DNA of 64,000 nucleotides from Hespellia sp. (GTDB lineage: Bacteria; Bacillota; Clostridia; Lachnospirales; Lachnospiraceae). Position 1 is the stretch's first letter, and each line of letters opens with the position of its first letter. This document shows, piece by piece, positions 1 to 64,000 of the stretch. The notes below the pieces were generated by a model. It was not told the origin of the DNA. It was given only the letters and a program-made list of their open reading frames with translations, and made no database searches. The translations under genes and the position numbers were made by a program. Location of the stretch: positions 1-64,000 of the forward strand of contig JAAVXR010000073.1 in the NCBI GenBank assembly GCA_022790755.1. Reading direction: 5' to 3'.

Positions 1-752
1 AACTTTCGACTCCTCTTGGGAAGCCTGAGTGCATTTAGGGCTTTATCCTGTTTCTGTCGAATCGCACTCTGTGGCGCTCCTTCCGTCTCTCCCAGCTCTT
101 TCAATGTCTTCCCTTCTATGAACCTGCAGCGCAGTATCCTCCCCTGACCATCCGGCAGCGCATCCACTTCTTCCCATAACATCCGCTTCATGTTCTGGTG
201 ATCCAGATGACGAATACAATCCCCTTCCACATCTTCCCCGGAAGAAATGGTATCCAACAGATCAAGTCCCTCATCCTCACATGGTATTGGTGCGCTGAGG
301 CTGCCTATTTGCCCCATTCTTTCATCTTCCCTGATAACATGAAGCTTTTCCTCACTGATACTTAAAACAGCGCACAGGGCCGCGTCTGAGGGTTCCACTC
401 CATAATACGCTTGGTATTCTCTCACGGCTTTCCGATACTTCCTGATCCACTCTTTGGTATACACGGGAATCTTCACCACACCACAATAGTTGTCTATATA
501 CCGCCTCATAGCCTGCTTAATCCAAAATGCAGCATAATAGAGGAAGGGTATGCTTTGTTCTGGATCGTACTGCCGCACAGCCTCACACAGGCCCAAAAAT
601 CCTTCCTGCTGCAGGTCATCCATTTCGGCATATCCTCGATATTTCATAGCCAGCTTTGCAATAAATCCTTTGTTCTGTTTCCAAAGCAGCTCCATGTTCT
701 CGGCTTCTTCTTCCCCAGCCTGAATTCGGATAACGATCTGTTCATTGGTCAT
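1..752 (-). CDS. Sigma-70 family RNA polymerase sigma factor, phage-like, 3' end cut by window edge
   Basis: About 250 residues can be read from the ATG at 752 to the left edge without a stop. Residues ~35-90 form a sigma region 2 (MDDLQQEGFLGLCEAVRQYD, then FWIKQAMRRYIDNY), residues ~105-135 look like region 3, and the last visible ~55 residues form a region 4 helix-turn-helix (LPDGQGRILRCRFIEGKTLK). In the sigma-70 family these contact the -10 and -35 elements. A purine-rich GGGTGATAG precedes the ATG. It lies 4 bp after the small gene at 757-924 and downstream of capsid genes, so control of late genes of this element is plausible (inference). Only a few C-terminal residues can be missing. 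Confidence 0.85.
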   Translation of the reverse strand, partial: MTNEQIVIRIQAGEEEAENMELLWKQNKGFIAKLAMKYRGYAEMDDLQQEGFLGLCEAVRQYDPEQSIPFLYYAAFWIKQAMRRYIDNYCGVVKIPVYTKEWIRKYRKAVREYQAYYGVEPSDAALCAVLSISEEKLHVIREDERMGQIGSLSAPIPCEDEGLDLLDTISSGEDVEGDCIRHLDHQNMKRMLWEEVDALPDGQGRILRCRFIEGKTLKELGETEGAPQSAIRQKQDKALNALRLPKRSRK

Positions 753-756
753 TCTA

Positions 757-924
757 TCACCCACATATCCATTGTTTTGCTTCCTGGAATCCGGAAGCTT
801 CCCACAGATAATAGATCAGAGGTCTAGTGTTTCTTTTCCTCCTGATCTTCTTATGGCTCTGATCGGCGCGTCGGACGGCTTCACAGGCGGTCACATCCAT
901 ATAGCCTTCTTGATTTCTGTTCAT
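757..924 (-). CDS. Small phage-type hypothetical protein upstream of sigma factor
   Basis: Encodes 55 residues starting MNRNQEGYMDVTACEAVRRA, ending in a basic stretch and an aromatic tail. The reading frame extends upstream to 987, but the ATG at 924 is preceded by GGAAGGTGGG at good spacing and is the likely start. Four bases separate its stop from the sigma gene, which suggests translational coupling. I do not recognise a defined domain. The DVTACEAVRRADQSHKK portion is hydrophilic and probably helical. Confidence 0.6.
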   Translation of the reverse strand: MNRNQEGYMDVTACEAVRRADQSHKKIRRKRNTRPLIYYLWEASGFQEAKQWICG

Positions 925-1003
925 TTGTCCCACCTTCCAAAAACACCCCAGATCATCCGTATGGAAAACCCAGGGTATTTTTATCATATTGTAACGGATT
1001 TAC

Positions 1004-1849
1004 TTATGCTATCGGTGTATTCTTCTGGTAGTAAATCGCTTTCTTCTTATTCTCCAGGACGAACGCATCATATACGATACGCCCTTCTACCAACTGACCA
1101 TTGATTCCCGGTGGATTGATGTGCGTGTTATAGCTTGCCAGCTTTTCCGGTGCAACGGTTGCACACGGATGACACACCATAAACCCGAAATTCTCTGGAA
1201 GTCTGGAGGCCGGTACTTTTAATACATCGGCTCCATCCAAATTGGAGACGACGCCTCGCAGCCGCAGATCATTGCCGATTTCTGTTTCCATCACGATATC
1301 CTTGCACTTCTTCATCAGAATGTAGGTATCTGGTGTCACGACAATGTATCGTCCTGTTTCAGGTACTTCCGAATTGTCCAATTCATTATTGGCTTTGATG
1401 ATTTCATCATAGATATTTTCTGCTGTCAGTGTTACGGCCGCAGGGTTTGTTCCGGCTCCATTCACCATCTTTGCATACACATGTTTGTCTACTTCCGGAA
1501 TCACTACCTCCCTCAATTGACGTGCAAGCGCTGTCGCTGCTTTCAATGTCTGTGCAGTTTCGTCTGCATCCAAGGTATCAATCGCAAAAGTGAATGAACG
1601 GTCTTTTGTCAATGTGAAATCCTCTGTCGTTGCATCAAGAGACTCCACCGCTCCATATCTGGACCAATTGGAGCCAGATGCGCCTGTACGCCCATAATCG
1701 TTCATGCTTCCCGTGCTGATTTTATATACCTTCACGGTATGCGCTCCGGTCCAGTCAAAATCTTGATTGGTCAGAAGCGACTTTTTGCTCTCTGTTGAGA
1801 ACTGTTCGTCCACATAAGGGAGGAACTTTGTAACTAATTCTATCGCCAT
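1004..1849 (-). CDS. Phage major capsid protein
   Basis: Encodes 281 residues (MAIELVTKFLPYVDEQFSTE...). The opening helix, a mid-protein VIPEVDKHVYAKM segment and the C-terminal FVLENKKKAIYYQK are typical of HK97-fold coat proteins found in Firmicutes phages and prophages. The product would form the icosahedral shell. The gene starts 6 bp after the stop of a DUF4355-like scaffold gene, the canonical scaffold-then-coat order. No portal, protease or terminase lies on the helicase side. Downstream comes a sigma factor rather than head-tail connectors, which is unusual for an intact prophage. Its assignment as coat protein is firm; its role in a satellite is inference. Confidence 0.88.
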   Translation of the reverse strand: MAIELVTKFLPYVDEQFSTESKKSLLTNQDFDWTGAHTVKVYKISTGSMNDYGRTGASGSNWSRYGAVESLDATTEDFTLTKDRSFTFAIDTLDADETAQTLKAATALARQLREVVIPEVDKHVYAKMVNGAGTNPAAVTLTAENIYDEIIKANNELDNSEVPETGRYIVVTPDTYILMKKCKDIVMETEIGNDLRLRGVVSNLDGADVLKVPASRLPENFGFMVCHPCATVAPEKLASYNTHINPPGINGQLVEGRIVYDAFVLENKKKAIYYQKNTPIA

Positions 1850-1855
1850 GTTATC

Positions 1856-2281
1856 TTATCCTTTCTGATGGTCCAGCCCCATCGCTTTGCGGATTGGATC
1901 AGACTGCATTTTATGCCCGCCCATTCTCGCTCCCCACGCTTTTCCAACTGGACCTTGTTTTAGATTCTTAATTGCTTCAATTGCTTGTTCGATCGACTTC
2001 TCATCACTGTATCTGAGGATATCCGCAAGGCTCGTTGGTAGGCCGGCGTCCAAGAGTTTCTCTCGGGCAGTGACACGCAGTTCCCGCTCTTCCAGACTCT
2101 TTTCTCCATCCGGTTCCGATTCCTTTGCAGCTTCCAATTTCCTACGTTCTCTTGCAAGACGATTCTTTACGATATCGTCCACTTCTTCCTGTGTGAAAGT
2201 CTTGTTGTTCTGTTCCTGGTTTTCGCCTGTGTTTTGCAGATCGTTTTGTGTCTGTGTTTCCAATGTCGTATTGTTTTCCAT
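1856..2281 (-). CDS. Phage scaffolding protein, DUF4355 type
   Basis: Encodes 141 residues from the ATG at 2281, which follows AGGAGGTATAGTT. The open frame continues upstream to 2425, but that part has no ribosome site. The protein is Gln/Asn-rich at the N-terminus, then carries the charged helix QEEVDDIVKNRLARERRKLE and a RVTAREKLLDAGLP segment characteristic of DUF4355 scaffold proteins. Scaffolds template procapsid assembly and are then released or cleaved. Tight linkage to the coat gene supports the call. Confidence 0.8.
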   Translation of the reverse strand: MENNTTLETQTQNDLQNTGENQEQNNKTFTQEEVDDIVKNRLARERRKLEAAKESEPDGEKSLEERELRVTAREKLLDAGLPTSLADILRYSDEKSIEQAIEAIKNLKQGPVGKAWGARMGGHKMQSDPIRKAMGLDHQKG

Positions 2282-2502
2282 AACTATACCTCCTGTTTTA
2301 CGTCCTGTAGACCTGTTTGCCGAGCTTATACTCGTTGATAAATTGAAAAAGAAAGAGATTTCAGCAAATAAAAAAGGCGCGGAAACAACTGGTGACAATC
2401 TGTCACTCCATGCTTCCCACGCCATAAGGCTTACACCGAAATACGCTCCAGTGCGGTACTTTATTATTCTATTTGCTGTATGATAATTATAACATACAGA
2501 TT

Positions 2503-2711
2503 AATATTCATCAACCGCATTTTCTCATTTCCCGTACTTCACCCGTGGTTCGATGGATTTCCGCCTTAAAATACATCAACCATATTTTGAATTTTCTCGG
2601 GGTTCGCTCGCTGTTCGATTCATGCGCATCTTAAAATATATCAATTACTTTCTACATTTCCCGGAGTTCGATCGGGGTTCAACTTCTTTTTGAATAAAAT
2701 ACATCAATTTT
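2503..2711. repeat. Degenerate ~65-bp tandem repeats overlapping the 3' end of a small gene
   Basis: Four units begin with AAATACATCAA-like cores at about 2503, 2568, 2633 and 2696 (spacing 65, 65 and 63 bp). Each of the first three continues through TTTCCCG or TTCTCGG, then GGTTCG/GTTCGA motifs. Read on the minus strand, the unit nearest the gene encodes the C-terminal tail of the 70-residue protein (LMYFIQKEVEPRSNSGK). The next two encode decayed versions with the same EPR...K pattern interrupted by stops. This looks like repeated duplication of a gene tail followed by decay. The remainder of 2282-2644 holds no gene I can support. Confidence 0.6.
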
Positions 2712-2857
2712 TCTGAATCAATCTCCATATAGGCATTTCGGTATCTTCCTTTTTGGGTTCTGGATATCTTCCAGGATTTTACCAGTGGGAAGAGCTGCTG
2801 GATCACTCCGGCAAGCTCCTCTTCCGTGTTATATGAGATTTTTAGTTTTACACTCAT
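2645..2857 (-). CDS. Hypothetical small protein of mobile element
   Basis: Encodes 70 residues (MSVKLKISYNTEEELAGVIQ...). A short beta-alpha start (VKLKISYNTEEELAGVIQQLFPLV) is followed by a basic KISRTQKGRYRNAYMEI strand pattern. The start codon overlaps the stop of the next upstream gene (2854-3054) by 4 bp, so it belongs to the helicase-to-capsid operon. Its last ~20 residues lie in a tandemly repeated DNA unit. I cannot name a family; similar short proteins are common in phage and integrative-element replication modules. Confidence 0.6.
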   Translation of the reverse strand: MSVKLKISYNTEEELAGVIQQLFPLVKSWKISRTQKGRYRNAYMEIDSEKLMYFIQKEVEPRSNSGKCRK

Positions 2858-3054
2858 GATTCGGTTCCATTCTGAAGTATGGAATCAATGACCAGAAATA
2901 CCTTTTTGAGAAATCCTTCTGAGGTATCCGGCGCCGCCTTTAGTGTTTCTCGCTTCCACTCCTCATATTGCCAAGCCGGAAGTCTTCTACACGTAGCAGC
3001 CATTTCCAAGATCATGGGGATACATTCTATGTATAATTCTCTTTCTGTCATCAC
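2854..3054 (-). CDS. Hypothetical small protein of mobile element
   Basis: Encodes 66 residues (MMTERELYIECIPMILEMAA...) that look all-helical, with a WQYEEWKRETLKA segment. It overlaps both neighbours by 4 bp (ATGA-type junctions at 2854 and 3051), showing tight translational coupling in the operon. Function unknown. Confidence 0.6.
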   Translation of the reverse strand: MMTERELYIECIPMILEMAATCRRLPAWQYEEWKRETLKAAPDTSEGFLKKVFLVIDSILQNGTES

Positions 3055-3272
3055 ACAACGCCACCTTTCCGCACAAGATCCTTAAACTCCTTATTAGCTC
3101 TATTCATACCCGCTTCAATCTCAAACAACGCATTGCCGAGACTGTTCTCAGGTTCACCAGAAACTTCCACAACTTCCGATACATACATTTGAAGAATTCC
3201 GATCAGAGACTCCAAGCGTTCATATTTATAATGAATACAATCTAGTTCCAACAACAATTCGTTCATTTTCAT
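3051..3272 (-). CDS. Hypothetical small helical protein of mobile element
   Basis: Encodes 73 residues, helical and acidic (LLLELDCIHYKYERLESLIG...), resembling the small coiled helper proteins common in clostridial phage early regions. A GAAAGGAAAGAGGGAAC purine run precedes the ATG. It opens the three-gene overlapping cluster running down to 2645. No catalytic motif is seen. Confidence 0.55.
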   Translation of the reverse strand: MKMNELLLELDCIHYKYERLESLIGILQMYVSEVVEVSGEPENSLGNALFEIEAGMNRANKEFKDLVRKGGVV

Positions 3273-3295
3273 AAGTTCCCTCTTTCCTTTCTGCT

Positions 3296-3382
3296 GGAAA
3301 CCATGCTATTATGTAAATGGTTTTTCTGGCATGGTTCCAACTGTGCTGCCCTGTAGATATTCGCGTATCTATGGGGCTTTTT
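3296..3382 (+). terminator. Two hairpins, the second terminator-like in + direction
   Basis: An inverted repeat pairs GGAAACCATGC (3296-3306) with GCATGGTTCC (3329-3338). It is followed by GCCCTGTAGATA (3348-3359) pairing with TATCTATGGGGC (3366-3377) and then a TTTTT run. The T-run follows the stem only in the + direction, opposite to the surrounding minus-strand genes. It could end an antisense transcript or act as a structured intercistronic element. Confidence 0.45.
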
Positions 3383-3614
3383 AATAATTAGAATCATCTA
3401 AACTCTGTTTGATACCGGAAGGCAACAGAGCAATATTTTGCATATGGTCATTTAACACTTTCAGCTCTGAAACCATTACAATGCTAATTGCCTCACTGCC
3501 TGACAACCCCCGGTAGTCTTCCATAAGCTCTTTTGCTGTATCCATACATTCATCTTCCAATTCTCCAAACAATTGCAGATTCATATTCGTTGGTTTTGTT
3601 TTTTGTTTACTCAT
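3381..3614 (-). CDS. Hypothetical small protein downstream of the iteron region
   Basis: Encodes 77 residues (MSKQKTKPTNMNLQLFGELE...). The N-terminus is hydrophilic and the rest probably helical (EAISIVMVSELKVLNDHMQN). GGAGGGAAAGAT precedes the ATG. It is the first gene after the putative replication origin and is separated from the next gene by the hairpin pair at 3296-3382. No family recognised. Confidence 0.55.
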   Translation of the reverse strand: MSKQKTKPTNMNLQLFGELEDECMDTAKELMEDYRGLSGSEAISIVMVSELKVLNDHMQNIALLPSGIKQSLDDSNY

Positions 3615-3663
3615 ATCTTTCCCTCCATTTTGATACTTTCTCTATAGAGAAACTTTTATTAGC

Positions 3664-3836
3664 TGAAATGTACGTAAAAACGTTGATTTTACGGGGTTTG
3701 TCCGTACTCTTCAATCTGATTAGTACGCAACATATATGAAAATTACATCAGTCCGTACTCTTCAAAATCACCGTACTTTTCATTTTGACAAGTACGTAAA
3801 AGCGTTGATTTTAAAGGATTTTTTCTGTACTTTTCA
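3664..3836. other. Iteron cluster: putative replication origin of the mobile element
   Basis: The 10-mer GTACTCTTCA or GTACTTTTCA occurs at 3704-3713, 3755-3764, 3773-3782 and 3827-3836. Inverted one- or two-mismatch versions (TGAAATGTAC, TGATTAGTAC, TGACAAGTAC) occur at 3664-3673, 3717-3726 and 3786-3795. A 22-bp direct repeat, GTACGTAAAA then A or G then CGTTGATTTTA, lies at 3670-3691 and 3792-3813. The sequence between is AT-rich. The cluster sits immediately 3' of the helicase gene, the position of the iteron origin in staphylococcal pathogenicity islands. Calling it an origin is inference from this layout. Confidence 0.6.
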
Positions 3837-3860
3837 CATTTAGAAGTTTGTCTATAGTGT

Positions 3861-5072
3861 TTAGTCTGTCTGCAAATCAAGTTCCTGCTGCACTGGTTCC
3901 GGTTCTTGTTCCTCTTCTTCATGTCCCGGAAGAATCCAAACGTTTTTTGGTGGAAACTCTTTCGTCTTTTTTGTAATGATTCCGAGTTCCTCTTTTGCTC
4001 TATACATTGCACTATCTGAAATCTTATTCGCCTTTGCCAGCTCATAAAGCTCTTTCGCAGGCCTATGTCCTTCTGGCATGTTATTTATAATGAGCAGCTT
4101 TGCTGCCTCTACTGCAGGCGCCGCTTTTGCTTTTTGTTTTCCCCGAATTGCGGTATAATCATCCATTGTCAATGAATTCTCCCCCAAGTAAACAATACCA
4201 CCATTATCTGGATCAATTTCAAACAAAATAGTCTTTCCTCTCTTGGCAAGGCTCGACTTTTCATGAGACATAAATTTTATATCGTCCTCTCCAGGGACAT
4301 TTCCTAAAGCAATATAACTTCTACACTTCCCCATGATGTCCGTCGATCCTAAAACCCTTGTAATAGCATCCCCTTTTTGATTCTTGTTAAAATGACAGAT
4401 CAGGACCACTGCTGTGCCATACTTTTCCGCCAAGTCTACGATATGGCCGACTCTTTCATTCGTCTTATTTGGTGCATTCATATCTATATCGCTCCCTATG
4501 TACGCCTGGAAGGGATCAAATATCATCAATGCCGGACTTGCTTGCTTCATATAGTCCTCTATTTCAGGGCTGTCAAACATGAGCTGAGTTTTATTGTCCA
4601 CCACAACAAAAACTCTGTCCATATCGGCGCCACACTCTCGCATTCGCTTTTTTATCGTGTCCCCGATTCCGTCCTCCGCAGTCAAATAAACCACATTTTG
4701 TGGAAGATTCCCTTCAAATGGCACGAGATTGAAAAACTGCTTCCCGTTGGTAACACACGCCGCCATATAACACAACAAATAGGTCTTTCCCACTCCTGGA
4801 TAAGCAGCGCAAAGTGTCACCTTCCCTCGTGGAACATATGGACAATACAACCAGTTGACGGACTCCTCTTCAATGTCAGCCAAACATACAAGAGAGACCA
4901 TCTCACGCGGTTTTTTTGCAGGTCTATATTTCCCATTATCGAACACGGCTACACAATCTTTTTCCTGACGTATCTCCTCCAGTCTTTCTTCTATCCTTTG
5001 AAGTTCCTCAGCATCAGAATCTCTTTTTTCCTCTGCAAAAGCTCCTCTTCTTCCAGGAGAAGATTCTTCCAT
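3861..5072 (-). CDS. RepA-like RecA-fold replicative helicase/ATPase (AAA_25 type)
   Basis: Encodes 403 residues. Residues 1-57 are charged and coiled. A RecA-fold domain follows with Walker A AAYPGVGKT (residues 89-97), Walker B ALMIFD (181-186) and a downstream ICHFNKN strand. The C-terminal ~80 residues (residues ~320-385) look like a winged helix ending in an acidic Gln-rich tail. This matches hexameric RepA-type helicases of phages, plasmids and satellites that open the origin and load replication proteins. The 5' end overlaps the preceding gene by 82 bp and has only a weak ribosome site, so the exact start is uncertain. Iterons lie right after its stop. Confidence 0.8.
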   Translation of the reverse strand: MEESSPGRRGAFAEEKRDSDAEELQRIEERLEEIRQEKDCVAVFDNGKYRPAKKPREMVSLVCLADIEEESVNWLYCPYVPRGKVTLCAAYPGVGKTYLLCYMAACVTNGKQFFNLVPFEGNLPQNVVYLTAEDGIGDTIKKRMRECGADMDRVFVVVDNKTQLMFDSPEIEDYMKQASPALMIFDPFQAYIGSDIDMNAPNKTNERVGHIVDLAEKYGTAVVLICHFNKNQKGDAITRVLGSTDIMGKCRSYIALGNVPGEDDIKFMSHEKSSLAKRGKTILFEIDPDNGGIVYLGENSLTMDDYTAIRGKQKAKAAPAVEAAKLLIINNMPEGHRPAKELYELAKANKISDSAMYRAKEELGIITKKTKEFPPKNVWILPGHEEEEQEPEPVQQELDLQTD

Positions 5073-5380
5073 TGTTCCGTTTCTCGCTCTTTCTTCCGTA
5101 ATTCTTCACCTTCTTTCTTTTTGCTGAAATCTTGCTTTATGTACCATTCAGCCACCCTTTTCATTTCTTCATCGCGCTTCTGCTCATAGGCAGAAACAAA
5201 CTGTTGATAATACTCCTCTGCCTTGCTGTATCCTAGAATTCTCAATCTGGCAATTGCTTCCTTGGAAAACCCTGGATATGATAATTCATAACTATACATT
5301 CTTTTAAAAAACTCCATCGACAAATGCATATCCGGCTTAATTAGTGCGAGAAATTCTTCTTTACTCGACGTGCGCACCAT
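4991..5380 (-). CDS. Hypothetical charged coiled-coil protein of replication module
   Basis: Encodes 129 residues from the ATG at 5380, preceded by GAGGAAAAAGTCT. The upstream frame extension to 5488 overlaps an HTH gene and is less likely. The first half (MVRTSSKEEFLALIKPDMHL...) is globular; the second half is a long Glu/Lys-rich coiled coil (KKKEGEELRKKERETEQWKN). It overlaps the HTH gene upstream and the helicase gene downstream, so it is translated within the early operon. It might act as a replication accessory or loader; that is speculative. Confidence 0.6.
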   Translation of the reverse strand: MVRTSSKEEFLALIKPDMHLSMEFFKRMYSYELSYPGFSKEAIARLRILGYSKAEEYYQQFVSAYEQKRDEEMKRVAEWYIKQDFSKKKEGEELRKKERETEQWKNLLLEEEELLQRKKEILMLRNFKG

Positions 5381-5615
5381 AGACTTTTTCCTCAAAATCC
5401 ATCCCCATATGCTTGTACAACTTCCGACGATAGATAATAAAAGTATCGCTCTTATTTCCAGTTTTAGATTTTGGTATACATTCTCCAAAAGTCCAGATAC
5501 CGAGACGGATACGCTCTCTCACTGCCTGTGGATTACAGCCTAAAATCTTTCCCGCTTCTTTTGCGGATATGGTTTCTCCTGAATTTCTCAATAGTTTCCT
5601 CCTTCCTTTGTGCAA
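5361..5615 (-). CDS. Helix-turn-helix DNA-binding protein, excisionase-like
   Basis: Encodes 84 residues. The SAKEAGKILGCNPQAVRERI segment (residues ~17-36) is a MerR/excisionase-type winged HTH, followed by a basic wing (KSKTGNKSDTFIIYRRKLYK). Such small proteins serve as recombination directionality factors or early regulators in integrative elements. It lies between the Cro-like gene and the replication genes on the lytic-side operon. Excisionase versus regulator cannot be decided from sequence alone. Confidence 0.65.
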   Translation of the reverse strand: MHKGRRKLLRNSGETISAKEAGKILGCNPQAVRERIRLGIWTFGECIPKSKTGNKSDTFIIYRRKLYKHMGMDFEEKVYGAHVE

Positions 5616-5653
5616 TGCTGCATAACCTTCTTTGCCCTCCCTGGCAATTACTT

Positions 5654-5854
5654 TTAGTTTTCAGTTTCAATAATTTCCGTTACATCCACGCCAAGCGCCT
5701 TTGCAATCTTGCCTGCCGCCTGTGGTGTAACTCGTTTCTGATTCAGGATCATACAGAAACGTTGTCTGCTGACATTTGCACGCTTAGCTGCTTCACCTAT
5801 TGAAAGCCCACTATTTGCGAGTGCAATATCAAATTTAGTATCGTTGATCGTCAT
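5654..5854 (-). CDS. Cro-like XRE-family regulator
   Basis: Encodes 66 residues: a single HTH_3 domain (LSIGEAAKRANVSRQRFCMI) with the ALGVDVTEI ending typical of Cro/CI folds. GAGGTGAGACA precedes the ATG. It is transcribed divergently from a CI-like repressor at 5997, with operators in between, the classic temperate-element switch. Its promoter TTGACA-17-TATTGT is readable at 5911-5939. Confidence 0.85.
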   Translation of the reverse strand: MTINDTKFDIALANSGLSIGEAAKRANVSRQRFCMILNQKRVTPQAAGKIAKALGVDVTEIIETEN

Positions 5855-5886
5855 TGTCTCACCTCATTTCTTCGTTTATTTCGTTT

Positions 5887-5982
5887 TGTAATATTTCATT
5901 TCGCAATATTACAATAATATCATTTTGAAATAATGTCAAGTAATTATTGAAAAAAAAATTACATTTTGTTATTATTAACAAT
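5887..5982. promoter_or_regulatory. Divergent promoters and operators of the CI/Cro switch
   Basis: The minus-strand promoter has TTGACA (complement of 5934-5939), a 17-bp spacer and TATTGT (5911-5916). The plus-strand promoter has TTGAAA (5947-5952), 17 bp and TATTAT (5970-5975). A perfect inverted repeat with 9-bp arms TGTAATATT (5887-5895) and AATATTACA (5905-5913) overlaps the cro-side -10. A second, TTGTTA (5966-5971) and TAACAA (5976-5981), spans the repressor-side -10. These are good operator candidates for the two regulators. Confidence 0.7.
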
Positions 5983-5996
5983 AAAGGGGGTGTATT

Positions 5997-6500
5997 ATGT
6001 CCAATATATCCAAAAACCTAAGAAACGCTCGTACGGATGCTGGATATACGCAGAGTCAACTTGCGAAAGAGCTAGGAGTATCGCAAACAGCAATTGCATT
6101 GTGGGAAAATGGAACCCGCGAACCTAATTCAGACACCATAGAAAAGCTCGCTGATATATTTTCTACCAAACCGTCCTATCTTATGGGGTGGCAAGATGAA
6201 GAAGTGGAAATAGATTCGAAAATAGAACAAATTATAGAACGCATAGAAAACGAAGATTTGGAACAAGCAGAAGTTTCTAGGCTTGTTCAAAAGATGAGCG
6301 ATTTAATGGATGAACAGCTTGATATTGAAAATAATATAAATGAACAAGATTCTAAATTTTATAAAAATCTTTCAGACAAATCTGTCTACTTTGATAGTGA
6401 TGAATATTCAGAATCAGAACTGGAAGAAATAAGGGATTTTGCGGAATTTATTAAAAGTAAAAGAAAGATGAATAGCCAAGATATCGAAAAAGATGAGTAG
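5997..6500 (+). CDS. CI-like XRE-family repressor
   Basis: Encodes 167 residues. The N-terminal HTH_3 domain (YTQSQLAKELGVSQTAIALW, residues ~18-37) is followed by an acidic helical region and a Lys-rich tail. There is no LexA/S24 peptidase domain, so RecA-driven self-cleavage is not expected. Induction may rely on an antirepressor from a helper phage, as in satellites (inference). AAAGGGGG precedes the ATG. The stop codon overlaps a GAGTAGAG/CTCTACTC hairpin (6495-6522) without a T-run. Confidence 0.85.
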   Translation: MSNISKNLRNARTDAGYTQSQLAKELGVSQTAIALWENGTREPNSDTIEKLADIFSTKPSYLMGWQDEEVEIDSKIEQIIERIENEDLEQAEVSRLVQKMSDLMDEQLDIENNINEQDSKFYKNLSDKSVYFDSDEYSESELEEIRDFAEFIKSKRKMNSQDIEKDE

Positions 6501-6765
6501 AGAGGAAATTTCCGCTCTACTCGATCGGACACTGAACCCAATTTAGCAGAATGCAAGGAATAAAACACGAGGTAACGATTCGTTAGGTCAGCGCAGTTTT
6601 GCGCTCTCCTCAATCCGAACCCCGGCTGAATTTTCAGCCCGGCTATTTCGTCCGCCCTGTCCAATTTTGGACTCAACAACAGCACCATGACAATATAATA
6701 TGCTTACCCAGGGAGCCGTTGAGGTGCTATGTCAACCGCCGGACGAAAGAAAGGGGGTTGGTGCT

Positions 6766-6855
6766 ATGGTTACATACTACGATCTATTCACGTTTGTAAT
6801 TATGCTTTGTTCTGTTATCGCCCTTGTATACACGATTTTCAGCAACAAAAAATAG
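6766..6855 (+). CDS. Small hydrophobic toxin of par/Fst-like type I toxin-antitoxin module, copy 1
   Basis: The 29-residue reading frame MVTYYDLFTFVIMLCSVIAL... has one membrane helix (residues ~7-25) and a polar SNKK tail, the build of holin-like/Fst-type membrane toxins. AGGGGG lies 8 bp before the ATG. The 5' leader folds (GTTGA...TCAAC around 6719-6740) just upstream of a CCGCCGG block. The stop codon lies inside a terminator stem shared with a convergent minus-strand RNA. Very short, but its near duplicate at 8486-8566 shows constraint. Confidence 0.75.
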   Translation: MVTYYDLFTFVIMLCSVIALVYTIFSNKK

Positions 6856-6941
6856 CGCCCCTCGTCTGGTAAACTAAGGCGCTATTTTATAACACTTATT
6901 TGCCGGCGGTCAGGCTACATCTGACTAACGGCTCCCTTGTT
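6849..6941 (-). ncRNA. Putative antisense antitoxin RNA, copy 1, with bidirectional terminator
   Basis: A strong minus-strand promoter TTGACA (complement of 6970-6975), 16-bp spacer and TATAAT (complement of 6948-6953) predicts a start near 6941. The ~93-nt RNA opens AACAAGGGAGCCG, has a GTCAG/CTGAC hairpin and a CCGCCGG block, and ends at AAAATAGCGCC (6849-6859) paired with GGCGCTATTTT (6878-6888). That stem has T-runs on both sides. The leaders of toxin and antitoxin RNAs share GGGAGCCGTT and ACCGCCGG. Their loops can pair (GCUA with UAGC), as expected for a par-like kissing interaction. Confidence 0.65.
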
Positions 6942-7014
6942 AAGTATATTATATCAAATATACCGAATATGTCAAACCCTTTCATGCCCTCCCTGGCCGG
7001 AAGGAGTATAGACA

Positions 7015-8160
7015 TTGGCCAAAAGAAAGAAATATCCAAAGTTGCCAAATGGTTATGGCTCAATTAAATATCTGGGAAAAGGCCGCCGCAATCCTTATGC
7101 CGTGCATCCACCAACTACAGAGTTTACTCTCGACGGAATCCCCGTGATCCCAAAAGCAATATGTTATGTGGATGATTGGATGAAAGGGTTTGCCGTTCTG
7201 ACCGCCTACCATGCAGGTACTTATACCCCCGAATTGCTGCAGGAACTCTCTGAATTGCCTAATTCCGGAGATACAGCCATCATTCAGCGTATACTGACTG
7301 ATTATTCCTCTATGAAGGGAATCACCCCGGGAGCCTCAGAAAAGACATTCAGAGAGGTATATGAGGATTTCTACCAGTATAAATTTGAACGGGATAAATC
7401 GAAAAGCTATTCTAAAGCTTCCCGCTATTCCATTCAGGCGGCTTATAAGAATTGCACCGAATTGCATGACCGGCCGTTTCGCTCTTTGCGGCATGATGAT
7501 TTACAGAAAGTCGTGGACTGCTGCCCGCTGGGACATGGTAGTCTGGAGCTGATCGTAACGCTTTTGAATCAGATGTATGCATATGCTGACATTTACGATC
7601 TTTGTGACAAGGACTATTCTAAACACGTCAAGATCAACATACCAGACGATACGGAACATGGAAAAGCATTCACAGAAAAGGAACTAAAGACACTCTGGCA
7701 ACATCAGGATAACAAAATTATAGAGTTTCTTCTCATCATGTGTTACTCTGGTTACCGGATCAGCGCATATAAAACCTTGGAAATCCACTTGAAAGAGCGG
7801 TATTTTCTTGGAGGCGTGAAGACGGCCTCAGGCAAAAACCGAATCGTACCGATACATTCTGCAATTCTGCCACTGGTAAAGCGTCGCATTCGCCAGAACG
7901 GAACTATTCTTGTAGAATCCACCGGTACATTTCGCAAAGATATGTACATCACACTGGAAACAATCGGAATCAAACACCACACGCCGCACGATTGCCGTCA
8001 TACATTTTCTGCTTTATGTGAAAAATATGAAGTAAATGAAAACGATCGAAAACGGATGCTCGGGCATTCTTTCGGGGAAGATATCACCAATAAAGTATAT
8101 GGACACCGGGAAATTGAAGACCTCAGAAGAGAGATTGAGAAGATAAAAGTTTGTTACTAA
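7015..8160 (+). CDS. Tyrosine-type site-specific integrase
   Basis: Encodes 381 residues from a TTG start at 7015 preceded by GGAAGGAG. The N-terminal ~105 residues are an arm-binding region and the core-binding domain spans ~110-205. The catalytic set is visible: R248 (YSGYRIS), K274 (TASGKNR), H325-x-x-R328 (HDCRH), H351 (MLGHSF) and nucleophile Y362 (NKVYGH). It recombines attP/attB for integration and excision. It sits at the right end of the element. A relic of a related integrase lies at 8703-8812. Confidence 0.93.
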   Translation: MAKRKKYPKLPNGYGSIKYLGKGRRNPYAVHPPTTEFTLDGIPVIPKAICYVDDWMKGFAVLTAYHAGTYTPELLQELSELPNSGDTAIIQRILTDYSSMKGITPGASEKTFREVYEDFYQYKFERDKSKSYSKASRYSIQAAYKNCTELHDRPFRSLRHDDLQKVVDCCPLGHGSLELIVTLLNQMYAYADIYDLCDKDYSKHVKINIPDDTEHGKAFTEKELKTLWQHQDNKIIEFLLIMCYSGYRISAYKTLEIHLKERYFLGGVKTASGKNRIVPIHSAILPLVKRRIRQNGTILVESTGTFRKDMYITLETIGIKHHTPHDCRHTFSALCEKYEVNENDRKRMLGHSFGEDITNKVYGHREIEDLRREIEKIKVCY

Positions 8161-8171
8161 TTTGTTACTAA
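8150..8171. repeat. Perfect 11-bp tandem repeat at the integrase stop codon, possible att core
   Basis: TTTGTTACTAA occurs twice back to back (8150-8160 and 8161-8171), spanning the integrase stop codon. Short repeats at the 3' end of integrase genes often lie in or near attachment sites. The other junction is outside the window, so this cannot be confirmed. No tRNA gene is present here. Confidence 0.4.
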
Positions 8172-8216
8172 CCGAACCATTTTAATATTTTGAAAAGCAA
8201 TTAAAACATATATTAG

Positions 8217-8264
8217 AAGTCGCTGTATCCGGCATTTTTCAAGGGGTTCAGCGACTTTTGCTTT
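8217..8264 (+). terminator. Putative terminator of integrase gene
   Basis: AAGTCGCTG (8217-8225) pairs with CAGCGACTT (8249-8257), with a 23-nt loop and followed by TTGCTTTTATTTC. The loop is long, so efficiency is uncertain. The stretch 8265-8440 is AT-rich with no gene; a TTGACA at about 8372 may belong to the promoter of the second toxin module. Confidence 0.5.
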
Positions 8265-8485
8265 TATTTCTTGCATAACCTGAACAATGTTTTGATTTAA
8301 AATATTCTTAATATTGGAGTACGGGACTTCGACGGCATCAAATCTTAATTAAATAGTCTTTCCTTATCAATCATTGACAGATACATAAAACCTGTTATTT
8401 TCATTTTAAATATGTTATAGTGGTTTAAAGGGAGCTGAAGGGGCGATTACGTCAGCCGCCGGACGAAAGAAAGGGGGCTGGTGCT

Positions 8486-8566
8486 ATGGTTACATACAGT
8501 GACATGTTCACATTCGTAATTATGCTTTGCGCCGTTATAACTCTTGTTATCAACATCAAACGCTAA
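8486..8566 (+). CDS. Small hydrophobic toxin of par/Fst-like module, copy 2
   Basis: A 26-residue frame, MVTYSDMFTFVIMLCAVITL..., is clearly paralogous to the toxin at 6766-6855. It has the same membrane helix and a shorter NIKR end. The leader block CCGCCGGACGAAAGAAAGGG is identical to that of copy 1, but the stem (GCTGA/TCAGC) and loop differ, which may make the two modules non-cross-reactive. AGGGGG sits at the same spacing before the ATG. Confidence 0.72.
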   Translation: MVTYSDMFTFVIMLCAVITLVINIKR

Positions 8567-8661
8567 AAGTAGCGCCCTCGTCCTGGTAAGATAAGGCGCT
8601 ACTTCATGTAACAAATTATTTTCCGGCGGCTAGGTGTACTCTAGCTTTCGGCTCTCTTGTT
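8567..8661 (-). ncRNA. Putative antisense antitoxin RNA, copy 2, with bidirectional terminator
   Basis: The minus-strand promoter has TTGACA (complement of 8690-8695), 16 bp and TATAAT (complement of 8668-8673), nearly identical to copy 1. The RNA has a GCTAG/CTAGC hairpin next to CCGCCGG and ends at AAGTAGCGCC (8567-8576) paired with GGCGCTACTT (8595-8604). Copy 2 keeps promoter and terminator but has diverged in the recognition loop. Confidence 0.62.
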
Positions 8662-8702
8662 AAGTATATTATACCAAATATGCCGGATATGTCAAACCCT
8701 TT

Positions 8703-8812
8703 CATGACTGACCGTTTCGCTCTTTGCGGCATGATGCTATACAGAAAAACGTAGCCTACTATCCGCTGGAGACATTCTTTCGGTGAAGATATCCCCAATA
8801 AAGTGGTTTCGG
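8703..8812 (+). pseudogene. Doubly deleted relic of a second tyrosine integrase gene
   Basis: Positions ~8708-8771 match the intact integrase gene around 7470-7530 (shared CCGTTTCGCTCTTTGCGGC, residues ~151-173). This is joined directly to ~8772-8803, which matches the region encoding residues ~350-361 (shared CATTCTTTCGG and CAATAAAGT). The missing parts correspond to the N-terminus and ~530 bp of the catalytic domain. The first junction sits on CATG and the second on a short GACAT-like similarity, suggesting microhomology deletions. It follows toxin-antitoxin copy 2 just as the intact integrase follows copy 1. Confidence 0.75.
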
Positions 8813-8827
8813 TTCAAAATATTTATA

Positions 8828-9037
8828 ATTTCATAATAAAAATTCGTTTTCTTTCATATTTTCAACATAGTTTGGACACATTTGCCCTTTATACTAAACG
8901 TCAGATAGTTGAACAAACAACTATCTCCCCCTCATAAAATGGCATTCGAAAATTGCTTTGGATGTCGCATTTTACTCTCATTCCTTTAGAATAATAAAAC
9001 AACAACGAAAACCCCCGCAGAAATGTGGGGGTTTTCG
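8828..9037. repeat. ~210-bp intergenic repeat element, copy A, including bidirectional terminator
   Basis: Similar along its length to 10161-10374. Shared parts in order are ATTTCATAAT, TTTCTTTCAT, a GACACATTTGC box, a TATACTAA box and a perfect hairpin AGATAGTTG (8903-8911)/CAACTATCT (8918-8926). Then come CTCATAAA, a variable hairpin, TTTACTCTCATTCCTTTAG and a terminator CGAAAACCCCC (9006-9016)/GGGGGTTTTCG (9027-9037). On the minus strand TTGTTC-17-TATAAA overlaps the hairpin and could be a promoter. The terminator closes the lysozyme gene. Function of the rest unknown. Confidence 0.65.
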
Positions 9038-9053
9038 TTAAAATAATGCTTCT

Positions 9054-10028
9054 TTATCGAACCCGGATCGTATTTCCCGCATAAATCTGATTCGGATTAG
9101 ATATCCCGTTTAACCGCTGCAGGGTAGAAACCGTTGTTCCAAACTGCACAGCAATTTCCGAAAGAGTATCACCTGGCTGAATCGTATAAAACTGTGCCGA
9201 GGACGAATTATTTTCCGGAACCCGGATCGTCTGCCCCGCATAGATCACATTCGGATTGGAAATACTATTCAAAGTGGCCAACGTCTGATAAGTCGTACCA
9301 TAACGCGCTGCAATACCCGAAAGAGTATCGCCTGGCTGAATAACATAGGTAATATAATCTTCATCTGGAGTTGGTTCTGGCTCCGGCGTTGGTTTCCCAT
9401 CCAGATGATTCAGTCCCGCATTGCGGATGATCACCGGATAATTCTCAAAACCAAGATCGAGATCTACGGCACCGGATATCCCCGGAATACTACCGTTGTT
9501 CGAATACTGCCAGATTCCACAAGCGGTCCCATCAAATTGGCTCGTATACCGAGCATACCACAATGCATATTTATCTCTCAAAGAATCTTCCAGATAATTC
9601 GTCAGGAAATTCCGATTTGCATAGAACATTGTATAATAACCAAGCTCCTCCATACGATCACAAAATGCCGATACAATACTTGATGCAAGTGAACGTCCCA
9701 TATTTACACCATTGGATTCTGCATAATCCAGCGTTGCCTGTTCAATATCATAGGCAACCGGATATTCCAATCGAAAGTTTTCTATCGTTTTCGCACAAAA
9801 ATTTGCCTCACGAACCGCCTGCTCTGGATTTAATGCATAACATACCCAATATACGCCTATTGGAATTCCTATACGATTACATTCTTCCGCGTTTTGCCGA
9901 AAAGTCTCATCCACAGAATTATATCCATATCCAGCCCGCACCATAGCGAAACGAATTCCTGACTCTTTTACTAATTCCCAATCTATATTTCCCTGAAATT
10001 TACTGACATCAATACCTTCTACACTCAT
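9054..10028 (-). CDS. GH25 lysozyme with two C-terminal LysM domains
   Basis: Encodes 324 residues from the ATG at 10028 (AAGGAGCTTAT upstream). Residues ~1-205 form a GH25 muramidase barrel with the [10 protein letters not shown] start and the catalytic DIE motif (VAYDIEQ). A Pro/Glu linker follows, then two LysM repeats, each with the [10 protein letters not shown] start, which bind peptidoglycan N-acetylglucosamine. It cleaves the MurNAc-GlcNAc bond. No signal peptide is evident, so release would need a holin or lysis. It could be an endolysin left by a phage or a host autolysin. The flanking repeats A and B set it apart from its neighbours. Confidence 0.9.
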
Positions 10029-10160
10029 ATAAGCTCCTTCTTTGATAAAGTATTCCCAAATGAAACACTTTACCAATTCCTTAACCCATCGCTTTATTAT
10101 ATGCCCGGAAAGTAAACTCGGTGCACATTGATTTCTGGAAGAACAACAGCCAATTTAAGA

Positions 10161-10374
10161 ATTTCATAATATTTTTTCGATTTCTTTCATAAAATCAACA
10201 TATTTTAGACACATTTGCACAGTATACTAAGGTCAGATAGTTGATAAACAACTATCTCCCCCCTCATAAAGTAGACGCAATCGGGGGAACCCGGTTGCCA
10301 CACTTTACTCTCATTCCTTTAGATAACTATAAAAACGACGAAAACCCGCAAACCGAAAGGTGAGCGGGTTTTCG
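10161..10374. repeat. ~210-bp intergenic repeat element, copy B, including bidirectional terminator
   Basis: Counterpart of 8828-9037. The conserved hairpin is AGATAGTTG (10235-10243)/CAACTATCT (10249-10257). The variable part is replaced by another hairpin (GCAATCGGG...CCCGGTTGC). The terminator CGAAAACCCGC (10339-10349)/GCGGGTTTTCG (10364-10374) closes the histidine kinase gene. On the minus strand it lies directly upstream of the lysozyme gene, so this copy may carry its promoter and operator. A 16-residue minus-strand mini-frame starting MRVKC has a counterpart in copy A, but the rest is not conserved. Confidence 0.65.
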
Positions 10375-10392
10375 CTGTCTATTTATATTCGA

Positions 10393-11808
10393 CTATAATG
10401 CCAATGGAAGTATCACCTCTACCTGAAACTCCCCATTTTCACTCTGACAAGTACAACTCCCCTCGTGAAGCTGTACCATCTTTTTCACACTCTTGAGTCC
10501 AACTTGATTACTGGAGACTTTCGATAATTCCTGCTTTATCGCATTAGAAAGTTTTATCCGTAGTTTCCTGTCACAAATTTCCAATCCCAGCAATACTGCA
10601 CGCTTTTTATCCCCATATTTCAGAACATTAGAAAACAAATTATTAAATATTCGCTTCAACATACTCTCATCTCCATACAACGTGCCTTCTTTCGGGAAAT
10701 CCGGAACCGTTGTACAAAAACCGGCCAGACGAATAAATTCCAGATTATCCAACAGACATTCATTTACAAAAAGAAGTGGAAGCTCATGAAAAGTCGGCGA
10801 CTCTTCTATCTCATAGACAAGCGCATATTCGAACATCCGATCTGTCAATTCCTTGATATCCTTCGCTTTCCGCAGACAGCGTTCCAGATAATCAACTTCA
10901 ATCGTTTCGTCCTCCTCCAGCTTACGGATATGTTGCTCGGAAGATCTATCCTCCGGGATGTGCTTCGAGTCCTTCTTCGCATGTAATTTCAGAACTTCGA
11001 GATATCCATTCAAAATCGTAAGCGGCGTGCGCAGATCGTGGGATATCGCTGTAATCAAATCTTGATTCGCCTGCCTGGTCTCTGCTTCCTGCTGCATATA
11101 TTCTGACAAGGACAATCGAAGCTGATCCAGTTCCTGTGCAAGATATCCAATTTCGTCCGTCCCCATCGCTGGAACCGGATGTGTCAAATCTCCGGACGCC
11201 ATCAGCGACATTTCCTGATGAATGGCGAGAATCCCCTTCATCCTAGAGTTTATATACCACAGAACGGATGCCAGAAAAAGCCCGATACAAAGTATGGCCG
11301 AACCCACCACATACGGAACTACAAACCTGACTGGATGGTAATCTGTGACATAGAATTGCGCAGATCCATTTCGAAATACTGTCGGATAAAATTCTGTCTT
11401 GTTATCTATTGTATGATACTCGATATAATCCATCGCCAGCCCCTCGATCGAGTTATAACGGTATTCCCAGTTCCATACCTTCGCCGCATGACTGGCGCGA
11501 TAATACCCATCCGGTCCATAAAACCCAATCGCAGTGTATTCGTCACAAAGTGCGAATAGTGGTTCCAACGCCTCTCTTGCCTTCGTATCCTCCTCAGATT
11601 CCGGCAGCTCATATTGATAGGTCTCCCGCTGAATCTGCCTCACGAGCTCTTCACGTTCCCAATGAAACGGTGCGTGAGGCGCGACAAACTCCCAGGCATC
11701 CCAGATATGAATCATGAGAAAAACAAATAAAAGACCGGCAAGAATGCCGGAAACCAAAAGCAAGACAAGAAGCCTTGTACGGATCCTCGATCTTTTCCTC
11801 TTATTCAC
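10393..11808 (-). CDS. Membrane sensor histidine kinase
   Basis: Encodes 471 residues. TM1 is at ~13-34, an external domain at ~35-160 and TM2 at ~163-185, followed by HAMP (~187-240) and a dimerisation domain with H257 (ISHDLRTPLT). The ATPase domain shows an N-box (NNLFSNVLKYGD) and a VGLKSVKKMVQLHEG element but no clear DxGxG motif, a variant of the ATP lid. It overlaps the response regulator gene by 8 bp, so the pair is cotranscribed. The sensed signal is unknown; proximity to cell-envelope genes is suggestive only. Confidence 0.9.
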   Translation of the reverse strand: MNKRKRSRIRTRLLVLLLVSGILAGLLFVFLMIHIWDAWEFVAPHAPFHWEREELVRQIQRETYQYELPESEEDTKAREALEPLFALCDEYTAIGFYGPDGYYRASHAAKVWNWEYRYNSIEGLAMDYIEYHTIDNKTEFYPTVFRNGSAQFYVTDYHPVRFVVPYVVGSAILCIGLFLASVLWYINSRMKGILAIHQEMSLMASGDLTHPVPAMGTDEIGYLAQELDQLRLSLSEYMQQEAETRQANQDLITAISHDLRTPLTILNGYLEVLKLHAKKDSKHIPEDRSSEQHIRKLEEDETIEVDYLERCLRKAKDIKELTDRMFEYALVYEIEESPTFHELPLLFVNECLLDNLEFIRLAGFCTTVPDFPKEGTLYGDESMLKRIFNNLFSNVLKYGDKKRAVLLGLEICDRKLRIKLSNAIKQELSKVSSNQVGLKSVKKMVQLHEGSCTCQSENGEFQVEVILPLAL

Positions 11809-12523
11809 AGCGATACCCCTTTCCCCATACCGTCTTAATCATAAGCGGCTTCTGCGGATCTTTCTCGATCTTTTTCCGAAGATTTCGAATATGCACCATG
11901 ACCGTATTTGCAGCGCCATAATAATACGCTTCTTTCCAAACCGATTCATAGATATGTTCCGCGGAAAAAATCTGTCTTCGGTGCATTGCAAGCAATATCA
12001 GTACCTCGTACTCTGTGTCTGTAAGTTCCACTGACTTGCCGTCCACCTCCACCGTCGAGGTATCTATATGAATCGTCAGATTCCGAATACGCAGGATATC
12101 GTTATCCGTCCGCGACGACTCTTCCTGCTCTGCAAATGATTTCCCCTGATAGACCCGATACCTCCTGATCAATGCCTTCACACGCCCCACCAACTCACTG
12201 TAGGAAAACGGTTTGGCCAGATAATCATCTCCTCCACTGGAAAAACCCAGCATTTTATCGCCCTCCCCAGTACGCGCACTCAAAAACAATATCGGAGCAT
12301 TCGATCGCTCCCGAATCTTACCGCAAGTCTGGTAGCCGTTCAAATTAGGCATCATAATATCCAGAATCACCAAATCAAAAGCCGAAGATTCCACAGCTTC
12401 CACCGCAGCCACACCATCTTCCGCCTCTGTCACTGTAAACCCCTCCGCACTCAACAGAATCTGTATGATTTCCCGAATTTCAGGATTGTCATCCACGACC
12501 AAAATTTGTGCATTTTGTTCCAT
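11801..12523 (-). CDS. OmpR/PhoB-family response regulator
   Basis: Encodes 240 residues. The receiver domain has phospho-acceptor D55 (VILDIMMPN), acidic pocket DD11-12, and conserved T/S and K (LSAR, LAKPFS). The C-terminal winged helix (~135-235) has the ELTDTEYEVLILLAMHRRQI and WGKGYRCE signatures. GAGGAGTTGCTGAGAG precedes the ATG. It is phosphorylated by the overlapping kinase and likely controls nearby envelope genes and itself (inference). Confidence 0.93.
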   Translation of the reverse strand: MEQNAQILVVDDNPEIREIIQILLSAEGFTVTEAEDGVAAVEAVESSAFDLVILDIMMPNLNGYQTCGKIRERSNAPILFLSARTGEGDKMLGFSSGGDDYLAKPFSYSELVGRVKALIRRYRVYQGKSFAEQEESSRTDNDILRIRNLTIHIDTSTVEVDGKSVELTDTEYEVLILLAMHRRQIFSAEHIYESVWKEAYYYGAANTVMVHIRNLRKKIEKDPQKPLMIKTVWGKGYRCE

Positions 12524-12571
12524 CTCTCAGCAACTCCTCAATTATTCCTTCTGAAAATATCTTTTCTGGAA

Positions 12572-12600
12572 ATTATAGCATATTCCTTCTTTATATGAAA
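12572..12600 (-). promoter_or_regulatory. Promoter of the two-component operon
   Basis: An extended -10 TGCTATAAT (TATAAT is the complement of 12572-12577) is preceded at 17 bp by TTTCAT. The rest of the 217-bp divergent gap is very AT-rich and holds the start region of the YfhO gene, whose AAAGGAGG lies just before 12742. Confidence 0.5.
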
Positions 12601-12741
12601 AAAACTTAAGAATTCTTCAGATTCTCTTTTCTATTCATAATAATATTTTTAAATTATTTCAAATTTTCTTTTGCTGTAAGTTAAGAAATTTTATGTATAA
12701 AAAATACTAGAACTCGAACGCTAAGAAAAAGGAGGAACCTT

Positions 12742-14424
12742 ATGAACAAATTTTGGATGAAACGACAGCAATGGAAATATCCTCTGATTCTATTTCTTAT
12801 TTTTATATCCGTAATTGGTCTGAGTCTCCCAAAAGGGGCTCTGTATGGTTCTACCACAGACTGGTACTCACAACACGCAGCCCTGGCCGAAACTATCCGA
12901 ACCGCCTGTCTAGAACAAAAGACATTACTTCCGAAATATCTAGATCTCGGAGGCGGCAGCAACGGATTCCTGTTTTCTTACTATGGATATCTGCGGCCAG
13001 ATATTGTACTTGGATGTCTTTTTCCGCAAGTTCCCATGCAGTATTTTGTGATGGGATATATGTTGATCGGATATTTTGTATCCGTACTTCTTTTCTATCG
13101 ACTGCTTCTGGCTGAAAAAATGCCAAATTTTCAGGCATTCCTTGGAAGCGCACTTTTTCTGCTCTCCACTTGTTTTTTCCAGACGCACAGGCAAGTTATG
13201 TTTATCAATTATATGCCATTTCTGATTGCAGCCTTTCTTCTGATAAAAAAGAAAAAATATTGTTGGATTCCCTTGTTGCTAAGTCTGATCTATTGCAATA
13301 GTTTTTATTATGCAATTGCAGTTCTTGCCTCCATTGGCTGGTATTGGTACCGGGAAGAGGGGATTGCATTTTTCAAACATTATATCAAATCAACCCTATT
13401 GTCGATCGGGATGACGGCTGCATTACTCATTCCCACCGGATTGGTAATTTTAGAACATAAACGGTCCGGCACCGGCCCGGAGGGAATTTTTGCCTTCCAT
13501 TGGGATTTTGCTTCCCTTCTGTATTCACCTTATGGAATGGGGCTTACCGCTATATGCCTGTACACGTTGTTTCTTGGCCTAAGTTCCAAACGGTATCGCG
13601 TGGATAGTCTTTTCTATCTGTTCCTCACAGGAAGCGGGCTTGCCGCCTACGTTCTCAACGGCTTTCTCTATGCCAGAAGTAAGATTCTGATCCCGTTTGT
13701 ACCGCTGTTTTTACTGCATTGCGTACGGATTTTCCGAGAATTACAGACCAAGAAACTTACCTGGCGTTTCTGGCCATTTCTGCCACTTCTTGGAGTCTTG
13801 GCGTGTTATCGAAAGTCGGAGCTGTTCCTTGTTCTGATTGCAGATTGTCTCATTATATTTTTTGTTCTCTTGGTAAACAAATATTTTCCGCAACGAAACA
13901 TCGCCTTGCTCATCTTACTAATTCTACCTGCTTGTGCCTTTTTGAAAACGGCAGACACGGAAAAATATGTGAGTCTTGCTCAGGTAGAAGACATTGGAGT
14001 GGAGACATCCTTTCATCGAAATACTGGTCTTGCTCAGGTATATGCGAAAGAATCTTCGCCGATATCGGTCAAAACCTCCAAGTTCAGCCTAGCCCTTCAA
14101 AACGACCTCTATCGTTTCGATAGCATCTACGAACCACTCTCGACCGGCAATCGGGATGCATCCTCTAATCGAAAGAAAAGCACGATGTACTCCTCCATAA
14201 CTGATGAGTCTTATCGGCAAGTCTACTATGATTTACTAATGACGCCGATTCAGATTAACAATCGAATCGCCTTGCTCGCCGCCGACAATCCGTTCCTTTT
14301 GTATTTTATGGGAGTCCGCTATCTGGAAACCTCCTCCGAACACATTCCAGACGGATATCGTATCCTAAAACGGGAAGGAAATCGTGTCATTGCAGAAAAT
14401 GAAAATGTGCTTCCCCTCGCCTAA
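12742..14424 (+). CDS. YfhO-family membrane glycosyltransferase, N-terminal part (gene split by in-frame TAA)
   Basis: Encodes 560 residues with about a dozen hydrophobic segments and a GT-C-like first loop (TDWYSQHAALAETIR). This matches the YfhO/integral membrane family thought to transfer sugars onto teichoic acids or glycolipids outside the membrane. The frame ends at ENENVLPLA-TAA. Downstream codons continue in the same frame with the soluble C-terminal domain of the same family (14491-15327). Normal members are ~850-900 residues, and the two parts together give ~861. One base change creating TAA therefore appears to have split the gene. AAAGGAGGAACCTT precedes the ATG. Confidence 0.8.
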   Translation: MNKFWMKRQQWKYPLILFLIFISVIGLSLPKGALYGSTTDWYSQHAALAETIRTACLEQKTLLPKYLDLGGGSNGFLFSYYGYLRPDIVLGCLFPQVPMQYFVMGYMLIGYFVSVLLFYRLLLAEKMPNFQAFLGSALFLLSTCFFQTHRQVMFINYMPFLIAAFLLIKKKKYCWIPLLLSLIYCNSFYYAIAVLASIGWYWYREEGIAFFKHYIKSTLLSIGMTAALLIPTGLVILEHKRSGTGPEGIFAFHWDFASLLYSPYGMGLTAICLYTLFLGLSSKRYRVDSLFYLFLTGSGLAAYVLNGFLYARSKILIPFVPLFLLHCVRIFRELQTKKLTWRFWPFLPLLGVLACYRKSELFLVLIADCLIIFFVLLVNKYFPQRNIALLILLILPACAFLKTADTEKYVSLAQVEDIGVETSFHRNTGLAQVYAKESSPISVKTSKFSLALQNDLYRFDSIYEPLSTGNRDASSNRKKSTMYSSITDESYRQVYYDLLMTPIQINNRIALLAADNPFLLYFMGVRYLETSSEHIPDGYRILKREGNRVIAENENVLPLA

Positions 14425-14490
14425 CTTACGAAAAATGCGATCGAGGAAACAGATTTTGAAAAACTAGACGCCTATGCGAAATTAGAGACA

Positions 14491-15327
14491 TTGATGCAGA
14501 CAACCGTAATCGACTCCAAAACCGACGTTCCTGATACTGCGCCCGCTTCTGTTGCAACCCTGCATACACCTGCAAAAAAGGACGCTGCCATAGCGGAAAA
14601 ACATAAATCACAGATTCAAGAATATGAACCACAATTTCAAACCTGTAATCTTCCGGATGGACTCGTGATAGAAAAGTTAGCGCCCGACAGCTATGAAGTC
14701 ACTGCAGACCAGCGCTATCAGTTCACACTGAACTTTACACAGAGTATCACCGACCAAATCCTCCTGCTATCCTTTGAGGTAGAAAGCCTGGATGGAAACC
14801 CTGTGGTTATTGAAATGGACCAAATTCGCAATAAACTTTCCGGGAAAACCGCACCCTATCCCAATGAAAACCATCAGTTTCATTATCAGTTTTCCACAAC
14901 GGATCGCGCGGAGGACTCCGGTCTTCAGATTTCCCTTTCCAAAGGGAAATACCGCATTTCCCGAATCCAATGGCACGTGTGTCCAAAAAATCTATTGCAG
15001 AGCAAAGAAATAACAAAAGTATCCACACTCCCCACCTCCGCAGATGAGATTTTTTCCTGCACAGCTCAAGCAGATACCGATGCGTATTTTATAACCTCTA
15101 TCCCCAGACAACACGGGATGAAACTATGGGTTGACGGCAAAAAAGTTCCCATGTTGACCGTCAACAAAGCATTCTGTGGTGCGATTGTACCAGAAGGACG
15201 ACATGCCATCCGCATCACATTTACCCCACCTGGCCTATATTGGGGATATACGATCAGTCTTCTGTCAGTCCTCGCCTTTCTTTTCAGCATTCGTCGACGC
15301 CTTGCATTTTCACTCGCTCGATGCTAA
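14491..15327 (+). CDS. YfhO-family protein, C-terminal part (in frame with 12742-14424)
   Basis: Encodes ~278 residues in the same phase as the upstream frame. Codons 14428-14490 also read through sensibly (LTKNAIEETDFEKLDAYAKL). The segment has the YfhO C-terminal beta domain ending MKLWVDGKKVPM...GAIVPEGRHAIRI, then one last membrane helix and a basic tail. There is no ribosome site before the first usable start (TTG/ATG near 14491), so separate translation is doubtful. It could be a pseudogene part, a readthrough product or a sequencing error. Confidence 0.75.
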   Translation: MMQTTVIDSKTDVPDTAPASVATLHTPAKKDAAIAEKHKSQIQEYEPQFQTCNLPDGLVIEKLAPDSYEVTADQRYQFTLNFTQSITDQILLLSFEVESLDGNPVVIEMDQIRNKLSGKTAPYPNENHQFHYQFSTTDRAEDSGLQISLSKGKYRISRIQWHVCPKNLLQSKEITKVSTLPTSADEIFSCTAQADTDAYFITSIPRQHGMKLWVDGKKVPMLTVNKAFCGAIVPEGRHAIRITFTPPGLYWGYTISLLSVLAFLFSIRRRLAFSLARC

Positions 15328-15406
15328 AATAAAACCGCTAAACCTACATGCCGCCCAATGGCGGCGAACCTTCATAAATAAATTTGGCTCGACGAGGAGA
15401 GGTAAC

Positions 15407-16207
15407 ATGAAGCAAAGCTCGAAGATGATTGCACGCTTGACACCAATACTTTCTTTATTTATATGTGTACTTTTTATTGTTTGTAGTGTCAGCGGGTTTC
15501 GCTTTTTGAAAAATCCTTTTACAAAGACCAGATCAAGGCCCGCAATCACCACCGCACCGTTTATGCCGATAAAGCAGTCAGAAACGGCCGCCAGATCTGC
15601 ACTCACAGAATGTGTTCCACAAAAGATAGATTTTAAAGCATGGCAAAACGTCAATCCAGACGTTTATGCCTACATCGAAATTCCAGGCACCACGATCTCT
15701 TATCCTGTCTTGCAGAGTTCCACGCAGGAAGAAGATTATTACCTGAATACCACCGTTGAAAAGAAGGCTGGACTGCCGGGTTCCATTTACACCCGCATGA
15801 TAAATGATCGAAATTTCACCGATCCCAACACCATTATTTACGGGCACGACATGGCAGACGGTTCTTATTTCGGAAGCCTGAAAGCTTACGTTGACCGTTC
15901 CTTTTTTGACAGTCACCGAGACATTTATATATATCTGCCAAACTGGCAGTTACATTATCAAGTGATTGCAGAAGTGGTCTATGATGATCGGTATATTCCC
16001 ATGCTCTATGATTTCAAAAGCGCGGATTCTGTAATCCCCTATATGCAGGATCTACAGAATATCCAGGAACCGGAGAATCAGTTTGCAGCGGATATCTCTG
16101 TGACCACCGGCGACAAATTGATTACGCTGTGTACCTGTATCGGAAATAGAGAAAATAATCGTCGATTAATCGTTGCAAAGTTAATGGACAAAAAATTAGC
16201 CAGATGA
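15407..16207 (+). CDS. Class B sortase
   Basis: Encodes 266 residues from the ATG at 15407, preceded by GAGGAGAGG. An N-terminal signal anchor spans ~11-31. The sortase barrel has catalytic H147 (IIYGHDM), C244 (ITLCTC) and R252/R253 (NNRRLIV). It is a membrane transpeptidase that cleaves a sorting signal and attaches a protein to peptidoglycan or to a partner. No sorting-signal substrate gene is visible nearby. It follows the YfhO gene on the same strand after an ~80-bp gap that contains a GCCGCC...GGCGGC-type hairpin. Confidence 0.9.
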   Translation: MKQSSKMIARLTPILSLFICVLFIVCSVSGFRFLKNPFTKTRSRPAITTAPFMPIKQSETAARSALTECVPQKIDFKAWQNVNPDVYAYIEIPGTTISYPVLQSSTQEEDYYLNTTVEKKAGLPGSIYTRMINDRNFTDPNTIIYGHDMADGSYFGSLKAYVDRSFFDSHRDIYIYLPNWQLHYQVIAEVVYDDRYIPMLYDFKSADSVIPYMQDLQNIQEPENQFAADISVTTGDKLITLCTCIGNRENNRRLIVAKLMDKKLAR

Positions 16208-16244
16208 GACTTGTATCACCCGCAAGTCTCATCTGACTTTTTTT
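16201..16244 (+). terminator. Strong rho-independent terminator after sortase gene
   Basis: A 13-bp perfect stem, CAGATGAGACTTG (16201-16213)/CAAGTCTCATCTG (16223-16235), is followed by ACTTTTTTT. It overlaps the sortase stop codon and separates it from the converging hydrolase gene. Confidence 0.88.
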
Positions 16245-16292
16245 GTATTTGATCTTCCAAATCTGTCCAAATCTCACTATACCTGTCAATCT

Positions 16293-17228
16293 TCAAGATG
16301 ACATTCTCTCTTCTATCCAATGATACAGGTCCTCATAGACCCTGTCACGATCCGTCTCATTAATCAATTCATGCCGATCTCCCGGGTATAACTGCAAGGT
16401 TACATCCCGCAATCCGGCGCGCTTATATTTCTCAAATACCTTGCGGACACCCTTTCCGAAATCTCCCACCGGATCATCACTTCCTGCCGCCATTAACACC
16501 GGAAGATTCTTGGGAATCATAAAAATCGCTTCTTTTCGTTTGATCTTCTGCATTCCCAGCATCATATTATAATAAGCATTGACCGTAAAAGTAAACGAAC
16601 ACAACGGATCTTTTACATATTCCTCCAGCTTCCGCATATCACTTGTCACCCAGTCTGCGCGGGTTTTCGCTGGTTTAAATTTCTTGTTGTATGCTCCAAT
16701 GGCCATTTTATCCACGAGCTTACTGCGATAATGCCAGCCTCGCAGAAGCGCTAGAAAACGACACAAGCCTCTCCCAAGCCGCAATGTTCCATTCGTGTGA
16801 TCTGCCGTAACCCCAAGCAGAATCACCCCCTGCAGCCCATTTCCATACAGTTGCATATATTGCCGGGACAACGCGGACCCCATACTATGTCCTAACAGAA
16901 AATAGGGCACATCCGAATACTTTTGGGAAGTTCTCTGCCGCAACATATGCATATCACCGATCAGACAGGTATTCCCATACCGATCACTGAAGTAACCATA
17001 TTCCGACTTACTTTGAATGGACTTCCCGTGTCCCAGGTGATCATTTCCTACCACATAAATGCCTTTCTCACACAGGAACTTCGCAAAGTCATCATATCGG
17101 TCGATATACTCTACCATGCCATGGCACAGTTGCACAACCGCTTTTACCTCGCCTTCTGGTTTCCATTCAATTGTATGAATCTCCGTATTTCCATCTTTGG
17201 AGGGATAATAAAATTCATCTTTTTTCAT
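16293..17228 (-). CDS. Alpha/beta hydrolase, monoacylglycerol lipase/lysophospholipase type
   Basis: Encodes 311 residues. The VQLCHGMVEYIDRYDDFAK oxyanion-hole region and GNDHLGHG motif are followed by the nucleophile elbow GHSMGS (S~118), an acid D near AAGSDDPVGD and an H near PGDRHELI. This is the PldB/MGLL-like pattern for hydrolysing monoacylglycerol or lysophospholipid esters. No signal peptide is seen, so it is probably cytoplasmic. It lies 16 bp downstream of citrate synthase and may be cotranscribed. Confidence 0.85.
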   Translation of the reverse strand: MKKDEFYYPSKDGNTEIHTIEWKPEGEVKAVVQLCHGMVEYIDRYDDFAKFLCEKGIYVVGNDHLGHGKSIQSKSEYGYFSDRYGNTCLIGDMHMLRQRTSQKYSDVPYFLLGHSMGSALSRQYMQLYGNGLQGVILLGVTADHTNGTLRLGRGLCRFLALLRGWHYRSKLVDKMAIGAYNKKFKPAKTRADWVTSDMRKLEEYVKDPLCSFTFTVNAYYNMMLGMQKIKRKEAIFMIPKNLPVLMAAGSDDPVGDFGKGVRKVFEKYKRAGLRDVTLQLYPGDRHELINETDRDRVYEDLYHWIEERMSS

Positions 17229-17244
17229 GACATAACGAGCCTCT

Positions 17245-18615
17245 TCATCTGTCTTCTAATTTCACATATTCCCTATATTCTGCAAGCGGCTTATAAGCCG
17301 GACGAATGATCTTATCGACGTTCTTCAACTCCTCCAGACGGTGCGCGCTCCAACCAACGATACGAGCCGTCGCAAAGATCGGTGTGTAAAGCTGCTGCGG
17401 CAAATTCAGCATGCTATATACCAAACCACTGTAGAAGTCCACGTTTGCATTTACCCCTTTATACATTTTACGCTTCTTTGCAATCACTTCCGGCGCCTTA
17501 CGCTCTACCATCTCATACAGTGCGTATTCCTTTTCGTATCCTTTCTCTTTGGCCAGCCGCTTTACAAACTTTTTGAAAATATCTGCACGCGGATCGGAGA
17601 TAGAATAGATTGCATGACCCATCCCGTAGATCAGCCCCTTCCGATCAAACACCTGCTTATCGAGCAATGCATTCAGGTATCTGCACACCTCGTCTTCGTC
17701 CTCCCAGTCTTTGACTGCCACCTTCATATCCTCGAACATCTGCGTCACCTTAATATTGGCACCGCCGTGCTTTGGTCCTTTCAGAGAAGCCATAGCCGCT
17801 GAAATCGTAGAATATGTATCCGTCCCGGAAGACGTCACCACGTGCGTCGTAAATGTAGAATTATTTCCACCGCCATGGTCCATGTGAAGCACCAGAGCCA
17901 TATCTAGAATCTGCGCCTCCAGCTTCGTATACTTCTGATTCTCCCTGAGCATCATCAAAATGTTTTCTGCGGTAGATTTCTCCGGCGTCGGTGCATATAT
18001 GTACAGATCCTGTCCTTTTCGGTAATTATATGCGTGATAACCATAAACCATCAGCATTGGAAACTGGCTGATCAGATTCAAGCACTGTCGAAGCACATTT
18101 GGAATCGAAGTGTCATCCGCCTTTTCATCATAGGAGTACAGATTCAAAATATATCGTGAAATATTATTCATCATATCTCGACTGGTAGCTTTCATAATGA
18201 CATCGCGCACAAATGTCGGCGGCAGTGAACGCCGTTCTGAGAGCATCTCGTTAAATTCTTTTAGCTGCGCTTCTGTGGGGAGTTCCCCAAACAAGAGTAA
18301 ATATGCCGTCTCCTCAAAGCCCGGATGTTTGGACGCCAAGAATCCCTTCACCAGATCCTTGATATTGTATCCGCGATAGTACAGATTCCCTTCACAAGGA
18401 ACCTCCTTCCCATTCACGACCTTCTTCGCGCAAACATCAGAAATATTGGTGAGTCCCGCAAGCACACCTTTTCCATTCAGATCCCGGAGTCCCCTGTTCA
18501 CTTCGTATTTGATAAATAATTCCTTATCTATCTCATTATTTTTCTCGCAAAGCGCCGCCAGTTCCTGAATCTTTGGCGTATTCTCAAACAAAATTCTTTC
18601 TCTTGATTCTGCCAT
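17245..18615 (-). CDS. gltA: Citrate synthase
   Basis: Encodes 456 residues. The active-site regions HMDHGGGNNSTF, GPKHGGAN and GMGHAIYSISDPRADI carry the substrate-binding and catalytic His/Asp/Arg residues. It condenses acetyl-CoA and oxaloacetate to citrate. Length is at the upper end of the family because of an N-terminal helical extension (~40 residues), as in many clostridial versions. No aconitase or isocitrate dehydrogenase gene lies nearby. A strong Re-type alternative enzyme is excluded by fold motifs. Confidence 0.93.
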   Translation of the reverse strand: MAESRERILFENTPKIQELAALCEKNNEIDKELFIKYEVNRGLRDLNGKGVLAGLTNISDVCAKKVVNGKEVPCEGNLYYRGYNIKDLVKGFLASKHPGFEETAYLLLFGELPTEAQLKEFNEMLSERRSLPPTFVRDVIMKATSRDMMNNISRYILNLYSYDEKADDTSIPNVLRQCLNLISQFPMLMVYGYHAYNYRKGQDLYIYAPTPEKSTAENILMMLRENQKYTKLEAQILDMALVLHMDHGGGNNSTFTTHVVTSSGTDTYSTISAAMASLKGPKHGGANIKVTQMFEDMKVAVKDWEDEDEVCRYLNALLDKQVFDRKGLIYGMGHAIYSISDPRADIFKKFVKRLAKEKGYEKEYALYEMVERKAPEVIAKKRKMYKGVNANVDFYSGLVYSMLNLPQQLYTPIFATARIVGWSAHRLEELKNVDKIIRPAYKPLAEYREYVKLEDR

Positions 18616-18718
18616 ATATGCTCTCTCTTCCTCACCGTACTTTATTCATTCATTTCAGCCTGATTGTATTATTATACTAAAAAATACTGTTTTATACAAC
18701 TTGTCAAGTATTAAATCT

Positions 18719-19621
18719 TTATGAATAGCTCTCATTTCCAGCTTTCCCCTCAGAAATCCGCGACAAATAGTTGCTTAACAATGCAAATTCTTCCAACGAG
18801 AGCGTCTCTCCCCGCACGGATTCTCCCCGCCCAAGCGCTGCCACAGCCTGCTCAAGTACATCTTTATCAAAATCCAGTTCTGCAGAATTTTTCAACCCAT
18901 TTACCAGCGTCTTTCGCCTCTGATTAAAAGAAGCCCGGATAATCCGAAACAGAAGTGATTCGTCTTCCACTTGTACCAAAGGTCTATCGTGTCGCGTCAA
19001 ACGGATGACCGCCGATCCCACTTTCGGCCTGGGCATAAAACAATTCGGCGGGACATTCGCCACAATATATGGCTTCGCATAGTACTGCACCGCCAAAGAC
19101 AAAGCTCCATAGTCCTTGGTCCCCGGCCCCGTCTGCATCCGTTCTGCCACTTCCTTCTGTACCATCACCGTAATGCTTTCTATTGGCACATGCTTTTCAA
19201 ACAATCCCATGATAATTGGCGTTGTGATATAGTATGGCAGATTTGCCACAACTTTGATCGGGCGTCCGGCATTCTTCTCCTCTACCAACCGTGTGAGATC
19301 CACTTTCAACACATCCGCATGAATAATTTCCACGTTATCAAATCCCTCCAGCGTATCCTCCAACACAGGAATCAACGCCGAATCAACCTCGATCGCAACA
19401 ACCTTTCCCGCTGCACAGGCCAGGTACTGTGTCATCGTACCGATCCCCGGGCCGATCTCCAGCACCATATCCTCTTCCGTAATCTGTGCGGAAGCTATAA
19501 TTTTGTCCAGCACATGCGTGTCGATCAGAAAATTCTGTCCGTATTTCTTTTGAAAATTAAAATGATACTTCTGGAGCACCGCAATCGTATTCTGCGGATT
19601 TCCAAGCGTCGGCTTCTTCAT
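18719..19621 (-). CDS. rsmA: 16S rRNA (adenine1518/1519-N6) dimethyltransferase RsmA
   Basis: Encodes 300 residues. Motifs visible are KKYGQNFLID, the SAM-binding VLEIGPGIGTMTQYL and catalytic NLPYYITTP. A KVGSAVIRL stretch and the C-terminal RRKTLVNGL segment are typical of KsgA. It dimethylates two adjacent adenosines in helix 45 of 16S rRNA during 30S maturation. It follows tatD on the same strand, an arrangement (tatD-rnmV-ksgA) common in Firmicutes; rnmV is absent here. Confidence 0.95.
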   Translation of the reverse strand: MKKPTLGNPQNTIAVLQKYHFNFQKKYGQNFLIDTHVLDKIIASAQITEEDMVLEIGPGIGTMTQYLACAAGKVVAIEVDSALIPVLEDTLEGFDNVEIIHADVLKVDLTRLVEEKNAGRPIKVVANLPYYITTPIIMGLFEKHVPIESITVMVQKEVAERMQTGPGTKDYGALSLAVQYYAKPYIVANVPPNCFMPRPKVGSAVIRLTRHDRPLVQVEDESLLFRIIRASFNQRRKTLVNGLKNSAELDFDKDVLEQAVAALGRGESVRGETLSLEEFALLSNYLSRISEGKAGNESYS

Positions 19622-19708
19622 AGACTACATATCTCCCTATCCTCATCTTCTACATTAGGATTCGGATGCCAAAAGGTATTTTCTCAAAGCTCACTTCTCA
19701 GCTCTCTT

Positions 19709-20473
19709 TCAGACAATCCCATAAATGCTTTTTGCATTTTCCGTTGTCACCCGCTCCACTTCCTCCTCTGTCACATCTTTCAGCTTGGCAATAGCCTGTA
19801 CTACATATCTCAGATTCAGAGAGGAGTTTCTTTTTCCACGGTTGGGTTCCGGTGCCAGATAAGGACTGTCCGTCTCCAGCACAATATTTTGCAGCGGCAC
19901 CGCTTGTACCGTCTCCTTCAATTTCCTTGCGTTCTTAAAGGTAACGACACCTCCAATCCCAAGCAGATATCCCATCTTCACATATTCCTTCGCCATCTCA
20001 ACCGAATAAGAGTAGCAGTGAATAATCGCTTTCATACCTTTTCCATACTGCCTCATTATCTCCATCGTGTCCGCGGCCGCATCCCGACTGTGGATATTCA
20101 CCGGCATGTTCCATTTTCTGGCCAGTTCAAGCTGACGAACAAACCACCGCTTCTGCTGCTCATGACTCTCCTGGTCCCAATAATAATCCAAACCAATTTC
20201 CCCCACAGCCACGATCTTCTCACACCCTAACAATCTCTCCATACGTGCAAAATTCTCTTCATTCATAGCGCCCACTTCATCTGGATGCACGCCGATCATT
20301 CCATACAGAAACGGATATCGCTTTGTCATCTCCAATATTTGATCCCAAGATTCAACAGACGCCCCCGCATTGACAATCGCTCCTACTCCATTTTCTTCCA
20401 TAGATCGCAGCAAGGCTTCTCTATCGGCATCAAACTGCTCATCATCATAATGTGCATGCGTATCTATAATCAT
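19709..20473 (-). CDS. tatD: TatD-family metal-dependent hydrolase/DNase
   Basis: Encodes 254 residues. The signatures are DTHAHYDD (metal His pair), GEIGLDYYWD, NIHSRDA, IHCYSYS and LVLETDSPYL. TatD enzymes are 3'-5' exonucleases/phosphodiesterases of the amidohydrolase superfamily. It is 87 bp upstream of rsmA. A GGAGGAAC motif precedes the start. Confidence 0.93.
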   Translation of the reverse strand: MIIDTHAHYDDEQFDADREALLRSMEENGVGAIVNAGASVESWDQILEMTKRYPFLYGMIGVHPDEVGAMNEENFARMERLLGCEKIVAVGEIGLDYYWDQESHEQQKRWFVRQLELARKWNMPVNIHSRDAAADTMEIMRQYGKGMKAIIHCYSYSVEMAKEYVKMGYLLGIGGVVTFKNARKLKETVQAVPLQNIVLETDSPYLAPEPNRGKRNSSLNLRYVVQAIAKLKDVTEEEVERVTTENAKSIYGIV

Positions 20474-20499
20474 AAGTTCCTCCCGACATTTATTATCTA

Positions 20500-22584
20500 C
20501 TATAGCACAAGATCATCTATTTTTTCAAATGTCTCCAAACTAAACGATTCGACCGCATTTCCCTCGGCCAGATATAACGTATCTCCAACATAAAGGCCGC
20601 GCAGATCATTTACATAGCCACCGAACACTTTATCCATCAGACATGTAAACCCTTTTTCTGAATCATAGGAATACAGATAATAATGCATCTGTTCCCCGTA
20701 TGCAGAAAATCCTATGAGATTCCGCTCAGAATCCACTAATACCGCCTTATAGTTATACGCAACATCCGTGCTATAAATCTGTTCCAATACTTCCTTCTGC
20801 ACTTCTCTGACATCCGCTGGATCTGTTATGTCAAACATAGACAGCTTCACTCCGTTGGTCACTCCCGCCATATCTGCATCCATCCCAATTCCGAGCAACA
20901 AACCATCTCCATACGGATGTAGATACTCTGAAAACCCTGGTATCTTCAAAGCGCCGAGAATCTTTGGCTTCTCCGGCTCCGACAAATCTACAGAAAACAG
21001 TGGGTCCACCTGCTGATAGGTGACAAAGTATCCCATATCCCCCATAAACCGCGCGGAATAAATGGTTTCTTCTGGAGCCAACTCCTCCACCTTTCCGATA
21101 ACCTCCAATTCATCATTCAGAACATACAACGCATTGGACGACGTCTGCATATCCGGTCCAGAATCCGAATCAAATAAAACAATCCTGTCATCATAATTTG
21201 CAATCGGTTCTACCGTCGTGACGATACGCAGATTTCCTTCGTATTCATCTATACAAAATGAATCTTTGACATATCCCCATATTTTTGCCTGCGCAATCCC
21301 TTTGAGTGTTCCTTTTTCATATCTAATTTTTCGGATAAATGTTTGATTGTACGCCTCTTTGTCGTCATAGACAGTCTCATAAATATAAATGTTATCTGGA
21401 CTAACATAACATGCACCGCCGGCGGAAAGAATCGCTTTGCTGTCCAACGCCTGATCTGGTTCCTCCATCGAAAAGGCCGTCACCACCAGAAACTGATTTC
21501 CCTTTGAAATCTTTGGCATATAAATGGAGTCCTTTTCCAGTGTCTTCCCCTGCACACAAGGAATATAACTATCTGTCGACTCCCGGGCAATTTCTCCACC
21601 TACATAATAGTTACTGAAAAGATACATAAAACCGTCCACAATCCGCACAGAGTCATAATTCCCACTTTGTCGGATCTTTCCGCAGTTCTTCGGACTGGCC
21701 GGATCGCTGATATCATATGTTTGAGCCACCGTATATTCCCGATACCCCGCGCCATATTCATCGTTGTTTGTCTCCAATTGCTCCGCTTCACTGTAGAAGA
21801 CTGTCAACCTTCCATCTTTGACATACAGTTCGTACACCTGCATTCCCGGTTCCAGCGAAATATTCCCGGACTCTTTCATTTTGGCTTCCCGAATGTCCAC
21901 GATTCGAATCCGATTTCCATTTAAAATATAAAGATAGTTTCCATCCGTTTTGACAATGTCCGCTTCTCCCACATCCTTTTCTCTCGTGTTCGTATCGGAA
22001 TAATCGTTTCCAGACTCCTTCGCCTCAGAAGCCACCTGTGCCATTTCCGGCGTCGCCTGAGAAGCCATATTTCCCCCGGTATCTGCTGAATCCATCGAGA
22101 ATTCCTCCGATGCAATGTCCTCTTTCACCGACTCACCCATAGCCTTCTCCAGCGCTTTGTCCCGGGTGCTATTTTGCTGTTCCCACATACGGCAAATAGC
22201 TTCATACACTTCATCATAGCTCTTTGCGGTTGAAAGCCCCGACTCTGCTACTTGATCCTCTGAAGCTTTTGCCACAGCTTGATCGGCCGACTCCTGACTG
22301 GCGCTTTCCGTCGATTTCCCATTTCCACCAAAACGGTTGATTCCAAGTATTGCCCCAAACACCAACACTACACTTGCCGCTATTGATGCGTATTTCAAAT
22401 ATCTCGCATGCGTTTTCTTTTTTTCATTCGACAGAACCGCTTCTATCCGATCTGGTTTCAGATTTTCCGGAATTTCCGCATCCTCCCATTCCTGTGAAAT
22501 CGCTTTCACAATCTGATCTTCTTCTTTTGTCAAATCTGATTCTATCCTTTTGTCTCTCATATTCTCCATATCTTTATGACTCAT
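20500..22584 (-). CDS. Membrane-anchored beta-propeller protein, probable anti-sigma factor
   Basis: Encodes 694 residues. The cytoplasmic N-terminus (~1-62, acidic, EEDQIVKAISQEWEDAEIPE) is followed by one membrane helix (~64-82) and a Ser/Glu/Ala-rich linker. The large extracellular part (~205-690) has repeated beta blades (YLYILNGNRIRIVDI, GDTLYLAEGNAVESF) and matches the secreted C-terminal beta-propeller family (COG4880). It overlaps the ECF sigma gene by 11 bp. Gene pairing and topology suggest the N-terminus holds the sigma factor until the propeller senses a signal. That role is inference. Confidence 0.8.
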   Translation of the reverse strand: MSHKDMENMRDKRIESDLTKEEDQIVKAISQEWEDAEIPENLKPDRIEAVLSNEKKKTHARYLKYASIAASVVLVFGAILGINRFGGNGKSTESASQESADQAVAKASEDQVAESGLSTAKSYDEVYEAICRMWEQQNSTRDKALEKAMGESVKEDIASEEFSMDSADTGGNMASQATPEMAQVASEAKESGNDYSDTNTREKDVGEADIVKTDGNYLYILNGNRIRIVDIREAKMKESGNISLEPGMQVYELYVKDGRLTVFYSEAEQLETNNDEYGAGYREYTVAQTYDISDPASPKNCGKIRQSGNYDSVRIVDGFMYLFSNYYVGGEIARESTDSYIPCVQGKTLEKDSIYMPKISKGNQFLVVTAFSMEEPDQALDSKAILSAGGACYVSPDNIYIYETVYDDKEAYNQTFIRKIRYEKGTLKGIAQAKIWGYVKDSFCIDEYEGNLRIVTTVEPIANYDDRIVLFDSDSGPDMQTSSNALYVLNDELEVIGKVEELAPEETIYSARFMGDMGYFVTYQQVDPLFSVDLSEPEKPKILGALKIPGFSEYLHPYGDGLLLGIGMDADMAGVTNGVKLSMFDITDPADVREVQKEVLEQIYSTDVAYNYKAVLVDSERNLIGFSAYGEQMHYYLYSYDSEKGFTCLMDKVFGGYVNDLRGLYVGDTLYLAEGNAVESFSLETFEKIDDLVL

Positions 22585-23128
22585 GCAAACACTCCTTTCC
22601 CAGTCTTCCCTTCATTTTCTGAAGAGCTCTACTGCGTTTCGAACGCACTGTCGTTGGATTCAAAGACAATATTGTTCCGATTTCGTTGCTGTTGTATCCC
22701 CCGAATACAGAAAGCCCCACAATAGATCTTTCTTCCTCGGAAAGTTTCAAAAATGCATCCTGTACATCCTGATTTTCGGCATAATCTATTTCTGACGCTG
22801 AAATCTGATTTCCTGCCTCCTCCCAAGTCTGTCCGGAAAATTCTGCTTCCCTTTGGAGCGCTCTTAACCGCCTTTTACAACAATTGCTCAATATTTGAAA
22901 CATCCAGCTTCTAAAAGCCTCCTCTTTTCTGAGCTTTTTGATATTTCTGTATGCAGCAATCACCGCTTCGCTGACCATATCTTCCGCATCCTGTGGATGA
23001 CGCATCATGTAAAGTGCAAAGCGATACAAATCCTGATAAATCATGCTATACAGATGTGCAAATGCTTTTACATCTCCCCGACTGGCTTTTTGAATCCATA
23101 TTTTATCAGGCTCCTCATATCTGTACAT
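22574..23128 (-). CDS. ECF-type RNA polymerase sigma factor
   Basis: Encodes 184 residues. Sigma region 2 (LYRFALYMMRHPQDAEDMVS) and sigma region 4 (FGGYNSNEIGTILSLNPTTV) are separated by a short linker, with no region 3, as in extracytoplasmic-function factors. It overlaps its downstream membrane partner. GGAGGGACCCGG precedes the ATG. Upstream at about 23210-23236 a TGCAAC block and a GTAC block ~16 bp apart on the minus strand could be an autoregulated ECF promoter, which is weak evidence. Confidence 0.88.
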   Translation of the reverse strand: MYRYEEPDKIWIQKASRGDVKAFAHLYSMIYQDLYRFALYMMRHPQDAEDMVSEAVIAAYRNIKKLRKEEAFRSWMFQILSNCCKRRLRALQREAEFSGQTWEEAGNQISASEIDYAENQDVQDAFLKLSEEERSIVGLSVFGGYNSNEIGTILSLNPTTVRSKRSRALQKMKGRLGKECLHES

Positions 23129-23411
23129 CCGGGTCCCTCCCTTCTTAAGCCTTTTCCAGCTAAAATCCCTCTTTCACCGTTTAGAGCTCTATCACTATAT
23201 AGTCATATATAAGAGTACAAAAAAGAAAAAAGTGTTGCACTTATTTTATCATATCTTTATCGAGTCTGGTATAAATATACCCTGCAACGTACTCAAAAGC
23301 CAAAATACATGCTACGAAATAAGAGTTGCAGGAAATTGCATCATAACCTATAATCGTTTTATAAGGATTCAGTATCTTTTTTACACGAATTTTATGGAGG
23401 TGTTAAAGAAC

Positions 23412-24191
23412 ATGTCAGAACAAATGAAAGACAGAGTAGCCGTAATTACCGGAGGAAATCGCGGAATTGGAGAGGCCATCGCCAAAGCATTTGCCGAAGA
23501 AGGAGCAAAAATAGCGATTTTTGCCCGCAATGAAAAAGCTGGTTCCGAAGTGGTTCAGGCAATCACAGAAGCCGGCGGAGAAGCAAAGTTCTACAAAACA
23601 GACGTTTCCGATAAAACACAGATTGATCAGAATACAGAAATGGTTCTGAAAGATTTTGGGAAAATAGACGCCTGGGTAAATTCCGCGGGAATTTGTGATA
23701 TTGTTCCATTCCTGGACAGCGATGAGGCGCTGTGGGACAGAGCAATCAATGTGAATCTGAAAGGCGTGTTCCTTTGCTGTCAGGCTGCCGTAAAAGCGAT
23801 GCTCGAAAATGGAGGAACCATTGTAAATATTTCCTCCGTGTCTGGAAAGAAACCAAGTTCTTGGCAGACCGTATATTGTACAACAAAATTCGGAGTACAA
23901 GGACTTTCTCAGTCGATCGCCAAAGAATTTGCTGATACCAATATACGGATCAATAATATTTGTCCAAACGCAGTCTGGACAGAAATGTGGGACCAGAACA
24001 AATACGATTATGCCAGAAAAAGAAATATGAAACCGGAGGAAGTAAAACCTTACTTCGAAAATGCAACACCTATGAAGAGACTTGTGACGATGAAAGAACT
24101 CGCGGATGCCGCACTCTTCCTGTCAACGGATAAATCAAGCTACATGACGGGCCAGTCCCTAAATCTGAATGGTGGAGAAGTGATGGAATAA
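23412..24191 (+). CDS. Short-chain dehydrogenase/reductase, FabG-like
   Basis: Encodes 259 residues from the ATG at 23412 (GGAGGTG at 23396). The Rossmann motif is TGGNRGIGE, NSAG follows, catalytic Ser is in NISSVSG and the YCTTK motif gives Y-x-x-x-K. The C-terminus SYMTGQSLNLNGG is typical of classical SDRs. It uses NAD(P)H to reduce or oxidise a carbonyl or hydroxyl; the substrate cannot be told. It stands alone between two minus-strand units, so a role in fatty-acid synthesis is unlikely and sugar-alcohol metabolism is possible. Confidence 0.88.
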   Translation: MSEQMKDRVAVITGGNRGIGEAIAKAFAEEGAKIAIFARNEKAGSEVVQAITEAGGEAKFYKTDVSDKTQIDQNTEMVLKDFGKIDAWVNSAGICDIVPFLDSDEALWDRAINVNLKGVFLCCQAAVKAMLENGGTIVNISSVSGKKPSSWQTVYCTTKFGVQGLSQSIAKEFADTNIRINNICPNAVWTEMWDQNKYDYARKRNMKPEEVKPYFENATPMKRLVTMKELADAALFLSTDKSSYMTGQSLNLNGGEVME

Positions 24192-24213
24192 GCGCTCCAC
24201 TTGATCCCCTTTC

Positions 24214-25104
24214 TTAAAACAATACATGCAGCGCGTGATACTTAAGAGGAATCTCATATGACTTGTCTTTCGAACAGTCCATTCCCGTATCCCTCGCTGC
24301 ATGATCCATTCGAATCAGGATTCCATGAATCGCCCCTTCCAGATATGTTTCCAGATCGCCGCAATCCCCATAATATTCCAGCACAAATGCTTTTACAGTT
24401 TGCCTCACTGATCTCTCGATCTCGCACAATTCCGAATGTACAAAGATATCTTGTATTTTTTGATAGTCTTCTTCTTGAAATGCAACATCAGACAAAGGAA
24501 TTCCAGCTAACATGTGCCCAACAACGGATGTAAAAACAATTTCACATATATTTCCCATCTTCTCTCTGTATTGATCATCGTATCTGATCAATACCTTTAT
24601 TACATATGCAGTCGGAAACCTCTCTAAAAACATTTGCTCTAGTTCAATACATTTTAAAAACTCGTAAACCTTGTCGACTCCCCTATCATCAGAAATATCC
24701 TTCAGAACAGGATAATCCAGCGACACGATTTCATTTTGTGGATAAAATAAAACATCATACCATTTAAAAAACTCAGGCAATCCTTTCACAAAAGTATCGT
24801 ATAGACACTGATTTTCAAAATACCGAAAGCCCAGCAAAATTTTATGATATAAAGTCAGCGCTTTTTTCGTCTTTTCTTCCACATACATTTTGCCCCTCTC
24901 ATATGCCGCTTGCACAGAAAGCCCTTCTTTCGAAATCATGGAATTCTGGTGAAATTGTACCGACTCCTGTATACAGTACAGAACGGCTCCCATGAACTGC
25001 TCTGCTTTCTCATATGGGACCGAAGTGCTTTCCCCAGCAGTATATTTTTCCGCAAGTCTTCCCACAATTGGCAACAATGCTTCCATCTCGTAGTCCATCG
25101 CCAT
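24214..25104 (-). CDS. DUF6179-like protein
   Basis: Encodes 296 residues, helical and acidic, with a central WYDVLFYPQNEIVSLDYP segment that I recognise from DUF6179 proteins of Lachnospiraceae. It starts right after the stop of the DUF6323-like gene (adjacent, no gap), so the two are made together and may interact. There is no signal peptide or membrane helix. Function is unknown in the family. Confidence 0.7.
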   Translation of the reverse strand: MAMDYEMEALLPIVGRLAEKYTAGESTSVPYEKAEQFMGAVLYCIQESVQFHQNSMISKEGLSVQAAYERGKMYVEEKTKKALTLYHKILLGFRYFENQCLYDTFVKGLPEFFKWYDVLFYPQNEIVSLDYPVLKDISDDRGVDKVYEFLKCIELEQMFLERFPTAYVIKVLIRYDDQYREKMGNICEIVFTSVVGHMLAGIPLSDVAFQEEDYQKIQDIFVHSELCEIERSVRQTVKAFVLEYYGDCGDLETYLEGAIHGILIRMDHAARDTGMDCSKDKSYEIPLKYHALHVLF

Positions 25105-25632
25105 CTACCTCCAGCAAAGATCTTTTAATGCTTCAAGATATAATTCATAATCCCATCTTTTTACTTCATCAAATGTTGCGTATTCTCCCCGCCCCTCTGT
25201 CTCCTTATAACCATCATATCCCGCACGAATCGCCTGCGCAAAAACAGAGAGACAGGTACTTTCAAGATATTCTAGATCTCCAAAACAAATCTGTTCAAAT
25301 TGTTCTTTCATGAAATGAAGCAATTCATCGTCCGAAATTTCATCCTGCATTTCATTTTTATACAAATAAAAAATCTCCTGTAGCTTTATAACGGTGTCAA
25401 CATAATTACTTTGATCAATAAAATCGGAATCGCAGAACCCGTAAATTATTTTTGGTGTAATCCCTTCTCCAAACTCGATTCTTCTCTGCTCCCGCAACGC
25501 ATGCCCACATTCTTCCAGAATTAACTGTGCCTCCTGTTCCGTTAACGTAAGGCCAAATTTTTCCGTTTCCTGGTTCGTTTTCACTATGCTTTTCAACTGA
25601 TTCTGTTTTTGTAATAAGATCAACCATTCCAT
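25105..25632 (-). CDS. DUF6323-like protein
   Basis: Encodes 175 residues from the ATG at 25632 (GGGGGATTAAGA upstream), rather than the longer frame to 25689. Features are LTEQEAQLILEECGHALREQ, RIEFGEGITPKIIYGFCDS and an acidic C-terminus ending LYLEALKDLCWR. I recognise this as DUF6323, usually found next to DUF6179. Both lack catalytic signatures. The pair could be a two-subunit cytoplasmic complex. Confidence 0.7.
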   Translation of the reverse strand: MEWLILLQKQNQLKSIVKTNQETEKFGLTLTEQEAQLILEECGHALREQRRIEFGEGITPKIIYGFCDSDFIDQSNYVDTVIKLQEIFYLYKNEMQDEISDDELLHFMKEQFEQICFGDLEYLESTCLSVFAQAIRAGYDGYKETEGRGEYATFDEVKRWDYELYLEALKDLCWR

Positions 25633-25733
25633 TCTTAATCCCCCGTCATTTTTGTTTTGGAAAATGATTATATCGTTTTCCAGAACCAATTACCAGTCTT
25701 GAGTTTTGGGCCATTTTGTGGTATTCTGATAAT

Positions 25734-25906
25734 GGAAAAAGGGAACGGATGAATGCTAACGCCATATTATAGAAATCATTTGAAAATACATCATCGTCAA
25801 ATGGCTAGATGGCGGCCATAAGGAAAACAACTAGCCTACTAGGTGCTTTGCCAGTATAAAAGACAAGAAGAATCCCCGGACTGTATTGCCGTACAGTTCG
25901 GGGATT
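25734..25906 (+). ncRNA. Putative structured noncoding RNA with its own promoter and terminator
   Basis: The promoter is TTGAGT (25699-25704), 17 bp, TATTCT (25722-25727), so the start should be near 25734. The ~173-nt RNA can form CATTTGA (25777-25783)/TCAAATG (25797-25803), GGCTAG (25803-25808)/CTAGCC (25831-25836) enclosing ATGG/CCAT, then TACTAGG...CCAGTA (25837-25856). A terminator stem AATCCCCG...CGGGGATT (25871-25906) follows. No reading frame with a ribosome site lies inside. It matches no RNA class I can name. The rest, to 26120, is AT-rich. Confidence 0.55.
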
Positions 25907-26090
25907 TCATTCTTTGTCCTCATGGACTTATTATTACTTTTTTGTCTATCGACATTATAGCATATGTAAAAAAGTTATTCCATATACTTTTATTCAAAAA
26001 ATAATTCTTGTCGCCTGATCGGCGGTGAACTTTCAAGTTAAAAATGTTAAATATACAGAATTCTATATAGCTTTTTCAGAAATCTTCTGC

Positions 26091-26128
26091 TATAATAAAC
26101 CCATTCGCAATAAAACAAAAATAGGAGG
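26091..26128 (+). promoter_or_regulatory. Extended -10 promoter and ribosome site of the TSCPD gene
   Basis: TGCTATAAT at about 26090-26098 is an extended -10 with no clear -35. AGGAGG (26123-26128) is 9 bp before the ATG at 26138, which decides this start over the in-frame TTG at 26129. Confidence 0.5.
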
Positions 26129-26137
26129 TTGGTCATC

Positions 26138-26380
26138 ATGGAATATCAGCCAAAGGGTGTTTGTAGCAACAAAATTTCATTCGAAATTGAAGATCATAAA
26201 GTAAAATCTGTTAATTTTTCTGGCGGTTGCAGTGGAAATACACAGGGTATCGCTAGATTGGTGGAGGGCATGGATATTGATGAAGCCATCTCCCGTATGG
26301 AAGGCATCCGCTGCGGTTTTAAAAATACATCTTGTCCAGACCAACTTGCCCAAGCATTAAAAAAAGCAGTCGGGAACTAA
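26138..26380 (+). CDS. TIGR03905-type TSCPD domain protein
   Basis: Encodes 80 residues. The protein is mostly one TSCPD domain: KGVCSNKISFEIEDHKVKSV, a GGCSGNTQGIARLV turn and the defining TSCPDQLAQAL near the end. Related domains occur at the ends of class II ribonucleotide reductases. Stand-alone versions in clostridia have no assigned function; conserved Cys residues suggest metal or redox binding. Confidence 0.88.
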   Translation: MEYQPKGVCSNKISFEIEDHKVKSVNFSGGCSGNTQGIARLVEGMDIDEAISRMEGIRCGFKNTSCPDQLAQALKKAVGN

Positions 26381-26413
26381 TCTCAACTGCTTTTTCATCT
26401 TTTGCATATAATC

Positions 26414-26561
26414 TACGAGAAGCTGTGACAGCCGTTTCAGCAAGGGTGGTTCTTGTTTTTTCGAACCGAAACGTGGTATTCTCAGATTCAGGTCTTTTCT
26501 TATTTTATTTTTTTTAATAGTTATCCTGATTGTGCTGAAACGGCTGTCACAGCTCCTCGTA
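26414..26561. repeat. 29-bp inverted repeats around a ~90-bp core, MITE-like
   Basis: Left arm 26414-26442 (TACGAGAAGCTGTGACAGCC...) and right arm 26533-26561 are reverse complements with a single mismatch in 29 bp. The ~90-bp core is T-rich and has no gene. A miniature transposable element or the end pieces of a lost IS are possible. An RNA read through it would form a very long hairpin. Flanking target duplications are not evident. Confidence 0.6.
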
Positions 26562-26615
26562 AATCCAAACACGTTTTTATGTTGTTTCTCTGTATCGTAT
26601 AAATATATATGCGGG

Positions 26616-27104
26616 CTAGTCCACTTTTATGCCATCTGTAGCAGAAACTCCAAAATCTTTTTGTCCATCCTCCGGCCCCGCTATATGATCCGCTCTTACA
26701 CGGTAGAAATAACCTCTCTCTACAAGTACGGTCTTAGAAGTACTCACATAATAAGTATCTGTATCTTCTACAGTCCAACAGTCAATCTGACCCCAACCCT
26801 CTGTCTCTTCATTATATTTTTCCACATAAACAACTACTCCGACATAGTCTACATCTTTGTTCGCTGTAGTGGAAGCATAAGCATATACACGCCCTCTTCC
26901 AGCCTTACTGACGGAACAATCACCTTCCATCAAATATGCCCCTCTTGTTATCAAGACAGCTTTTCCTACAGAAGATTCTTGATTAGTTAGATAGGAACCA
27001 TCAATCGCTTTTCCCTCAGCGGCATTTGCTTCTCTCCCTGCCATTAACACAACACCACATAACAATGTCACTGCACACAATATTGATAGTATCCTCTTCT
27101 TCAT
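26616..27104 (-). CDS. Secreted DUF6147-like protein
   Basis: Encodes 162 residues from the ATG at 27104. A clear signal peptide (MKKRILSILCAVTLLCGVVL, cleavage after ANA-A near residue 28) is followed by a beta-rich ~130-residue domain (RVYAYASTTANKDVDYVGVV, VLVERGYFYRVRADH). The pattern fits the DUF6147 family of extracellular clostridial proteins. It is 23 bp downstream of the membrane protein at 27179. Confidence 0.75.
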   Translation of the reverse strand: MKKRILSILCAVTLLCGVVLMAGREANAAEGKAIDGSYLTNQESSVGKAVLITRGAYLMEGDCSVSKAGRGRVYAYASTTANKDVDYVGVVVYVEKYNEETEGWGQIDCWTVEDTDTYYVSTSKTVLVERGYFYRVRADHIAGPEDGQKDFGVSATDGIKVD

Positions 27105-27178
27105 AGCGCTTTTCGTCCTTCCTTCGTTTGTCCTTCTATTAAGTAAACAATCCAATTCGAAAAAACTTACGCACTATT

Positions 27179-28111
27179 TCAAAAATAATATAAATTTTTT
27201 AAAAGATCTTCAAATTCTTTCCGATCTATAATTCCCTTTATCCGATAAAAGATCCCATCATATTCAAAATTTGTAACATAACGATATTCTCCTGTTTGCT
27301 TAATCAAATATTCATAGACTGTAACGCTCTGTTTTTGCGTCTCCACCTCAAAAGTATCCGTCAGTTCATCTTCAATTCTTTCACTGTAAGAGGAATCCAT
27401 ACCATTTACATAAATGGCATATAGTATCTTCCGATCATTTATCTCGTAAAACACTTTAGCTATTTTTTGCTTTTCATCAATTTCGATAGCTTGAATTTCC
27501 ATTTCTGCAAATATATTTCTAGGATAAACTGGCGTTATTCCCAAAGCATCAATTATCTGTGAATACGCTTCTAACGCTACATCCCCACTTTCTTGAATTT
27601 CCATATCTTCCACATTAATCACAGTATTCTTCTGATCACCAACGACTCTGCGCCACAGGTCTTTCCAGTAACTCTTACTTCCTACACTCGTAATCCCGAA
27701 CGCCAGCAATAGAATCATAACTGCAACAAAAGACATCCAAACCCGCCTTTTCTTAGGAACATGAAGCAACTTCCTTTTCTCCGACAATTTCTGGCCGAGT
27801 TCAAGAGCTTCCCGCTCTTCTCTTGACAGATACCTTCTTGCATCACCACTGGACCCCACGATATCCGTAAGATCACCCGCGATCTCACCCGCAAATTCCT
27901 CTGTAAAGTCATTTGCCCGCTTCATATGCGAGGCTTTCAACTTTTTCTTCGCTTTTATTTCATCGAACTGGCGAATCAACTCAAAATGTTTGCGATCCAT
28001 TTCCTTGGTTACCCGAACAGAATTCAGTTCTTTTTTGGTCAGAACTTCCTCTTCTATTCTTTTTGCTTCATTATTCATCTCATCCAATAAAGACAATTCA
28101 TAAAAATCCAT
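27179..28111 (-). CDS. Membrane protein with anti-sigma-like topology (DUF4367-like exterior)
   Basis: Encodes 310 residues. The cytoplasmic part (~1-122) is charged, including IAGDLTDIVGSSGDARRYLS. A membrane helix (RVWMSFVAVMILLLAFGI, ~123-142) and an extracellular domain follow, the latter with the beta/Tyr-rich pattern of DUF4367-like domains (YEYLIKQTGEYRYVTNFEYD). Such proteins usually restrain ECF sigma factors. A sigma gene lies at 29402-29950, beyond the + strand MurG gene. Assignment as its partner is tentative. Confidence 0.6.
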   Translation of the reverse strand: MDFYELSLLDEMNNEAKRIEEEVLTKKELNSVRVTKEMDRKHFELIRQFDEIKAKKKLKASHMKRANDFTEEFAGEIAGDLTDIVGSSGDARRYLSREEREALELGQKLSEKRKLLHVPKKRRVWMSFVAVMILLLAFGITSVGSKSYWKDLWRRVVGDQKNTVINVEDMEIQESGDVALEAYSQIIDALGITPVYPRNIFAEMEIQAIEIDEKQKIAKVFYEINDRKILYAIYVNGMDSSYSERIEDELTDTFEVETQKQSVTVYEYLIKQTGEYRYVTNFEYDGIFYRIKGIIDRKEFEDLLKNLYYF

Positions 28112-28248
28112 CGTGAAAATACTCCCTATTTAGAATCCTTGCATTAATATCTTGACTTTTTATCAAATAAGTTTAATATGAAACTAAGTTTGCCTGTTTA
28201 TATAAATTTGCAAAATCGAAGTGTATCGTTATTGGGAGGTTATTATAT

Positions 28249-29316
28249 ATGAAACGAATTATTCTCACCGGCGGTGGTACTGCCGGACATGTCACCCCGA
28301 ATATTGCTCTGCTTCCACGGCTCCAGGAGCTTGGTTACGATATTCAATATATCGGCTCCTACGAAGGAATTGAAAAGGAATTAATTGAACCTTTTAATAT
28401 CCCCTATCATGGCATTTCCTCCGGAAAATTACGCCGTTATTTCAGCCCAAAGAACTTTAGCGATCCTTTTCGTGTTCTGAAAGGTTTCAGTGAAGCAAAC
28501 AAACTGATTCGAAGCCTGAAACCCGATGTTATTTTCTCCAAAGGCGGATTCGTCTCCGTTCCTGTTGTCCTGGCAGGTAAAAAGAACAAAGTCCCTGTTG
28601 TGATCCATGAATCCGATATGACCCCGGGACTTGCAAACCGAATTTCTTTTCCCGCTGCGACAAAAGTCTGCTGCAATTTTCCGGAAACACTGGACTCCCT
28701 ACCAAAAGAAAAAGCCGTCCTCACCGGTTCCCCAATCCGGCAAGAACTGTTATCTGGCAATAAAATTGCCGCTATGGATCTATGTGGTTTCTCCGCTGAC
28801 AAACCGGTAATCCTGGTTATCGGTGGAAGCCTTGGTTCTGTTGTTGTAAATAATGCAGTCCGCCTTGCTCTCCCTGAACTCCTGGAAAAATTCCAAGTCA
28901 TTCATCTGTGTGGCAAGGATAAACTAGACCCCTCCCTGAATCGTTTAAAAGGTTATGCCCAATTTGAATACATCAAATCAGAACTGCGTAATATCTTTGC
29001 TCTGGCAGACATCGTTATCTCCCGTGCAGGAGCCAATGCAATCTGTGAACTCCTGGCATTGAGAAAACCCAATCTTTTGATTCCGCTCTCTGCCAATGCA
29101 AGCCGCGGCGATCAGATTCTCAACGCCCAATCATTTGAAAGGCAAGGTTTCAGTCTTGTAATCGAAGAAGAAGATTTGAGTAAAGAATACTTGTTAGAAT
29201 GTGTCAAAAAACTTTTTCAGAATCGGGATACATACATAAGCGCTATGCACAAATCTCAACTTCAAAATTCCATTCAAACGATTACAGATATCATTGAACA
29301 TGTTCGCCGTATTTAA
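28249..29316 (+). CDS. murG: MurG-like UDP-GlcNAc:lipid I glycosyltransferase
   Basis: Encodes 355 residues. The GT28 fold carries N-terminal LTGGGTAGHVTPNIAL, middle FSKGGFVSVPVVLAG, hinge VIGGSLGSVVVNNAV and C-terminal SRAGANAICELLALRKPNLL signatures. MurG adds GlcNAc to lipid I at the inner membrane face, giving lipid II. Most Firmicutes keep murG in the dcw cluster; this copy stands alone, so it may be a second or relocated copy. GGGAGGTTATTATAT precedes the ATG. Confidence 0.92.
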   Translation: MKRIILTGGGTAGHVTPNIALLPRLQELGYDIQYIGSYEGIEKELIEPFNIPYHGISSGKLRRYFSPKNFSDPFRVLKGFSEANKLIRSLKPDVIFSKGGFVSVPVVLAGKKNKVPVVIHESDMTPGLANRISFPAATKVCCNFPETLDSLPKEKAVLTGSPIRQELLSGNKIAAMDLCGFSADKPVILVIGGSLGSVVVNNAVRLALPELLEKFQVIHLCGKDKLDPSLNRLKGYAQFEYIKSELRNIFALADIVISRAGANAICELLALRKPNLLIPLSANASRGDQILNAQSFERQGFSLVIEEEDLSKEYLLECVKKLFQNRDTYISAMHKSQLQNSIQTITDIIEHVRRI

Positions 29317-29366
29317 TTTTTTACCCATGTTGCGTAATATGTCAAGAGCCTTTAAGACCCATTTAG

Positions 29367-29395
29367 AAAACAGGTGTCAAACCGACACCTGTTTT
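29367..29395. terminator. Bidirectional terminator between murG and sigma genes
   Basis: AAAACAGGTGTC (29367-29378) pairs perfectly with GACACCTGTTTT (29384-29395) around a 5-nt loop. The AAAA/TTTT ends make it usable in both directions for the converging genes. Confidence 0.88.
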
Positions 29396-29401
29396 CATCT
29401 A

Positions 29402-29950
29402 TTATTCTCGGTTTATTTCCTGATACTCGACTCCATACTCTTTCCGAATCCATTCTTTGGCTCTGTGAAGCATACTATGTAGAACATTTATGGAAATTCC
29501 CATTTCTTCAGCTACTTTCGCCTGCGGGATCTCCATAAAATATACCATTACAATTGCTTCATACCAACGCGGATTCTTTTCAAGTATCTTTATCATAATC
29601 TTCTCATGCAATTGAGATAGATTCGCTTTCTTCATTTTGATAAAAATTTCCTCCTCTGCACTGTACGCGAAACTTCTCGTTGCGATCTCTGCATCTTCTT
29701 CGGACTCCTCACACAAAATCTCCCGTTCTACTTTCTTTCTATAATTTAATGCAGCATGTTTAGCCGTTGTATAAAGCCAAGCCTTAAGATTTTCCTGATG
29801 CATCTTGCCGAAATATGCATACAACTTCAAAAAAGTATTCTGCATAATATCTTCAGCAATACCATAGTCGCCCGAATAGTTATACGCTACTTTCAGCACA
29901 AGGTTCTTGTACTTTTTATAAACCTCATGATATGTCAGCTTCTCTGCCAC
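29402..29950 (-). CDS. ECF-type RNA polymerase sigma factor
   Basis: Encodes 182 residues from GTG at 29950, with GGAG (29958-29961) 7 bp upstream. The open frame up to 29983 lacks a ribosome site. Region 2 (LVLKVAYNYSGDYGIAEDIM and WLYTTAKHAALNY) and region 4 (VYFMEIPQAKVAEEMGISIN) are present. The partner may be the anti-sigma-like protein at 27179-28111, separated by murG on the other strand. Confidence 0.85.
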   Translation of the reverse strand: MAEKLTYHEVYKKYKNLVLKVAYNYSGDYGIAEDIMQNTFLKLYAYFGKMHQENLKAWLYTTAKHAALNYRKKVEREILCEESEEDAEIATRSFAYSAEEEIFIKMKKANLSQLHEKIMIKILEKNPRWYEAIVMVYFMEIPQAKVAEEMGISINVLHSMLHRAKEWIRKEYGVEYQEINRE

Positions 29951-30000
29951 GTCTTTTCTCCAGGTTCGTATCTCTGTTATCAATCAATTTCATAGTTCTA

Positions 30001-30414
30001 TCATTGGAATCTTACTTTAGACAATATCTCATCCCGCTCTTCATCTGTCAGTTCATGCATATGCCATCCCAGTCCCACATGGTCATTGTCATACCGTGGA
30101 ATCAAATGTAAATGAAAATGGAATACTGTCTGTCCCGCAGGCTCTTCATTATTCTGCACAATATTATAGCCTGTACATCCTAAGATTACTCTCAAAGTAT
30201 TCACCATCTTCTTAGCAAGCACCAATACTTTGGCTGCCAAATCATCTTCCAGATCATACAAATTTCGATAATGCTCTTTTGGAATAATCAATGCATGACC
30301 TTTGGCCGCTGGATTTGTGTCCAATATTACTCGGAAATCATTGTCTTCATACAGTGTTGCCGTCGGGATCTCCCCATTTGCCAACTTGCAAAAAATACAA
30401 TCCGAATCTCTCAT
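30001..30414 (-). CDS. HIT-family nucleotide-binding hydrolase
   Basis: Encodes 137 residues. CIFCKLANGEIP at the N-terminus and the histidine triad FHFHLHLIP (H-phi-H-phi-H) near residue 103 identify an Hint-type protein. It hydrolyses AMP-linked substrates such as adenosine phosphoramidates. The Cys pair at the N-terminus suggests zinc binding. A minus-strand promoter TTGAAC (complement of 30477-30482), 17 bp, TAAACT is readable upstream. Confidence 0.9.
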   Translation of the reverse strand: MRDSDCIFCKLANGEIPTATLYEDNDFRVILDTNPAAKGHALIIPKEHYRNLYDLEDDLAAKVLVLAKKMVNTLRVILGCTGYNIVQNNEEPAGQTVFHFHLHLIPRYDNDHVGLGWHMHELTDEERDEILSKVRFQ

Positions 30415-30482
30415 TCCTCCGCCTTCTTTCTTGTTTCTATTTCTTGTACTTCTAGTTTAGCATATCCTGTGAATGTGTTCAA

Positions 30483-30499
30483 TGTCGAATCTTGTCGAG
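30483..30499 (+). promoter_or_regulatory. Tandem 0A-box-like motifs between HIT and kinase genes
   Basis: TGTCGAA (30483-30489) and TGTCGAG (30493-30499) lie one helical turn apart. TGTCGAA is the Spo0A recognition core. They overlap the HIT promoter -35 region and lie ~200 bp upstream of a soluble sensor kinase. Short motifs; chance occurrence is possible. The rest of 30500-30680 is AT-rich without a gene. Confidence 0.4.
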
Positions 30500-30696
30500 A
30501 CAACGCCATTGAACTCTTTTTTGAACAGTGCTACACTGAATTTAACATTGATAACATATATATACAAAATATTGAATAATTCGGACACAGCGAGGCCACA
30601 CTATTTTTACAAAATATACCACATTCCCAAAAGAATGTATCTGGTGCCCGTCCATGTTACACATAAAGACAAGATATATGAAATCGGAGGTTTATC

Positions 30697-31443
30697 ATGC
30701 TCAGTCATATTGATATTCACAAAATGAACGCATTAATGGAAGAAAATGCGGACGCGAAAACAATCATCCAACAGTTACTAGAAAACCATCAGATTACGAT
30801 CTCTACCATCGCACATGAAATCCGGAACCCTCTGACACTCGTCAGCTCCTCCCTCCAGATCATTGAACTACAACACCCTGAAGTCAAGGATTTTGACAGT
30901 TGGAATCAGACTATCGAAGATGTTACCTTTATGTGCCAATTACTAAATGAATTGTCCACGTTCAACAACGGCGGAACACTCCGCTATAATGTCTTTCCTC
31001 TAGGCAGACTTTTGAAAAACACTGCGATCTCGTTCGCTATGTCATTAGACAATGAAAAAATAGAATTTAAATCTCTGATTGATCCTACGATCGGCGATTA
31101 TACTGGTGATAAAAACAAGTTGAATGAGGTACTTTTAAATCTTCTGAAAAATGCAAAAGAAGCTATCAATGAAAACATGACACCCGAGAGCCCTGTTGGA
31201 CACATTAGTCTGGAGGCCCGAAGAAAGCATAACGGTATTATGATCTCTATTTCAGACAATGGCTGTGGCATTGACCCCGAAAAAATTTCTGACATTTTCC
31301 AGCCATTTCATACCACCAAAGCAGATGGCACCGGTCTTGGTCTGGCAATCTCCAAGCGTATTATTGAATCACACAAAGGACAACTCTCTGTAAAATCTAC
31401 TCCGGGAAAAGGCAGTACATTTATTATTGCCCTTCCATTTTGA
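30697..31443 (+). CDS. Soluble sensor histidine kinase, sporulation-kinase-like
   Basis: Encodes 248 residues with no membrane segment and no recognisable sensor domain beyond ~30 N-terminal residues. H40 lies in TIAHEIRNPLTLV; the ATPase domain has an N-box (VLLNLLKNAKEAIN), G1 (SDNGCGIDP) and G2 (GTGLGLAISKRII), and is complete. There is no adjacent response regulator. The catalytic core resembles orphan kinases that feed Spo0F/Spo0A; that role is inference. GGAGG precedes the ATG. It converges and overlaps the rhomboid gene by 20 bp. Confidence 0.88.
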   Translation: MLSHIDIHKMNALMEENADAKTIIQQLLENHQITISTIAHEIRNPLTLVSSSLQIIELQHPEVKDFDSWNQTIEDVTFMCQLLNELSTFNNGGTLRYNVFPLGRLLKNTAISFAMSLDNEKIEFKSLIDPTIGDYTGDKNKLNEVLLNLLKNAKEAINENMTPESPVGHISLEARRKHNGIMISISDNGCGIDPEKISDIFQPFHTTKADGTGLGLAISKRIIESHKGQLSVKSTPGKGSTFIIALPF

Positions 31444-32032
31444 TGCCTTGCGATTTTCGATACAACAGAACTGTGACGACAAATCCCACTATGAATCCTC
31501 CTGCATGCGCATAATTGTCTATACCGGTACTGATATATCCAAAATAGAACATCAAAAGAAGCATTACGCAAATTCTTTGTCCATAAATTCGCCCCAAATG
31601 GCCTCTATTACGCAGCACAACCCAAACCATTGCCCCAACCAGACCATATACAGCGCCTGATGCACCGGCCGATATAAATAGGCTGCCAACCCTCATATTC
31701 ATCCACATAGACAGGATATTTCCGCCCAAACCGCTAAGCAAATAAATAATCAATAGCTTGATGCTGCCCAATACGGGCTCCATATTTACCCCCAATGCCC
31801 CAAGCATAATCATATTATTCATCAAATGATAAAAGTCAAAATGTAGAAACATACTGGTAAACAGACGATAGAATTCTCCATCCGTCATAACATACGGCTC
31901 ATACATCGCACCATACTTTAACAAAAATTCCCCATCACTTGGATCTCCAAGTACGGATAAGCCTAAAAACACTACTATGTTTAAAACGATCAATATTGCA
32001 GTTATACTTTTATTTATATTTTTCTTTTCCAT
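31424..32032 (-). CDS. Rhomboid-family intramembrane serine protease
   Basis: Encodes ~202 residues with six membrane helices. The loop HFDFYHLMNNMIMLGALG, catalytic Ser in ISAGASGAVYGLVGA (GxSG) and catalytic His in NYAHAGGFIVG identify a rhomboid. It cuts membrane-spanning substrates. The frame extends to 32071 into the DUF6382 gene; neither start has a strong ribosome site, so coupling to the upstream gene is likely. It is the last gene after the Tad cluster. Confidence 0.9.
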   Translation of the reverse strand: MEKKNINKSITAILIVLNIVVFLGLSVLGDPSDGEFLLKYGAMYEPYVMTDGEFYRLFTSMFLHFDFYHLMNNMIMLGALGVNMEPVLGSIKLLIIYLLSGLGGNILSMWMNMRVGSLFISAGASGAVYGLVGAMVWVVLRNRGHLGRIYGQRICVMLLLMFYFGYISTGIDNYAHAGGFIVGFVVTVLLYRKSQGIKMEGQ

Positions 32033-32039
32033 GTTTTGA

Positions 32040-32843
32040 TTATATGATAGTCTTTGCTTCCTGTCCATCACTTTCCAAAATCAAATCCTGCCAACTTCCC
32101 CAACGTTTCTTTTTCATTCGACTCCTAACACGCTGAAACGAATTCTGAAATCCGCCGAGTTCACGCACAGCTTCCACATCACTGAAAGCTTCTTCTCTTT
32201 TGATTTCAATTTCTTCTTTCATAATAAAATCATCCCGCTCTTTATCTCTCTTCTTTAACTCTCTACGCACGGATGCCTCCGATTCATATTGTTGTAAAAT
32301 AGCATGAATATCGTACTGTTGTTCCATCGTCTCTCGATTCAATTTATGTGCAAGACAAATACATTCTGTATCTCCATAATCAATCTGGCGAACCCAAAAT
32401 TCTGTTAATTGATGAAATTGCTCTGACAAAGAAACACAACGAACCGGCAAGTAGCAAAATTGACACTGTTCATCCCTAAAGAAAATGTACTCAGGAGCCA
32501 ACCACAGACAATCCGGATTCAACATATATTGCCGCAAAAGTTCTATCGTACTCAAAAATTGTCGTAAAAACTGCTGCAACTCTTCCCTTCCAATCTTTCT
32601 ATTTTCATACTTTGTCTGCATGGACACCATATTTCCTATATTATACGAGAAACGTGTGATAGTTCCAATTCCATCCAACTCTATTTCCAAAAGGTTCGAC
32701 AATTGATTTTGCCGCAACATTGCTAGTTGGTAATCTTCCTCATAGTAATCCGTATATTCCACAATCATTCTGGAGCCAATCACTTCATGTTGTACAACAG
32801 AAGACAGGGCGTTCCCCTCGACCTCCTTTTTCTTCTGGATCAT
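32040..32843 (-). CDS. DUF6382-like protein at the end of the Tad operon
   Basis: Encodes 267 residues. The N-terminal ~180 residues (IVEYTDYYEEDYQLAMLRQN, WLAPEYIFFRDEQCQFCYLP) match DUF6382. In longer homologs this domain is followed by an FHA domain. Here the C-terminus is a charged region ending in QEAKTII, with no FHA. Overlaps its upstream neighbour by 4 bp. Probably a cytoplasmic Tad-associated regulatory or scaffold protein. Confidence 0.7.
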   Translation of the reverse strand: MIQKKKEVEGNALSSVVQHEVIGSRMIVEYTDYYEEDYQLAMLRQNQLSNLLEIELDGIGTITRFSYNIGNMVSMQTKYENRKIGREELQQFLRQFLSTIELLRQYMLNPDCLWLAPEYIFFRDEQCQFCYLPVRCVSLSEQFHQLTEFWVRQIDYGDTECICLAHKLNRETMEQQYDIHAILQQYESEASVRRELKKRDKERDDFIMKEEIEIKREEAFSDVEAVRELGGFQNSFQRVRSRMKKKRWGSWQDLILESDGQEAKTII

Positions 32844-33286
32844 TTTGCTAAACTCCTTTCATTTTCTGTCTCTGTATAATAGATATATTCCTCCGTACGC
32901 ATAAGCATGGCGCTTTGCTCCGTATGGATCTTCCAGCCCCTATGATATGCTTCCGCATGTATTTTCAGTCGTTCAATCCCTTTAGTAACAGACACATCCA
33001 CTCTGGAAAAAAAGATCAATTTCCCCTTTATTCTATCCTGAAAATGGACTTCCAAGTCGCTTTCAGAGTAATCATATTCTTGATGTTCTTTCTGTGCCCC
33101 TACGACGGCAGTTTCATACGCTGTTGCATATAAAACACATTTATCATGAAAGTAAAACACCACCTGTACAATAAGTAAAAAAATAAGAAGAAACAAGGGC
33201 ATAATAATAGCCATCTCCACAGTTGCGCTTCCTTTACATTCAACCGCTGCTCTTTGAACTCTATTATGATGCACCAGTTTCACCAT
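32840..33286 (-). CDS. TadE-like pseudopilin
   Basis: Encodes 148 residues from the ATG at 33286, whose ATGGTGA overlaps the stop of the prepilin peptidase gene. A GSATVEMAIIMPLFLLIFLL segment is a TadE-type signal helix (processed after G in type IVb fashion), followed by an extracellular beta-rich domain. Minor pilins of this type sit at the tip or base of Tad pili. Confidence 0.8.
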   Translation of the reverse strand: MVKLVHHNRVQRAAVECKGSATVEMAIIMPLFLLIFLLIVQVVFYFHDKCVLYATAYETAVVGAQKEHQEYDYSESDLEVHFQDRIKGKLIFFSRVDVSVTKGIERLKIHAEAYHRGWKIHTEQSAMLMRTEEYIYYTETENERSLAK

Positions 33287-33708
33287 TTCCAAAATACCAT
33301 CCCCACATACGAAATTGTCAGAAAAGGAATAAACGGAAATGCTAGTCTCCTGGAAAACCTGCCAATCAATAAGCCGCAAAAAGAAAATAGCGCTGCAAGC
33401 AAAAAAGCTACACTCAACAGTATAAACAAATCCCACACCCCCAGAAATACACCCAGAATCACTATCAGAATACTATCCGCATACCCGAAAGCTTCCCTCG
33501 TCACTTTACTGACAGCCAAAAAGCAACCTCCCACTGCAATCCCTGCCATAATTTCCATTATCGACACATCTCTCTGAATTATCTTGCAACCCATTGCTGC
33601 CATGAGCAGTCCAATCAACATCCAGATTGGCAATCTTTGATACCGGATATCCCATAAAGCGATCACAAATAGAATGATTATCCACATCATTTGTATCAGT
33701 GTGCACAC
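33280..33708 (-). CDS. Prepilin peptidase, TadV/CpaA-like (A24 family)
   Basis: Encodes 142 residues from GTG at 33708, with GGGAGG 8 bp upstream; the longer frame to 33783 lies inside the preceding gene. Four to five membrane helices. First catalytic Asp lies in ALWDIRYQRLP; the second in FGYAD, a variant of the GxGD motif. It cleaves the leader of Flp and TadE-type prepilins in the membrane. Confidence 0.82.
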   Translation of the reverse strand: MCTLIQMMWIIILFVIALWDIRYQRLPIWMLIGLLMAAMGCKIIQRDVSIMEIMAGIAVGGCFLAVSKVTREAFGYADSILIVILGVFLGVWDLFILLSVAFLLAALFSFCGLLIGRFSRRLAFPFIPFLTISYVGMVFWKW

Positions 33709-34496
33709 CTTGAGCACCTCCCTTTTCCTTCTACTTCTGATTTTGGCACCGCATAGACAGTGCGTTTCAATCCACCACACCAAATAGAGGTATGGTATTT
33801 GTTTCCATAATCAGTCACATAGACGCCTCCCATGGTGAGAAATCCAGTACATTTTTCACAGGCATGGTATCGCCCTCCATCGTAATTACGCATCCCTTTT
33901 AAACTTTCTGCTGGAACAAACTGAATCGACAATTGCAGATGGGAACATTGATAATCCGTGTGATATACCGTCGCCGTATCTGTTATATATACAATTGTTC
34001 CCTCTGTCTCGTCTGGCCCTCGTCCATTCTTCTCATAACCCGTCCATCCTTTTACCAAAAATGTCTCTTCACATCGAACCGGCGCACCGAGGAACTGTGG
34101 AAAAGGTAAACGAAGCTTATATTCTACACAAACTTCAATCTGATTTTGCGCATTTATTCTGGTCTTTCCACAGCAAATTCCACCGCTTCCACCCGATATG
34201 ATACTTCGATCCAATCTCTGTGTTCCAGCCGTGCGCAAAAACCTACTTCGGAATAGACTGGCTCCCATTTCCGGCACCACCGCCATCTGTTCTGCCGTCT
34301 GCTTCGCCGCAGTGTGCGCCGCCATTCTGACCGTTGCCTGAATCGCATGAATTTCCAACAAATAGATCAAACAAAGGGAAGCAAATAGAAACACTGGAAT
34401 CGCTAGGGCCGCCTCCACCGTCATACTACCGGATGAGGTGCGCGGTGTTGTCCTCTTGATGGATTGGTGAGTATATTTACATATGAATTGTGTCAA
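33696..34496 (-). CDS. TadE-like protein with duplicated Cys/His motif
   Basis: Encodes 266 residues from TTG at 34496, with AGGAGG 7 bp upstream. The TadE-type helix SGSMTVEAALAIPVFLFASL spans ~22-45. The exterior ends in two related ~55-residue repeats, each with YHT-x(3-4)-C...C-x-x-C: TVYHTDYQCSH...HACEKC and KYHTSIWCGG...GRCSRC. The spacing suggests two metal-binding knots or disulfide folds not typical of TadE. Part of the overlapping Tad operon. Confidence 0.75.
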   Translation of the reverse strand: MTQFICKYTHQSIKRTTPRTSSGSMTVEAALAIPVFLFASLCLIYLLEIHAIQATVRMAAHTAAKQTAEQMAVVPEMGASLFRSRFLRTAGTQRLDRSIISGGSGGICCGKTRINAQNQIEVCVEYKLRLPFPQFLGAPVRCEETFLVKGWTGYEKNGRGPDETEGTIVYITDTATVYHTDYQCSHLQLSIQFVPAESLKGMRNYDGGRYHACEKCTGFLTMGGVYVTDYGNKYHTSIWCGGLKRTVYAVPKSEVEGKGRCSRCAH

Positions 34497-34617
34497 AGCC
34501 GTGCCTCCTTTCTTTTTTCTTTTCTATCGTTTCGCTTGTCCTCGTGGGATAATTCCGGCAAAAAGACGTATTTGCCGAATACACCATCAAAAGGACAACA
34601 CCGTGCACCCCATCCCT

Positions 34618-35979
34618 TTATCGGTAAGAAAATTCCGTTTGAAACTCATAGGTAAGTCCCTGCCTGAGTGTCGCCTTGCTCTTGATCTTCATTTTAGCAA
34701 CACAGTAATCTATGCGAAAAAAAGACAGCTTCCTTTTTACTTTTAATTCCGTTTCAATCATATCCAAACTGCGCATCGTACACTCTTCTTTTCCGCATAA
34801 GAATAATAAAATTCTCAGATAATCACCATAAGACAGCCCGTCTTCTGTACTACGATTCCCTCCAACAGCCGCATAATCACCTTTTCTCAAAATCCCGCTC
34901 AAAGGTACTTTCCAGGTATCGCTCGTCTTTGCCAAAGGTACTTTTCTGCCTGCGAGTAGATTCCTGACATCTTGAATACCTTCCTGATAAGCCCACACCA
35001 AAAGCAGAATATTCTTGACAATCTCAGATAATTCCGGCATCAGTAAAAGCAGACAAATTCCAAACGCCACCGTCTCGGCTTCGGCCTTCCGCCCCTCATC
35101 CGTCATCAAATAGATATAATCTGCTGCAAAGCGAAGAAGCGTCAGCCTCCCTGTAACCACTTCCAAATTTTCCCGATCGCTTTCCTTTCCACCTATGATG
35201 TATTCAAGCTCGTAGGAAAGCCCACTTTCTTCTGCCGGTTGCAGAGCGCTAGAGAAATTTTTCAGCAAATATTCCCCAAACATTAACTTCTGCACAGGAC
35301 CGGATGTGTCTCTTTGCATAAAACTTCCATATCCATGATTCAATGCACGACGAGAGGGCATTGATTCCAGCTTAATCGTTTGGGCAGATACCGCAAACTC
35401 CTTTGGCAATACCCGTTCCAGGAAAAAGGAACTCCCGGAATCCTTGATTTGTTCTATCGACTGTTCTGCCTTGTCAACTTCTTCCGCCAATTTAAGATCT
35501 TCTATAGCAGAATTTTTCTCCTCATAATATGCTTCTCCCTGGATCATCTGTTCTTCCCAGGAACCAGTCAGCCCAGTAAATTCTCTCACCAGACCAACAC
35601 CGTATTTACTTTCCATATAATACAGAACTTGTTCATAAAACGCTGCACCCTGATTATCTGACAAAAATTGCAAATCTGTGATATTATGTTCCATCTTCTC
35701 CGCTCCATAATACCGTAACCGTCCCGTAATCGCCTGTTCTGAATAGTTTCCCGTTTCATATCCCGCATCTATCCCGAATACATGATATTGTTCTAACAGC
35801 TCCTTCTGATACTCGCCAAACACAGAATAAATGGCTAAATCCATATTTGTTCTTTGTATGCATTTTTCCTCATGGAGAGATGCAATTTCTACAATCGAAC
35901 AGATAAATGCCGCAAGCAACACGAATATAATTGTTAAAAATGCTGTGATTTCACCGCGCAGCTTCTTCTCTACCAGCAT
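34618..35979 (-). CDS. DUF5702 Tad-associated membrane-anchored protein
   Basis: Encodes 453 residues. The N-terminal hydrophobic segment ITAFLTIIFVLLAAFICSIV (~10-29) anchors a large extracellular domain rich in charged helices, ending in a YEFQTEFSYR strand. It matches DUF5702 proteins that accompany Tad clusters in clostridia and resemble TadG-like tip proteins. The start overlaps the pilin stop. Confidence 0.8.
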   Translation of the reverse strand: MLVEKKLRGEITAFLTIIFVLLAAFICSIVEIASLHEEKCIQRTNMDLAIYSVFGEYQKELLEQYHVFGIDAGYETGNYSEQAITGRLRYYGAEKMEHNITDLQFLSDNQGAAFYEQVLYYMESKYGVGLVREFTGLTGSWEEQMIQGEAYYEEKNSAIEDLKLAEEVDKAEQSIEQIKDSGSSFFLERVLPKEFAVSAQTIKLESMPSRRALNHGYGSFMQRDTSGPVQKLMFGEYLLKNFSSALQPAEESGLSYELEYIIGGKESDRENLEVVTGRLTLLRFAADYIYLMTDEGRKAEAETVAFGICLLLLMPELSEIVKNILLLVWAYQEGIQDVRNLLAGRKVPLAKTSDTWKVPLSGILRKGDYAAVGGNRSTEDGLSYGDYLRILLFLCGKEECTMRSLDMIETELKVKRKLSFFRIDYCVAKMKIKSKATLRQGLTYEFQTEFSYR

Positions 35980-36191
35980 TAAATAGACGAACTTTCGCTG
36001 GTGATTTTCTGAAAAATAGTATTCACCAGACTAGTTAATTGCGATTTAAAAATAATCACCAGTCCAATCAACACAACCAGTATTAAAATCACTTCTACTA
36101 CGCTCACGCCATGAGTATCCGTTAAACTCTGTTTTCCTCTTCTCAAAAATCTCTGTATTCTACTTATCAACATATAAACATATTTCCACAT
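35979..36191 (-). CDS. flp: Flp1-family type IVb pilin
   Basis: Encodes 70 residues. A basic leader (MWKYVYMLISRIQRFLRRGK...) ends at DTHG, then comes the processed helix VSVVEVILILVVLIGLVIIF with Glu at position 5 and a short polar tail. Tad pili are built from such subunits after cleavage by the A24 peptidase encoded at 33280. It is the major pilin candidate of the cluster. Confidence 0.88.
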   Translation of the reverse strand: MWKYVYMLISRIQRFLRRGKQSLTDTHGVSVVEVILILVVLIGLVIIFKSQLTSLVNTIFQKITSESSSI

Positions 36192-36251
36192 ATGGTACCT
36201 CTCTCCCTTTTCTTCATATCAAGTGTATTCTTTTCTGATCATCTTCCCTTT

Positions 36252-37550
36252 TCAAAGCTGAATGGACAGGAACGCCGGAATCACCACGATTATCAACACC
36301 ACTGACAGCATCAGAAACATAGGAAGTAATAATTTTGTTCCCGCCTCTTCTCCTAGTCTTCTTGCAAACGCTTTTCTTTCCTCGAACGCGTTTACAGCTT
36401 CCAGCCGGAGTAAGTCTGACAACCCTTTCGATCCTTTTCGTAAATTCTGCGCCAGAAGTGCCCCAAATTTTATGTAAGGCTGTAATTTACATCGACTTCC
36501 AAACCGTTCATAGCATTCCTTTTCACTCTCTCCATCCCCCAGTTCATGCCATGTTATTAGCATCTCCTCATACGCATAACGTTTTTCCTTTTTGCGCTGA
36601 TGTTCTTTGTAATCACTAATCATCTTACCCCAGGCATTCCGAACCGTCATTCCTGCACCAATGTAAACCGTAAATCTATTGACAATCCCAGGATAATCCA
36701 ATTGCATTTGCCTGTTTCTTGCCTCTTCTTTCTTTTTTATCGCCTCCCGTTCTTTCGAAAAAAGGAACCCAATTAATGCTAACCCCAACAATATTACTAT
36801 GATCCATCTTGACTCCCTCTGTCGTCGCCAAATCAGAGGTACCCCTTCGATCTCATCTGGCAGAACCACCTGGTTTGAGCTTCTCGTAGTTTGCTCTGTA
36901 TCCTCTATCGCATCAACCACCCTTTCCATAAACTTTTCTGACTTTGTTTTCTGACGCGGAAATATACAGACTGGAAATGTATGACGCACCATCTCTTTGT
37001 TGTATACCAATACTGCGGTAATTCCGATGATTGTCCCGTCATCTTTCAGATTTTCTTCATTTAGTTTGCCGGTCATATCCATTACAGTATAATCGCTCAA
37101 CTCCCATGCCACCTCGACAGATGAATCCGGGACACTATTTACCAATTCTAAATCTGTTCTTACATTTTCCAGGCTTTCATTTTCAGCCAATATCTGATCT
37201 TCTAATTTTACAGCCATTTCTTCCAGTATCTCTCGAAGCTCTTTCGGATTGTACTCCAACTCGCCGATGTCAAGATGGATGACTTCTTTATTTTGCTTTG
37301 TCCCATTACCATCTGTCCCTGATGTCTCAGTCTCTACCACAAGCACTTCTTCGCGATCACCTTCTCCATAGGAATTCCGTAATAAATACTGACTGCCGCT
37401 CTGTGCTATCGGCAACAGATTTTCCTGGTCGACAAAGAATACTCCGCCTGCTAATACGATCGTAACTCCAAACACAATCCCAGCCTTTTTCCATGTCTGA
37501 TTCAGAAACCGTTCTTTGAATTTCTGAACTTTTCTCTGGCCCCCATACAT
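36252..37550 (-). CDS. tadC: TadC-like type II secretion F-family protein
   Basis: Encodes ~432 residues from the ATG at 37550 (AAGGAAAGCGGAAAG upstream); an in-frame GTG at 37583 is also possible. An N-terminal helix (~15-40) is followed by an extracytoplasmic region ~50-230 and a membrane helix near WIIVILLGLALIGFLFS. The C-terminal T2SSF domain (~275-430) ends LLLPMFLMLSVVLIIVVIPA. The long exterior region is a clostridial variation. It forms the inner-membrane platform with TadB. Confidence 0.8.
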   Translation of the reverse strand: MYGGQRKVQKFKERFLNQTWKKAGIVFGVTIVLAGGVFFVDQENLLPIAQSGSQYLLRNSYGEGDREEVLVVETETSGTDGNGTKQNKEVIHLDIGELEYNPKELREILEEMAVKLEDQILAENESLENVRTDLELVNSVPDSSVEVAWELSDYTVMDMTGKLNEENLKDDGTIIGITAVLVYNKEMVRHTFPVCIFPRQKTKSEKFMERVVDAIEDTEQTTRSSNQVVLPDEIEGVPLIWRRQRESRWIIVILLGLALIGFLFSKEREAIKKKEEARNRQMQLDYPGIVNRFTVYIGAGMTVRNAWGKMISDYKEHQRKKEKRYAYEEMLITWHELGDGESEKECYERFGSRCKLQPYIKFGALLAQNLRKGSKGLSDLLRLEAVNAFEERKAFARRLGEEAGTKLLLPMFLMLSVVLIIVVIPAFLSIQL

Positions 37551-37591
37551 CTTTCCGCTTTCCTTCCCTTCGACTTTTGACACTTACTGTT

Positions 37592-38347
37592 TTATAATTC
37601 TATCTCTACGATCTTTTTTCCCAGACTCCATGCCGCCAGGTAGACGGCCAAACATCCCGTCATAATTGTAACTCCCAATAGATTCCCATAGAGCACCCTC
37701 ATAAAATCCCCAAAAGCAAGACGCATATATAAAATCATTCCAAACGGGACCCCCGACATTACGCGAAACTCCAATTGCTTCGCAGCGATCAATGTCTGAA
37801 TTTCCCGGTGTACTTCCATCTTATCATAGAGAATTTTTACCGTATTCTGTATAACTGCTATGCTATCTCCTCCGGCTTTACCTGCTGCCAGAAAAACTGT
37901 CACAAAACTCTCCACATCCTCCTGCGGCACACGTTCGGCAAAGCCGCGCATTGCCTCTTCCAGAGAAATATTCATGTTCAACTGCCTGAGAATCTGTAGA
38001 AATTCCCTTTGTATTCTTGCATCGTCTCCATATATCATTCTCATATCTCCAACCGTATCCCGCAACGCATTTTCTACGGAATAGCCTGCTCTGAGTGAAC
38101 CAGCCAGAGATCTCATACTATCCTGAAATTGCAAGCAAAATTGCGCTTCCTTCTTTCTACTGCATTCAGCTATCCAGATACGCAAATACCCAGCCAAATA
38201 TATAGGAAACAGTAAAAACGGTATCCAGGAATCATAAAATAACCACGCAATTGTGCCAAACACCAGTATTCCTTTCATCAATGCAATCAAATATTCTTTT
38301 TTCTCAATATCCTGCAGCCAACAATTTTTCTTGATAAAGCAGTTCAT
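37592..38347 (-). CDS. tadB: TadB-like type II secretion F-family protein
   Basis: Encodes 251 residues with T2SSF features: SMRSLAGSLRAGYSVENALR, EEAMRGFAERVPQEDVESFV and membrane helices at both ends. It builds the pilus platform at the inner membrane. Its start overlaps tadA by 44 bp. Confidence 0.85.
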   Translation of the reverse strand: MNCFIKKNCWLQDIEKKEYLIALMKGILVFGTIAWLFYDSWIPFLLFPIYLAGYLRIWIAECSRKKEAQFCLQFQDSMRSLAGSLRAGYSVENALRDTVGDMRMIYGDDARIQREFLQILRQLNMNISLEEAMRGFAERVPQEDVESFVTVFLAAGKAGGDSIAVIQNTVKILYDKMEVHREIQTLIAAKQLEFRVMSGVPFGMILYMRLAFGDFMRVLYGNLLGVTIMTGCLAVYLAAWSLGKKIVEIEL

Positions 38348-39530
38348 TTTCCTTCATAAGAATCCCTTGAATTTTCCCATGTTCTCTCCCCTCCTCTCTG
38401 AACTGATACAGTGTCTGCAACTGAATACTTCCTTTTTCATAGCCGATTACCTCCGCCACCTCCAGTACTCGTCGACTTTTGTCTGGCAGTCTACCTAAAT
38501 GAACAATGACATCAATTGCAGATGCAAGCTGCCGTTGCACCGCTGCAAGAGGAATATCCATCCCCATGAGAACCATTGTTTCCAGACGATTCAACATATC
38601 CTGTGGACTGTTTGCATGCCCCGTACTGAGTCCTCCGGCATGCCCTGTATTATAAGCCTGCAATAAATCTATTGCTTCTGGCCCCCGGACTTCACCTACA
38701 ATCAAACGATCTGGCCGCATTCGAAGCGCCGTTCGAATCAAATCTCGAATTGTAATTTCACCTTCCCCTTCCAAATTGGCATTTCTCGCCTCCAAGCGTA
38801 CCAGATTATCAATTCCTTGAATCTGTAACTCTGCGTTATCCTCGATACTGATAATCCGTTCGTCTGAGGGAATGAACTGCGAAAGTGCGTTTAAGAAAGT
38901 GGTTTTACCAGCACCAGTTCCTCCGCTGATAAAAATGTTATATTTACTGACCACCAATTTTTCCAAAAATAGTTTTAAATCTTCATCCATGCTCCCCAAT
39001 TCTACCAGCCGTTCCATGGTAATCCTCTCCTTCGGAAACTTTCGGATTGTAACCACCGGCCCATCCAAGGCCACCGGCGCCAACACAACATTAACACGGG
39101 ACCCGTCGGCAAGTCTGGCATCTACAATCGGTGATGATTCATTGACATACCGATTGACTCCCGATACCATCTGTTGAATCACATCTTCCAATTTCCCTGC
39201 CGATATAAAACGCTTTTCGGAGCGGTATATTCTTCCCTGCTTCTCCAAAAATATATTGGCAGTACCATTAATCATAATCTCTGTGATCTCTTCATCCTCC
39301 AGAAGTTCCTGTAACAAATCCAGTTTCCGGAATGCATTGAACAACTCCCGACTCAGACGAATCTTTTCCTCTAGTGGTAAATATTCATTCTCTTCCCCAT
39401 GAAGTAAAATCTCATGGATCAACTCTCTGAGTTCATCATCCTCTAATTCTCGACTTAAATCAATCTGCTCTAAAACCATTTTGTGAATGCGCTCATCCCT
39501 GTTCTGCGGATGTATTGCGATGCTTCTCAT
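38304..39530 (-). CDS. tadA: TadA/CpaF-type secretion ATPase
   Basis: Encodes 408 residues. The N-terminal domain is followed by the ATPase core with Walker A ISGGTGAGKTTFLNAL, Asp box ISIEDNAELQ, Walker B (LRMRPDRLIVGEVRG) and a His box (GHAGGLSTGHANS). It powers Tad pilus extension, probably also retraction, as a hexamer. It overlaps tadZ by 4 bp. Confidence 0.93.
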   Translation of the reverse strand: MRSIAIHPQNRDERIHKMVLEQIDLSRELEDDELRELIHEILLHGEENEYLPLEEKIRLSRELFNAFRKLDLLQELLEDEEITEIMINGTANIFLEKQGRIYRSEKRFISAGKLEDVIQQMVSGVNRYVNESSPIVDARLADGSRVNVVLAPVALDGPVVTIRKFPKERITMERLVELGSMDEDLKLFLEKLVVSKYNIFISGGTGAGKTTFLNALSQFIPSDERIISIEDNAELQIQGIDNLVRLEARNANLEGEGEITIRDLIRTALRMRPDRLIVGEVRGPEAIDLLQAYNTGHAGGLSTGHANSPQDMLNRLETMVLMGMDIPLAAVQRQLASAIDVIVHLGRLPDKSRRVLEVAEVIGYEKGSIQLQTLYQFREEGREHGKIQGILMKENELLYQEKLLAAGY

Positions 39531-40444
39531 CTACACACCTGTACTTTCTGTACCGTATGTTCCAAGACATCTTCATAACCAAGCTTTTGCAGATTATCCG
39601 TATACTGTTTCAACTTAGCCCTAGCCCCCGACTCTTCAATGTATAATGTGTATACCGTGTCGCAAATTCTTAAAATCTCATACAGCCCTTGTATACTTTC
39701 ACCCAAATCTAGAATCACAGATTTATAAATGCTGTTTTCCATAATTTGTCTCAGCAACTCCATCCATTCCTGTGGGTCTACGGCTCGAATATCCTTTGTT
39801 ACTGGAACTGGTTGTACATAATCCAAACCACCGAGTTGACTTACCATTGTACTCAACCGAAATCCAAAAGACTCTTGCTCCTGTTTTAAATAATAAAGCA
39901 GATCTCCCAAATGCCCTTCTTCCTGTATTGGTAAATAATATTCCAAACCTGCATATTCCTCCAGATTTAAGTAAAGCGCCGGTGCCTCCTTCCCCAGTTC
40001 CTCGCCTAATTCCAATGCAAATTTTGTTTTGCCAATTCGATGAACCGGTGAATAAACTCCGATAAGTTGTCTTCGTCCATCATCAAACAACCTTGTGTTT
40101 CTGCCTGATGAAAGCTCTCCGCAAGTCTGAAGTAATTGACGTAAAATCTGTTCTGCCGATTGATACTTTAATATCACGTTCTCCTGCTCGGAACTTCGTC
40201 GTGGCAATTCTCTGGCTAATAGAAACCGATTCTTGGCCGGTATCTTCCTGCGCATCTCCTCCGGATAAGAATCCTCCATCAAAAGTAAGTCTATCTTGTG
40301 TTTCTTTCCGAACTGAAATAATTGCCCTGCATCCGAGAAAACTCTCACCTGCAACTGAACATTTTTATTCAGACAAATACGCTCCATCAAATTTTTCGCA
40401 TACGCAGGTTCACTGTCACATATTGCTAAAATTCTCCTGCTCAA
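39527..40444 (-). CDS. tadZ: TadZ/CpaE-like ParA-fold localisation protein
   Basis: Encodes ~305 residues from TTG at 40444, preceded by AAGGAG; the ATG at 40471 has no ribosome site. The first ~120 residues look like an atypical receiver domain (ILAICDSEPAYAKNL). A ParA-like ATPase fold follows with a deviant P-loop (VHRIGKTKFA) and a DLGES switch-like segment. TadZ places the pilus machine at the cell pole. It heads the Tad operon. Confidence 0.8.
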   Translation of the reverse strand: MSRRILAICDSEPAYAKNLMERICLNKNVQLQVRVFSDAGQLFQFGKKHKIDLLLMEDSYPEEMRRKIPAKNRFLLARELPRRSSEQENVILKYQSAEQILRQLLQTCGELSSGRNTRLFDDGRRQLIGVYSPVHRIGKTKFALELGEELGKEAPALYLNLEEYAGLEYYLPIQEEGHLGDLLYYLKQEQESFGFRLSTMVSQLGGLDYVQPVPVTKDIRAVDPQEWMELLRQIMENSIYKSVILDLGESIQGLYEILRICDTVYTLYIEESGARAKLKQYTDNLQKLGYEDVLEHTVQKVQVCR

Positions 40445-40719
40445 ATCACTCCTTCTTTCGTCTGTTTTCATTTTCGTTTGTTTTCATATTGTTATAATAT
40501 TTGATTGAATATTGCTGCGATCTGCAGCCGACCTTCTGTACATTCGTGTATGCCATGTATATACCCAAGATAGGGCTGTAATGATTCATGGCAAATGTCA
40601 GAAGTAAACTTGAAACGATAGATAAGATTTTCTGATTGAAATCTTGTGAATTGTATTATAAACAACGTTATATGCTTTGTCCAGACTATTTCTTTCAATT
40701 GCATTTTTTTGTGAAATCC

Positions 40720-40929
40720 TCACAAAAGATGAAAAAATTGTATCCCATACAGGACACAAACTCCCGGAACTCCCAATACTCCCGCTGTCAAAAACGTGAA
40801 AAGATTCAATCCTACTATCCAAGAACTCGTTGAATCCGCAATACATCCATTAATCAAGAAAATAAGTCCCAGTCCCAGAATTGCCCTCACCAAAAAGTTT
40901 ACCGTAAGTTGAAGAAATTTCTGATCCAT
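40720..40929 (-). CDS. bofA: Pro-sigmaK processing inhibitor BofA family
   Basis: Encodes 69 residues from the ATG at 40929 (AAGGAAACAAAG upstream), not the ATG at 40953. Two membrane helices (LVRAILGLGLIFLINGC; FTAGVLGVPGVCVLYG region) and the conserved N-G pair match BofA, which holds the SpoIVFB protease inactive in the mother cell. It is divergent from a DUF2508 gene; in Bacillus bofA sits next to the DUF2508 gene yaaL, supporting the call. The gap 40472-40719 has no gene. Confidence 0.82.
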   Translation of the reverse strand: MDQKFLQLTVNFLVRAILGLGLIFLINGCIADSTSSWIVGLNLFTFLTAGVLGVPGVCVLYGIQFFHLL

Positions 40930-41089
40930 TCTTTGTTTCCTTTCCAATTCCACTGCTATATTTTACTTTAGATAGCAAAAAGACTTTACACCATAATATA
41001 TCACACAAAAAGGAATTATATTCCAGAAAAATGCTTATACTATCACAAAGATCAACTATAGAGCCAGAATACAGAAAGCGGGGATATTT

Positions 41090-41290
41090 ATGGACAAATT
41101 CCACCAGATACAAGATTTAGAATATTATAATATTTATGACGAGATTAGTCGGGTTAAGGATCAGATCGACACCGCCTACAGTAATTTTCAGTATGCAGTT
41201 GATCCCGATTTGATTGACTGTTATATTTACGAAGTAAATGCGGCCTGGAAAAAATATCAGTTTCTATTAAAAAAAGCGAAGGAAATCTAA
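41090..41290 (+). CDS. DUF2508 (YaaL-like) protein
   Basis: Encodes 66 residues, all-helical (DEISRVKDQIDTAYSNFQYA, NAAWKKYQFLLKKAKE). This is the DUF2508 pattern; in Bacillus the yaaL gene lies between recR and bofA. A purine-rich AAAGCGGGGA precedes the ATG. The stop overlaps a terminator stem. Confidence 0.78.
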   Translation: MDKFHQIQDLEYYNIYDEISRVKDQIDTAYSNFQYAVDPDLIDCYIYEVNAAWKKYQFLLKKAKEI

Positions 41291-41298
41291 TCCTTCGC
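41276..41298. terminator. Bidirectional terminator between DUF2508 and dCMP deaminase genes
   Basis: GCGAAGGA (41276-41283) pairs with TCCTTCGC (41291-41298), with an A-run before and CTTTATAATT after. It serves the converging gene pair. Confidence 0.7.
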
Positions 41299-41300
41299 CT

Positions 41301-41789
41301 TTATAATTCTATCATAATTTCTTTGCCGGAACTGTGATATTGATGATAACGCACTCCGGACGCATCGAACATCCGCATAGATGCCTGCACAGATGGGGTA
41401 TCCTCGTACTTATTGCTGTCGTAAATGACTTCTTTAATCCCACTTTGAATAATCGCTTTCGCACATTCATTACAGGGAAACAATGAAACATACAGTTTCG
41501 ATCCTTCCAGACTGCCACCACGATAATTTAATATCGCATTCAATTCACTGTGTACCGTATAAACATATTTCGTCATTAGGGGATTCTCTCCCTCCCGTTC
41601 CCATGGAAATTCATCATCCGAACACCCACTAGGCAGGCCGTTATAACCCATAGACAATATTTTATTATCCTGACTTACAATACAACATCCCACCTGAGTA
41701 TTTGGGTCCTTAGAGCGCAGACCCGATAATTTTGCCACTCCCATAAAATATTCGTCCCAGGAGATATAATCCTCTCTTTTGTTTCCCAT
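41301..41789 (-). CDS. Deoxycytidylate (dCMP) deaminase
   Basis: Encodes 162 residues. Zinc and catalytic motifs are VHSELNAILNY (H-x-E) and FPCNECAKAI (P-C-x-x-C). The N-terminal KDPNTQVGCCIV and MGYNGLPSGCSD segments fit ComEB-type dCMP deaminases, which supply dUMP for thymidylate synthesis. It is ~60 bp downstream of the Sua5 fusion gene. Confidence 0.9.
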   Translation of the reverse strand: MGNKREDYISWDEYFMGVAKLSGLRSKDPNTQVGCCIVSQDNKILSMGYNGLPSGCSDDEFPWEREGENPLMTKYVYTVHSELNAILNYRGGSLEGSKLYVSLFPCNECAKAIIQSGIKEVIYDSNKYEDTPSVQASMRMFDASGVRYHQYHSSGKEIMIEL

Positions 41790-41849
41790 TATAAAAATCT
41801 CCTTTTTTCAATCAACTTAATTCTTTTCTATCGAAACTTTTAAATTTCT

Positions 41850-43361
41850 TTACAACTCATTTAGCTTCTGAGTCAACTTTTTTATTAATCTCTCAATTGT
41901 TTCAAAACACTTTCCATATTCACTTAAAGGCTGCCCAATAGGATGTCCAATCTGTTCCTCCTCCTGAACAAACTCGCTGAGTGTATAGATATTCTCCTCA
42001 ATCCCACACTCACTCATCACTTTCTGTTTCTGCGACATATTCATAGCCAGAACCAAAGTATCTGCTTCTATCTCATCCGGATCAAACATTTTTGATTGAT
42101 AAGACGCCATACTCAATTTATGGCTCGCCATAATCGCTTCCGCTTTCTGATTGACCGGCTCAGGAAATAGCACAATCAGCCCTCTTGATATAATATCATA
42201 CTCTCGATTTAGCGTCTGGTTTCGCAAAATTTCCGCTGCCATCGGACCACGACTGGTATCCGACTCACTCAAAAACATGATCTGATGATATTTCTGCATG
42301 CGGACAATCTCTTCTGCCGATACTCTATGATGACCAGCGGCTTTCTCGAGACGATTCATAATGGCATCTCCCATTCCTTCCGCGGCAAAAGATTCGCTGT
42401 AAATCACAGATACTCCCTCTTCATCAAAAGCGCGAAGTATGGCATACAGATTACGGGCAATTGATTTTTCACTGTTTCTCGTCCCAATGCTCTTGATTAT
42501 TCCATGTGTATATCGTCCCACTGTCTCTGTCGTTCCGATGATACCAGGCACTTCTCCTTTGGAGACATGCTCATACGCAATCTGGCGAATCGCTTTCACC
42601 GCAAGCTTTGCAGGGCCATCCACGATAATCAATTCCGCCTTCGGCGCATAATGCCGGTATTTCATACCAGGAGCCTTCGGCGCAGTGTCACGATCCTCAC
42701 CATGAATCGACGGGTCCACCGCCACATAAGGCAACACCGTCGCTAACATCTCCCGCGTTATTGCACCCGGCCTCAGAATCATCGGAGGTGTCACCGTCAT
42801 ATCCAGAATCGTGGATTCAAGTCCAATCTCTACGCTACCCCCGTCTAAGATCATTGAAATTCTTCCATTCAAGTCTGTATAAACATGCTCTGCCGTCGTC
42901 GGACTGGGACGACCAGAAACATTTGCGCTTGGAGCAGATATATAGCCACCGGCCGCTAAGATTAACTCTCTGGCAATCAAATTCTCCGGCATACGCACCG
43001 CCACCGTATCCAAACCGCCTGTTGTCCCATATGGAACAACAGCACGCTTTTTAAAAATCATGGTCAACGGTCCCGGCCAAAAATGCTCCGCCAGTGCTTC
43101 CGCCAATGGTGGAATCTCTTCCACAATCTTGGGCAATGCCGAAAACTCTGCAATATGCACAATCAGTGGGTTATCAGATGGACGGCCTTTCGCTTCATAT
43201 GTCTTTACCGCAGCTTCCTCGTTCAATGCATCAGCGCCTAATCCGTAAACGGTCTCTGTCGGAAATGCTACAAGACCGCCTTCTTGCAGAATCCTACCCG
43301 CCTCCTGAATTGCCGCTTTTTCAATATTATTTTGGTCTATGGTTCGAATGATTGTTTTCAT
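41850..43361 (-). CDS. Sua5-type threonylcarbamoyl-AMP synthase fused to an inactive LMW-phosphatase-like domain
   Basis: Encodes 503 residues from the ATG at 43361. Residues ~1-205 form a YrdC domain (FPTETVYGLGADA, KGRPSDNPLIVHI, SAPSANVSGRPSPT) making threonylcarbamoyl-AMP for tRNA t6A. Residues ~206-340 form the Sua5 C-terminal domain. Residues ~350-500 resemble a low-molecular-weight protein tyrosine phosphatase. Its active loop reads FLSESDTSRGPMAAE, where the family has C-x(5)-R, so the nucleophile Cys is Ser, and the DP acid loop reads HPIGQP. Phosphatase activity is therefore unlikely. In Bacillus the two are separate neighbours (ywlC, ywlE). Confidence 0.85.
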   Translation of the reverse strand: MKTIIRTIDQNNIEKAAIQEAGRILQEGGLVAFPTETVYGLGADALNEEAAVKTYEAKGRPSDNPLIVHIAEFSALPKIVEEIPPLAEALAEHFWPGPLTMIFKKRAVVPYGTTGGLDTVAVRMPENLIARELILAAGGYISAPSANVSGRPSPTTAEHVYTDLNGRISMILDGGSVEIGLESTILDMTVTPPMILRPGAITREMLATVLPYVAVDPSIHGEDRDTAPKAPGMKYRHYAPKAELIIVDGPAKLAVKAIRQIAYEHVSKGEVPGIIGTTETVGRYTHGIIKSIGTRNSEKSIARNLYAILRAFDEEGVSVIYSESFAAEGMGDAIMNRLEKAAGHHRVSAEEIVRMQKYHQIMFLSESDTSRGPMAAEILRNQTLNREYDIISRGLIVLFPEPVNQKAEAIMASHKLSMASYQSKMFDPDEIEADTLVLAMNMSQKQKVMSECGIEENIYTLSEFVQEEEQIGHPIGQPLSEYGKCFETIERLIKKLTQKLNEL

Positions 43362-43396
43362 GTGGTTTATTATACCACTATCTTCCACAAAAACAA
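43362..43396 (-). promoter_or_regulatory. Promoter abutting the Sua5-fusion start codon, leaderless mRNA candidate
   Basis: The minus strand shows TTGTTT (complement of 43391-43396), 16 bp, TATAAT (complement of 43369-43374), then exactly 7 bp before the ATG at 43361. A normal start site would be the A of ATG. No ribosome site precedes the ATG, consistent with a leaderless message or coupling to cwlD. Confidence 0.5.
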
Positions 43397-43397
43397 A

Positions 43398-44087
43398 CTA
43401 CTTTTCCTGAATTCCAAAATAGCGGTAAAGCCCTTCCACAATAGCCTGCGCAACTTTCTCTTGATATTCCTGTGTAACTAATTTATCTGCTTCCTCCGGG
43501 TTACTAAGGAAACCACATTCCACAATCACAACCGGCACTTCTGTTCGCTTTAATAAATAATATGTAGTATTCGCTTTCGCCTCTCTGTGATTATCTGTAT
43601 CCATCTCATTCATCGACTTTTGTATTAATTTTGCAGCTTTTTCACTTTCATCAGAATGTTCAAAATAGAAGACCTGTGCGCCCTTTACAGATGCATCACC
43701 ATAACTGTTCTGGTGAATACTCACTACCAGCTCCGGTTTCTCCTGGTTAATCTTTGTAACCCTCGCCTTGAGATCTTCCACGTTACTGTCTGCCATCCCG
43801 TCGGCACCTTCTCGCGTCATCGTAACCTGAAATTGCTTTTTTTCTAAATCTTCCTGCAGTAGTTTCGCGATTTTCAGATTGATATCACTTTCTTTTGCAT
43901 CATTCACCCCAATCTTTCCGCCATCCATTCCTCCGTGCCCGGCATCAACGATTATTTTTATGCGGGACTCTGTTTTCTTTCCGAACAGAGAAGAACTACT
44001 GATCACATAGCGGCTTAATTTTTGGCTTCCCCAGGTTAAAAAACATAGAAAGAAAAAGATAAACAGCCATCCTACTTTTTTACGCAA
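43398..44087 (-). CDS. cwlD: N-acetylmuramoyl-L-alanine amidase CwlD
   Basis: Encodes ~229 residues. TTG at 44087 follows GGAGGGTATTT at ideal spacing and is favoured over the ATG at 44105. A membrane anchor (VGWLFIFFFLCFLTWGS) is followed by an amidase_3 domain with zinc ligands in VDAGHGGMDGG, DAKESDIN and SIHQNSY and catalytic Glu in VVIVECGFLSN. CwlD removes peptide from spore cortex peptidoglycan to allow muramic-lactam formation. A sigma-E-like CATATATT with upstream TCATAAA lies at 44122-44149. Confidence 0.88.
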   Translation of the reverse strand: MRKKVGWLFIFFFLCFLTWGSQKLSRYVISSSSLFGKKTESRIKIIVDAGHGGMDGGKIGVNDAKESDINLKIAKLLQEDLEKKQFQVTMTREGADGMADSNVEDLKARVTKINQEKPELVVSIHQNSYGDASVKGAQVFYFEHSDESEKAAKLIQKSMNEMDTDNHREAKANTTYYLLKRTEVPVVIVECGFLSNPEEADKLVTQEYQEKVAQAIVEGLYRYFGIQEK

Positions 44088-44121
44088 AAATACCCTCCGC
44101 AGCATATACTATTTACTACCC

Positions 44122-44149
44122 AATATATGCTATAGAGGGCATTTTATGA
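44122..44149 (-). promoter_or_regulatory. Possible sigma-E promoter of cwlD
   Basis: On the minus strand, TCATAAA (complement of 44143-44149), 13 bp, CATATATT (complement of 44122-44129). The -10 matches the sigma-E form CATAYAHT; the -35 matches 5 of 7 and the spacer is slightly short. Known cwlD genes are expressed from sigma-E/sigma-G promoters, so it is plausible. Confidence 0.4.
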
Positions 44150-44161
44150 GGATAACCGATC

Positions 44162-46048
44162 TCAGTTTACATATTGAAGAATCAAATCCCAAATTGACGA
44201 TTTCTCATAACCAAGCCGCCACTCTGCAACTCCCGCCAAATCATGTTCTTTGATTAATTTTAATTTTTCTTCAATGGATTCCTCATCTTCTATCCATATT
44301 TTATATGTTCCTTCGTCGCCTTCCCATTGTGCATAATTCTGACGGACATTTTCTGCCCATTCTGCAGTAGCGCCTGCCTCTGAAACAGCCTCCGAAGCAT
44401 CCTCCATTCCCAATGCCTGGCTGGATATCTTCGTTGCATATTGCGCAGCCTCCGTCCCTTCCTGTTCTTTCAGTTCGGCTTCTGTCTTCTCTTCCTCCAG
44501 CCATAGTCTGGTGTAGAATGGAATCGCCGCGATCATCTTGTTATTTGGCACCTGCTCCAACATATTCTCAATTCCATCCTTCACATAACCATAGGAAGCA
44601 ACAGAACCCGCCTCATAGGAACTATTTGTATGCTCATCATACCCCATCATAACCACATAATCCACAAAAATACCCTGTTCATGGATATCATAATGCGCGT
44701 TATAAGGCATCGGAACATAATTATCTACCGATAAAACTAGACCATTCTGCCGACACTTTACACTCAATTCCCGTACAAATTGTATATAATGTTCTCCACA
44801 TTCCAAAGAAATCAATTCAAAATCCAAATTAATTCCATCAATTCCCGTCTGCAAAGCATCCGCTATCACCTGATTAATCAGTTTCGTCCGCTTTGAAGTA
44901 TAACTCATCACTTCATATACTTCCTCCGAGGAATCAATTCCTCCCTGAAAATCCCGCAGAACTGCCCACACTTCCAAATTCGACTGATGTGCATAGTTCA
45001 CATATTCCTGACTGGAAATAGATTGAAGATTCCCAGACGTATCTTCAATATTATACCACGTGGGAGCAATCGTTGTCAGTCCCTTCGTATTTGCAATGGT
45101 TTCCAGTACCGAAGCATTCGCCGTCGTGTTTGTTACATTATGCCATGCCAGATTGATCGTATAATCCTTGGATATATTTTTGTATTCCGGTTCCTGAAAA
45201 TCCCTGGAAAGCTTTACCGCTTTTTCATCTTTCAATGTCTTAGATTTGACATACCCAATCATTCCATCGCTGGTTCGGATTTTTTTCCAGTCATCCAGTT
45301 CTTCAATTACCGTAACCATCTCAGACTTCTCTACCGTTCTCAAGACAGGGCTCTTGACACCGGCCTGATAGCGGACTTGAGTCTTACTCCTCATCTCAGC
45401 CTGTGTTGCCTCACCCCATCTGCTGACAATCATGACTCGTGCAGGATTCTCATACACATTATACTCTATATTCGCATACTCCTGTATGAACGGGAGAGCT
45501 ATATACGCTGTCTGTCCTTCTGTCTTTATAATAACGAAATCTTCCGAACGCTTTTCAGAAACCACCGAAAATTCTTTACTGCCTACTTCCGCGGAAACAT
45601 TCCCTTCCGGAAGCGTATACAATAGTATATTTTCATTAGAATCCCAGTAAAATCTACTGTTAATGTTATCTCGGAGTACGGTATATTCTATATATGGTAC
45701 ACCATCTATGATTCTACCCCCAGCGCCCAACACCTGATTGTCTGCAATAATTGCCAGATCATCGTTTCCAGAAATTCCATAATATTCATTCAAATCCGCC
45801 ATTTCTTTCGATGGGCCAAATTTTATCCAAAACAATGTTCCGCCAATACCTATGATCACAGCACAAAGAACGAGAAGTATCGCTATCGTTCGATTCCGCT
45901 TTCTTCTCCGCAATCTGCTACTCTGTCGTGTATTCATACGCTGTCTGTCTCTGTTGTTCGCAGGGCGCCTGCCGCGATTCGGCCGGCTCGCTCGATTGGG
46001 CCGTCCATTCGGTCTGACACTTCTTCGCGCATTTCTTCTTTCGTCCAT
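44162..46048 (-). CDS. Membrane-anchored GH18 glycosidase-like protein with SH3 domain
   Basis: Encodes 628 residues. The first ~52 are extremely Arg-rich, followed by one membrane helix (TIAILLVLCAVIIGIGGTLF), a beta domain ~90-210 (copper-amine-oxidase-N-like), an SH3 domain (~230-275) and a GH18 barrel (~300-628). The catalytic motif DGINLDFEL (D-x-x-D-x-E form) is intact. Family members cleave or bind beta-1,4 GlcNAc polymers, including peptidoglycan and spore cortex. It lies just upstream of cwlD on the same strand, so a cortex or envelope role is likely. Confidence 0.88.
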   Translation of the reverse strand: MDERRNARRSVRPNGRPNRASRPNRGRRPANNRDRQRMNTRQSSRLRRRKRNRTIAILLVLCAVIIGIGGTLFWIKFGPSKEMADLNEYYGISGNDDLAIIADNQVLGAGGRIIDGVPYIEYTVLRDNINSRFYWDSNENILLYTLPEGNVSAEVGSKEFSVVSEKRSEDFVIIKTEGQTAYIALPFIQEYANIEYNVYENPARVMIVSRWGEATQAEMRSKTQVRYQAGVKSPVLRTVEKSEMVTVIEELDDWKKIRTSDGMIGYVKSKTLKDEKAVKLSRDFQEPEYKNISKDYTINLAWHNVTNTTANASVLETIANTKGLTTIAPTWYNIEDTSGNLQSISSQEYVNYAHQSNLEVWAVLRDFQGGIDSSEEVYEVMSYTSKRTKLINQVIADALQTGIDGINLDFELISLECGEHYIQFVRELSVKCRQNGLVLSVDNYVPMPYNAHYDIHEQGIFVDYVVMMGYDEHTNSSYEAGSVASYGYVKDGIENMLEQVPNNKMIAAIPFYTRLWLEEEKTEAELKEQEGTEAAQYATKISSQALGMEDASEAVSEAGATAEWAENVRQNYAQWEGDEGTYKIWIEDEESIEEKLKLIKEHDLAGVAEWRLGYEKSSIWDLILQYVN

Positions 46049-46149
46049 GCCGCACCTCCTATTTCTAGCCCTTATTATACCATATTTTATTTATCCGTCA
46101 TTAACAATTTCATGTTTTTCACAGAAATACCGGCGCAGGGGGATTACAT

Positions 46150-46368
46150 TCAGCTTTCTGCGATATTATAAAATGATAATTCCTCGATATATCCACTGGG
46201 ATTCAATACATAATCCCGCATGTAACTGCCCCTTTCTTTCACTTCATAAGCAGCAATCACCTGCAATGGACTCACCTGGCTCCCATCCAGTTTGATACGA
46301 ACTCCTTTCTTTTCATAATTTTCCAGTTCCCGATACAAATCTTGCATCTCGGGATTTTCCGATTTCAT
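46150..46368 (-). CDS. Hypothetical small protein
   Basis: Encodes 72 residues (MKSENPEMQDLYRELENYEK...). The first ~20 residues are an acidic helix, followed by basic GVRIKLDGSQVSPLQVIAAY and a Tyr-rich end. GGGAGGC lies near the start. No family recognised. It is 101 bp upstream of the GH18 gene on the same strand. Confidence 0.65.
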   Translation of the reverse strand: MKSENPEMQDLYRELENYEKKGVRIKLDGSQVSPLQVIAAYEVKERGSYMRDYVLNPSGYIEELSFYNIAES

Positions 46369-46742
46369 ACCTACGCCTCCCTTATAGTTGCCCTGACATT
46401 GTACTATGACCTCATTCAGCCATTCATAAGGAATTTTTCGTGATGTAATTGCCCTTCCTATGGTTCATAAAGGTCACAAAAGAAGACAGCATTTCATCTG
46501 TACGACTTTTTGTAAAACAAACCACATATACTTTTATTGTCGTGAATTTGTGTCCCTGACTCTGGGACATTGAAATATCTGAATAGATAATAATGTAAGA
46601 AATGCCTTTGCATTTGAGGCCAACATTCGTTTATTTAGACACTCTTTCCTCCTTTCTGAAGTAAATTTGTCAGGGAACGCTGCCTTCTTGTATCTGGAAT
46701 TATAGTGAATCTCTATTTTTTTGCAAGTATTTTTAAATTCTC

Positions 46743-46771
46743 TTTACATATTTTTCGTTTTTGTTTATACT
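46743..46771 (+). promoter_or_regulatory. Promoter of mecA
   Basis: TTTACA (46743-46748), 17 bp, TATACT (46766-46771), 44 bp before the ATG. AAAGGATGTG supplies the ribosome site. The long gap 46369-46742 has no gene I can support; it holds a TGTCCC/GGGACA hairpin at about 46550-46568. Confidence 0.7.
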
Positions 46772-46815
46772 AATAGTGAGGAAGTGTATAAAGCTCATAT
46801 AAAGGATGTGATTAA

Positions 46816-47538
46816 ATGAAAATAGAAAAACTAAACGATAATCAGATCCGGTGCACATTGACACATGCAGATTTAGCAGATCGTCATTTAAAACTGAGTG
46901 AATTAGCTTATGGTACGGAGAAAGCAAAAGCACTCTTCCGTGATATGATGCAGCAAGCCTCCTTTGATTTTGGTTTTGAGGCGGAAGATATTCCACTTAT
47001 GATAGAAGCAATTCCAGCATCGGCAGATTCACTCGTTCTCATTATCACCAAGGTGGAGGACCCTGAAGAATTGGACACCAGGTTTTCCCGTTTTACTCCC
47101 CTGAATGACTCTGAATCGGGAGTAACGGAATCCCTTGAAAAATTAGAAGGCGCAGATGAATTTTTGAATCTTCTTGACAAAGTAAAAGAAGCAGCGAATG
47201 ATGCACATACCGCAGAAACTCCTACTAATAAAAAGCAGGATATCCCGCAGGTACGTCTGTTCTCCTTTGAACATATTGATGATGTCATTCGTGCTGCACA
47301 TTTGCTGTCATCACTTTATCACGGTGAAAATACTTTATATAAAGATCCGGCAAATGGATTCTTCATTCTGGCCCTTGTCCAGTCAGATCATACCACCAAT
47401 GACTTTAATAAAATCTGTAATATGCTATCGGAATACGGTACACTGGAAAAAGCTTCCGGCGTCACCATGGCTTTCCTGGAGGAACATTGTAACATCATGA
47501 TTCCTTCAAATGCTGTTCAAAATCTCGCAATTGTGTAA
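46816..47538 (+). CDS. mecA: Adaptor protein MecA
   Basis: Encodes 240 residues. The N-terminal domain starts MKIEKLNDNQIRCTLTHADL with RHLKLSELAYGTEKAK, followed by an acidic linker and a C-terminal ClpC-binding domain (LFSFEHIDDVIRAAHLLSSL...). MecA delivers proteins such as ComK to ClpCP for degradation. Length is normal. Confidence 0.92.
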   Translation: MKIEKLNDNQIRCTLTHADLADRHLKLSELAYGTEKAKALFRDMMQQASFDFGFEAEDIPLMIEAIPASADSLVLIITKVEDPEELDTRFSRFTPLNDSESGVTESLEKLEGADEFLNLLDKVKEAANDAHTAETPTNKKQDIPQVRLFSFEHIDDVIRAAHLLSSLYHGENTLYKDPANGFFILALVQSDHTTNDFNKICNMLSEYGTLEKASGVTMAFLEEHCNIMIPSNAVQNLAIV

Positions 47539-47597
47539 TTTAATATTATCTGCCCGGAATAAAATTTCCTCATCTGAAATATTTAAAGACACTCAAT

Positions 47598-47694
47598 AAA
47601 ACAGGACTGAATACCAAGCATTTCTGTACAGGATTCTCAGATAAAACACCTGGAATTCTGCTCCGTTTCCGCTTTGTATTCAGTCCCGTTTTTT
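47598..47694 (+). terminator. Terminator after mecA, long-loop
   Basis: AAAACAGGACTGAATAC (47598-47614) pairs with GTATTCAGTCCCGTTTTTT (47676-47694), with an internal ~60-nt region that can itself fold. It ends in a T-run. Confidence 0.7.
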
Positions 47695-47716
47695 CATGAA
47701 AACTTTCAATGTCAAA

Positions 47717-47917
47717 TTATTGTGCTGCTATCGCTGCGTTGATCTTTTCAACAAGCAATGTTGCATCAATACCATGAACCATTGCCGCCTCTGCAATGGA
47801 CTCCCCTTGTGCTGACGGACATCCCAGACAATGCATACCAATTTCCATAAGAATCGGCGCTGCGTCTGGATAATTCTGAAGTAATTCTCCAATCGTTGTA
47901 TTTCCAGAAATAGCCAT
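47717..47917 (-). CDS. DUF1858 protein
   Basis: Encodes 66 residues from the ATG at 47917, preceded by AAAGGAGGAGAA. The whole protein is one DUF1858 domain: [20 protein letters not shown], then [17 protein letters not shown] with the C-x-x-C pair. Often linked to hybrid-cluster or sulfur/redox proteins; exact function unknown. The frame above 47917 is not translated. Confidence 0.88.
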
Positions 47918-48194
47918 TTCTTCTCCTCCTTTACTATTTATCTGAGTATCAGATCGTTCTACGCCCACCTCAGTGTGCTTTTCTATTATAATCCGAAAAA
48001 AACAAATTATCAACCTGTTTATATAAAACCTATACCGTTGTTCAAATTATTCATACATTTTCATCAGTAATTTGAATACTTAAAAGTCAACAATTTTCGC
48101 GCTTTTTTTCGACATAATTCCAGATTCATGATAATTCAACAAAACGTTTGTTCTTTTTTTGTCCCGAATAATCCACCAAAATCGAGTGTTTTTA

Positions 48195-48265
48195 TGTGGA
48201 TAATGTGGATAACTTTAAAAAAATCTTCTGTTTTCCACGTTTTTTGCGTTTTTGTATGTGGATAA
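48195..48265. promoter_or_regulatory. Cluster of three exact DnaA boxes
   Basis: TGTGGATAA (complement TTATCCACA, the DnaA consensus) occurs at 48195-48203, 48204-48212 and 48257-48265 in one orientation within an AT-rich gap (48018-48350) without genes. The first two are abutting. No dnaA or dnaN gene is present, so this is more likely a DnaA-box cluster for titration or regulation than the main origin. Confidence 0.65.
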
Positions 48266-48354
48266 GTTGAAAACTCCTGTTCTTCCTTTTTCTACATATT
48301 TCTACATTTTTGTACATTTTGTCTAATCATTGTCTCCCTTTTTTCTACATTAAA

Positions 48355-48383
48355 TTTCGGCAGGTTCATCTCCCCTGCCGAAA
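48355..48383. terminator. Terminator of the NlpC/P60 gene
   Basis: TTTCGGCAGG (48355-48364) pairs perfectly with CCTGCCGAAA (48374-48383). On the minus strand a T-rich tract follows (the + strand before it is AAAAAAGGG...). Confidence 0.75.
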
Positions 48384-48429
48384 CTGTCAATCATTAATTC
48401 TGTCTTCTTTTATTATACTCAGTCAATAA

Positions 48430-49542
48430 CTAGAACATTCTACGAATTGTGATGATATTTGTATATGTGGCACTTGAAATACCAATCCCATGTGCCTCAT
48501 CAATTGCATTCACAATGGTTCCATCTCCCATATACAGACCTACATGGCCATCATAACACATGATGTCACCCGGCATTGCATTCTCATAAGATACTTCATA
48601 GCCTGCACCTCGCATCTCTCCAGATGTTCTCGGAAGGTAGATTCCGAAATTCTGGTATACCGACTGTACAAAACCAGAACAATCTGCCCCGTCTGTCAGA
48701 CTCGTACCTCCCCATACATATGGATTCCCAATAAACTGACATGCAAAATCTATAATTGCCTGTCCACTCTCCACTTGCTCTACAGATACCTGAGCCTGTG
48801 CCGCCGCTTCCTGTATCGCTGCCTCCCGCGCCTGCGCTTCTGCTTCCTCAGCCTGCCTCTGCGCCTCTTCTGCAGCCAGTCTTGCTTCCTCTTCTTCTCT
48901 TGACTCAGCATATGTGAAGTCTGATTGGACTGTTATATACTTTCCAGAAACCCAGCCGGCAATGTCTCCAACTTGCACCGGATACCATCCATCTACGGGG
49001 TCCCCTGTAATCTCATACTGTTCATCCATCTCAATCTGAGTCAGAATATCTGCGTCTGTATTCTGCCCATTTCTCACATTTAAAACATACGCCGTCACTG
49101 TCGCTGTTTTCTTACTTGCCTGATATGCATATTCTTTTGCTGCACCTCCGGTGTACAACAAGTCTGTTAATACATACCCTGTCACATTTCCCGATTGAAT
49201 TTTGGTCCAGATACCTTCTGTTCCTATTACGGTAGCTGCCCCATCCTTATATAATTTTCCTACCCAATCGCTGAATTCGTTTGCCTCCGCGTGAACATAT
49301 AAATATTCGGATACATTTGCAAACGCTATATTTGAATACTCCTCCTTCTCTGTTGGTACTAAATACAATTCTATGGAATGTTCTCTGCCGGATAGATAAC
49401 ATTCACTCAGCACTGACTCGATTCCCGCAACTGGTAATATCCCTGTATCCTGGGCATTTACTACTAGCGCTCTCCCCGGAACCATGATCGCACTTGCTAA
49501 CGCAGAAACAATAATTTTCTTTCTAATACATTCTGATTTCAT
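48430..49542 (-). CDS. Secreted NlpC/P60 (C40) peptidoglycan endopeptidase with SH3 domains
   Basis: Encodes 370 residues. Signal peptide ~1-30; an N-terminal unknown part contains an SH3-like region; a second SH3 (VRNGQNTDADILTQIEMDEQ) follows; then an Ala/Glu coiled coil (~205-250) and a C40 domain with catalytic Cys in DGADCSGFVQSVY and His in DGHVGLYMG. It cuts D-gamma-Glu-mDAP bonds in stem peptides. The promoter and repeats upstream suggest WalR-like control. Confidence 0.9.
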   Translation of the reverse strand: MKSECIRKKIIVSALASAIMVPGRALVVNAQDTGILPVAGIESVLSECYLSGREHSIELYLVPTEKEEYSNIAFANVSEYLYVHAEANEFSDWVGKLYKDGAATVIGTEGIWTKIQSGNVTGYVLTDLLYTGGAAKEYAYQASKKTATVTAYVLNVRNGQNTDADILTQIEMDEQYEITGDPVDGWYPVQVGDIAGWVSGKYITVQSDFTYAESREEEEARLAAEEAQRQAEEAEAQAREAAIQEAAAQAQVSVEQVESGQAIIDFACQFIGNPYVWGGTSLTDGADCSGFVQSVYQNFGIYLPRTSGEMRGAGYEVSYENAMPGDIMCYDGHVGLYMGDGTIVNAIDEAHGIGISSATYTNIITIRRMF

Positions 49543-49590
49543 CTTAAAACCTCCTTACTGTTTTTTTATCTTTTGTAGGAAGTTTTAAAT

Positions 49591-49651
49591 TGTTACGTAA
49601 TTGTTAATTTTGTTACGGTGTCATTATAGCAATGTCACATTCCATTGTCAA
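49591..49651 (-). promoter_or_regulatory. Consensus promoter with WalR-box-like repeats for the NlpC/P60 gene
   Basis: On the minus strand, TTGACA (complement of 49646-49651), 17 bp, TATAAT (complement of 49623-49628), a full consensus. Just downstream, TGTTAC (49591-49596), GTAAT, TGTTAA (49602-49607) fits the WalR form TGTWAH-N5-TGTWAH; a third TGTTAC follows at 49611-49616. Placement after the start site would favour repression. The gap 49652-49880 is otherwise AT-rich with no gene. Confidence 0.5.
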
Positions 49652-49883
49652 CCCTAATATGCTCTATTTTGTATGACAATATACGACTTTATATTACTTT
49701 TACAATTCGTTCATATAAGCTTTACGCATTTTATTTTGTTAACATTTATATTATATTTTGTAACATTTTATAGAAGAAACTCATTATCAAAATGCATTCA
49801 TTTTTTAAAATATGGAACACATATGCTACTGGAAAACTCTTACAGTTGAGGGAGGAATAACAAAAAAAATATTAATTATCGTA

Positions 49884-49920
49884 TTGACAAAACACAGAAC
49901 TTCTATTATTCTAATTATAG
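49884..49920 (+). promoter_or_regulatory. perR promoter with overlapping PerR-box-like operator
   Basis: TTGACA (49884-49889), 17 bp, TATTCT (49907-49912). TTATTCTAATTATAG at 49906-49920 matches the PerR box TTATAATNATTATAA at 11 of 14 fixed positions and covers the -10. This fits autorepression. Confidence 0.6.
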
Positions 49921-49958
49921 TAATTATTATTGTTATTGATTTAAAAAGGAGGATTCCA

Positions 49959-50354
49959 TTGCCAACTATAAAATACAGCCGACAACGCGAATCCATCAAA
50001 AATTATTTGACAACCACCAAAACTCATCCAACTGCGGATAGTGTTTACCTTCATACCAAAGAAGTGTTTCCAAATATCAGTCTGGGAACTGTATATCGTA
50101 ATTTGAATCTTTTGGCTGATATGGGGGAAATCACAAAGATCGCAACACCGGATGGCGGAGATCGTTTTGACGGCCGTACAGAACCACACAATCATTTTTT
50201 CTGTACTTCCTGTAAACGTATCCTGGATTTGGATATGGATATGCGTCATATGGATCAGCTTAACCAACTTGCACAACAGAATTTTAATGGTGCTATTCAC
50301 TACAGCACCACTCTATTTTATGGGACTTGCAGTAAATGCAAGGAAAACTCTTAA
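49959..50354 (+). CDS. perR: PerR/Fur-family metal-dependent regulator
   Basis: Encodes 131 residues from TTG at 49959, with AAGGAGG 6 bp upstream; the upstream frame to 49812 is not translated. The winged helix contains HPTADSVYLHTKEVFPNISL and GTVYRNLNLLADMG, the metal region EPHNHFFCTSC and C-terminal CSKC. The C-x-x-C pairs bind structural zinc; His/Asp residues sense peroxide or iron. The adjacent rubrerythrin gene supports PerR over Fur. Confidence 0.88.
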   Translation: MPTIKYSRQRESIKNYLTTTKTHPTADSVYLHTKEVFPNISLGTVYRNLNLLADMGEITKIATPDGGDRFDGRTEPHNHFFCTSCKRILDLDMDMRHMDQLNQLAQQNFNGAIHYSTTLFYGTCSKCKENS

Positions 50355-50360
50355 TAAGAA

Positions 50361-50384
50361 TTTAATGCATATATATGCATTAAA
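50361..50384. promoter_or_regulatory. Perfect 24-bp palindrome between perR and rubrerythrin
   Basis: TTTAATGCATAT (50361-50372) is followed directly by its reverse complement (50373-50384). No T-run follows. It could be an operator or an mRNA hairpin in a perR-rubrerythrin transcript. Confidence 0.5.
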
Positions 50385-50441
50385 ATAAATTGCCAATTAT
50401 GGCACACAATCAATCAATTTTCAGAAAAGGAGAACAAAATT

Positions 50442-50984
50442 ATGAAAAAATTCGTATGTACCGTATGTGGTTATGTTCATGAAGGAGATGCAGCGCCGGC
50501 AGAATGTCCAATTTGTAAGGCATCCGCAGACAAGTTTAAAGAGCAGACTGGTGGCAGAGAGTGGGCTGCTGAACACGTTGTGGGCGTAGCAAAGGGCGTT
50601 AGCGAAGATATCGTTGCAGACCTGAGAGCTAATTTCGAAGGCGAGTGTTCCGAAGTTGGTATGTATCTTGCAATGGCAAGAGTTGCTCATAGAGAAGGAT
50701 ATCCTGAAATCGGTCTTTACTGGGAAAAAGCTGCTTTTGAAGAAGCAGAACATGCTGCTAAATTTGCAGAATTGTTAGGTGAAGTTGTAACAGACAGCAC
50801 CAAGAAGAATCTTGAGATGAGAGTTGACGCTGAAAACGGCGCTACTGCTGGTAAATTTGATCTTGCAAAACGTGCAAAAGCTGCAAACTTGGATGCAATC
50901 CACGATACCGTTCATGAGATGGCTCGTGATGAGGCAAGACACGGAAAAGCATTCGAGGGACTTCTGAAAAGATATTTCGGCTAA
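50442..50984 (+). CDS. Reverse rubrerythrin (NADH peroxidase component)
   Basis: Encodes 180 residues. A rubredoxin-type Fe site at the N-terminus ([17 protein letters not shown]) precedes a four-helix diiron domain with E-x-x-H motifs ([22 protein letters not shown]). Domain order is the reverse of classical rubrerythrin, as in clostridial Rbr that reduces H2O2 in anaerobes. It lies directly downstream of perR. Confidence 0.93.
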
Positions 50985-51011
50985 AAAGAAGACAAATTCT
51001 TTCTTGTATTC

Positions 51012-51042
51012 AGACCTGAAGGGAGACAAGCCCTTCAGGTCT
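51012..51042 (+). terminator. Terminator after rubrerythrin gene
   Basis: A 12-bp perfect stem, AGACCTGAAGGG (51012-51023)/CCCTTCAGGTCT (51031-51042), is followed by GATTCTTTTA. Serves the converging GIY-YIG gene as well. Confidence 0.85.
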
Positions 51043-51049
51043 GATTCTT

Positions 51050-51295
51050 TTACTCTTGTTTTGAAATCAACGCCAGTTTTTGCTCTCTACTCAGGTGCTT
51101 AAGCGCATATTCCCTCTTCATTGCCTCTTCCTTTGTAGAAAAGCTTTCGTAATATACTAATTTTACTGGCCTTCGGTGTTTTGTATACTTCGCACCTTTT
51201 CCATCGTTGTGCGCCTTCACTCGTCTTTCCAGATCATTGGTCCAACCTGTATATAATGTACCATCACAACATTTTAAAATATATGTATAATTCAT
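51050..51295 (-). CDS. GIY-YIG nuclease-family protein, UvrC-N-like
   Basis: Encodes 81 residues from the ATG at 51295, preceded by AGAGGAGAAAG; the frame above it is not coding. The motifs are YTYILKCCDGTLYTGWTNDL with conserved Arg (RRVKAHN), KGAKYTKHRRP, and Glu in FSTKEEAMKREYALK. These stand-alone YhbQ/YazA-like proteins are of uncertain function, possibly DNA repair or recombination. Confidence 0.88.
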   Translation of the reverse strand: MNYTYILKCCDGTLYTGWTNDLERRVKAHNDGKGAKYTKHRRPVKLVYYESFSTKEEAMKREYALKHLSREQKLALISKQE

Positions 51296-51463
51296 CTTTC
51301 TCCTCTTGCCGGAAAGAAATTCCAGACGACTCGTTTCCCAGACTCTATTCTCTGCATATTGTATCATTATTTTATCCACACTGCAAAATAAACCTGCATA
51401 CGTCCACAAAGGATAAAACACCATGCATAAAAGTTGTGCGGGCGCAATTTGTGAAGCCAATAT

Positions 51464-51542
51464 GAGGGACTGGCCCTCAAAATTTTAGGCCATAAAAAGG
51501 GACTGTCCCTCGCATTGTCACGCAAATAAGAGGGACTGCCCC
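51464..51542. repeat. Three copies of an AGGGACTG palindromic repeat
   Basis: GAGGGACTGGCCCTC (51464-51478), AGGGACTGTCCCT (51498-51510) and AGGGACTGCCCC (51531-51542) lie in the gap between two minus-strand genes. A similar TGTCCC...GGGACA hairpin is at about 46550-46568. They resemble short intergenic palindromic (REP-like) repeats. Confidence 0.6.
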
Positions 51543-51547
51543 AGGAT

Positions 51548-52300
51548 TTACTCCATATAATCCATCGGGTTTACCGATTCTCCATCTTTACGAACTTCAA
51601 AATAAAGATTTGTTCCTTCCAAGCTGTAATATTTTGTTGGTTGGCTGAGATATCCGATCAGATCGCCTTTTGCCAGATACTGGCCTTCTGAGATCGGAAG
51701 TTCTTGTAATTGACCATAAGTTGCTTCATAACCATTTCCCATATCGAGAGTTACTGTGATTCCCGTCTGAGCTAACTGGTCTATGCTTTTTACCGTACCT
51801 GCAGCCGCTGCATAAATCGGCTCGGCCTCCTCACCCGAAATAATCAAAGCAGGATTATACCGATATTGATCCAGCGTCGTAAAATACGTTGTCTGATCCA
51901 TACTATAATTAATCAGAATATTGCCGCTGGCTGGCCAATCCAAAAGGCTGTCCTCTGTAAAAGCAGCCGAGGATGCCGAATTACCGGAAGTACTAACATT
52001 CTCATTCGTTGTTTCTGCAGGAGTTGATGTATCATCTGCACTGTCTTCCTCCTCCACTTCTGGCTCAGGTTCTTCTTTTTCAATTTCAGGCAGCACGATA
52101 TCTTCTGTATTTGCCTGCTCACTTTCTTCATTCAGGGCACGTTCCATCTCTTCGGATTTTGCAAGCTGCTCTTCCAGATTTTTCTGGTAATTTTTAAATG
52201 TATATACTCCCATGATTGCAATCACGGCCGCAACGCAGATTACAGCTCCAACTGTAGCACCCTTTCCTTTCATTTGAAATGGACTTTCCTTTTTATTCAT
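51548..52300 (-). CDS. spoIIQ: SpoIIQ-like forespore protein with degenerate LytM (M23) domain
   Basis: Encodes 250 residues from the ATG at 52300 (AGAGGTGATGA upstream). One membrane helix (~15-37) is followed by an acidic linker ~50-110 and an M23 fold ~120-250. The usual zinc ligands are replaced: YNPALI where HxxxD is expected, and NLYFEV instead of HLHFEV. In Bacillus SpoIIQ pairs with SpoIIIAH to form the channel between forespore and mother cell and also lacks full catalytic residues. Placement after spoIID and a sigma-F-like promoter support the name. Confidence 0.88.
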   Translation of the reverse strand: MNKKESPFQMKGKGATVGAVICVAAVIAIMGVYTFKNYQKNLEEQLAKSEEMERALNEESEQANTEDIVLPEIEKEEPEPEVEEEDSADDTSTPAETTNENVSTSGNSASSAAFTEDSLLDWPASGNILINYSMDQTTYFTTLDQYRYNPALIISGEEAEPIYAAAAGTVKSIDQLAQTGITVTLDMGNGYEATYGQLQELPISEGQYLAKGDLIGYLSQPTKYYSLEGTNLYFEVRKDGESVNPMDYME

Positions 52301-52318
52301 ATTCATCACCTCTGGTCA

Positions 52319-52348
52319 TATTTTTACCAGAAAGTAATGGTGTTATTC
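52319..52348 (-). promoter_or_regulatory. Putative sigma-F promoter of spoIIQ
   Basis: On the minus strand, GAATA (complement of 52344-52348), 15 bp, GGTAAAAATA (complement of 52319-52328). The -10 fits GGNNANAHTR exactly, and the spacing is right for sigma-F. The -35 part lies in the end of spoIID. Confidence 0.65.
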
Positions 52349-53317
52349 TAGTTTTGTAAATATTTCTCCGGCATCTTCGAGGATTGTTCCTTCAAAAAAA
52401 TATGCAAGGATATCGCTGTAATGATTTCCTTTTTCTGCCATTTTATTAGCGGACCACTGGCTCATTCCAAGACCATGTCCATTGCCAGTCGCGGTCAATA
52501 CCAGCTCATCGTCCTCCCCATCTTTGATCGAAAATGCACTGGAAGCCAGCGCCAGTGACTGTCGGAATTGCTCTCCACTGAGTATGGTATTACGTATCCG
52601 CAATTTTGTCACATACCCTGCGGAATCCACTTCTTTAATCTCGAAATCTGCAAAGGTAAGTGGCCTCTTTGCTGTCTCTTCCTCGACTGCCACAAAGTCT
52701 GCCTGACATTTTTCCTGAATTTCTTGATACGGCAAGCGATATATATGCAACTCCTCTTCCGCTTCTTTGTCCTCCGGACATTCCTTCATGGTCAAATATG
52801 GATATTCCTGTGTTCCCCATACCTCAGACGCATTTCTTGTGGTTCCATTACTCGACTGATGAAATGGCACCATCGCATAGCTACCGTTAAACATCAGCAC
52901 TTCCCCCGCCGTATCCCGAATCGCCTTCTGAAATTTATCATAGTATTCTGCATAATTGATTCCCCATTTTTTTTCCAGCTCTTCCTTGCTCCAGTATTCC
53001 ATGCTCACTTCATTTCCCTTTGTCTGTTCCAACTCCTGGTACAACGATGTTCGCAAAATGACAGCTTGAGCTTTTAATGCTTCCAATTCTATATCCGCCG
53101 CAATCTCCTTTGCCAACACCCCCACAAAATATTCTTCCCACAATACCTGCTGTTGACGCTCCCCATTATTAAAATAAATATATGCCGCTTTTACGTTTCC
53201 GGCCGATGTTATTTTTGAGCCATTCATAAAAACAGTCACTACATAAGGAAGTAACACCAAAATACACAAAAAAGACAGTAAGGATTTCACCTTCTGTCTG
53301 AAAATATATTTTTCCAT
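52343..53317 (-). CDS. spoIID: Stage II sporulation protein D (SpoIID)
   Basis: Encodes 324 residues. A membrane anchor (~9-31) is followed by the SpoIID domain with LWEEYFVGVLAKEIAADIEL and the GHGLGMSQWSANKMAEKG signature. It is a lytic transglycosylase that thins septal peptidoglycan during engulfment, with SpoIIP and SpoIIM. Its ribosome site GGAGGG lies in a hairpin stem (see 53320-53370). Confidence 0.94.
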   Translation of the reverse strand: MEKYIFRQKVKSLLSFLCILVLLPYVVTVFMNGSKITSAGNVKAAYIYFNNGERQQQVLWEEYFVGVLAKEIAADIELEALKAQAVILRTSLYQELEQTKGNEVSMEYWSKEELEKKWGINYAEYYDKFQKAIRDTAGEVLMFNGSYAMVPFHQSSNGTTRNASEVWGTQEYPYLTMKECPEDKEAEEELHIYRLPYQEIQEKCQADFVAVEEETAKRPLTFADFEIKEVDSAGYVTKLRIRNTILSGEQFRQSLALASSAFSIKDGEDDELVLTATGNGHGLGMSQWSANKMAEKGNHYSDILAYFFEGTILEDAGEIFTKLE

Positions 53318-53319
53318 AA

Positions 53320-53370
53320 AAAGAATAACCCTCCATATTGCAGTATATGAAGGGTTATTCTTTCCTATTC
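53320..53370 (-). promoter_or_regulatory. Terminator-like hairpin hiding the spoIID ribosome site, with embedded sigma-E-like promoter
   Basis: On the minus strand a 19-nt arm (53363-53345) pairs with 53338-53320 with one mismatch around a 6-nt loop, ending in T-rich TTCTTTTT just before the spoIID ATG. The 3' arm holds the ribosome site GGAGGG (53334-53329). Inside the 5' part, GAATAGG (53370-53364), 14 bp, CATATACT (53349-53342) fits sigma-E, with a start near 53335. Such transcripts would lack the 5' arm and expose the ribosome site. Confidence 0.62.
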
Positions 53371-54222
53371 GGGTTTGTTATCTGTAGACGAGGTATCGTA
53401 TCCTTCCTCACCTGTGAAATCCTGGTATACATATGGAATGTTTTCCGTCTGCGCTTCCTGCTCATTTACATGATCCACTTTTTGATCGGATGTATTCTCT
53501 GGCTCATCATGTCTCACAAAGTTATTTTCATCATGATCTAACGGAAGAATAGGCGGTATGATTTCCGGTGTTTTTGGCAGATCCGGCTCCATTCCTGCAT
53601 TATAACTCTTATTGCGATACACCAACAGGCAAATCGCTTCGTACAACGGAACGGTGACACTGAGAATCGAATGCACGATCGCTGTCGTTTCCGTCGTAAA
53701 TTTGTGGAAAATCTGATAGTCCACCAATACACATAGCACTTTATAAACTGCTGTATATGCCAACGCCAGCAAACAGAATACTACAATGAGAAAGATCAGC
53801 ATAACAAGCGCAAAACCGTACCCTCCTCCGGCCGTTCCGATGGCAATCACTGTACCCATTCCAATCCCCCAGAGGACAGCGCCGAGTACACCAAATACAA
53901 GATTCTTCATAATCGGCAATACAATCATCCAGATTCCCGGACTGCGAACAGTACGTTTTTGAAACTTAATATCCCCGGATAATTCCCCTTGCAGGTAATA
54001 TCTTGCAAAAGGAATAAACGCCAGCCATGGATATTCCATGCCTTCTCTCTGCGCCATGCGATGCATCGCAAACGCTTTGAGCAGATAATTTACCAGCTTT
54101 ACCACAAGTACGATCAAAATCGCTGCCAGATATATGAGAAAAATTGTCATTATTATGCTTTCCTCCGATGGTCCGACATACTCATACGCATACTCTCGAA
54201 AATAATCTTCATTATATCCCAT
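53365..54222 (-). CDS. Polytopic membrane protein with acidic tail, unknown function
   Basis: Encodes 285 residues with five to six hydrophobic segments (first IIMTIFLIYLAAILIVLVVK, ~22-42) containing HRMAQREGMEYPWLAFIPFA, then a ~75-residue acidic cytoplasmic tail rich in Glu, Asp and Asn. The W-L-x-F-I-P-x-A-x-x-Y signature occurs in clostridial membrane proteins of unknown role. GGAGAACGAT precedes the ATG. The stop is followed at once by the spoIID hairpin. Confidence 0.75.
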   Translation of the reverse strand: MGYNEDYFREYAYEYVGPSEESIIMTIFLIYLAAILIVLVVKLVNYLLKAFAMHRMAQREGMEYPWLAFIPFARYYLQGELSGDIKFQKRTVRSPGIWMIVLPIMKNLVFGVLGAVLWGIGMGTVIAIGTAGGGYGFALVMLIFLIVVFCLLALAYTAVYKVLCVLVDYQIFHKFTTETTAIVHSILSVTVPLYEAICLLVYRNKSYNAGMEPDLPKTPEIIPPILPLDHDENNFVRHDEPENTSDQKVDHVNEQEAQTENIPYVYQDFTGEEGYDTSSTDNKPE

Positions 54223-54264
54223 ATCGTTCTCCTTTGCTATTCTGTAAGCAACACTCCGTATCCA

Positions 54265-56730
54265 TTAGTCTTCTGGCGATATTGTAATTTTTTCAAGATG
54301 CCAGATATCTCTGACATACTCTTCTATTGTCCGGTCTGACGTAAATTTCCCACTGCTCGCGGTATTCAAAAGTGCCATTCTTGCCCATCTTTTACGGTCA
54401 CGGTATGTCTCCTCAACCTTTTTCTGCGCCTCCGCATAGGCTCGGAAATCTTTCAATATAAAATACATGTCCGCGCGTGGTGTCACATGCCGGTTCAGGA
54501 GAGAATTATACAAATTTTTGTACATGCCGCGATCTCCGTTTGCATAGGTTCCGTCGATCAGTTGATCAACAACCCGTTTCAGCTCCCAATCATTGATATA
54601 AATGTCCGTCGGATTGTAACCACCATTATTCTCATAGTTGATGACTTCTTCAGAACTCATACCAAAAATAAATGCATTCTCAATTCCCACTTCTTCCACA
54701 ATCTCTACGTTTGCGCCATCCATGGTTCCAAGAGTTGGTGCTCCATTCAACATAAATTTCATGTTGCTGGTTCCGGAAGCTTCCTTGGACGCCGTAGAAA
54801 TCTGTTCGCTGACATCTGCTGCCGCAAAAATCAGCTCAGCATTGGATACACGATAATCCTCTATAAATACGACCTTCAGCTTTCCATTGATGCTGCGGTC
54901 ATTGTTCACCACATCCGCCACAGAATTGATCAGTTTGATGGTCTCTTTCGCCCGCAGATAACCAGCTGCTGCTTTTGCACCAAAAATAAACGTTCTCGGA
55001 TAAAACGCCATTTCCGGATGTTCTTTGATCTGATTGTACAGATACATAACATGAAGTATATTCAAGAATTGCCGTTTATACTCATGCAAGCGTTTTACCT
55101 GTACGTCAAAAATGGATCTCGGATCTACTTCAATTCCATTGTGTTCCAGAATATATTTTGCAAGCCGCTCTTTATTTTTATACTTGATCTCCATAAATTC
55201 TTCACACGCAGTTTCATCGTCTACAAACGGCTTCAAACGGCTGATCTGAGATAAATCTGTAATCCAACCGTCTCCAATCTTAGCACTCACCCAATCAGCC
55301 AGACGAGGATTCCCGTGAAGCAAGAAACGGCGCTGTGTAATTCCGTTCGTTTTGTTATTAAATTTCTCAGGCATCATCTGATAGAAATCTTTCAATTCCT
55401 GATTCTTTAAAATATTTGTGTGCAGCCTTGCTACACCATTCACAGAAAATCCAGCTACAATCGCCAAATGTGCCATTTTTACCTGTCCATCCATCAAAAT
55501 AGCCATTTTACGGACTTTGTTCTCGTCTCCTGGATACAATCTCCGAATCTCTGCAATAAAACGACGATCAATTTCCTGGACAATCTGATAAATACGAGGC
55601 AGAAGACGGGAAAACAGATCAATCGGCCATTTTTCCAGCGCTTCCGACATAATCGTATGATTCGTGTATGCACACGTTTTTGTTGTGACGTCCCACGCAT
55701 CTTCCCAACTCAGTCCTTCTTCGTCGATCAAAAGACGCATCAGTTCCGCAACTGCAACGGTAGGATGTGTATCATTCATTTGGATGACTACTTTTTCATA
55801 AAGCTTACGCAGGTCGCCATCCGTCTCTCTTTTATATTTTGCAATCAATGTCTGAACACTGGCTGAAATAAAGAAATATTGCTGTTTCAGACGAAGCTCT
55901 TTTCCAGCGTAATGATTATCATTTGGATACAAGACTTCTACAATATTTTTCGCCAGATTTTCTTGTTCTACAGCTTTGTGATAATCTCCCCTGTCAAAAG
56001 AATCCAGTTTAAAGTCAACAATCGCTTTTGCATCCCAGATACGCAGCGTATTTACCATATGATTGCCGTATCCGATGATTGGCATATCATATGGAATAGC
56101 CAGAACGGATTCATAATTTTCCTGGATAAAGTTCTCTTTTCCAGTCTCCGGATCTCTCTCGAAGCGAATATTTCCGCCAAAACGAACTTCTTTCGTGTAT
56201 TCTTCCCGGCGAATTTCAAAGGGATTTCCATCTTTCAGCCAGTCATCCGGTGTTTCAACCTGATAGCCATTTTCGATCTTTTGTTTGAACATCCCATATT
56301 TATACCGTATCCCACATCCATAAGCCGGATATCCTAACGTCGTCAATGAATCCAAAAAGCAGGATGCCAGTCGTCCAAGACCACCGTTACCGAGCGCTGG
56401 ATCTGGCTCTTCATCTTCCACGACATTCATGTCGATTCCCAGCTCTTCCAGAGCCTCTTTTACCGCTTTATATGCAGTCAAATTGATCAGATTATTGCCT
56501 AGAGCACGCCCCATCAAAAATTCCATGGACATATAGTAAACGGTTTTCACGCCACTTTTAAATTCCTTCTGTGTTGCAACCCAATCATCCATGATCGCAT
56601 CTTTCACAGCATATGATACCGCCTGAAAGATCTGCTGTGTTGTCGCCTCATCCAGATTCTTTCGAAACAGTCTTCTCACATTATCTTGTACTTCTTGTTT
56701 AAATGTTTCCTTTTCAAATATCTTGTTCAC
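54265..56730 (-). CDS. glgP: Glycogen/starch/alpha-glucan phosphorylase
   Basis: Encodes 821 residues from GTG at 56730, overlapping the ileS stop by 1 bp with AGAGAGG upstream. The PLP-binding site EASGTSNMKFMLNG (Lys in the NMKF part), active-site stretches VAVAELMRLLIDEEGLSWED and GDRGMYKNLYNSLLN are present; length is normal. It releases glucose-1-phosphate from alpha-1,4-glucans. No other glycogen gene is adjacent; the link to ileS is positional only. Confidence 0.94.
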   Translation of the reverse strand: MNKIFEKETFKQEVQDNVRRLFRKNLDEATTQQIFQAVSYAVKDAIMDDWVATQKEFKSGVKTVYYMSMEFLMGRALGNNLINLTAYKAVKEALEELGIDMNVVEDEEPDPALGNGGLGRLASCFLDSLTTLGYPAYGCGIRYKYGMFKQKIENGYQVETPDDWLKDGNPFEIRREEYTKEVRFGGNIRFERDPETGKENFIQENYESVLAIPYDMPIIGYGNHMVNTLRIWDAKAIVDFKLDSFDRGDYHKAVEQENLAKNIVEVLYPNDNHYAGKELRLKQQYFFISASVQTLIAKYKRETDGDLRKLYEKVVIQMNDTHPTVAVAELMRLLIDEEGLSWEDAWDVTTKTCAYTNHTIMSEALEKWPIDLFSRLLPRIYQIVQEIDRRFIAEIRRLYPGDENKVRKMAILMDGQVKMAHLAIVAGFSVNGVARLHTNILKNQELKDFYQMMPEKFNNKTNGITQRRFLLHGNPRLADWVSAKIGDGWITDLSQISRLKPFVDDETACEEFMEIKYKNKERLAKYILEHNGIEVDPRSIFDVQVKRLHEYKRQFLNILHVMYLYNQIKEHPEMAFYPRTFIFGAKAAAGYLRAKETIKLINSVADVVNNDRSINGKLKVVFIEDYRVSNAELIFAAADVSEQISTASKEASGTSNMKFMLNGAPTLGTMDGANVEIVEEVGIENAFIFGMSSEEVINYENNGGYNPTDIYINDWELKRVVDQLIDGTYANGDRGMYKNLYNSLLNRHVTPRADMYFILKDFRAYAEAQKKVEETYRDRKRWARMALLNTASSGKFTSDRTIEEYVRDIWHLEKITISPED

Positions 56731-59700
56731 TATTTCACCTCTCTCGCTACACCCATTGTAACCTTTTCACCATTAATATTCCATTCTTTTACGTATCCTT
56801 CTGGAGTAACCTTTTGCAGGCGATTAGCAAGCACCTCACTTCCGATCAGGCTTTGCTGCTTTTCAAAAATATTTTCTGCTTTCTGACTTCCCTGATAGGT
56901 AACGCAGATTTTATCGGTCACTTCAAATCCAGCCTCTTTTCTCATCGTCTGAATCTTACTGATCAATTCTCTGACAAATCCTTCTTCCAGCAATTCTTCC
57001 GTCAGATTGGTATCTAAAACTAGCGTAATTCCATTATCATCTTCTGAAACATACCCTTCCATTTGAGCAGTATCAATCAAAAGGTCTTCTTTAAACAATG
57101 TGATTTCCTGGCCATTTACATCCAGTTTCAGCGCTCCAGTCTCGTTCACTTCATCCATTGCCGCATTGCCATCCACAGCATTCAATGCCGCCTTAATACC
57201 GCCCAAAAGCTTCCCATACTTTGGTCCCACCGTCTTCAGTTGCGGTTTAAACGTATAGGATGTGAAATCACGGACATCTTCTGTAAACGTTACCTTCTTT
57301 ACGTTTAACTCTTCCAATACAATCTGTTGATAAAAATCTGGCAGTGAAAACGCTGCTTTTATAAACATCTGGCCAATTGGCTGACGATTTTTAATATTTG
57401 CCGTATTTCTGCATGCACGACCCATAACAACCAATTTCAATACGTTTTCCATGTTAGCTTCCAGCTCTTTGTCAATATAGCTTTCCTCAACCTCAGGATA
57501 TTTACACAGATGAATGCTTTCCGGTGCAGACGCATCCAGCCCTCTTACCAGATTCTGGTAAATCTGCTCCGTCATGAATGGAATCATCGGAGCCGCCAAC
57601 TTGGAAACCGTTACAAGAGCCGTGTACAACGTCATATATGCGTTGATCTTGTCCTGCTCCATCCCTTTGGCCCAAAAGCGCTCTCGGCTTCTTCTAACAT
57701 ACCAGTTACTCATATCATCCACAAAGTCCTGCAATGCTCTGGCAGTTTCTGGGATTTTGTAATCATTCAAAGACTCATCCACCGTCTTTACCAATGTATT
57801 CAGTTTGGACAGCAACCATTTATCCATGACGGATAATTTCTCATATTCCAGCGTATATTTCGTCGCATCAAATGCATCAATGTTTGCATAAAGCACAAAA
57901 AACGCATACGTATTCCAAAGTGTGCCCATAAATTTGCGTTGTCCTTCCACCACCGCTTTTCCATGGAAACGGTTAGGCAGCCACGGTGCGGAATTGCTGT
58001 AGAAATACCAACGGATTGCATCTGCACCATACTTCTCCAGCGCATCAAACGGATCGACTGCATTTCCTTTGGATTTGCTCATCTTCTGTCCATTTTCATC
58101 CTGCACATGCCCCAATACAATGACATTCTTATAAGGAGACTTATTAAAAATCAAGGTAGATATTGCAAGCAGCGAATAGAACCAACCACGCGTCTGATCC
58201 ACGGCTTCCGAAATAAAATCTGCCGGAAACTGCTGCTCAAATAGAGCCTGATTTTCAAACGGATAATGATGCTGTGCAAAAGGCATCGAACCAGAATCAA
58301 ACCAACAGTCAATCACTTCCGGAACCCGATGCATTTCTTTCCCACATTTCGGACAATGAATGGTCACGTCGTCGATATAGGGACGATGCAGCTCGATATC
58401 TTCCGGACAATTATCAGACATAGACTTTAATTCTTCAATGCTTCCGATGGAATGCTGATGTCCGCATTCACATTCCCAGATGTTTAGAGGCGTTCCCCAA
58501 TATCTGTTACGGCTAATTCCCCAATCCTGTACATTTTCAAGCCAGTCCCCAAACCGACCTTTTCCGATATTTTCCGGAATCCAGTGAATCGTGTTATTAT
58601 TCGCAATCAGATCATCCTTCACTTCCGTCATTTTAACGAACCAGGATTCCCGTGCATAATAGATCAGCGGGGTATCACATCTCCAACAATGTGGATAACT
58701 ATGCTCAAATTTGGGAGCGTCAAACAGCATTTCTCTGGCTTCCAGATCTTTGAGTACTTCCGGGTCTGCTTTCTTGACGAATAATCCTGCAAATGGTGTG
58801 GACTGCGCCATATTCCCTTTGTCATCTACAAGCTGAACAAACGGCATGTCGTATTTCCGGCAGACATTCGCATCATCCTCACCAAACGCCGGCGCAATAT
58901 GCACCACTCCAGTACCGTCTGTCAAGGTGACATAGTTGTCGCAGGTGATATAAAATGCTTTTTTATTCTGTCCCTTGATACCGTCCGCCGCACACTGATA
59001 CAACGGCTCATATTCTTTGTACTCTAAGTCTTTTCCAACATACGTTTCCAAGACCTCATAAGCAGCATTTCCATCCGTCGCCAAAGGCCCTAGAACCGTA
59101 TCCAGAAGCGCCTCAGCCATATAATAGGTATATCCGTCTATACATTTTACTTTCGCATAAGTTTCCTTTGGATTGACACAAAGACCTAAGTTGGACGGCA
59201 GCGTCCATGGAGTCGTGGTCCACGCCAGAATATACGCGTCCTCCCCTTTTGCTTTGAATCTTACAATCGCGGAACGTTCTTTGATATCCTTATACCCCTG
59301 TGCAACCTCCTGCGCAGAAAGTGGTGTTCCACATCTTGGGCAATATGGTACAATCTTAAATCCTTTATACAGCAGGTCCTTTTCCCAGATTTGCTTCAGC
59401 GCCCACCATTCCGACTCGATAAAGTCGTTGTCATAAGTGACATAAGGATGGTCCATATCCGCCCAGAATCCAACGGTGCCAGAAAAGTCTTCCCACATTC
59501 CCTTATATTTCCAGACACTCTCCTTACACTTATCAATAAAGGGCTCCAGACCATATTCCTCAATCTGTTCCTTCCCATCCAAACCAAGTGCTCTCTCCAC
59601 TTCCAGCTCAACTGGAAGACCATGCGTATCCCAACCCGCTTTGCGCGGAACCCGATATCCCTTCATCGTGCGATATCGCGGAATCATATCTTTGATGACA

Positions 59701-59885
59701 CGCGTCAGCACATGTCCAATGTGTGGTTTCCCATTTGCAGTCGGCGGTCCGTCATAAAATGTATATTCTGGACAACCTTCCCGTTCATCCATACTCTTCT
59801 GGAAAATATCATGCTCTTCCCAGAACTTTTCAACCTCTTTCTCCCGATCTACAAACCGTAAATCAGTCGATACTTTCTGATACAT
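56730..59885 (-). CDS. ileS: Isoleucine--tRNA ligase, type 2 (eukaryote-like) IleRS
   Basis: Encodes 1051 residues. HIGH region GKPHIGHVLTRVIKD, KMSKSKGNAVDP and the CP1 editing domain are present, with a zinc site at YCPRCGTPLS. The HIGH/KMSKS variants and length >1000 fit IleRS type 2, which in other bacteria tolerates mupirocin. GGAGGAGAGGAT precedes the ATG. It is controlled by the T-box leader upstream. Confidence 0.95.
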   Translation of the reverse strand: MYQKVSTDLRFVDREKEVEKFWEEHDIFQKSMDEREGCPEYTFYDGPPTANGKPHIGHVLTRVIKDMIPRYRTMKGYRVPRKAGWDTHGLPVELEVERALGLDGKEQIEEYGLEPFIDKCKESVWKYKGMWEDFSGTVGFWADMDHPYVTYDNDFIESEWWALKQIWEKDLLYKGFKIVPYCPRCGTPLSAQEVAQGYKDIKERSAIVRFKAKGEDAYILAWTTTPWTLPSNLGLCVNPKETYAKVKCIDGYTYYMAEALLDTVLGPLATDGNAAYEVLETYVGKDLEYKEYEPLYQCAADGIKGQNKKAFYITCDNYVTLTDGTGVVHIAPAFGEDDANVCRKYDMPFVQLVDDKGNMAQSTPFAGLFVKKADPEVLKDLEAREMLFDAPKFEHSYPHCWRCDTPLIYYARESWFVKMTEVKDDLIANNNTIHWIPENIGKGRFGDWLENVQDWGISRNRYWGTPLNIWECECGHQHSIGSIEELKSMSDNCPEDIELHRPYIDDVTIHCPKCGKEMHRVPEVIDCWFDSGSMPFAQHHYPFENQALFEQQFPADFISEAVDQTRGWFYSLLAISTLIFNKSPYKNVIVLGHVQDENGQKMSKSKGNAVDPFDALEKYGADAIRWYFYSNSAPWLPNRFHGKAVVEGQRKFMGTLWNTYAFFVLYANIDAFDATKYTLEYEKLSVMDKWLLSKLNTLVKTVDESLNDYKIPETARALQDFVDDMSNWYVRRSRERFWAKGMEQDKINAYMTLYTALVTVSKLAAPMIPFMTEQIYQNLVRGLDASAPESIHLCKYPEVEESYIDKELEANMENVLKLVVMGRACRNTANIKNRQPIGQMFIKAAFSLPDFYQQIVLEELNVKKVTFTEDVRDFTSYTFKPQLKTVGPKYGKLLGGIKAALNAVDGNAAMDEVNETGALKLDVNGQEITLFKEDLLIDTAQMEGYVSEDDNGITLVLDTNLTEELLEEGFVRELISKIQTMRKEAGFEVTDKICVTYQGSQKAENIFEKQQSLIGSEVLANRLQKVTPEGYVKEWNINGEKVTMGVAREVK

Positions 59886-59992
59886 ATCCTCTCCTCCATC
59901 TTTGAAATTCGATCTTCACCAAAAAACAAAGTACGCATTCCCCGAAGGGCTTTTACTCTATAGGGATAACAGAGTCATTTCCTTATAGAATA

Positions 59993-60238
59993 AAAAAACT
60001 TTCGTCCTTGTAAAAGGACGAAAGCTAAACTATCGTTATACCACCTGTTACACCGCACAGTCATGCGTGTTCCCTTTAACGGCGGAACACCGTCAGAGAC
60101 TACTCCGAATCCGTTTCATCCACTGCTGCTCGGAAGTGATATTCAGATATATCCTACTCGTACCGGACTCGCACCATCTCCGACTCGCTTACACTTTAAA
60201 ATATATCCTACTACCTTCGTCATGGCATTTCGTATTTT
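59993..60238 (-). promoter_or_regulatory. T-box leader for ileS with terminator
   Basis: On the minus strand, the specifier region TGAATATCAC offers an AUC (isoleucine) codon at 60140-60138. The T-box motif AGGTGGTATAACGATAG lies at 60047-60031, with a UGGU bulge matching the tRNA-Ile acceptor end. The terminator is CTTTCGTCC/GGACGAAAG (about 60024-59998) followed by TTTTTTT. Uncharged tRNA-Ile would favour the antiterminator and raise ileS expression. Confidence 0.9.
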
Positions 60239-60245
60239 CCGTACT

Positions 60246-60274
60246 ATTATAGTAAGAAAAATGAAATTCGTCAA
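60246..60274 (-). promoter_or_regulatory. Promoter of the ileS T-box transcript
   Basis: TTGACG (complement of 60269-60274), 17 bp, TATAAT (complement of 60246-60251) on the minus strand gives a start near 60238, right before the leader. Confidence 0.85.
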
Positions 60275-60310
60275 GGATTTTCGACCCGATTCCTATTATT
60301 TCCCCTTTTA

Positions 60311-61738
60311 TCAAGCCAGTTCTTTCAATAATTCTTGCAGATACTGCCACATGTGGGAAATGGACTCTTTCGACACTTTCTCTTTGGTGGAATGCACGTC
60401 ATACAGATTCGGTCCCGTGGAGATGATATCCAATCCTGGCTTTTTGCCGTCCCAATAACCACACTCAAGTCCTGCATGTATTGCAGCGACTTCTGCTTTC
60501 TTCCCAAACATTTTTTCGTACAATGCGATTGCCTTGTCTCTCAATGGCGACTCCGAACGATACTGCCATCCAGGATAATCAAACTCAAATATACACGCAT
60601 CGCTGTAGCTGTCGCCAATAACCTGTAGTTTGTTTCTCAACATTTGCTTCCGTGATTCCACAGAACTTCTCAGCGACATCAAGAGCGTCAATGTCTTATC
60701 CTCACAAGTGAGAGCGCCCAAATTCATAGAAGTCTCTATCAGATCATCCACTGCAAAAGAGTAACCGGACACTCCATCTGGAATCAGTATCAACGCATTC
60801 ATGATATTTTCCTGATATTTTTTCGTATATACTTCCGCATCTTTCGTCGGTTTTCCCTCTGTCAGTGCAAAGGAAATGGTATCCGTATACTGTAATTCCG
60901 CCTGGAATATGGCTTCTGTATCGGATATTTTTGCCTTGATATCTTTCAGCTCTTCCGGCGCTACATACAATACAATGCTGGCATCTTTCGCAATTGCATT
61001 TGCCTTCCCCGGCGCATCAATGCTGCCAATCCAGACCTGCATGTCGCGCAGTTCATACAAAAGCCTTCCCAGTAACACGATTGCATTGCCCAGACCATTT
61101 CCAATATTGATCCCGGAATGTCCTCCTGCAAGCCCCTGAAAATCAATCTGTAGCGGAACCACCGGCTGTTGCAACCTCTGCGTCTCTATATTCCAGATCA
61201 TACGGCTTCTCACGCCGCCAGCGCAGCTCGTGTAGAATACACCTTCCTCTTCCGAATCCAAATTAATAAATCTAGTTCCTTTTAAAGAAGAAATGTCAAT
61301 CGTCTCCGCACCGCTTAATCCTGTTTCCTCCTGGACCGTGAAGATCACTTCCAAATCCGGATGAGCAATCGAATCACTATCCAAGATTGCCAGACAGAAC
61401 GCTACCGCAATTCCATTATCGGACCCCAACGAAGTGCCTTCCGCGTAGTAGTATTTCTCATCTTCTTTCACTTCGATTCCATTTTCATAGACATGATCAC
61501 ATCCGTTGTCTTTGACATACACCATGTCCAAATGTCCCTGCAGAATCACTGCATCTCCTGCATTCGGTACTGTCGCCGGTTTACGGATAATTACATTATA
61601 ATACTCGTCCTGCGTCACATCCAAACCACGCTCTTTTGCAAAAGAAACAATATAATCGCTGATTGCTTTCTCATCACCGGATGCCCGCGGAATTGAGCAC
61701 ACTTTTTTAAAATAGGAAACCACTTTCTGTTCATCCAT
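60311..61738 (-). CDS. pepD: Aminoacyl-histidine dipeptidase PepD (M20 family)
   Basis: Encodes 475 residues. Metal-site signatures are LQGHLDMVYV (H and D), TSLGSDNGIAVAF (bridging Asp), FTVQEETGLSGAE (catalytic Glu), NLDSEEEG and IHAGLECG. The central dimerisation lid matches PepD-type Xaa-His dipeptidases. It hydrolyses cytoplasmic dipeptides such as beta-Ala-His or Xaa-His. It is followed upstream by two M29-like genes, consistent with peptide use. Confidence 0.93.
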   Translation of the reverse strand: MDEQKVVSYFKKVCSIPRASGDEKAISDYIVSFAKERGLDVTQDEYYNVIIRKPATVPNAGDAVILQGHLDMVYVKDNGCDHVYENGIEVKEDEKYYYAEGTSLGSDNGIAVAFCLAILDSDSIAHPDLEVIFTVQEETGLSGAETIDISSLKGTRFINLDSEEEGVFYTSCAGGVRSRMIWNIETQRLQQPVVPLQIDFQGLAGGHSGINIGNGLGNAIVLLGRLLYELRDMQVWIGSIDAPGKANAIAKDASIVLYVAPEELKDIKAKISDTEAIFQAELQYTDTISFALTEGKPTKDAEVYTKKYQENIMNALILIPDGVSGYSFAVDDLIETSMNLGALTCEDKTLTLLMSLRSSVESRKQMLRNKLQVIGDSYSDACIFEFDYPGWQYRSESPLRDKAIALYEKMFGKKAEVAAIHAGLECGYWDGKKPGLDIISTGPNLYDVHSTKEKVSKESISHMWQYLQELLKELA

Positions 61739-61779
61739 ATTTTCTTACCTGTCCTCCTGATATTTTCGCAGTTTTGTTC

Positions 61780-62844
61780 CTAATATCCTGCGACACCCAT
61801 ACGTTTACAGATATCAACGAGTTCAGGATCTACGTACTTACCATTTTCCTCGATTGCTTTTCCATCCAGAATAATGGAAGGCTTCGAAACCACTCCATCC
61901 GTATGGGATGCTGCCGTCCAATAGCTACCGCGAATCATCTTGCCCTGGCTTCCGATTCCAAATTCCATACAGCCAAAGATTCTTTCATCTTCTACAATAC
62001 GACCGGTTGCCTTTGTCACGCCCGGATTAAACCCGAGTGAATAGTGCGCCAGACGGAACATATTCGGATCATCAAAGGAATGCAGCCATGCGCTATATCT
62101 TTCTGCATCTTTGCCACCCTCGATCTTCACAACTCGTCCATCTTCCAGAGTCAATTCAACTTTGTCAGAGAGAATTCCCATGTCTGTCGGTGGGAAAATC
62201 GCCGCATCAAACACCAGTTTTCCATTGATGGTCTCCTCGATCGGACACCAACTGATCTGTCCACACATCATAAATGGATAACCTTTGAAGGTGGCAAGTT
62301 GTCCAGAATGACGCACCGGTCTTCCTTCATTTCTAGCCGTCAAGTTGGTTCCATTGGCATCTTTGATGATAATTTCATTGCCAAACTCCATCTTTGCCTT
62401 CAACGCCTCGCCGAGTTCCACAACCAGCTCGACATTTACCTTACCGATACAATTGACGATCATTGTCACATCCATACCGGTTAGATTGATATAACGGCAA
62501 CCAAAATCTATCGCTTTACGCCAGGATTCGCATAACATGATGGATGCATAAGAAAGTTCAATCCATACATCGGCCACTGCCACTGCATTTCCCAGCGGCG
62601 CAACTGGTTCTGCATATGCCGCATCCGATGTCGGACAATATACCAGTACCGGGTTCGCCCCTACTATATATGCTGCATTCATGATCGCATCCAGTACTCG
62701 CTTATCCGTAGAGGTGTCTCCTGTTACCACCACATTTTCTCCCGGTTTTACCAGCATCACATCATGTACCAGCTTATAAGCTGCCTTGCTCACCTCATAT
62801 GATAAATACTCCGGTGCCATCTCGATTCCAATTGGATATTCCAT
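61780..62844 (-). CDS. M29 aminopeptidase/NicX-like metalloenzyme, paralog 1
   Basis: Encodes 354 residues. The EIIIKDANGTNLTARNEGRP, CPIEETINGKLVFDAAIFPP and HTDGVVSKPSIILDGK segments are shared with M29 aminopeptidases and 2,5-dihydroxypyridine dioxygenase-like (NicX) proteins. Conserved Glu, His and Asp would bind one or two metals. AAAAGGAGGAATTGACCT precedes the ATG. The second copy (62861-63928) ends 16 bp upstream, so they form an operon. Substrate cannot be decided. Confidence 0.82.
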   Translation of the reverse strand: MEYPIGIEMAPEYLSYEVSKAAYKLVHDVMLVKPGENVVVTGDTSTDKRVLDAIMNAAYIVGANPVLVYCPTSDAAYAEPVAPLGNAVAVADVWIELSYASIMLCESWRKAIDFGCRYINLTGMDVTMIVNCIGKVNVELVVELGEALKAKMEFGNEIIIKDANGTNLTARNEGRPVRHSGQLATFKGYPFMMCGQISWCPIEETINGKLVFDAAIFPPTDMGILSDKVELTLEDGRVVKIEGGKDAERYSAWLHSFDDPNMFRLAHYSLGFNPGVTKATGRIVEDERIFGCMEFGIGSQGKMIRGSYWTAASHTDGVVSKPSIILDGKAIEENGKYVDPELVDICKRMGVAGY

Positions 62845-62860
62845 AGGTCAATTCCTCCTT

Positions 62861-63928
62861 TTACAAATATTCTGCAATTCCAAGTTTCTTACAGTAATCC
62901 ACACAAACCGGATCTTTGTATATTCCGTTCTCCTCCAGAACCTCTCCATCCAAGATAATGGTAGGTTTGGATACTACCCCATCCGTATGGGCCGCTGCAT
63001 CCCAAAATGCGCCCATCAAGCTCTCTCCTTGGCTTCCCAGGCCAAATTCGATACAACCGAAAATTCTTTCATCTTCCACAATACGGCCGGTTGCCTTGCG
63101 CACTCCCGGATTGAATCCGATCGAATAATGAGCCAAACGATACATATTCGGATCATCAAAAGAGGCCATCCATTTGCTGAAAATGTCAGCTTCCGTATTA
63201 CCCGTAATCTCTGTTACTCGCCCTTCTTTCAGCGTAATCTTAACGGGATCTTTGACCAGGCCAATTTCACTCGGCGGGAAAATCGCTGCATCAAATACGA
63301 TCGTTCCCTCAATGGTTTCCTCCACCGGACACCAGCTCACCTGACCCCCTAGCATGATCGGATAGCCTTTTTTGGTCGCAAGCTGCCCGGAATGCTTTAC
63401 ACGACGGCCCTGATTGTACGCTTTCAAATTGGTTCCATTTGCATCCTTGATAATCACTTCATTCGATGCTTGTACCTTCTGTGTCAAGTATTCGCCAAAC
63501 TCAACCAATGTTTTGTAATCCACTTTTCCAACCGTATTGGTCAGCATGATTGTATCCATACCACACAGACAGGTATATCTTGCCCCATTTGCCAATGCCT
63601 TCTGGAAACATGGAGTGTGCATAACACAGTAGTATGCAAATTCAATCCAAACATCCGCTGCTGCCACCGCGTTTGCGATCGGCAATGCAGGCTCCTCAAA
63701 CGCTTTGTATGTCGTAGGATATTTAATCATCACCGGATTGGCGCCGATCGTATAAGCCGCGCTCATCACCGCATCCACTACCCGCATATCCGTTGAAGTA
63801 TCCGCAGTTACTACTACAGATTCACCGGGTTGTACCAACATTACGTCTCTGACCAGCTTCATTGCTGCTTTCTGCACTTCGTATGACAAATAATCGTCCG
63901 TCATTTCAATGCCAATAGGATATTCCAT
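62861..63928 (-). CDS. M29 aminopeptidase/NicX-like metalloenzyme, paralog 2
   Basis: Encodes 355 residues from the ATG at 63928 (GGAGAGATGTATC upstream); the open frame continues to the window edge but that part looks non-coding. Very similar to its downstream neighbour along its whole length (same MEYPIGIEM start and the SFDDPNM.RLAHYS.GFNPGV block) but divergent in the first half, including PALPIANAVAAADVWIEFAY. Tandem duplication with retained metal residues suggests two related substrates or a heteromer. Confidence 0.82.
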   Translation of the reverse strand: MEYPIGIEMTDDYLSYEVQKAAMKLVRDVMLVQPGESVVVTADTSTDMRVVDAVMSAAYTIGANPVMIKYPTTYKAFEEPALPIANAVAAADVWIEFAYYCVMHTPCFQKALANGARYTCLCGMDTIMLTNTVGKVDYKTLVEFGEYLTQKVQASNEVIIKDANGTNLKAYNQGRRVKHSGQLATKKGYPIMLGGQVSWCPVEETIEGTIVFDAAIFPPSEIGLVKDPVKITLKEGRVTEITGNTEADIFSKWMASFDDPNMYRLAHYSIGFNPGVRKATGRIVEDERIFGCIEFGLGSQGESLMGAFWDAAAHTDGVVSKPTIILDGEVLEENGIYKDPVCVDYCKKLGIAEYL

Positions 63929-64000
63929 GATACATCTCTCCAATCTAATATTATATTTGCTCCGAATCAAGCCCCCAGGAGCCAAAAACAGACGGTGCAC

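Follow-up and report, generated by a model that had tools for sequence, protein, structure and literature searches.

A Shine-Dalgarno-sealing hairpin with a built-in sporulation-type promoter upstream of spoIID: a probable read-through insulator with counterparts before other spore genes of Clostridia

Background

In phage T4, early read-through RNA occludes the translation start of gene e (lysozyme), and likewise those of soc, 49 and I-TevI, and the late promoter lies in the DNA of the structure's 5' strand (PMC3014915). For sigG of Bacillus subtilis, a hairpin of 20 or more pairs has been proposed to block translation of read-through RNA from spoIIG; RNA started at the sigG promoter is, in that proposal, unable to fold this way (PMC5942855).

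The arrangement described here lies upstream of spoIID in a 64,000-nucleotide stretch of DNA from Hespellia sp. (Lachnospiraceae), hereafter the window, and shares features with both systems. As at T4 gene e, the Shine-Dalgarno (SD) sequence is hidden in the long RNA, where it is paired in the predicted fold, and a promoter for a late sigma factor lies in the 5' strand; RNA from this promoter would lack that strand and be translated, judging from the letters and spacing at 22 spoIID loci and a predicted start. Unlike the phage gene, the present case belongs to a developmental programme, the hairpin has a U-run at its end in most cases, the anti-SD is placed in the spacer between the -35 and -10 elements, and many unrelated genes of one regulatory network are involved. 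As at sigG, a sporulation gene has a large SD hairpin that would exist only in read-through RNA and a sporulation promoter that bypasses it; unlike sigG, a single Bacillus gene, the design stands before spoIID, spoIVA, spoIIQ and more, in Clostridia and mostly with a U-run. In the transposase genes of IS10 and IS50, read-through RNA from outside hides the start and the element's own promoter starts inside; these are mobile elements without a developmental sigma factor, whereas the genes here are sporulation genes. Single precedents are known in T4 gene e and the sigG proposal, and recurrence across sporulation genes is apparently unreported, since we found no report of it in the open-access literature.

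The hairpin upstream of spoIID

The protein encoded downstream of the hairpin is SpoIID (324 residues; gene at positions 52343-53317, ATG 53317-53315; all features of this locus are on the minus strand). The gap between its ATG and the stop codon of a preceding gene for 285 residues (53365-54222), the presumed source of read-through RNA, is 47 nt and is filled by one hairpin (53364-53319), defined by folding and covariation, in which the 5' arm (53364-53345) and the 3' arm (53338-53319) enclose a 6-nt loop (53344-53339). The RNA reads GAAAGAAUAACCCUUCAUAU-ACUGCA-AUAUGGAGGGUUAUUCUUUU, and its predicted minimum free energy of -25.8 kcal/mol compares with a mean of -7.3 for shuffled sequences (z of -7.5; 0 of 200 shuffles as good). 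The stem proposed in the earlier note is upheld as a hairpin, with 20 uninterrupted pairs rather than 19. The SD of spoIID, GGAGGG (53334-53329), lies entirely within the 3' arm and is sealed in the predicted fold, as that note had held. Between the SD and the ATG runs a U-rich stretch, TTATTCTTTTT (53318-53328), T-rich also in relatives and a possible terminator tail. The 285-residue protein has no Pfam or NCBIfam family match; it is probably a membrane protein, and its gene separates glgP from spoIID, two genes that adjoin each other in many relatives.

A sigma-E-type promoter, GAATAGG-N14-CATATACT, can be read within the hairpin, again as first proposed. The -35 element GAATAGG (53370-53364) shares letters with the TAG stop codon (53367-53365) of the upstream gene; the -10 element CATATACT (53349-53342) begins with five letters in the 5' arm and continues into the loop; and the 14-nt spacer (53350-53363) encodes the anti-SD, AACCCTT, together with the A-rich stem base. 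The promoter string by itself is weak evidence, as GAATA-N16-CATANNNT occurs once in the window with 0.25 matches expected; what makes the promoter convincing is its conservation. The general sigma-E consensus served for comparison, and its -35 and -10 letters with a spacing of 13-15 nt are found at the spoIID loci; sigma-E would be the factor acting here. In Clostridioides difficile, spoIID is under sigma-E control (PMC6221140). RNA had been expected to begin in the loop; a start 6-8 nt after the -10 element is instead predicted at about 53337-53335, at the top of the 3' arm.

Conservation and covariation at spoIID

A search of 200 genomes of the family, almost all from different genera, gave about 90 readable spoIID loci, of which 22, mostly one per genus of Lachnospiraceae, have the same anatomy upstream of the gene. 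In the shared layout, a -35 element like GAATAAA is followed after 14 nt by CATAnnnT, with the anti-SD in the spacer and CATA in the 5' arm or loop; the 3' arm contains TATGG(G)AGGG, which is usually followed by a U-run and then the ATG. The distance of 14 nt from -35 to CATA is kept in most of the 22 loci. The nearest named relatives with this anatomy are records of Mediterraneibacter and Eubacterium sp., and most spoIID loci of distant named taxa (Bacilli, other Clostridia) are without this form of the hairpin. In one close relative (locus L003, genome G039), a different 10-pair hairpin, TGGTGTACTG..CAGTACACCA, stands upstream of spoIID just before an unsealed SD.

The stems also covary. In an alignment of 13 spoIID loci, picked for having the stem so that pair percentages are biased, 7 of 15 pairs are changed on both sides; double-changed cells number 29, compared with 10.9 in shuffles (0 of 500 as high), in a statistic that ignores kinship. 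Pairing in this alignment falls by half when the partner is displaced by one column, and when arms were swapped among 15 spoIID loci the native pairing was reached in 0 of 20,000 trials. The CATA/TATG pairs are invariant, as expected because CATA belongs to the -10 element.

A second hairpin at spoIIQ

The next gene after spoIID on the minus strand encodes a SpoIIQ-like M23 peptidase (51548-52309), and its SD, GAGGTG, is likewise sealed by a hairpin (52304-52339), here without a U-run. A sigma-F-type promoter reads GAATA-N15-GGTAAAAATA (-35 at 52348-52344, -10 at 52328-52319), with the anti-SD encoded in its spacer. For the 53-nt region, the predicted fold has -14.3 kcal/mol (z of -4.1) with GAGGTG sealed, and in relatives 16 of 17 such regions fold with z of -3.5 or lower. 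Where transcription of spoIID runs on into spoIIQ, this hairpin may prevent SpoIIQ from appearing in the mother cell.

Recurrence before other spore genes

A covariance model built from the 13 spoIID loci includes the promoter letters, and its matches therefore lean to sporulation promoters. At E <= 0.05 it has matches in 119 of 299 genomes of the family (about 15 expected by chance), and at E <= 0.001 there are roughly 80 matches, compared with about 0.3 expected. Beyond spoIID, the matches within the family lie upstream of spoIVA and of genes for a TIGR04086 membrane protein, SpoIIM, SpoVAD, CspBA/CspC-like, CwlD, YlbJ, CotS-family, BofA-like, ClpP/TepA-like and asparagine synthetase-like proteins, the TepA and asparagine synthetase labels being our own presumptive reading. 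Before spoVAD and the tepA-like gene, the promoters can be read as being of sigma-G type (GTATA or GAATA, N18, CATACTA). Outside the family, the model matches upstream of genes for SpoIVA, SpoIIID (two), SpoIIP (two), SpoVB, CwlD, YunB (two), YqfC and YlmC/YmxH. A scan of genome contigs with a single protein gave no match. In the sampled genome itself only spoIID scores strongly. The same genome has a ferredoxin-like gene with a terminator-like SD hairpin without CATA (L093, G000:C9:7914-7966; model E of 1.7). At another match (L129:297-1100, G122:C109) the hairpin-bearing gene encodes only the carboxy-terminal half of SpoIVA (profile positions 242-492), and that genome yielded no full-length spoIVA.

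The spoIVA gene is unrelated to spoIID, and its loci were fetched by protein similarity, independently of the covariance model. A strict SD-sealing stem is present in 29 of 48 spoIVA loci, and in almost all of these CATA falls within the 5' arm or the loop. The spoIVA gene of the window's organism failed the strict stem test; a CCCCC/GGGGG pairing with a longer loop is visible there.

A survey of 723 gene starts, taken regardless of function from 800 kb of one genome (G036) and from the window, points the same way. The top three uninterrupted SD hairpins are those of the spoIID, CspC-like and TepA-like genes, each of which contains a sporulation-type promoter, and the strongest scores belong to spore genes only. 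An initial 2x2 comparison that set a strict promoter pattern against loose RNAfold sealing gave no significant association (p = 0.14 and 0.25), its counts being dominated by loose folds and doubtful gene starts; the uninterrupted-stem criterion set spore genes apart where loose sealing had not. Weak hairpins prove little, since at the loose threshold they are seen at 3.7% of starts and still at 1.3% with shuffled sequence upstream of the SD. In the window, the SD of an SH3/NlpC-P60 wall-hydrolase-like gene (48430-49542) falls within an AT-rich stem, TTTAAAACTTCCT..AGGAGGTTTTAAG (49542-49590, minus strand), with no evident sporulation promoter.

On balance, we lean towards the view that in Clostridia, most densely in Lachnospiraceae, genes controlled by sporulation sigma factors share a self-unlocking promoter whose spacer or adjoining 5' arm encodes the gene's own anti-SD.

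Read-through and promoter-started RNA

For spoIID, it is likely that the hairpin is a read-through insulator that is bypassed by its own built-in sporulation promoter and is often combined with a terminator. Read-through RNA from the upstream gene would contain both arms, and the anti-SD in the 5' arm would pair with GGAGGG and bar ribosomes; some of this RNA probably terminates at the U-run past the stem. With the -10 element in the 5' arm and the start past that arm, RNA made by sigma-E polymerase would begin at or just before the SD and be translated. The spacer between -35 and -10 is free to vary and can thus encode the anti-SD. The same design may operate before other genes with promoters of sigma-F, sigma-E and sigma-G types, spoIIQ included.

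Predicted energies are consistent with two such states. If promoter-started RNA is assumed to begin about 6 nt after the -10 element, opening the SD costs on average 14.0 kcal/mol in read-through RNA and 2.0 kcal/mol in promoter-started RNA over 21 loci. At the present locus the predicted cost drops from 16.7 to about 6.7 kcal/mol, so the proposal that GGAGGG is freed is borne out in direction, with some pairing left, predicted to be with the U-run. Opening energies were preferred because this weak U-run pairing inflated the base-pair probabilities of promoter-started RNA. The architecture and two-state logic of the earlier note are thus supported by conservation across genera, covarying stems, the spacing of 14 nt and the folding of the two RNAs. 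A read-through insulator also predicts a co-directional upstream gene and a shorter gap. Over spoIID and spoIVA together, the upstream gene is co-directional at 44 of 46 loci with the hairpin and at 75 of 106 without it (p = 0.0004), and the median gap is 71 nt with the hairpin versus 128 nt without.

The reason first offered for the device, protection from early SpoIID as a lytic enzyme, does not generalize. The same device precedes the non-lytic spoIVA, spoVAD, spoIIID, TIGR04086 and yunB genes, most carriers are not lytic, and SpoIID itself depends on SpoIIP, as its substrate is glycan strands already denuded by that enzyme (PMC6221140). We therefore rejected lysis as the general rationale.

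Could the hairpin be no more than an intrinsic terminator of the upstream gene, pressed by genome compaction into overlap with the spoIID promoter and SD, so that sealing is a by-product? The T fraction before the ATG is 84% at hairpin loci versus 25% in ordinary genes, which points to some termination of read-through RNA at the hairpin as well, and the gaps to the upstream gene are short. The focal hairpin, which has a U-run and few G-C pairs, escaped a simple terminator scan because its U-run pairs with the A-rich stem base; from the U-run, termination there is plausible. Termination is not the whole story, however, because the spoIIQ SD is sealed without a U-run and because one spoIID locus (L005) retains its SD hairpin although a canonical terminator, AAAAGGGG-CATT-CCCCTTTTT, stands just upstream. 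Moreover, the stem includes the SD without exception, the layout repeats at unrelated spore genes, and the upstream gene varies (the 285-residue gene here, glgP in others), which makes a terminator alone an unlikely account. A ribosome can repress a terminator placed directly behind a stop codon (PMC4824070), a setting in which a translational lock would be useful.

It is less probable still, and in our view quite improbable, that regulation is not involved and that a C-rich spacer simply belongs to the sigma-E motif of these bacteria, its pairing with the SD being coincidental. CATA and the -35 element are indeed strongly conserved and many spacers are C-rich; the spacer letters nevertheless follow the SD from gene to gene, with CCCTT/GAGGG at spoIID, CCCCTT/AAGGGG at spoIVA, CACCTC/GAGGTG at tepA and ATCAC/GTGAT at spoIIQ, which has another promoter type, and the covariation and arm-swap results also argue against coincidence. 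The least credible reading of all is a leader that senses a ligand or temperature and frees the SD in response. Although SD-sealing hairpins are common in riboswitches and thermometers, an Rfam search of window positions 50000-57000 gave 0 matches above the family gathering thresholds, the 47 nt between the genes are too few to accommodate a sensor, the loop shows no conservation, and the hairpin contains sporulation-type promoters with a constant spacing.

Implications

If read-through insulation by a self-bypassed hairpin is general, many spore genes would be insulated from vegetative read-through, which would account for the silence of spore genes that sit close behind vegetative ones with no long intergenic region between them. 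In the pair formed by spoIID (sigma-E) and the following spoIIQ (sigma-F), products of the mother cell and forespore would be kept apart, explaining how adjacent genes for two compartments avoid cross-expression. The signature, complementarity between promoter spacer and SD, may serve to predict genes under sporulation control in uncultured gut Clostridia, and a mechanism known from T4 and proposed for sigG would become testable as a general rule.

A minority of the covariance-model matches lie upstream of housekeeping genes, for example dapF and enolase. At these two loci (L128 and L144) the hairpin is accompanied by sporulation-like promoter letters; they are possibly false positives, or they may point to spore-specific expression of housekeeping genes.
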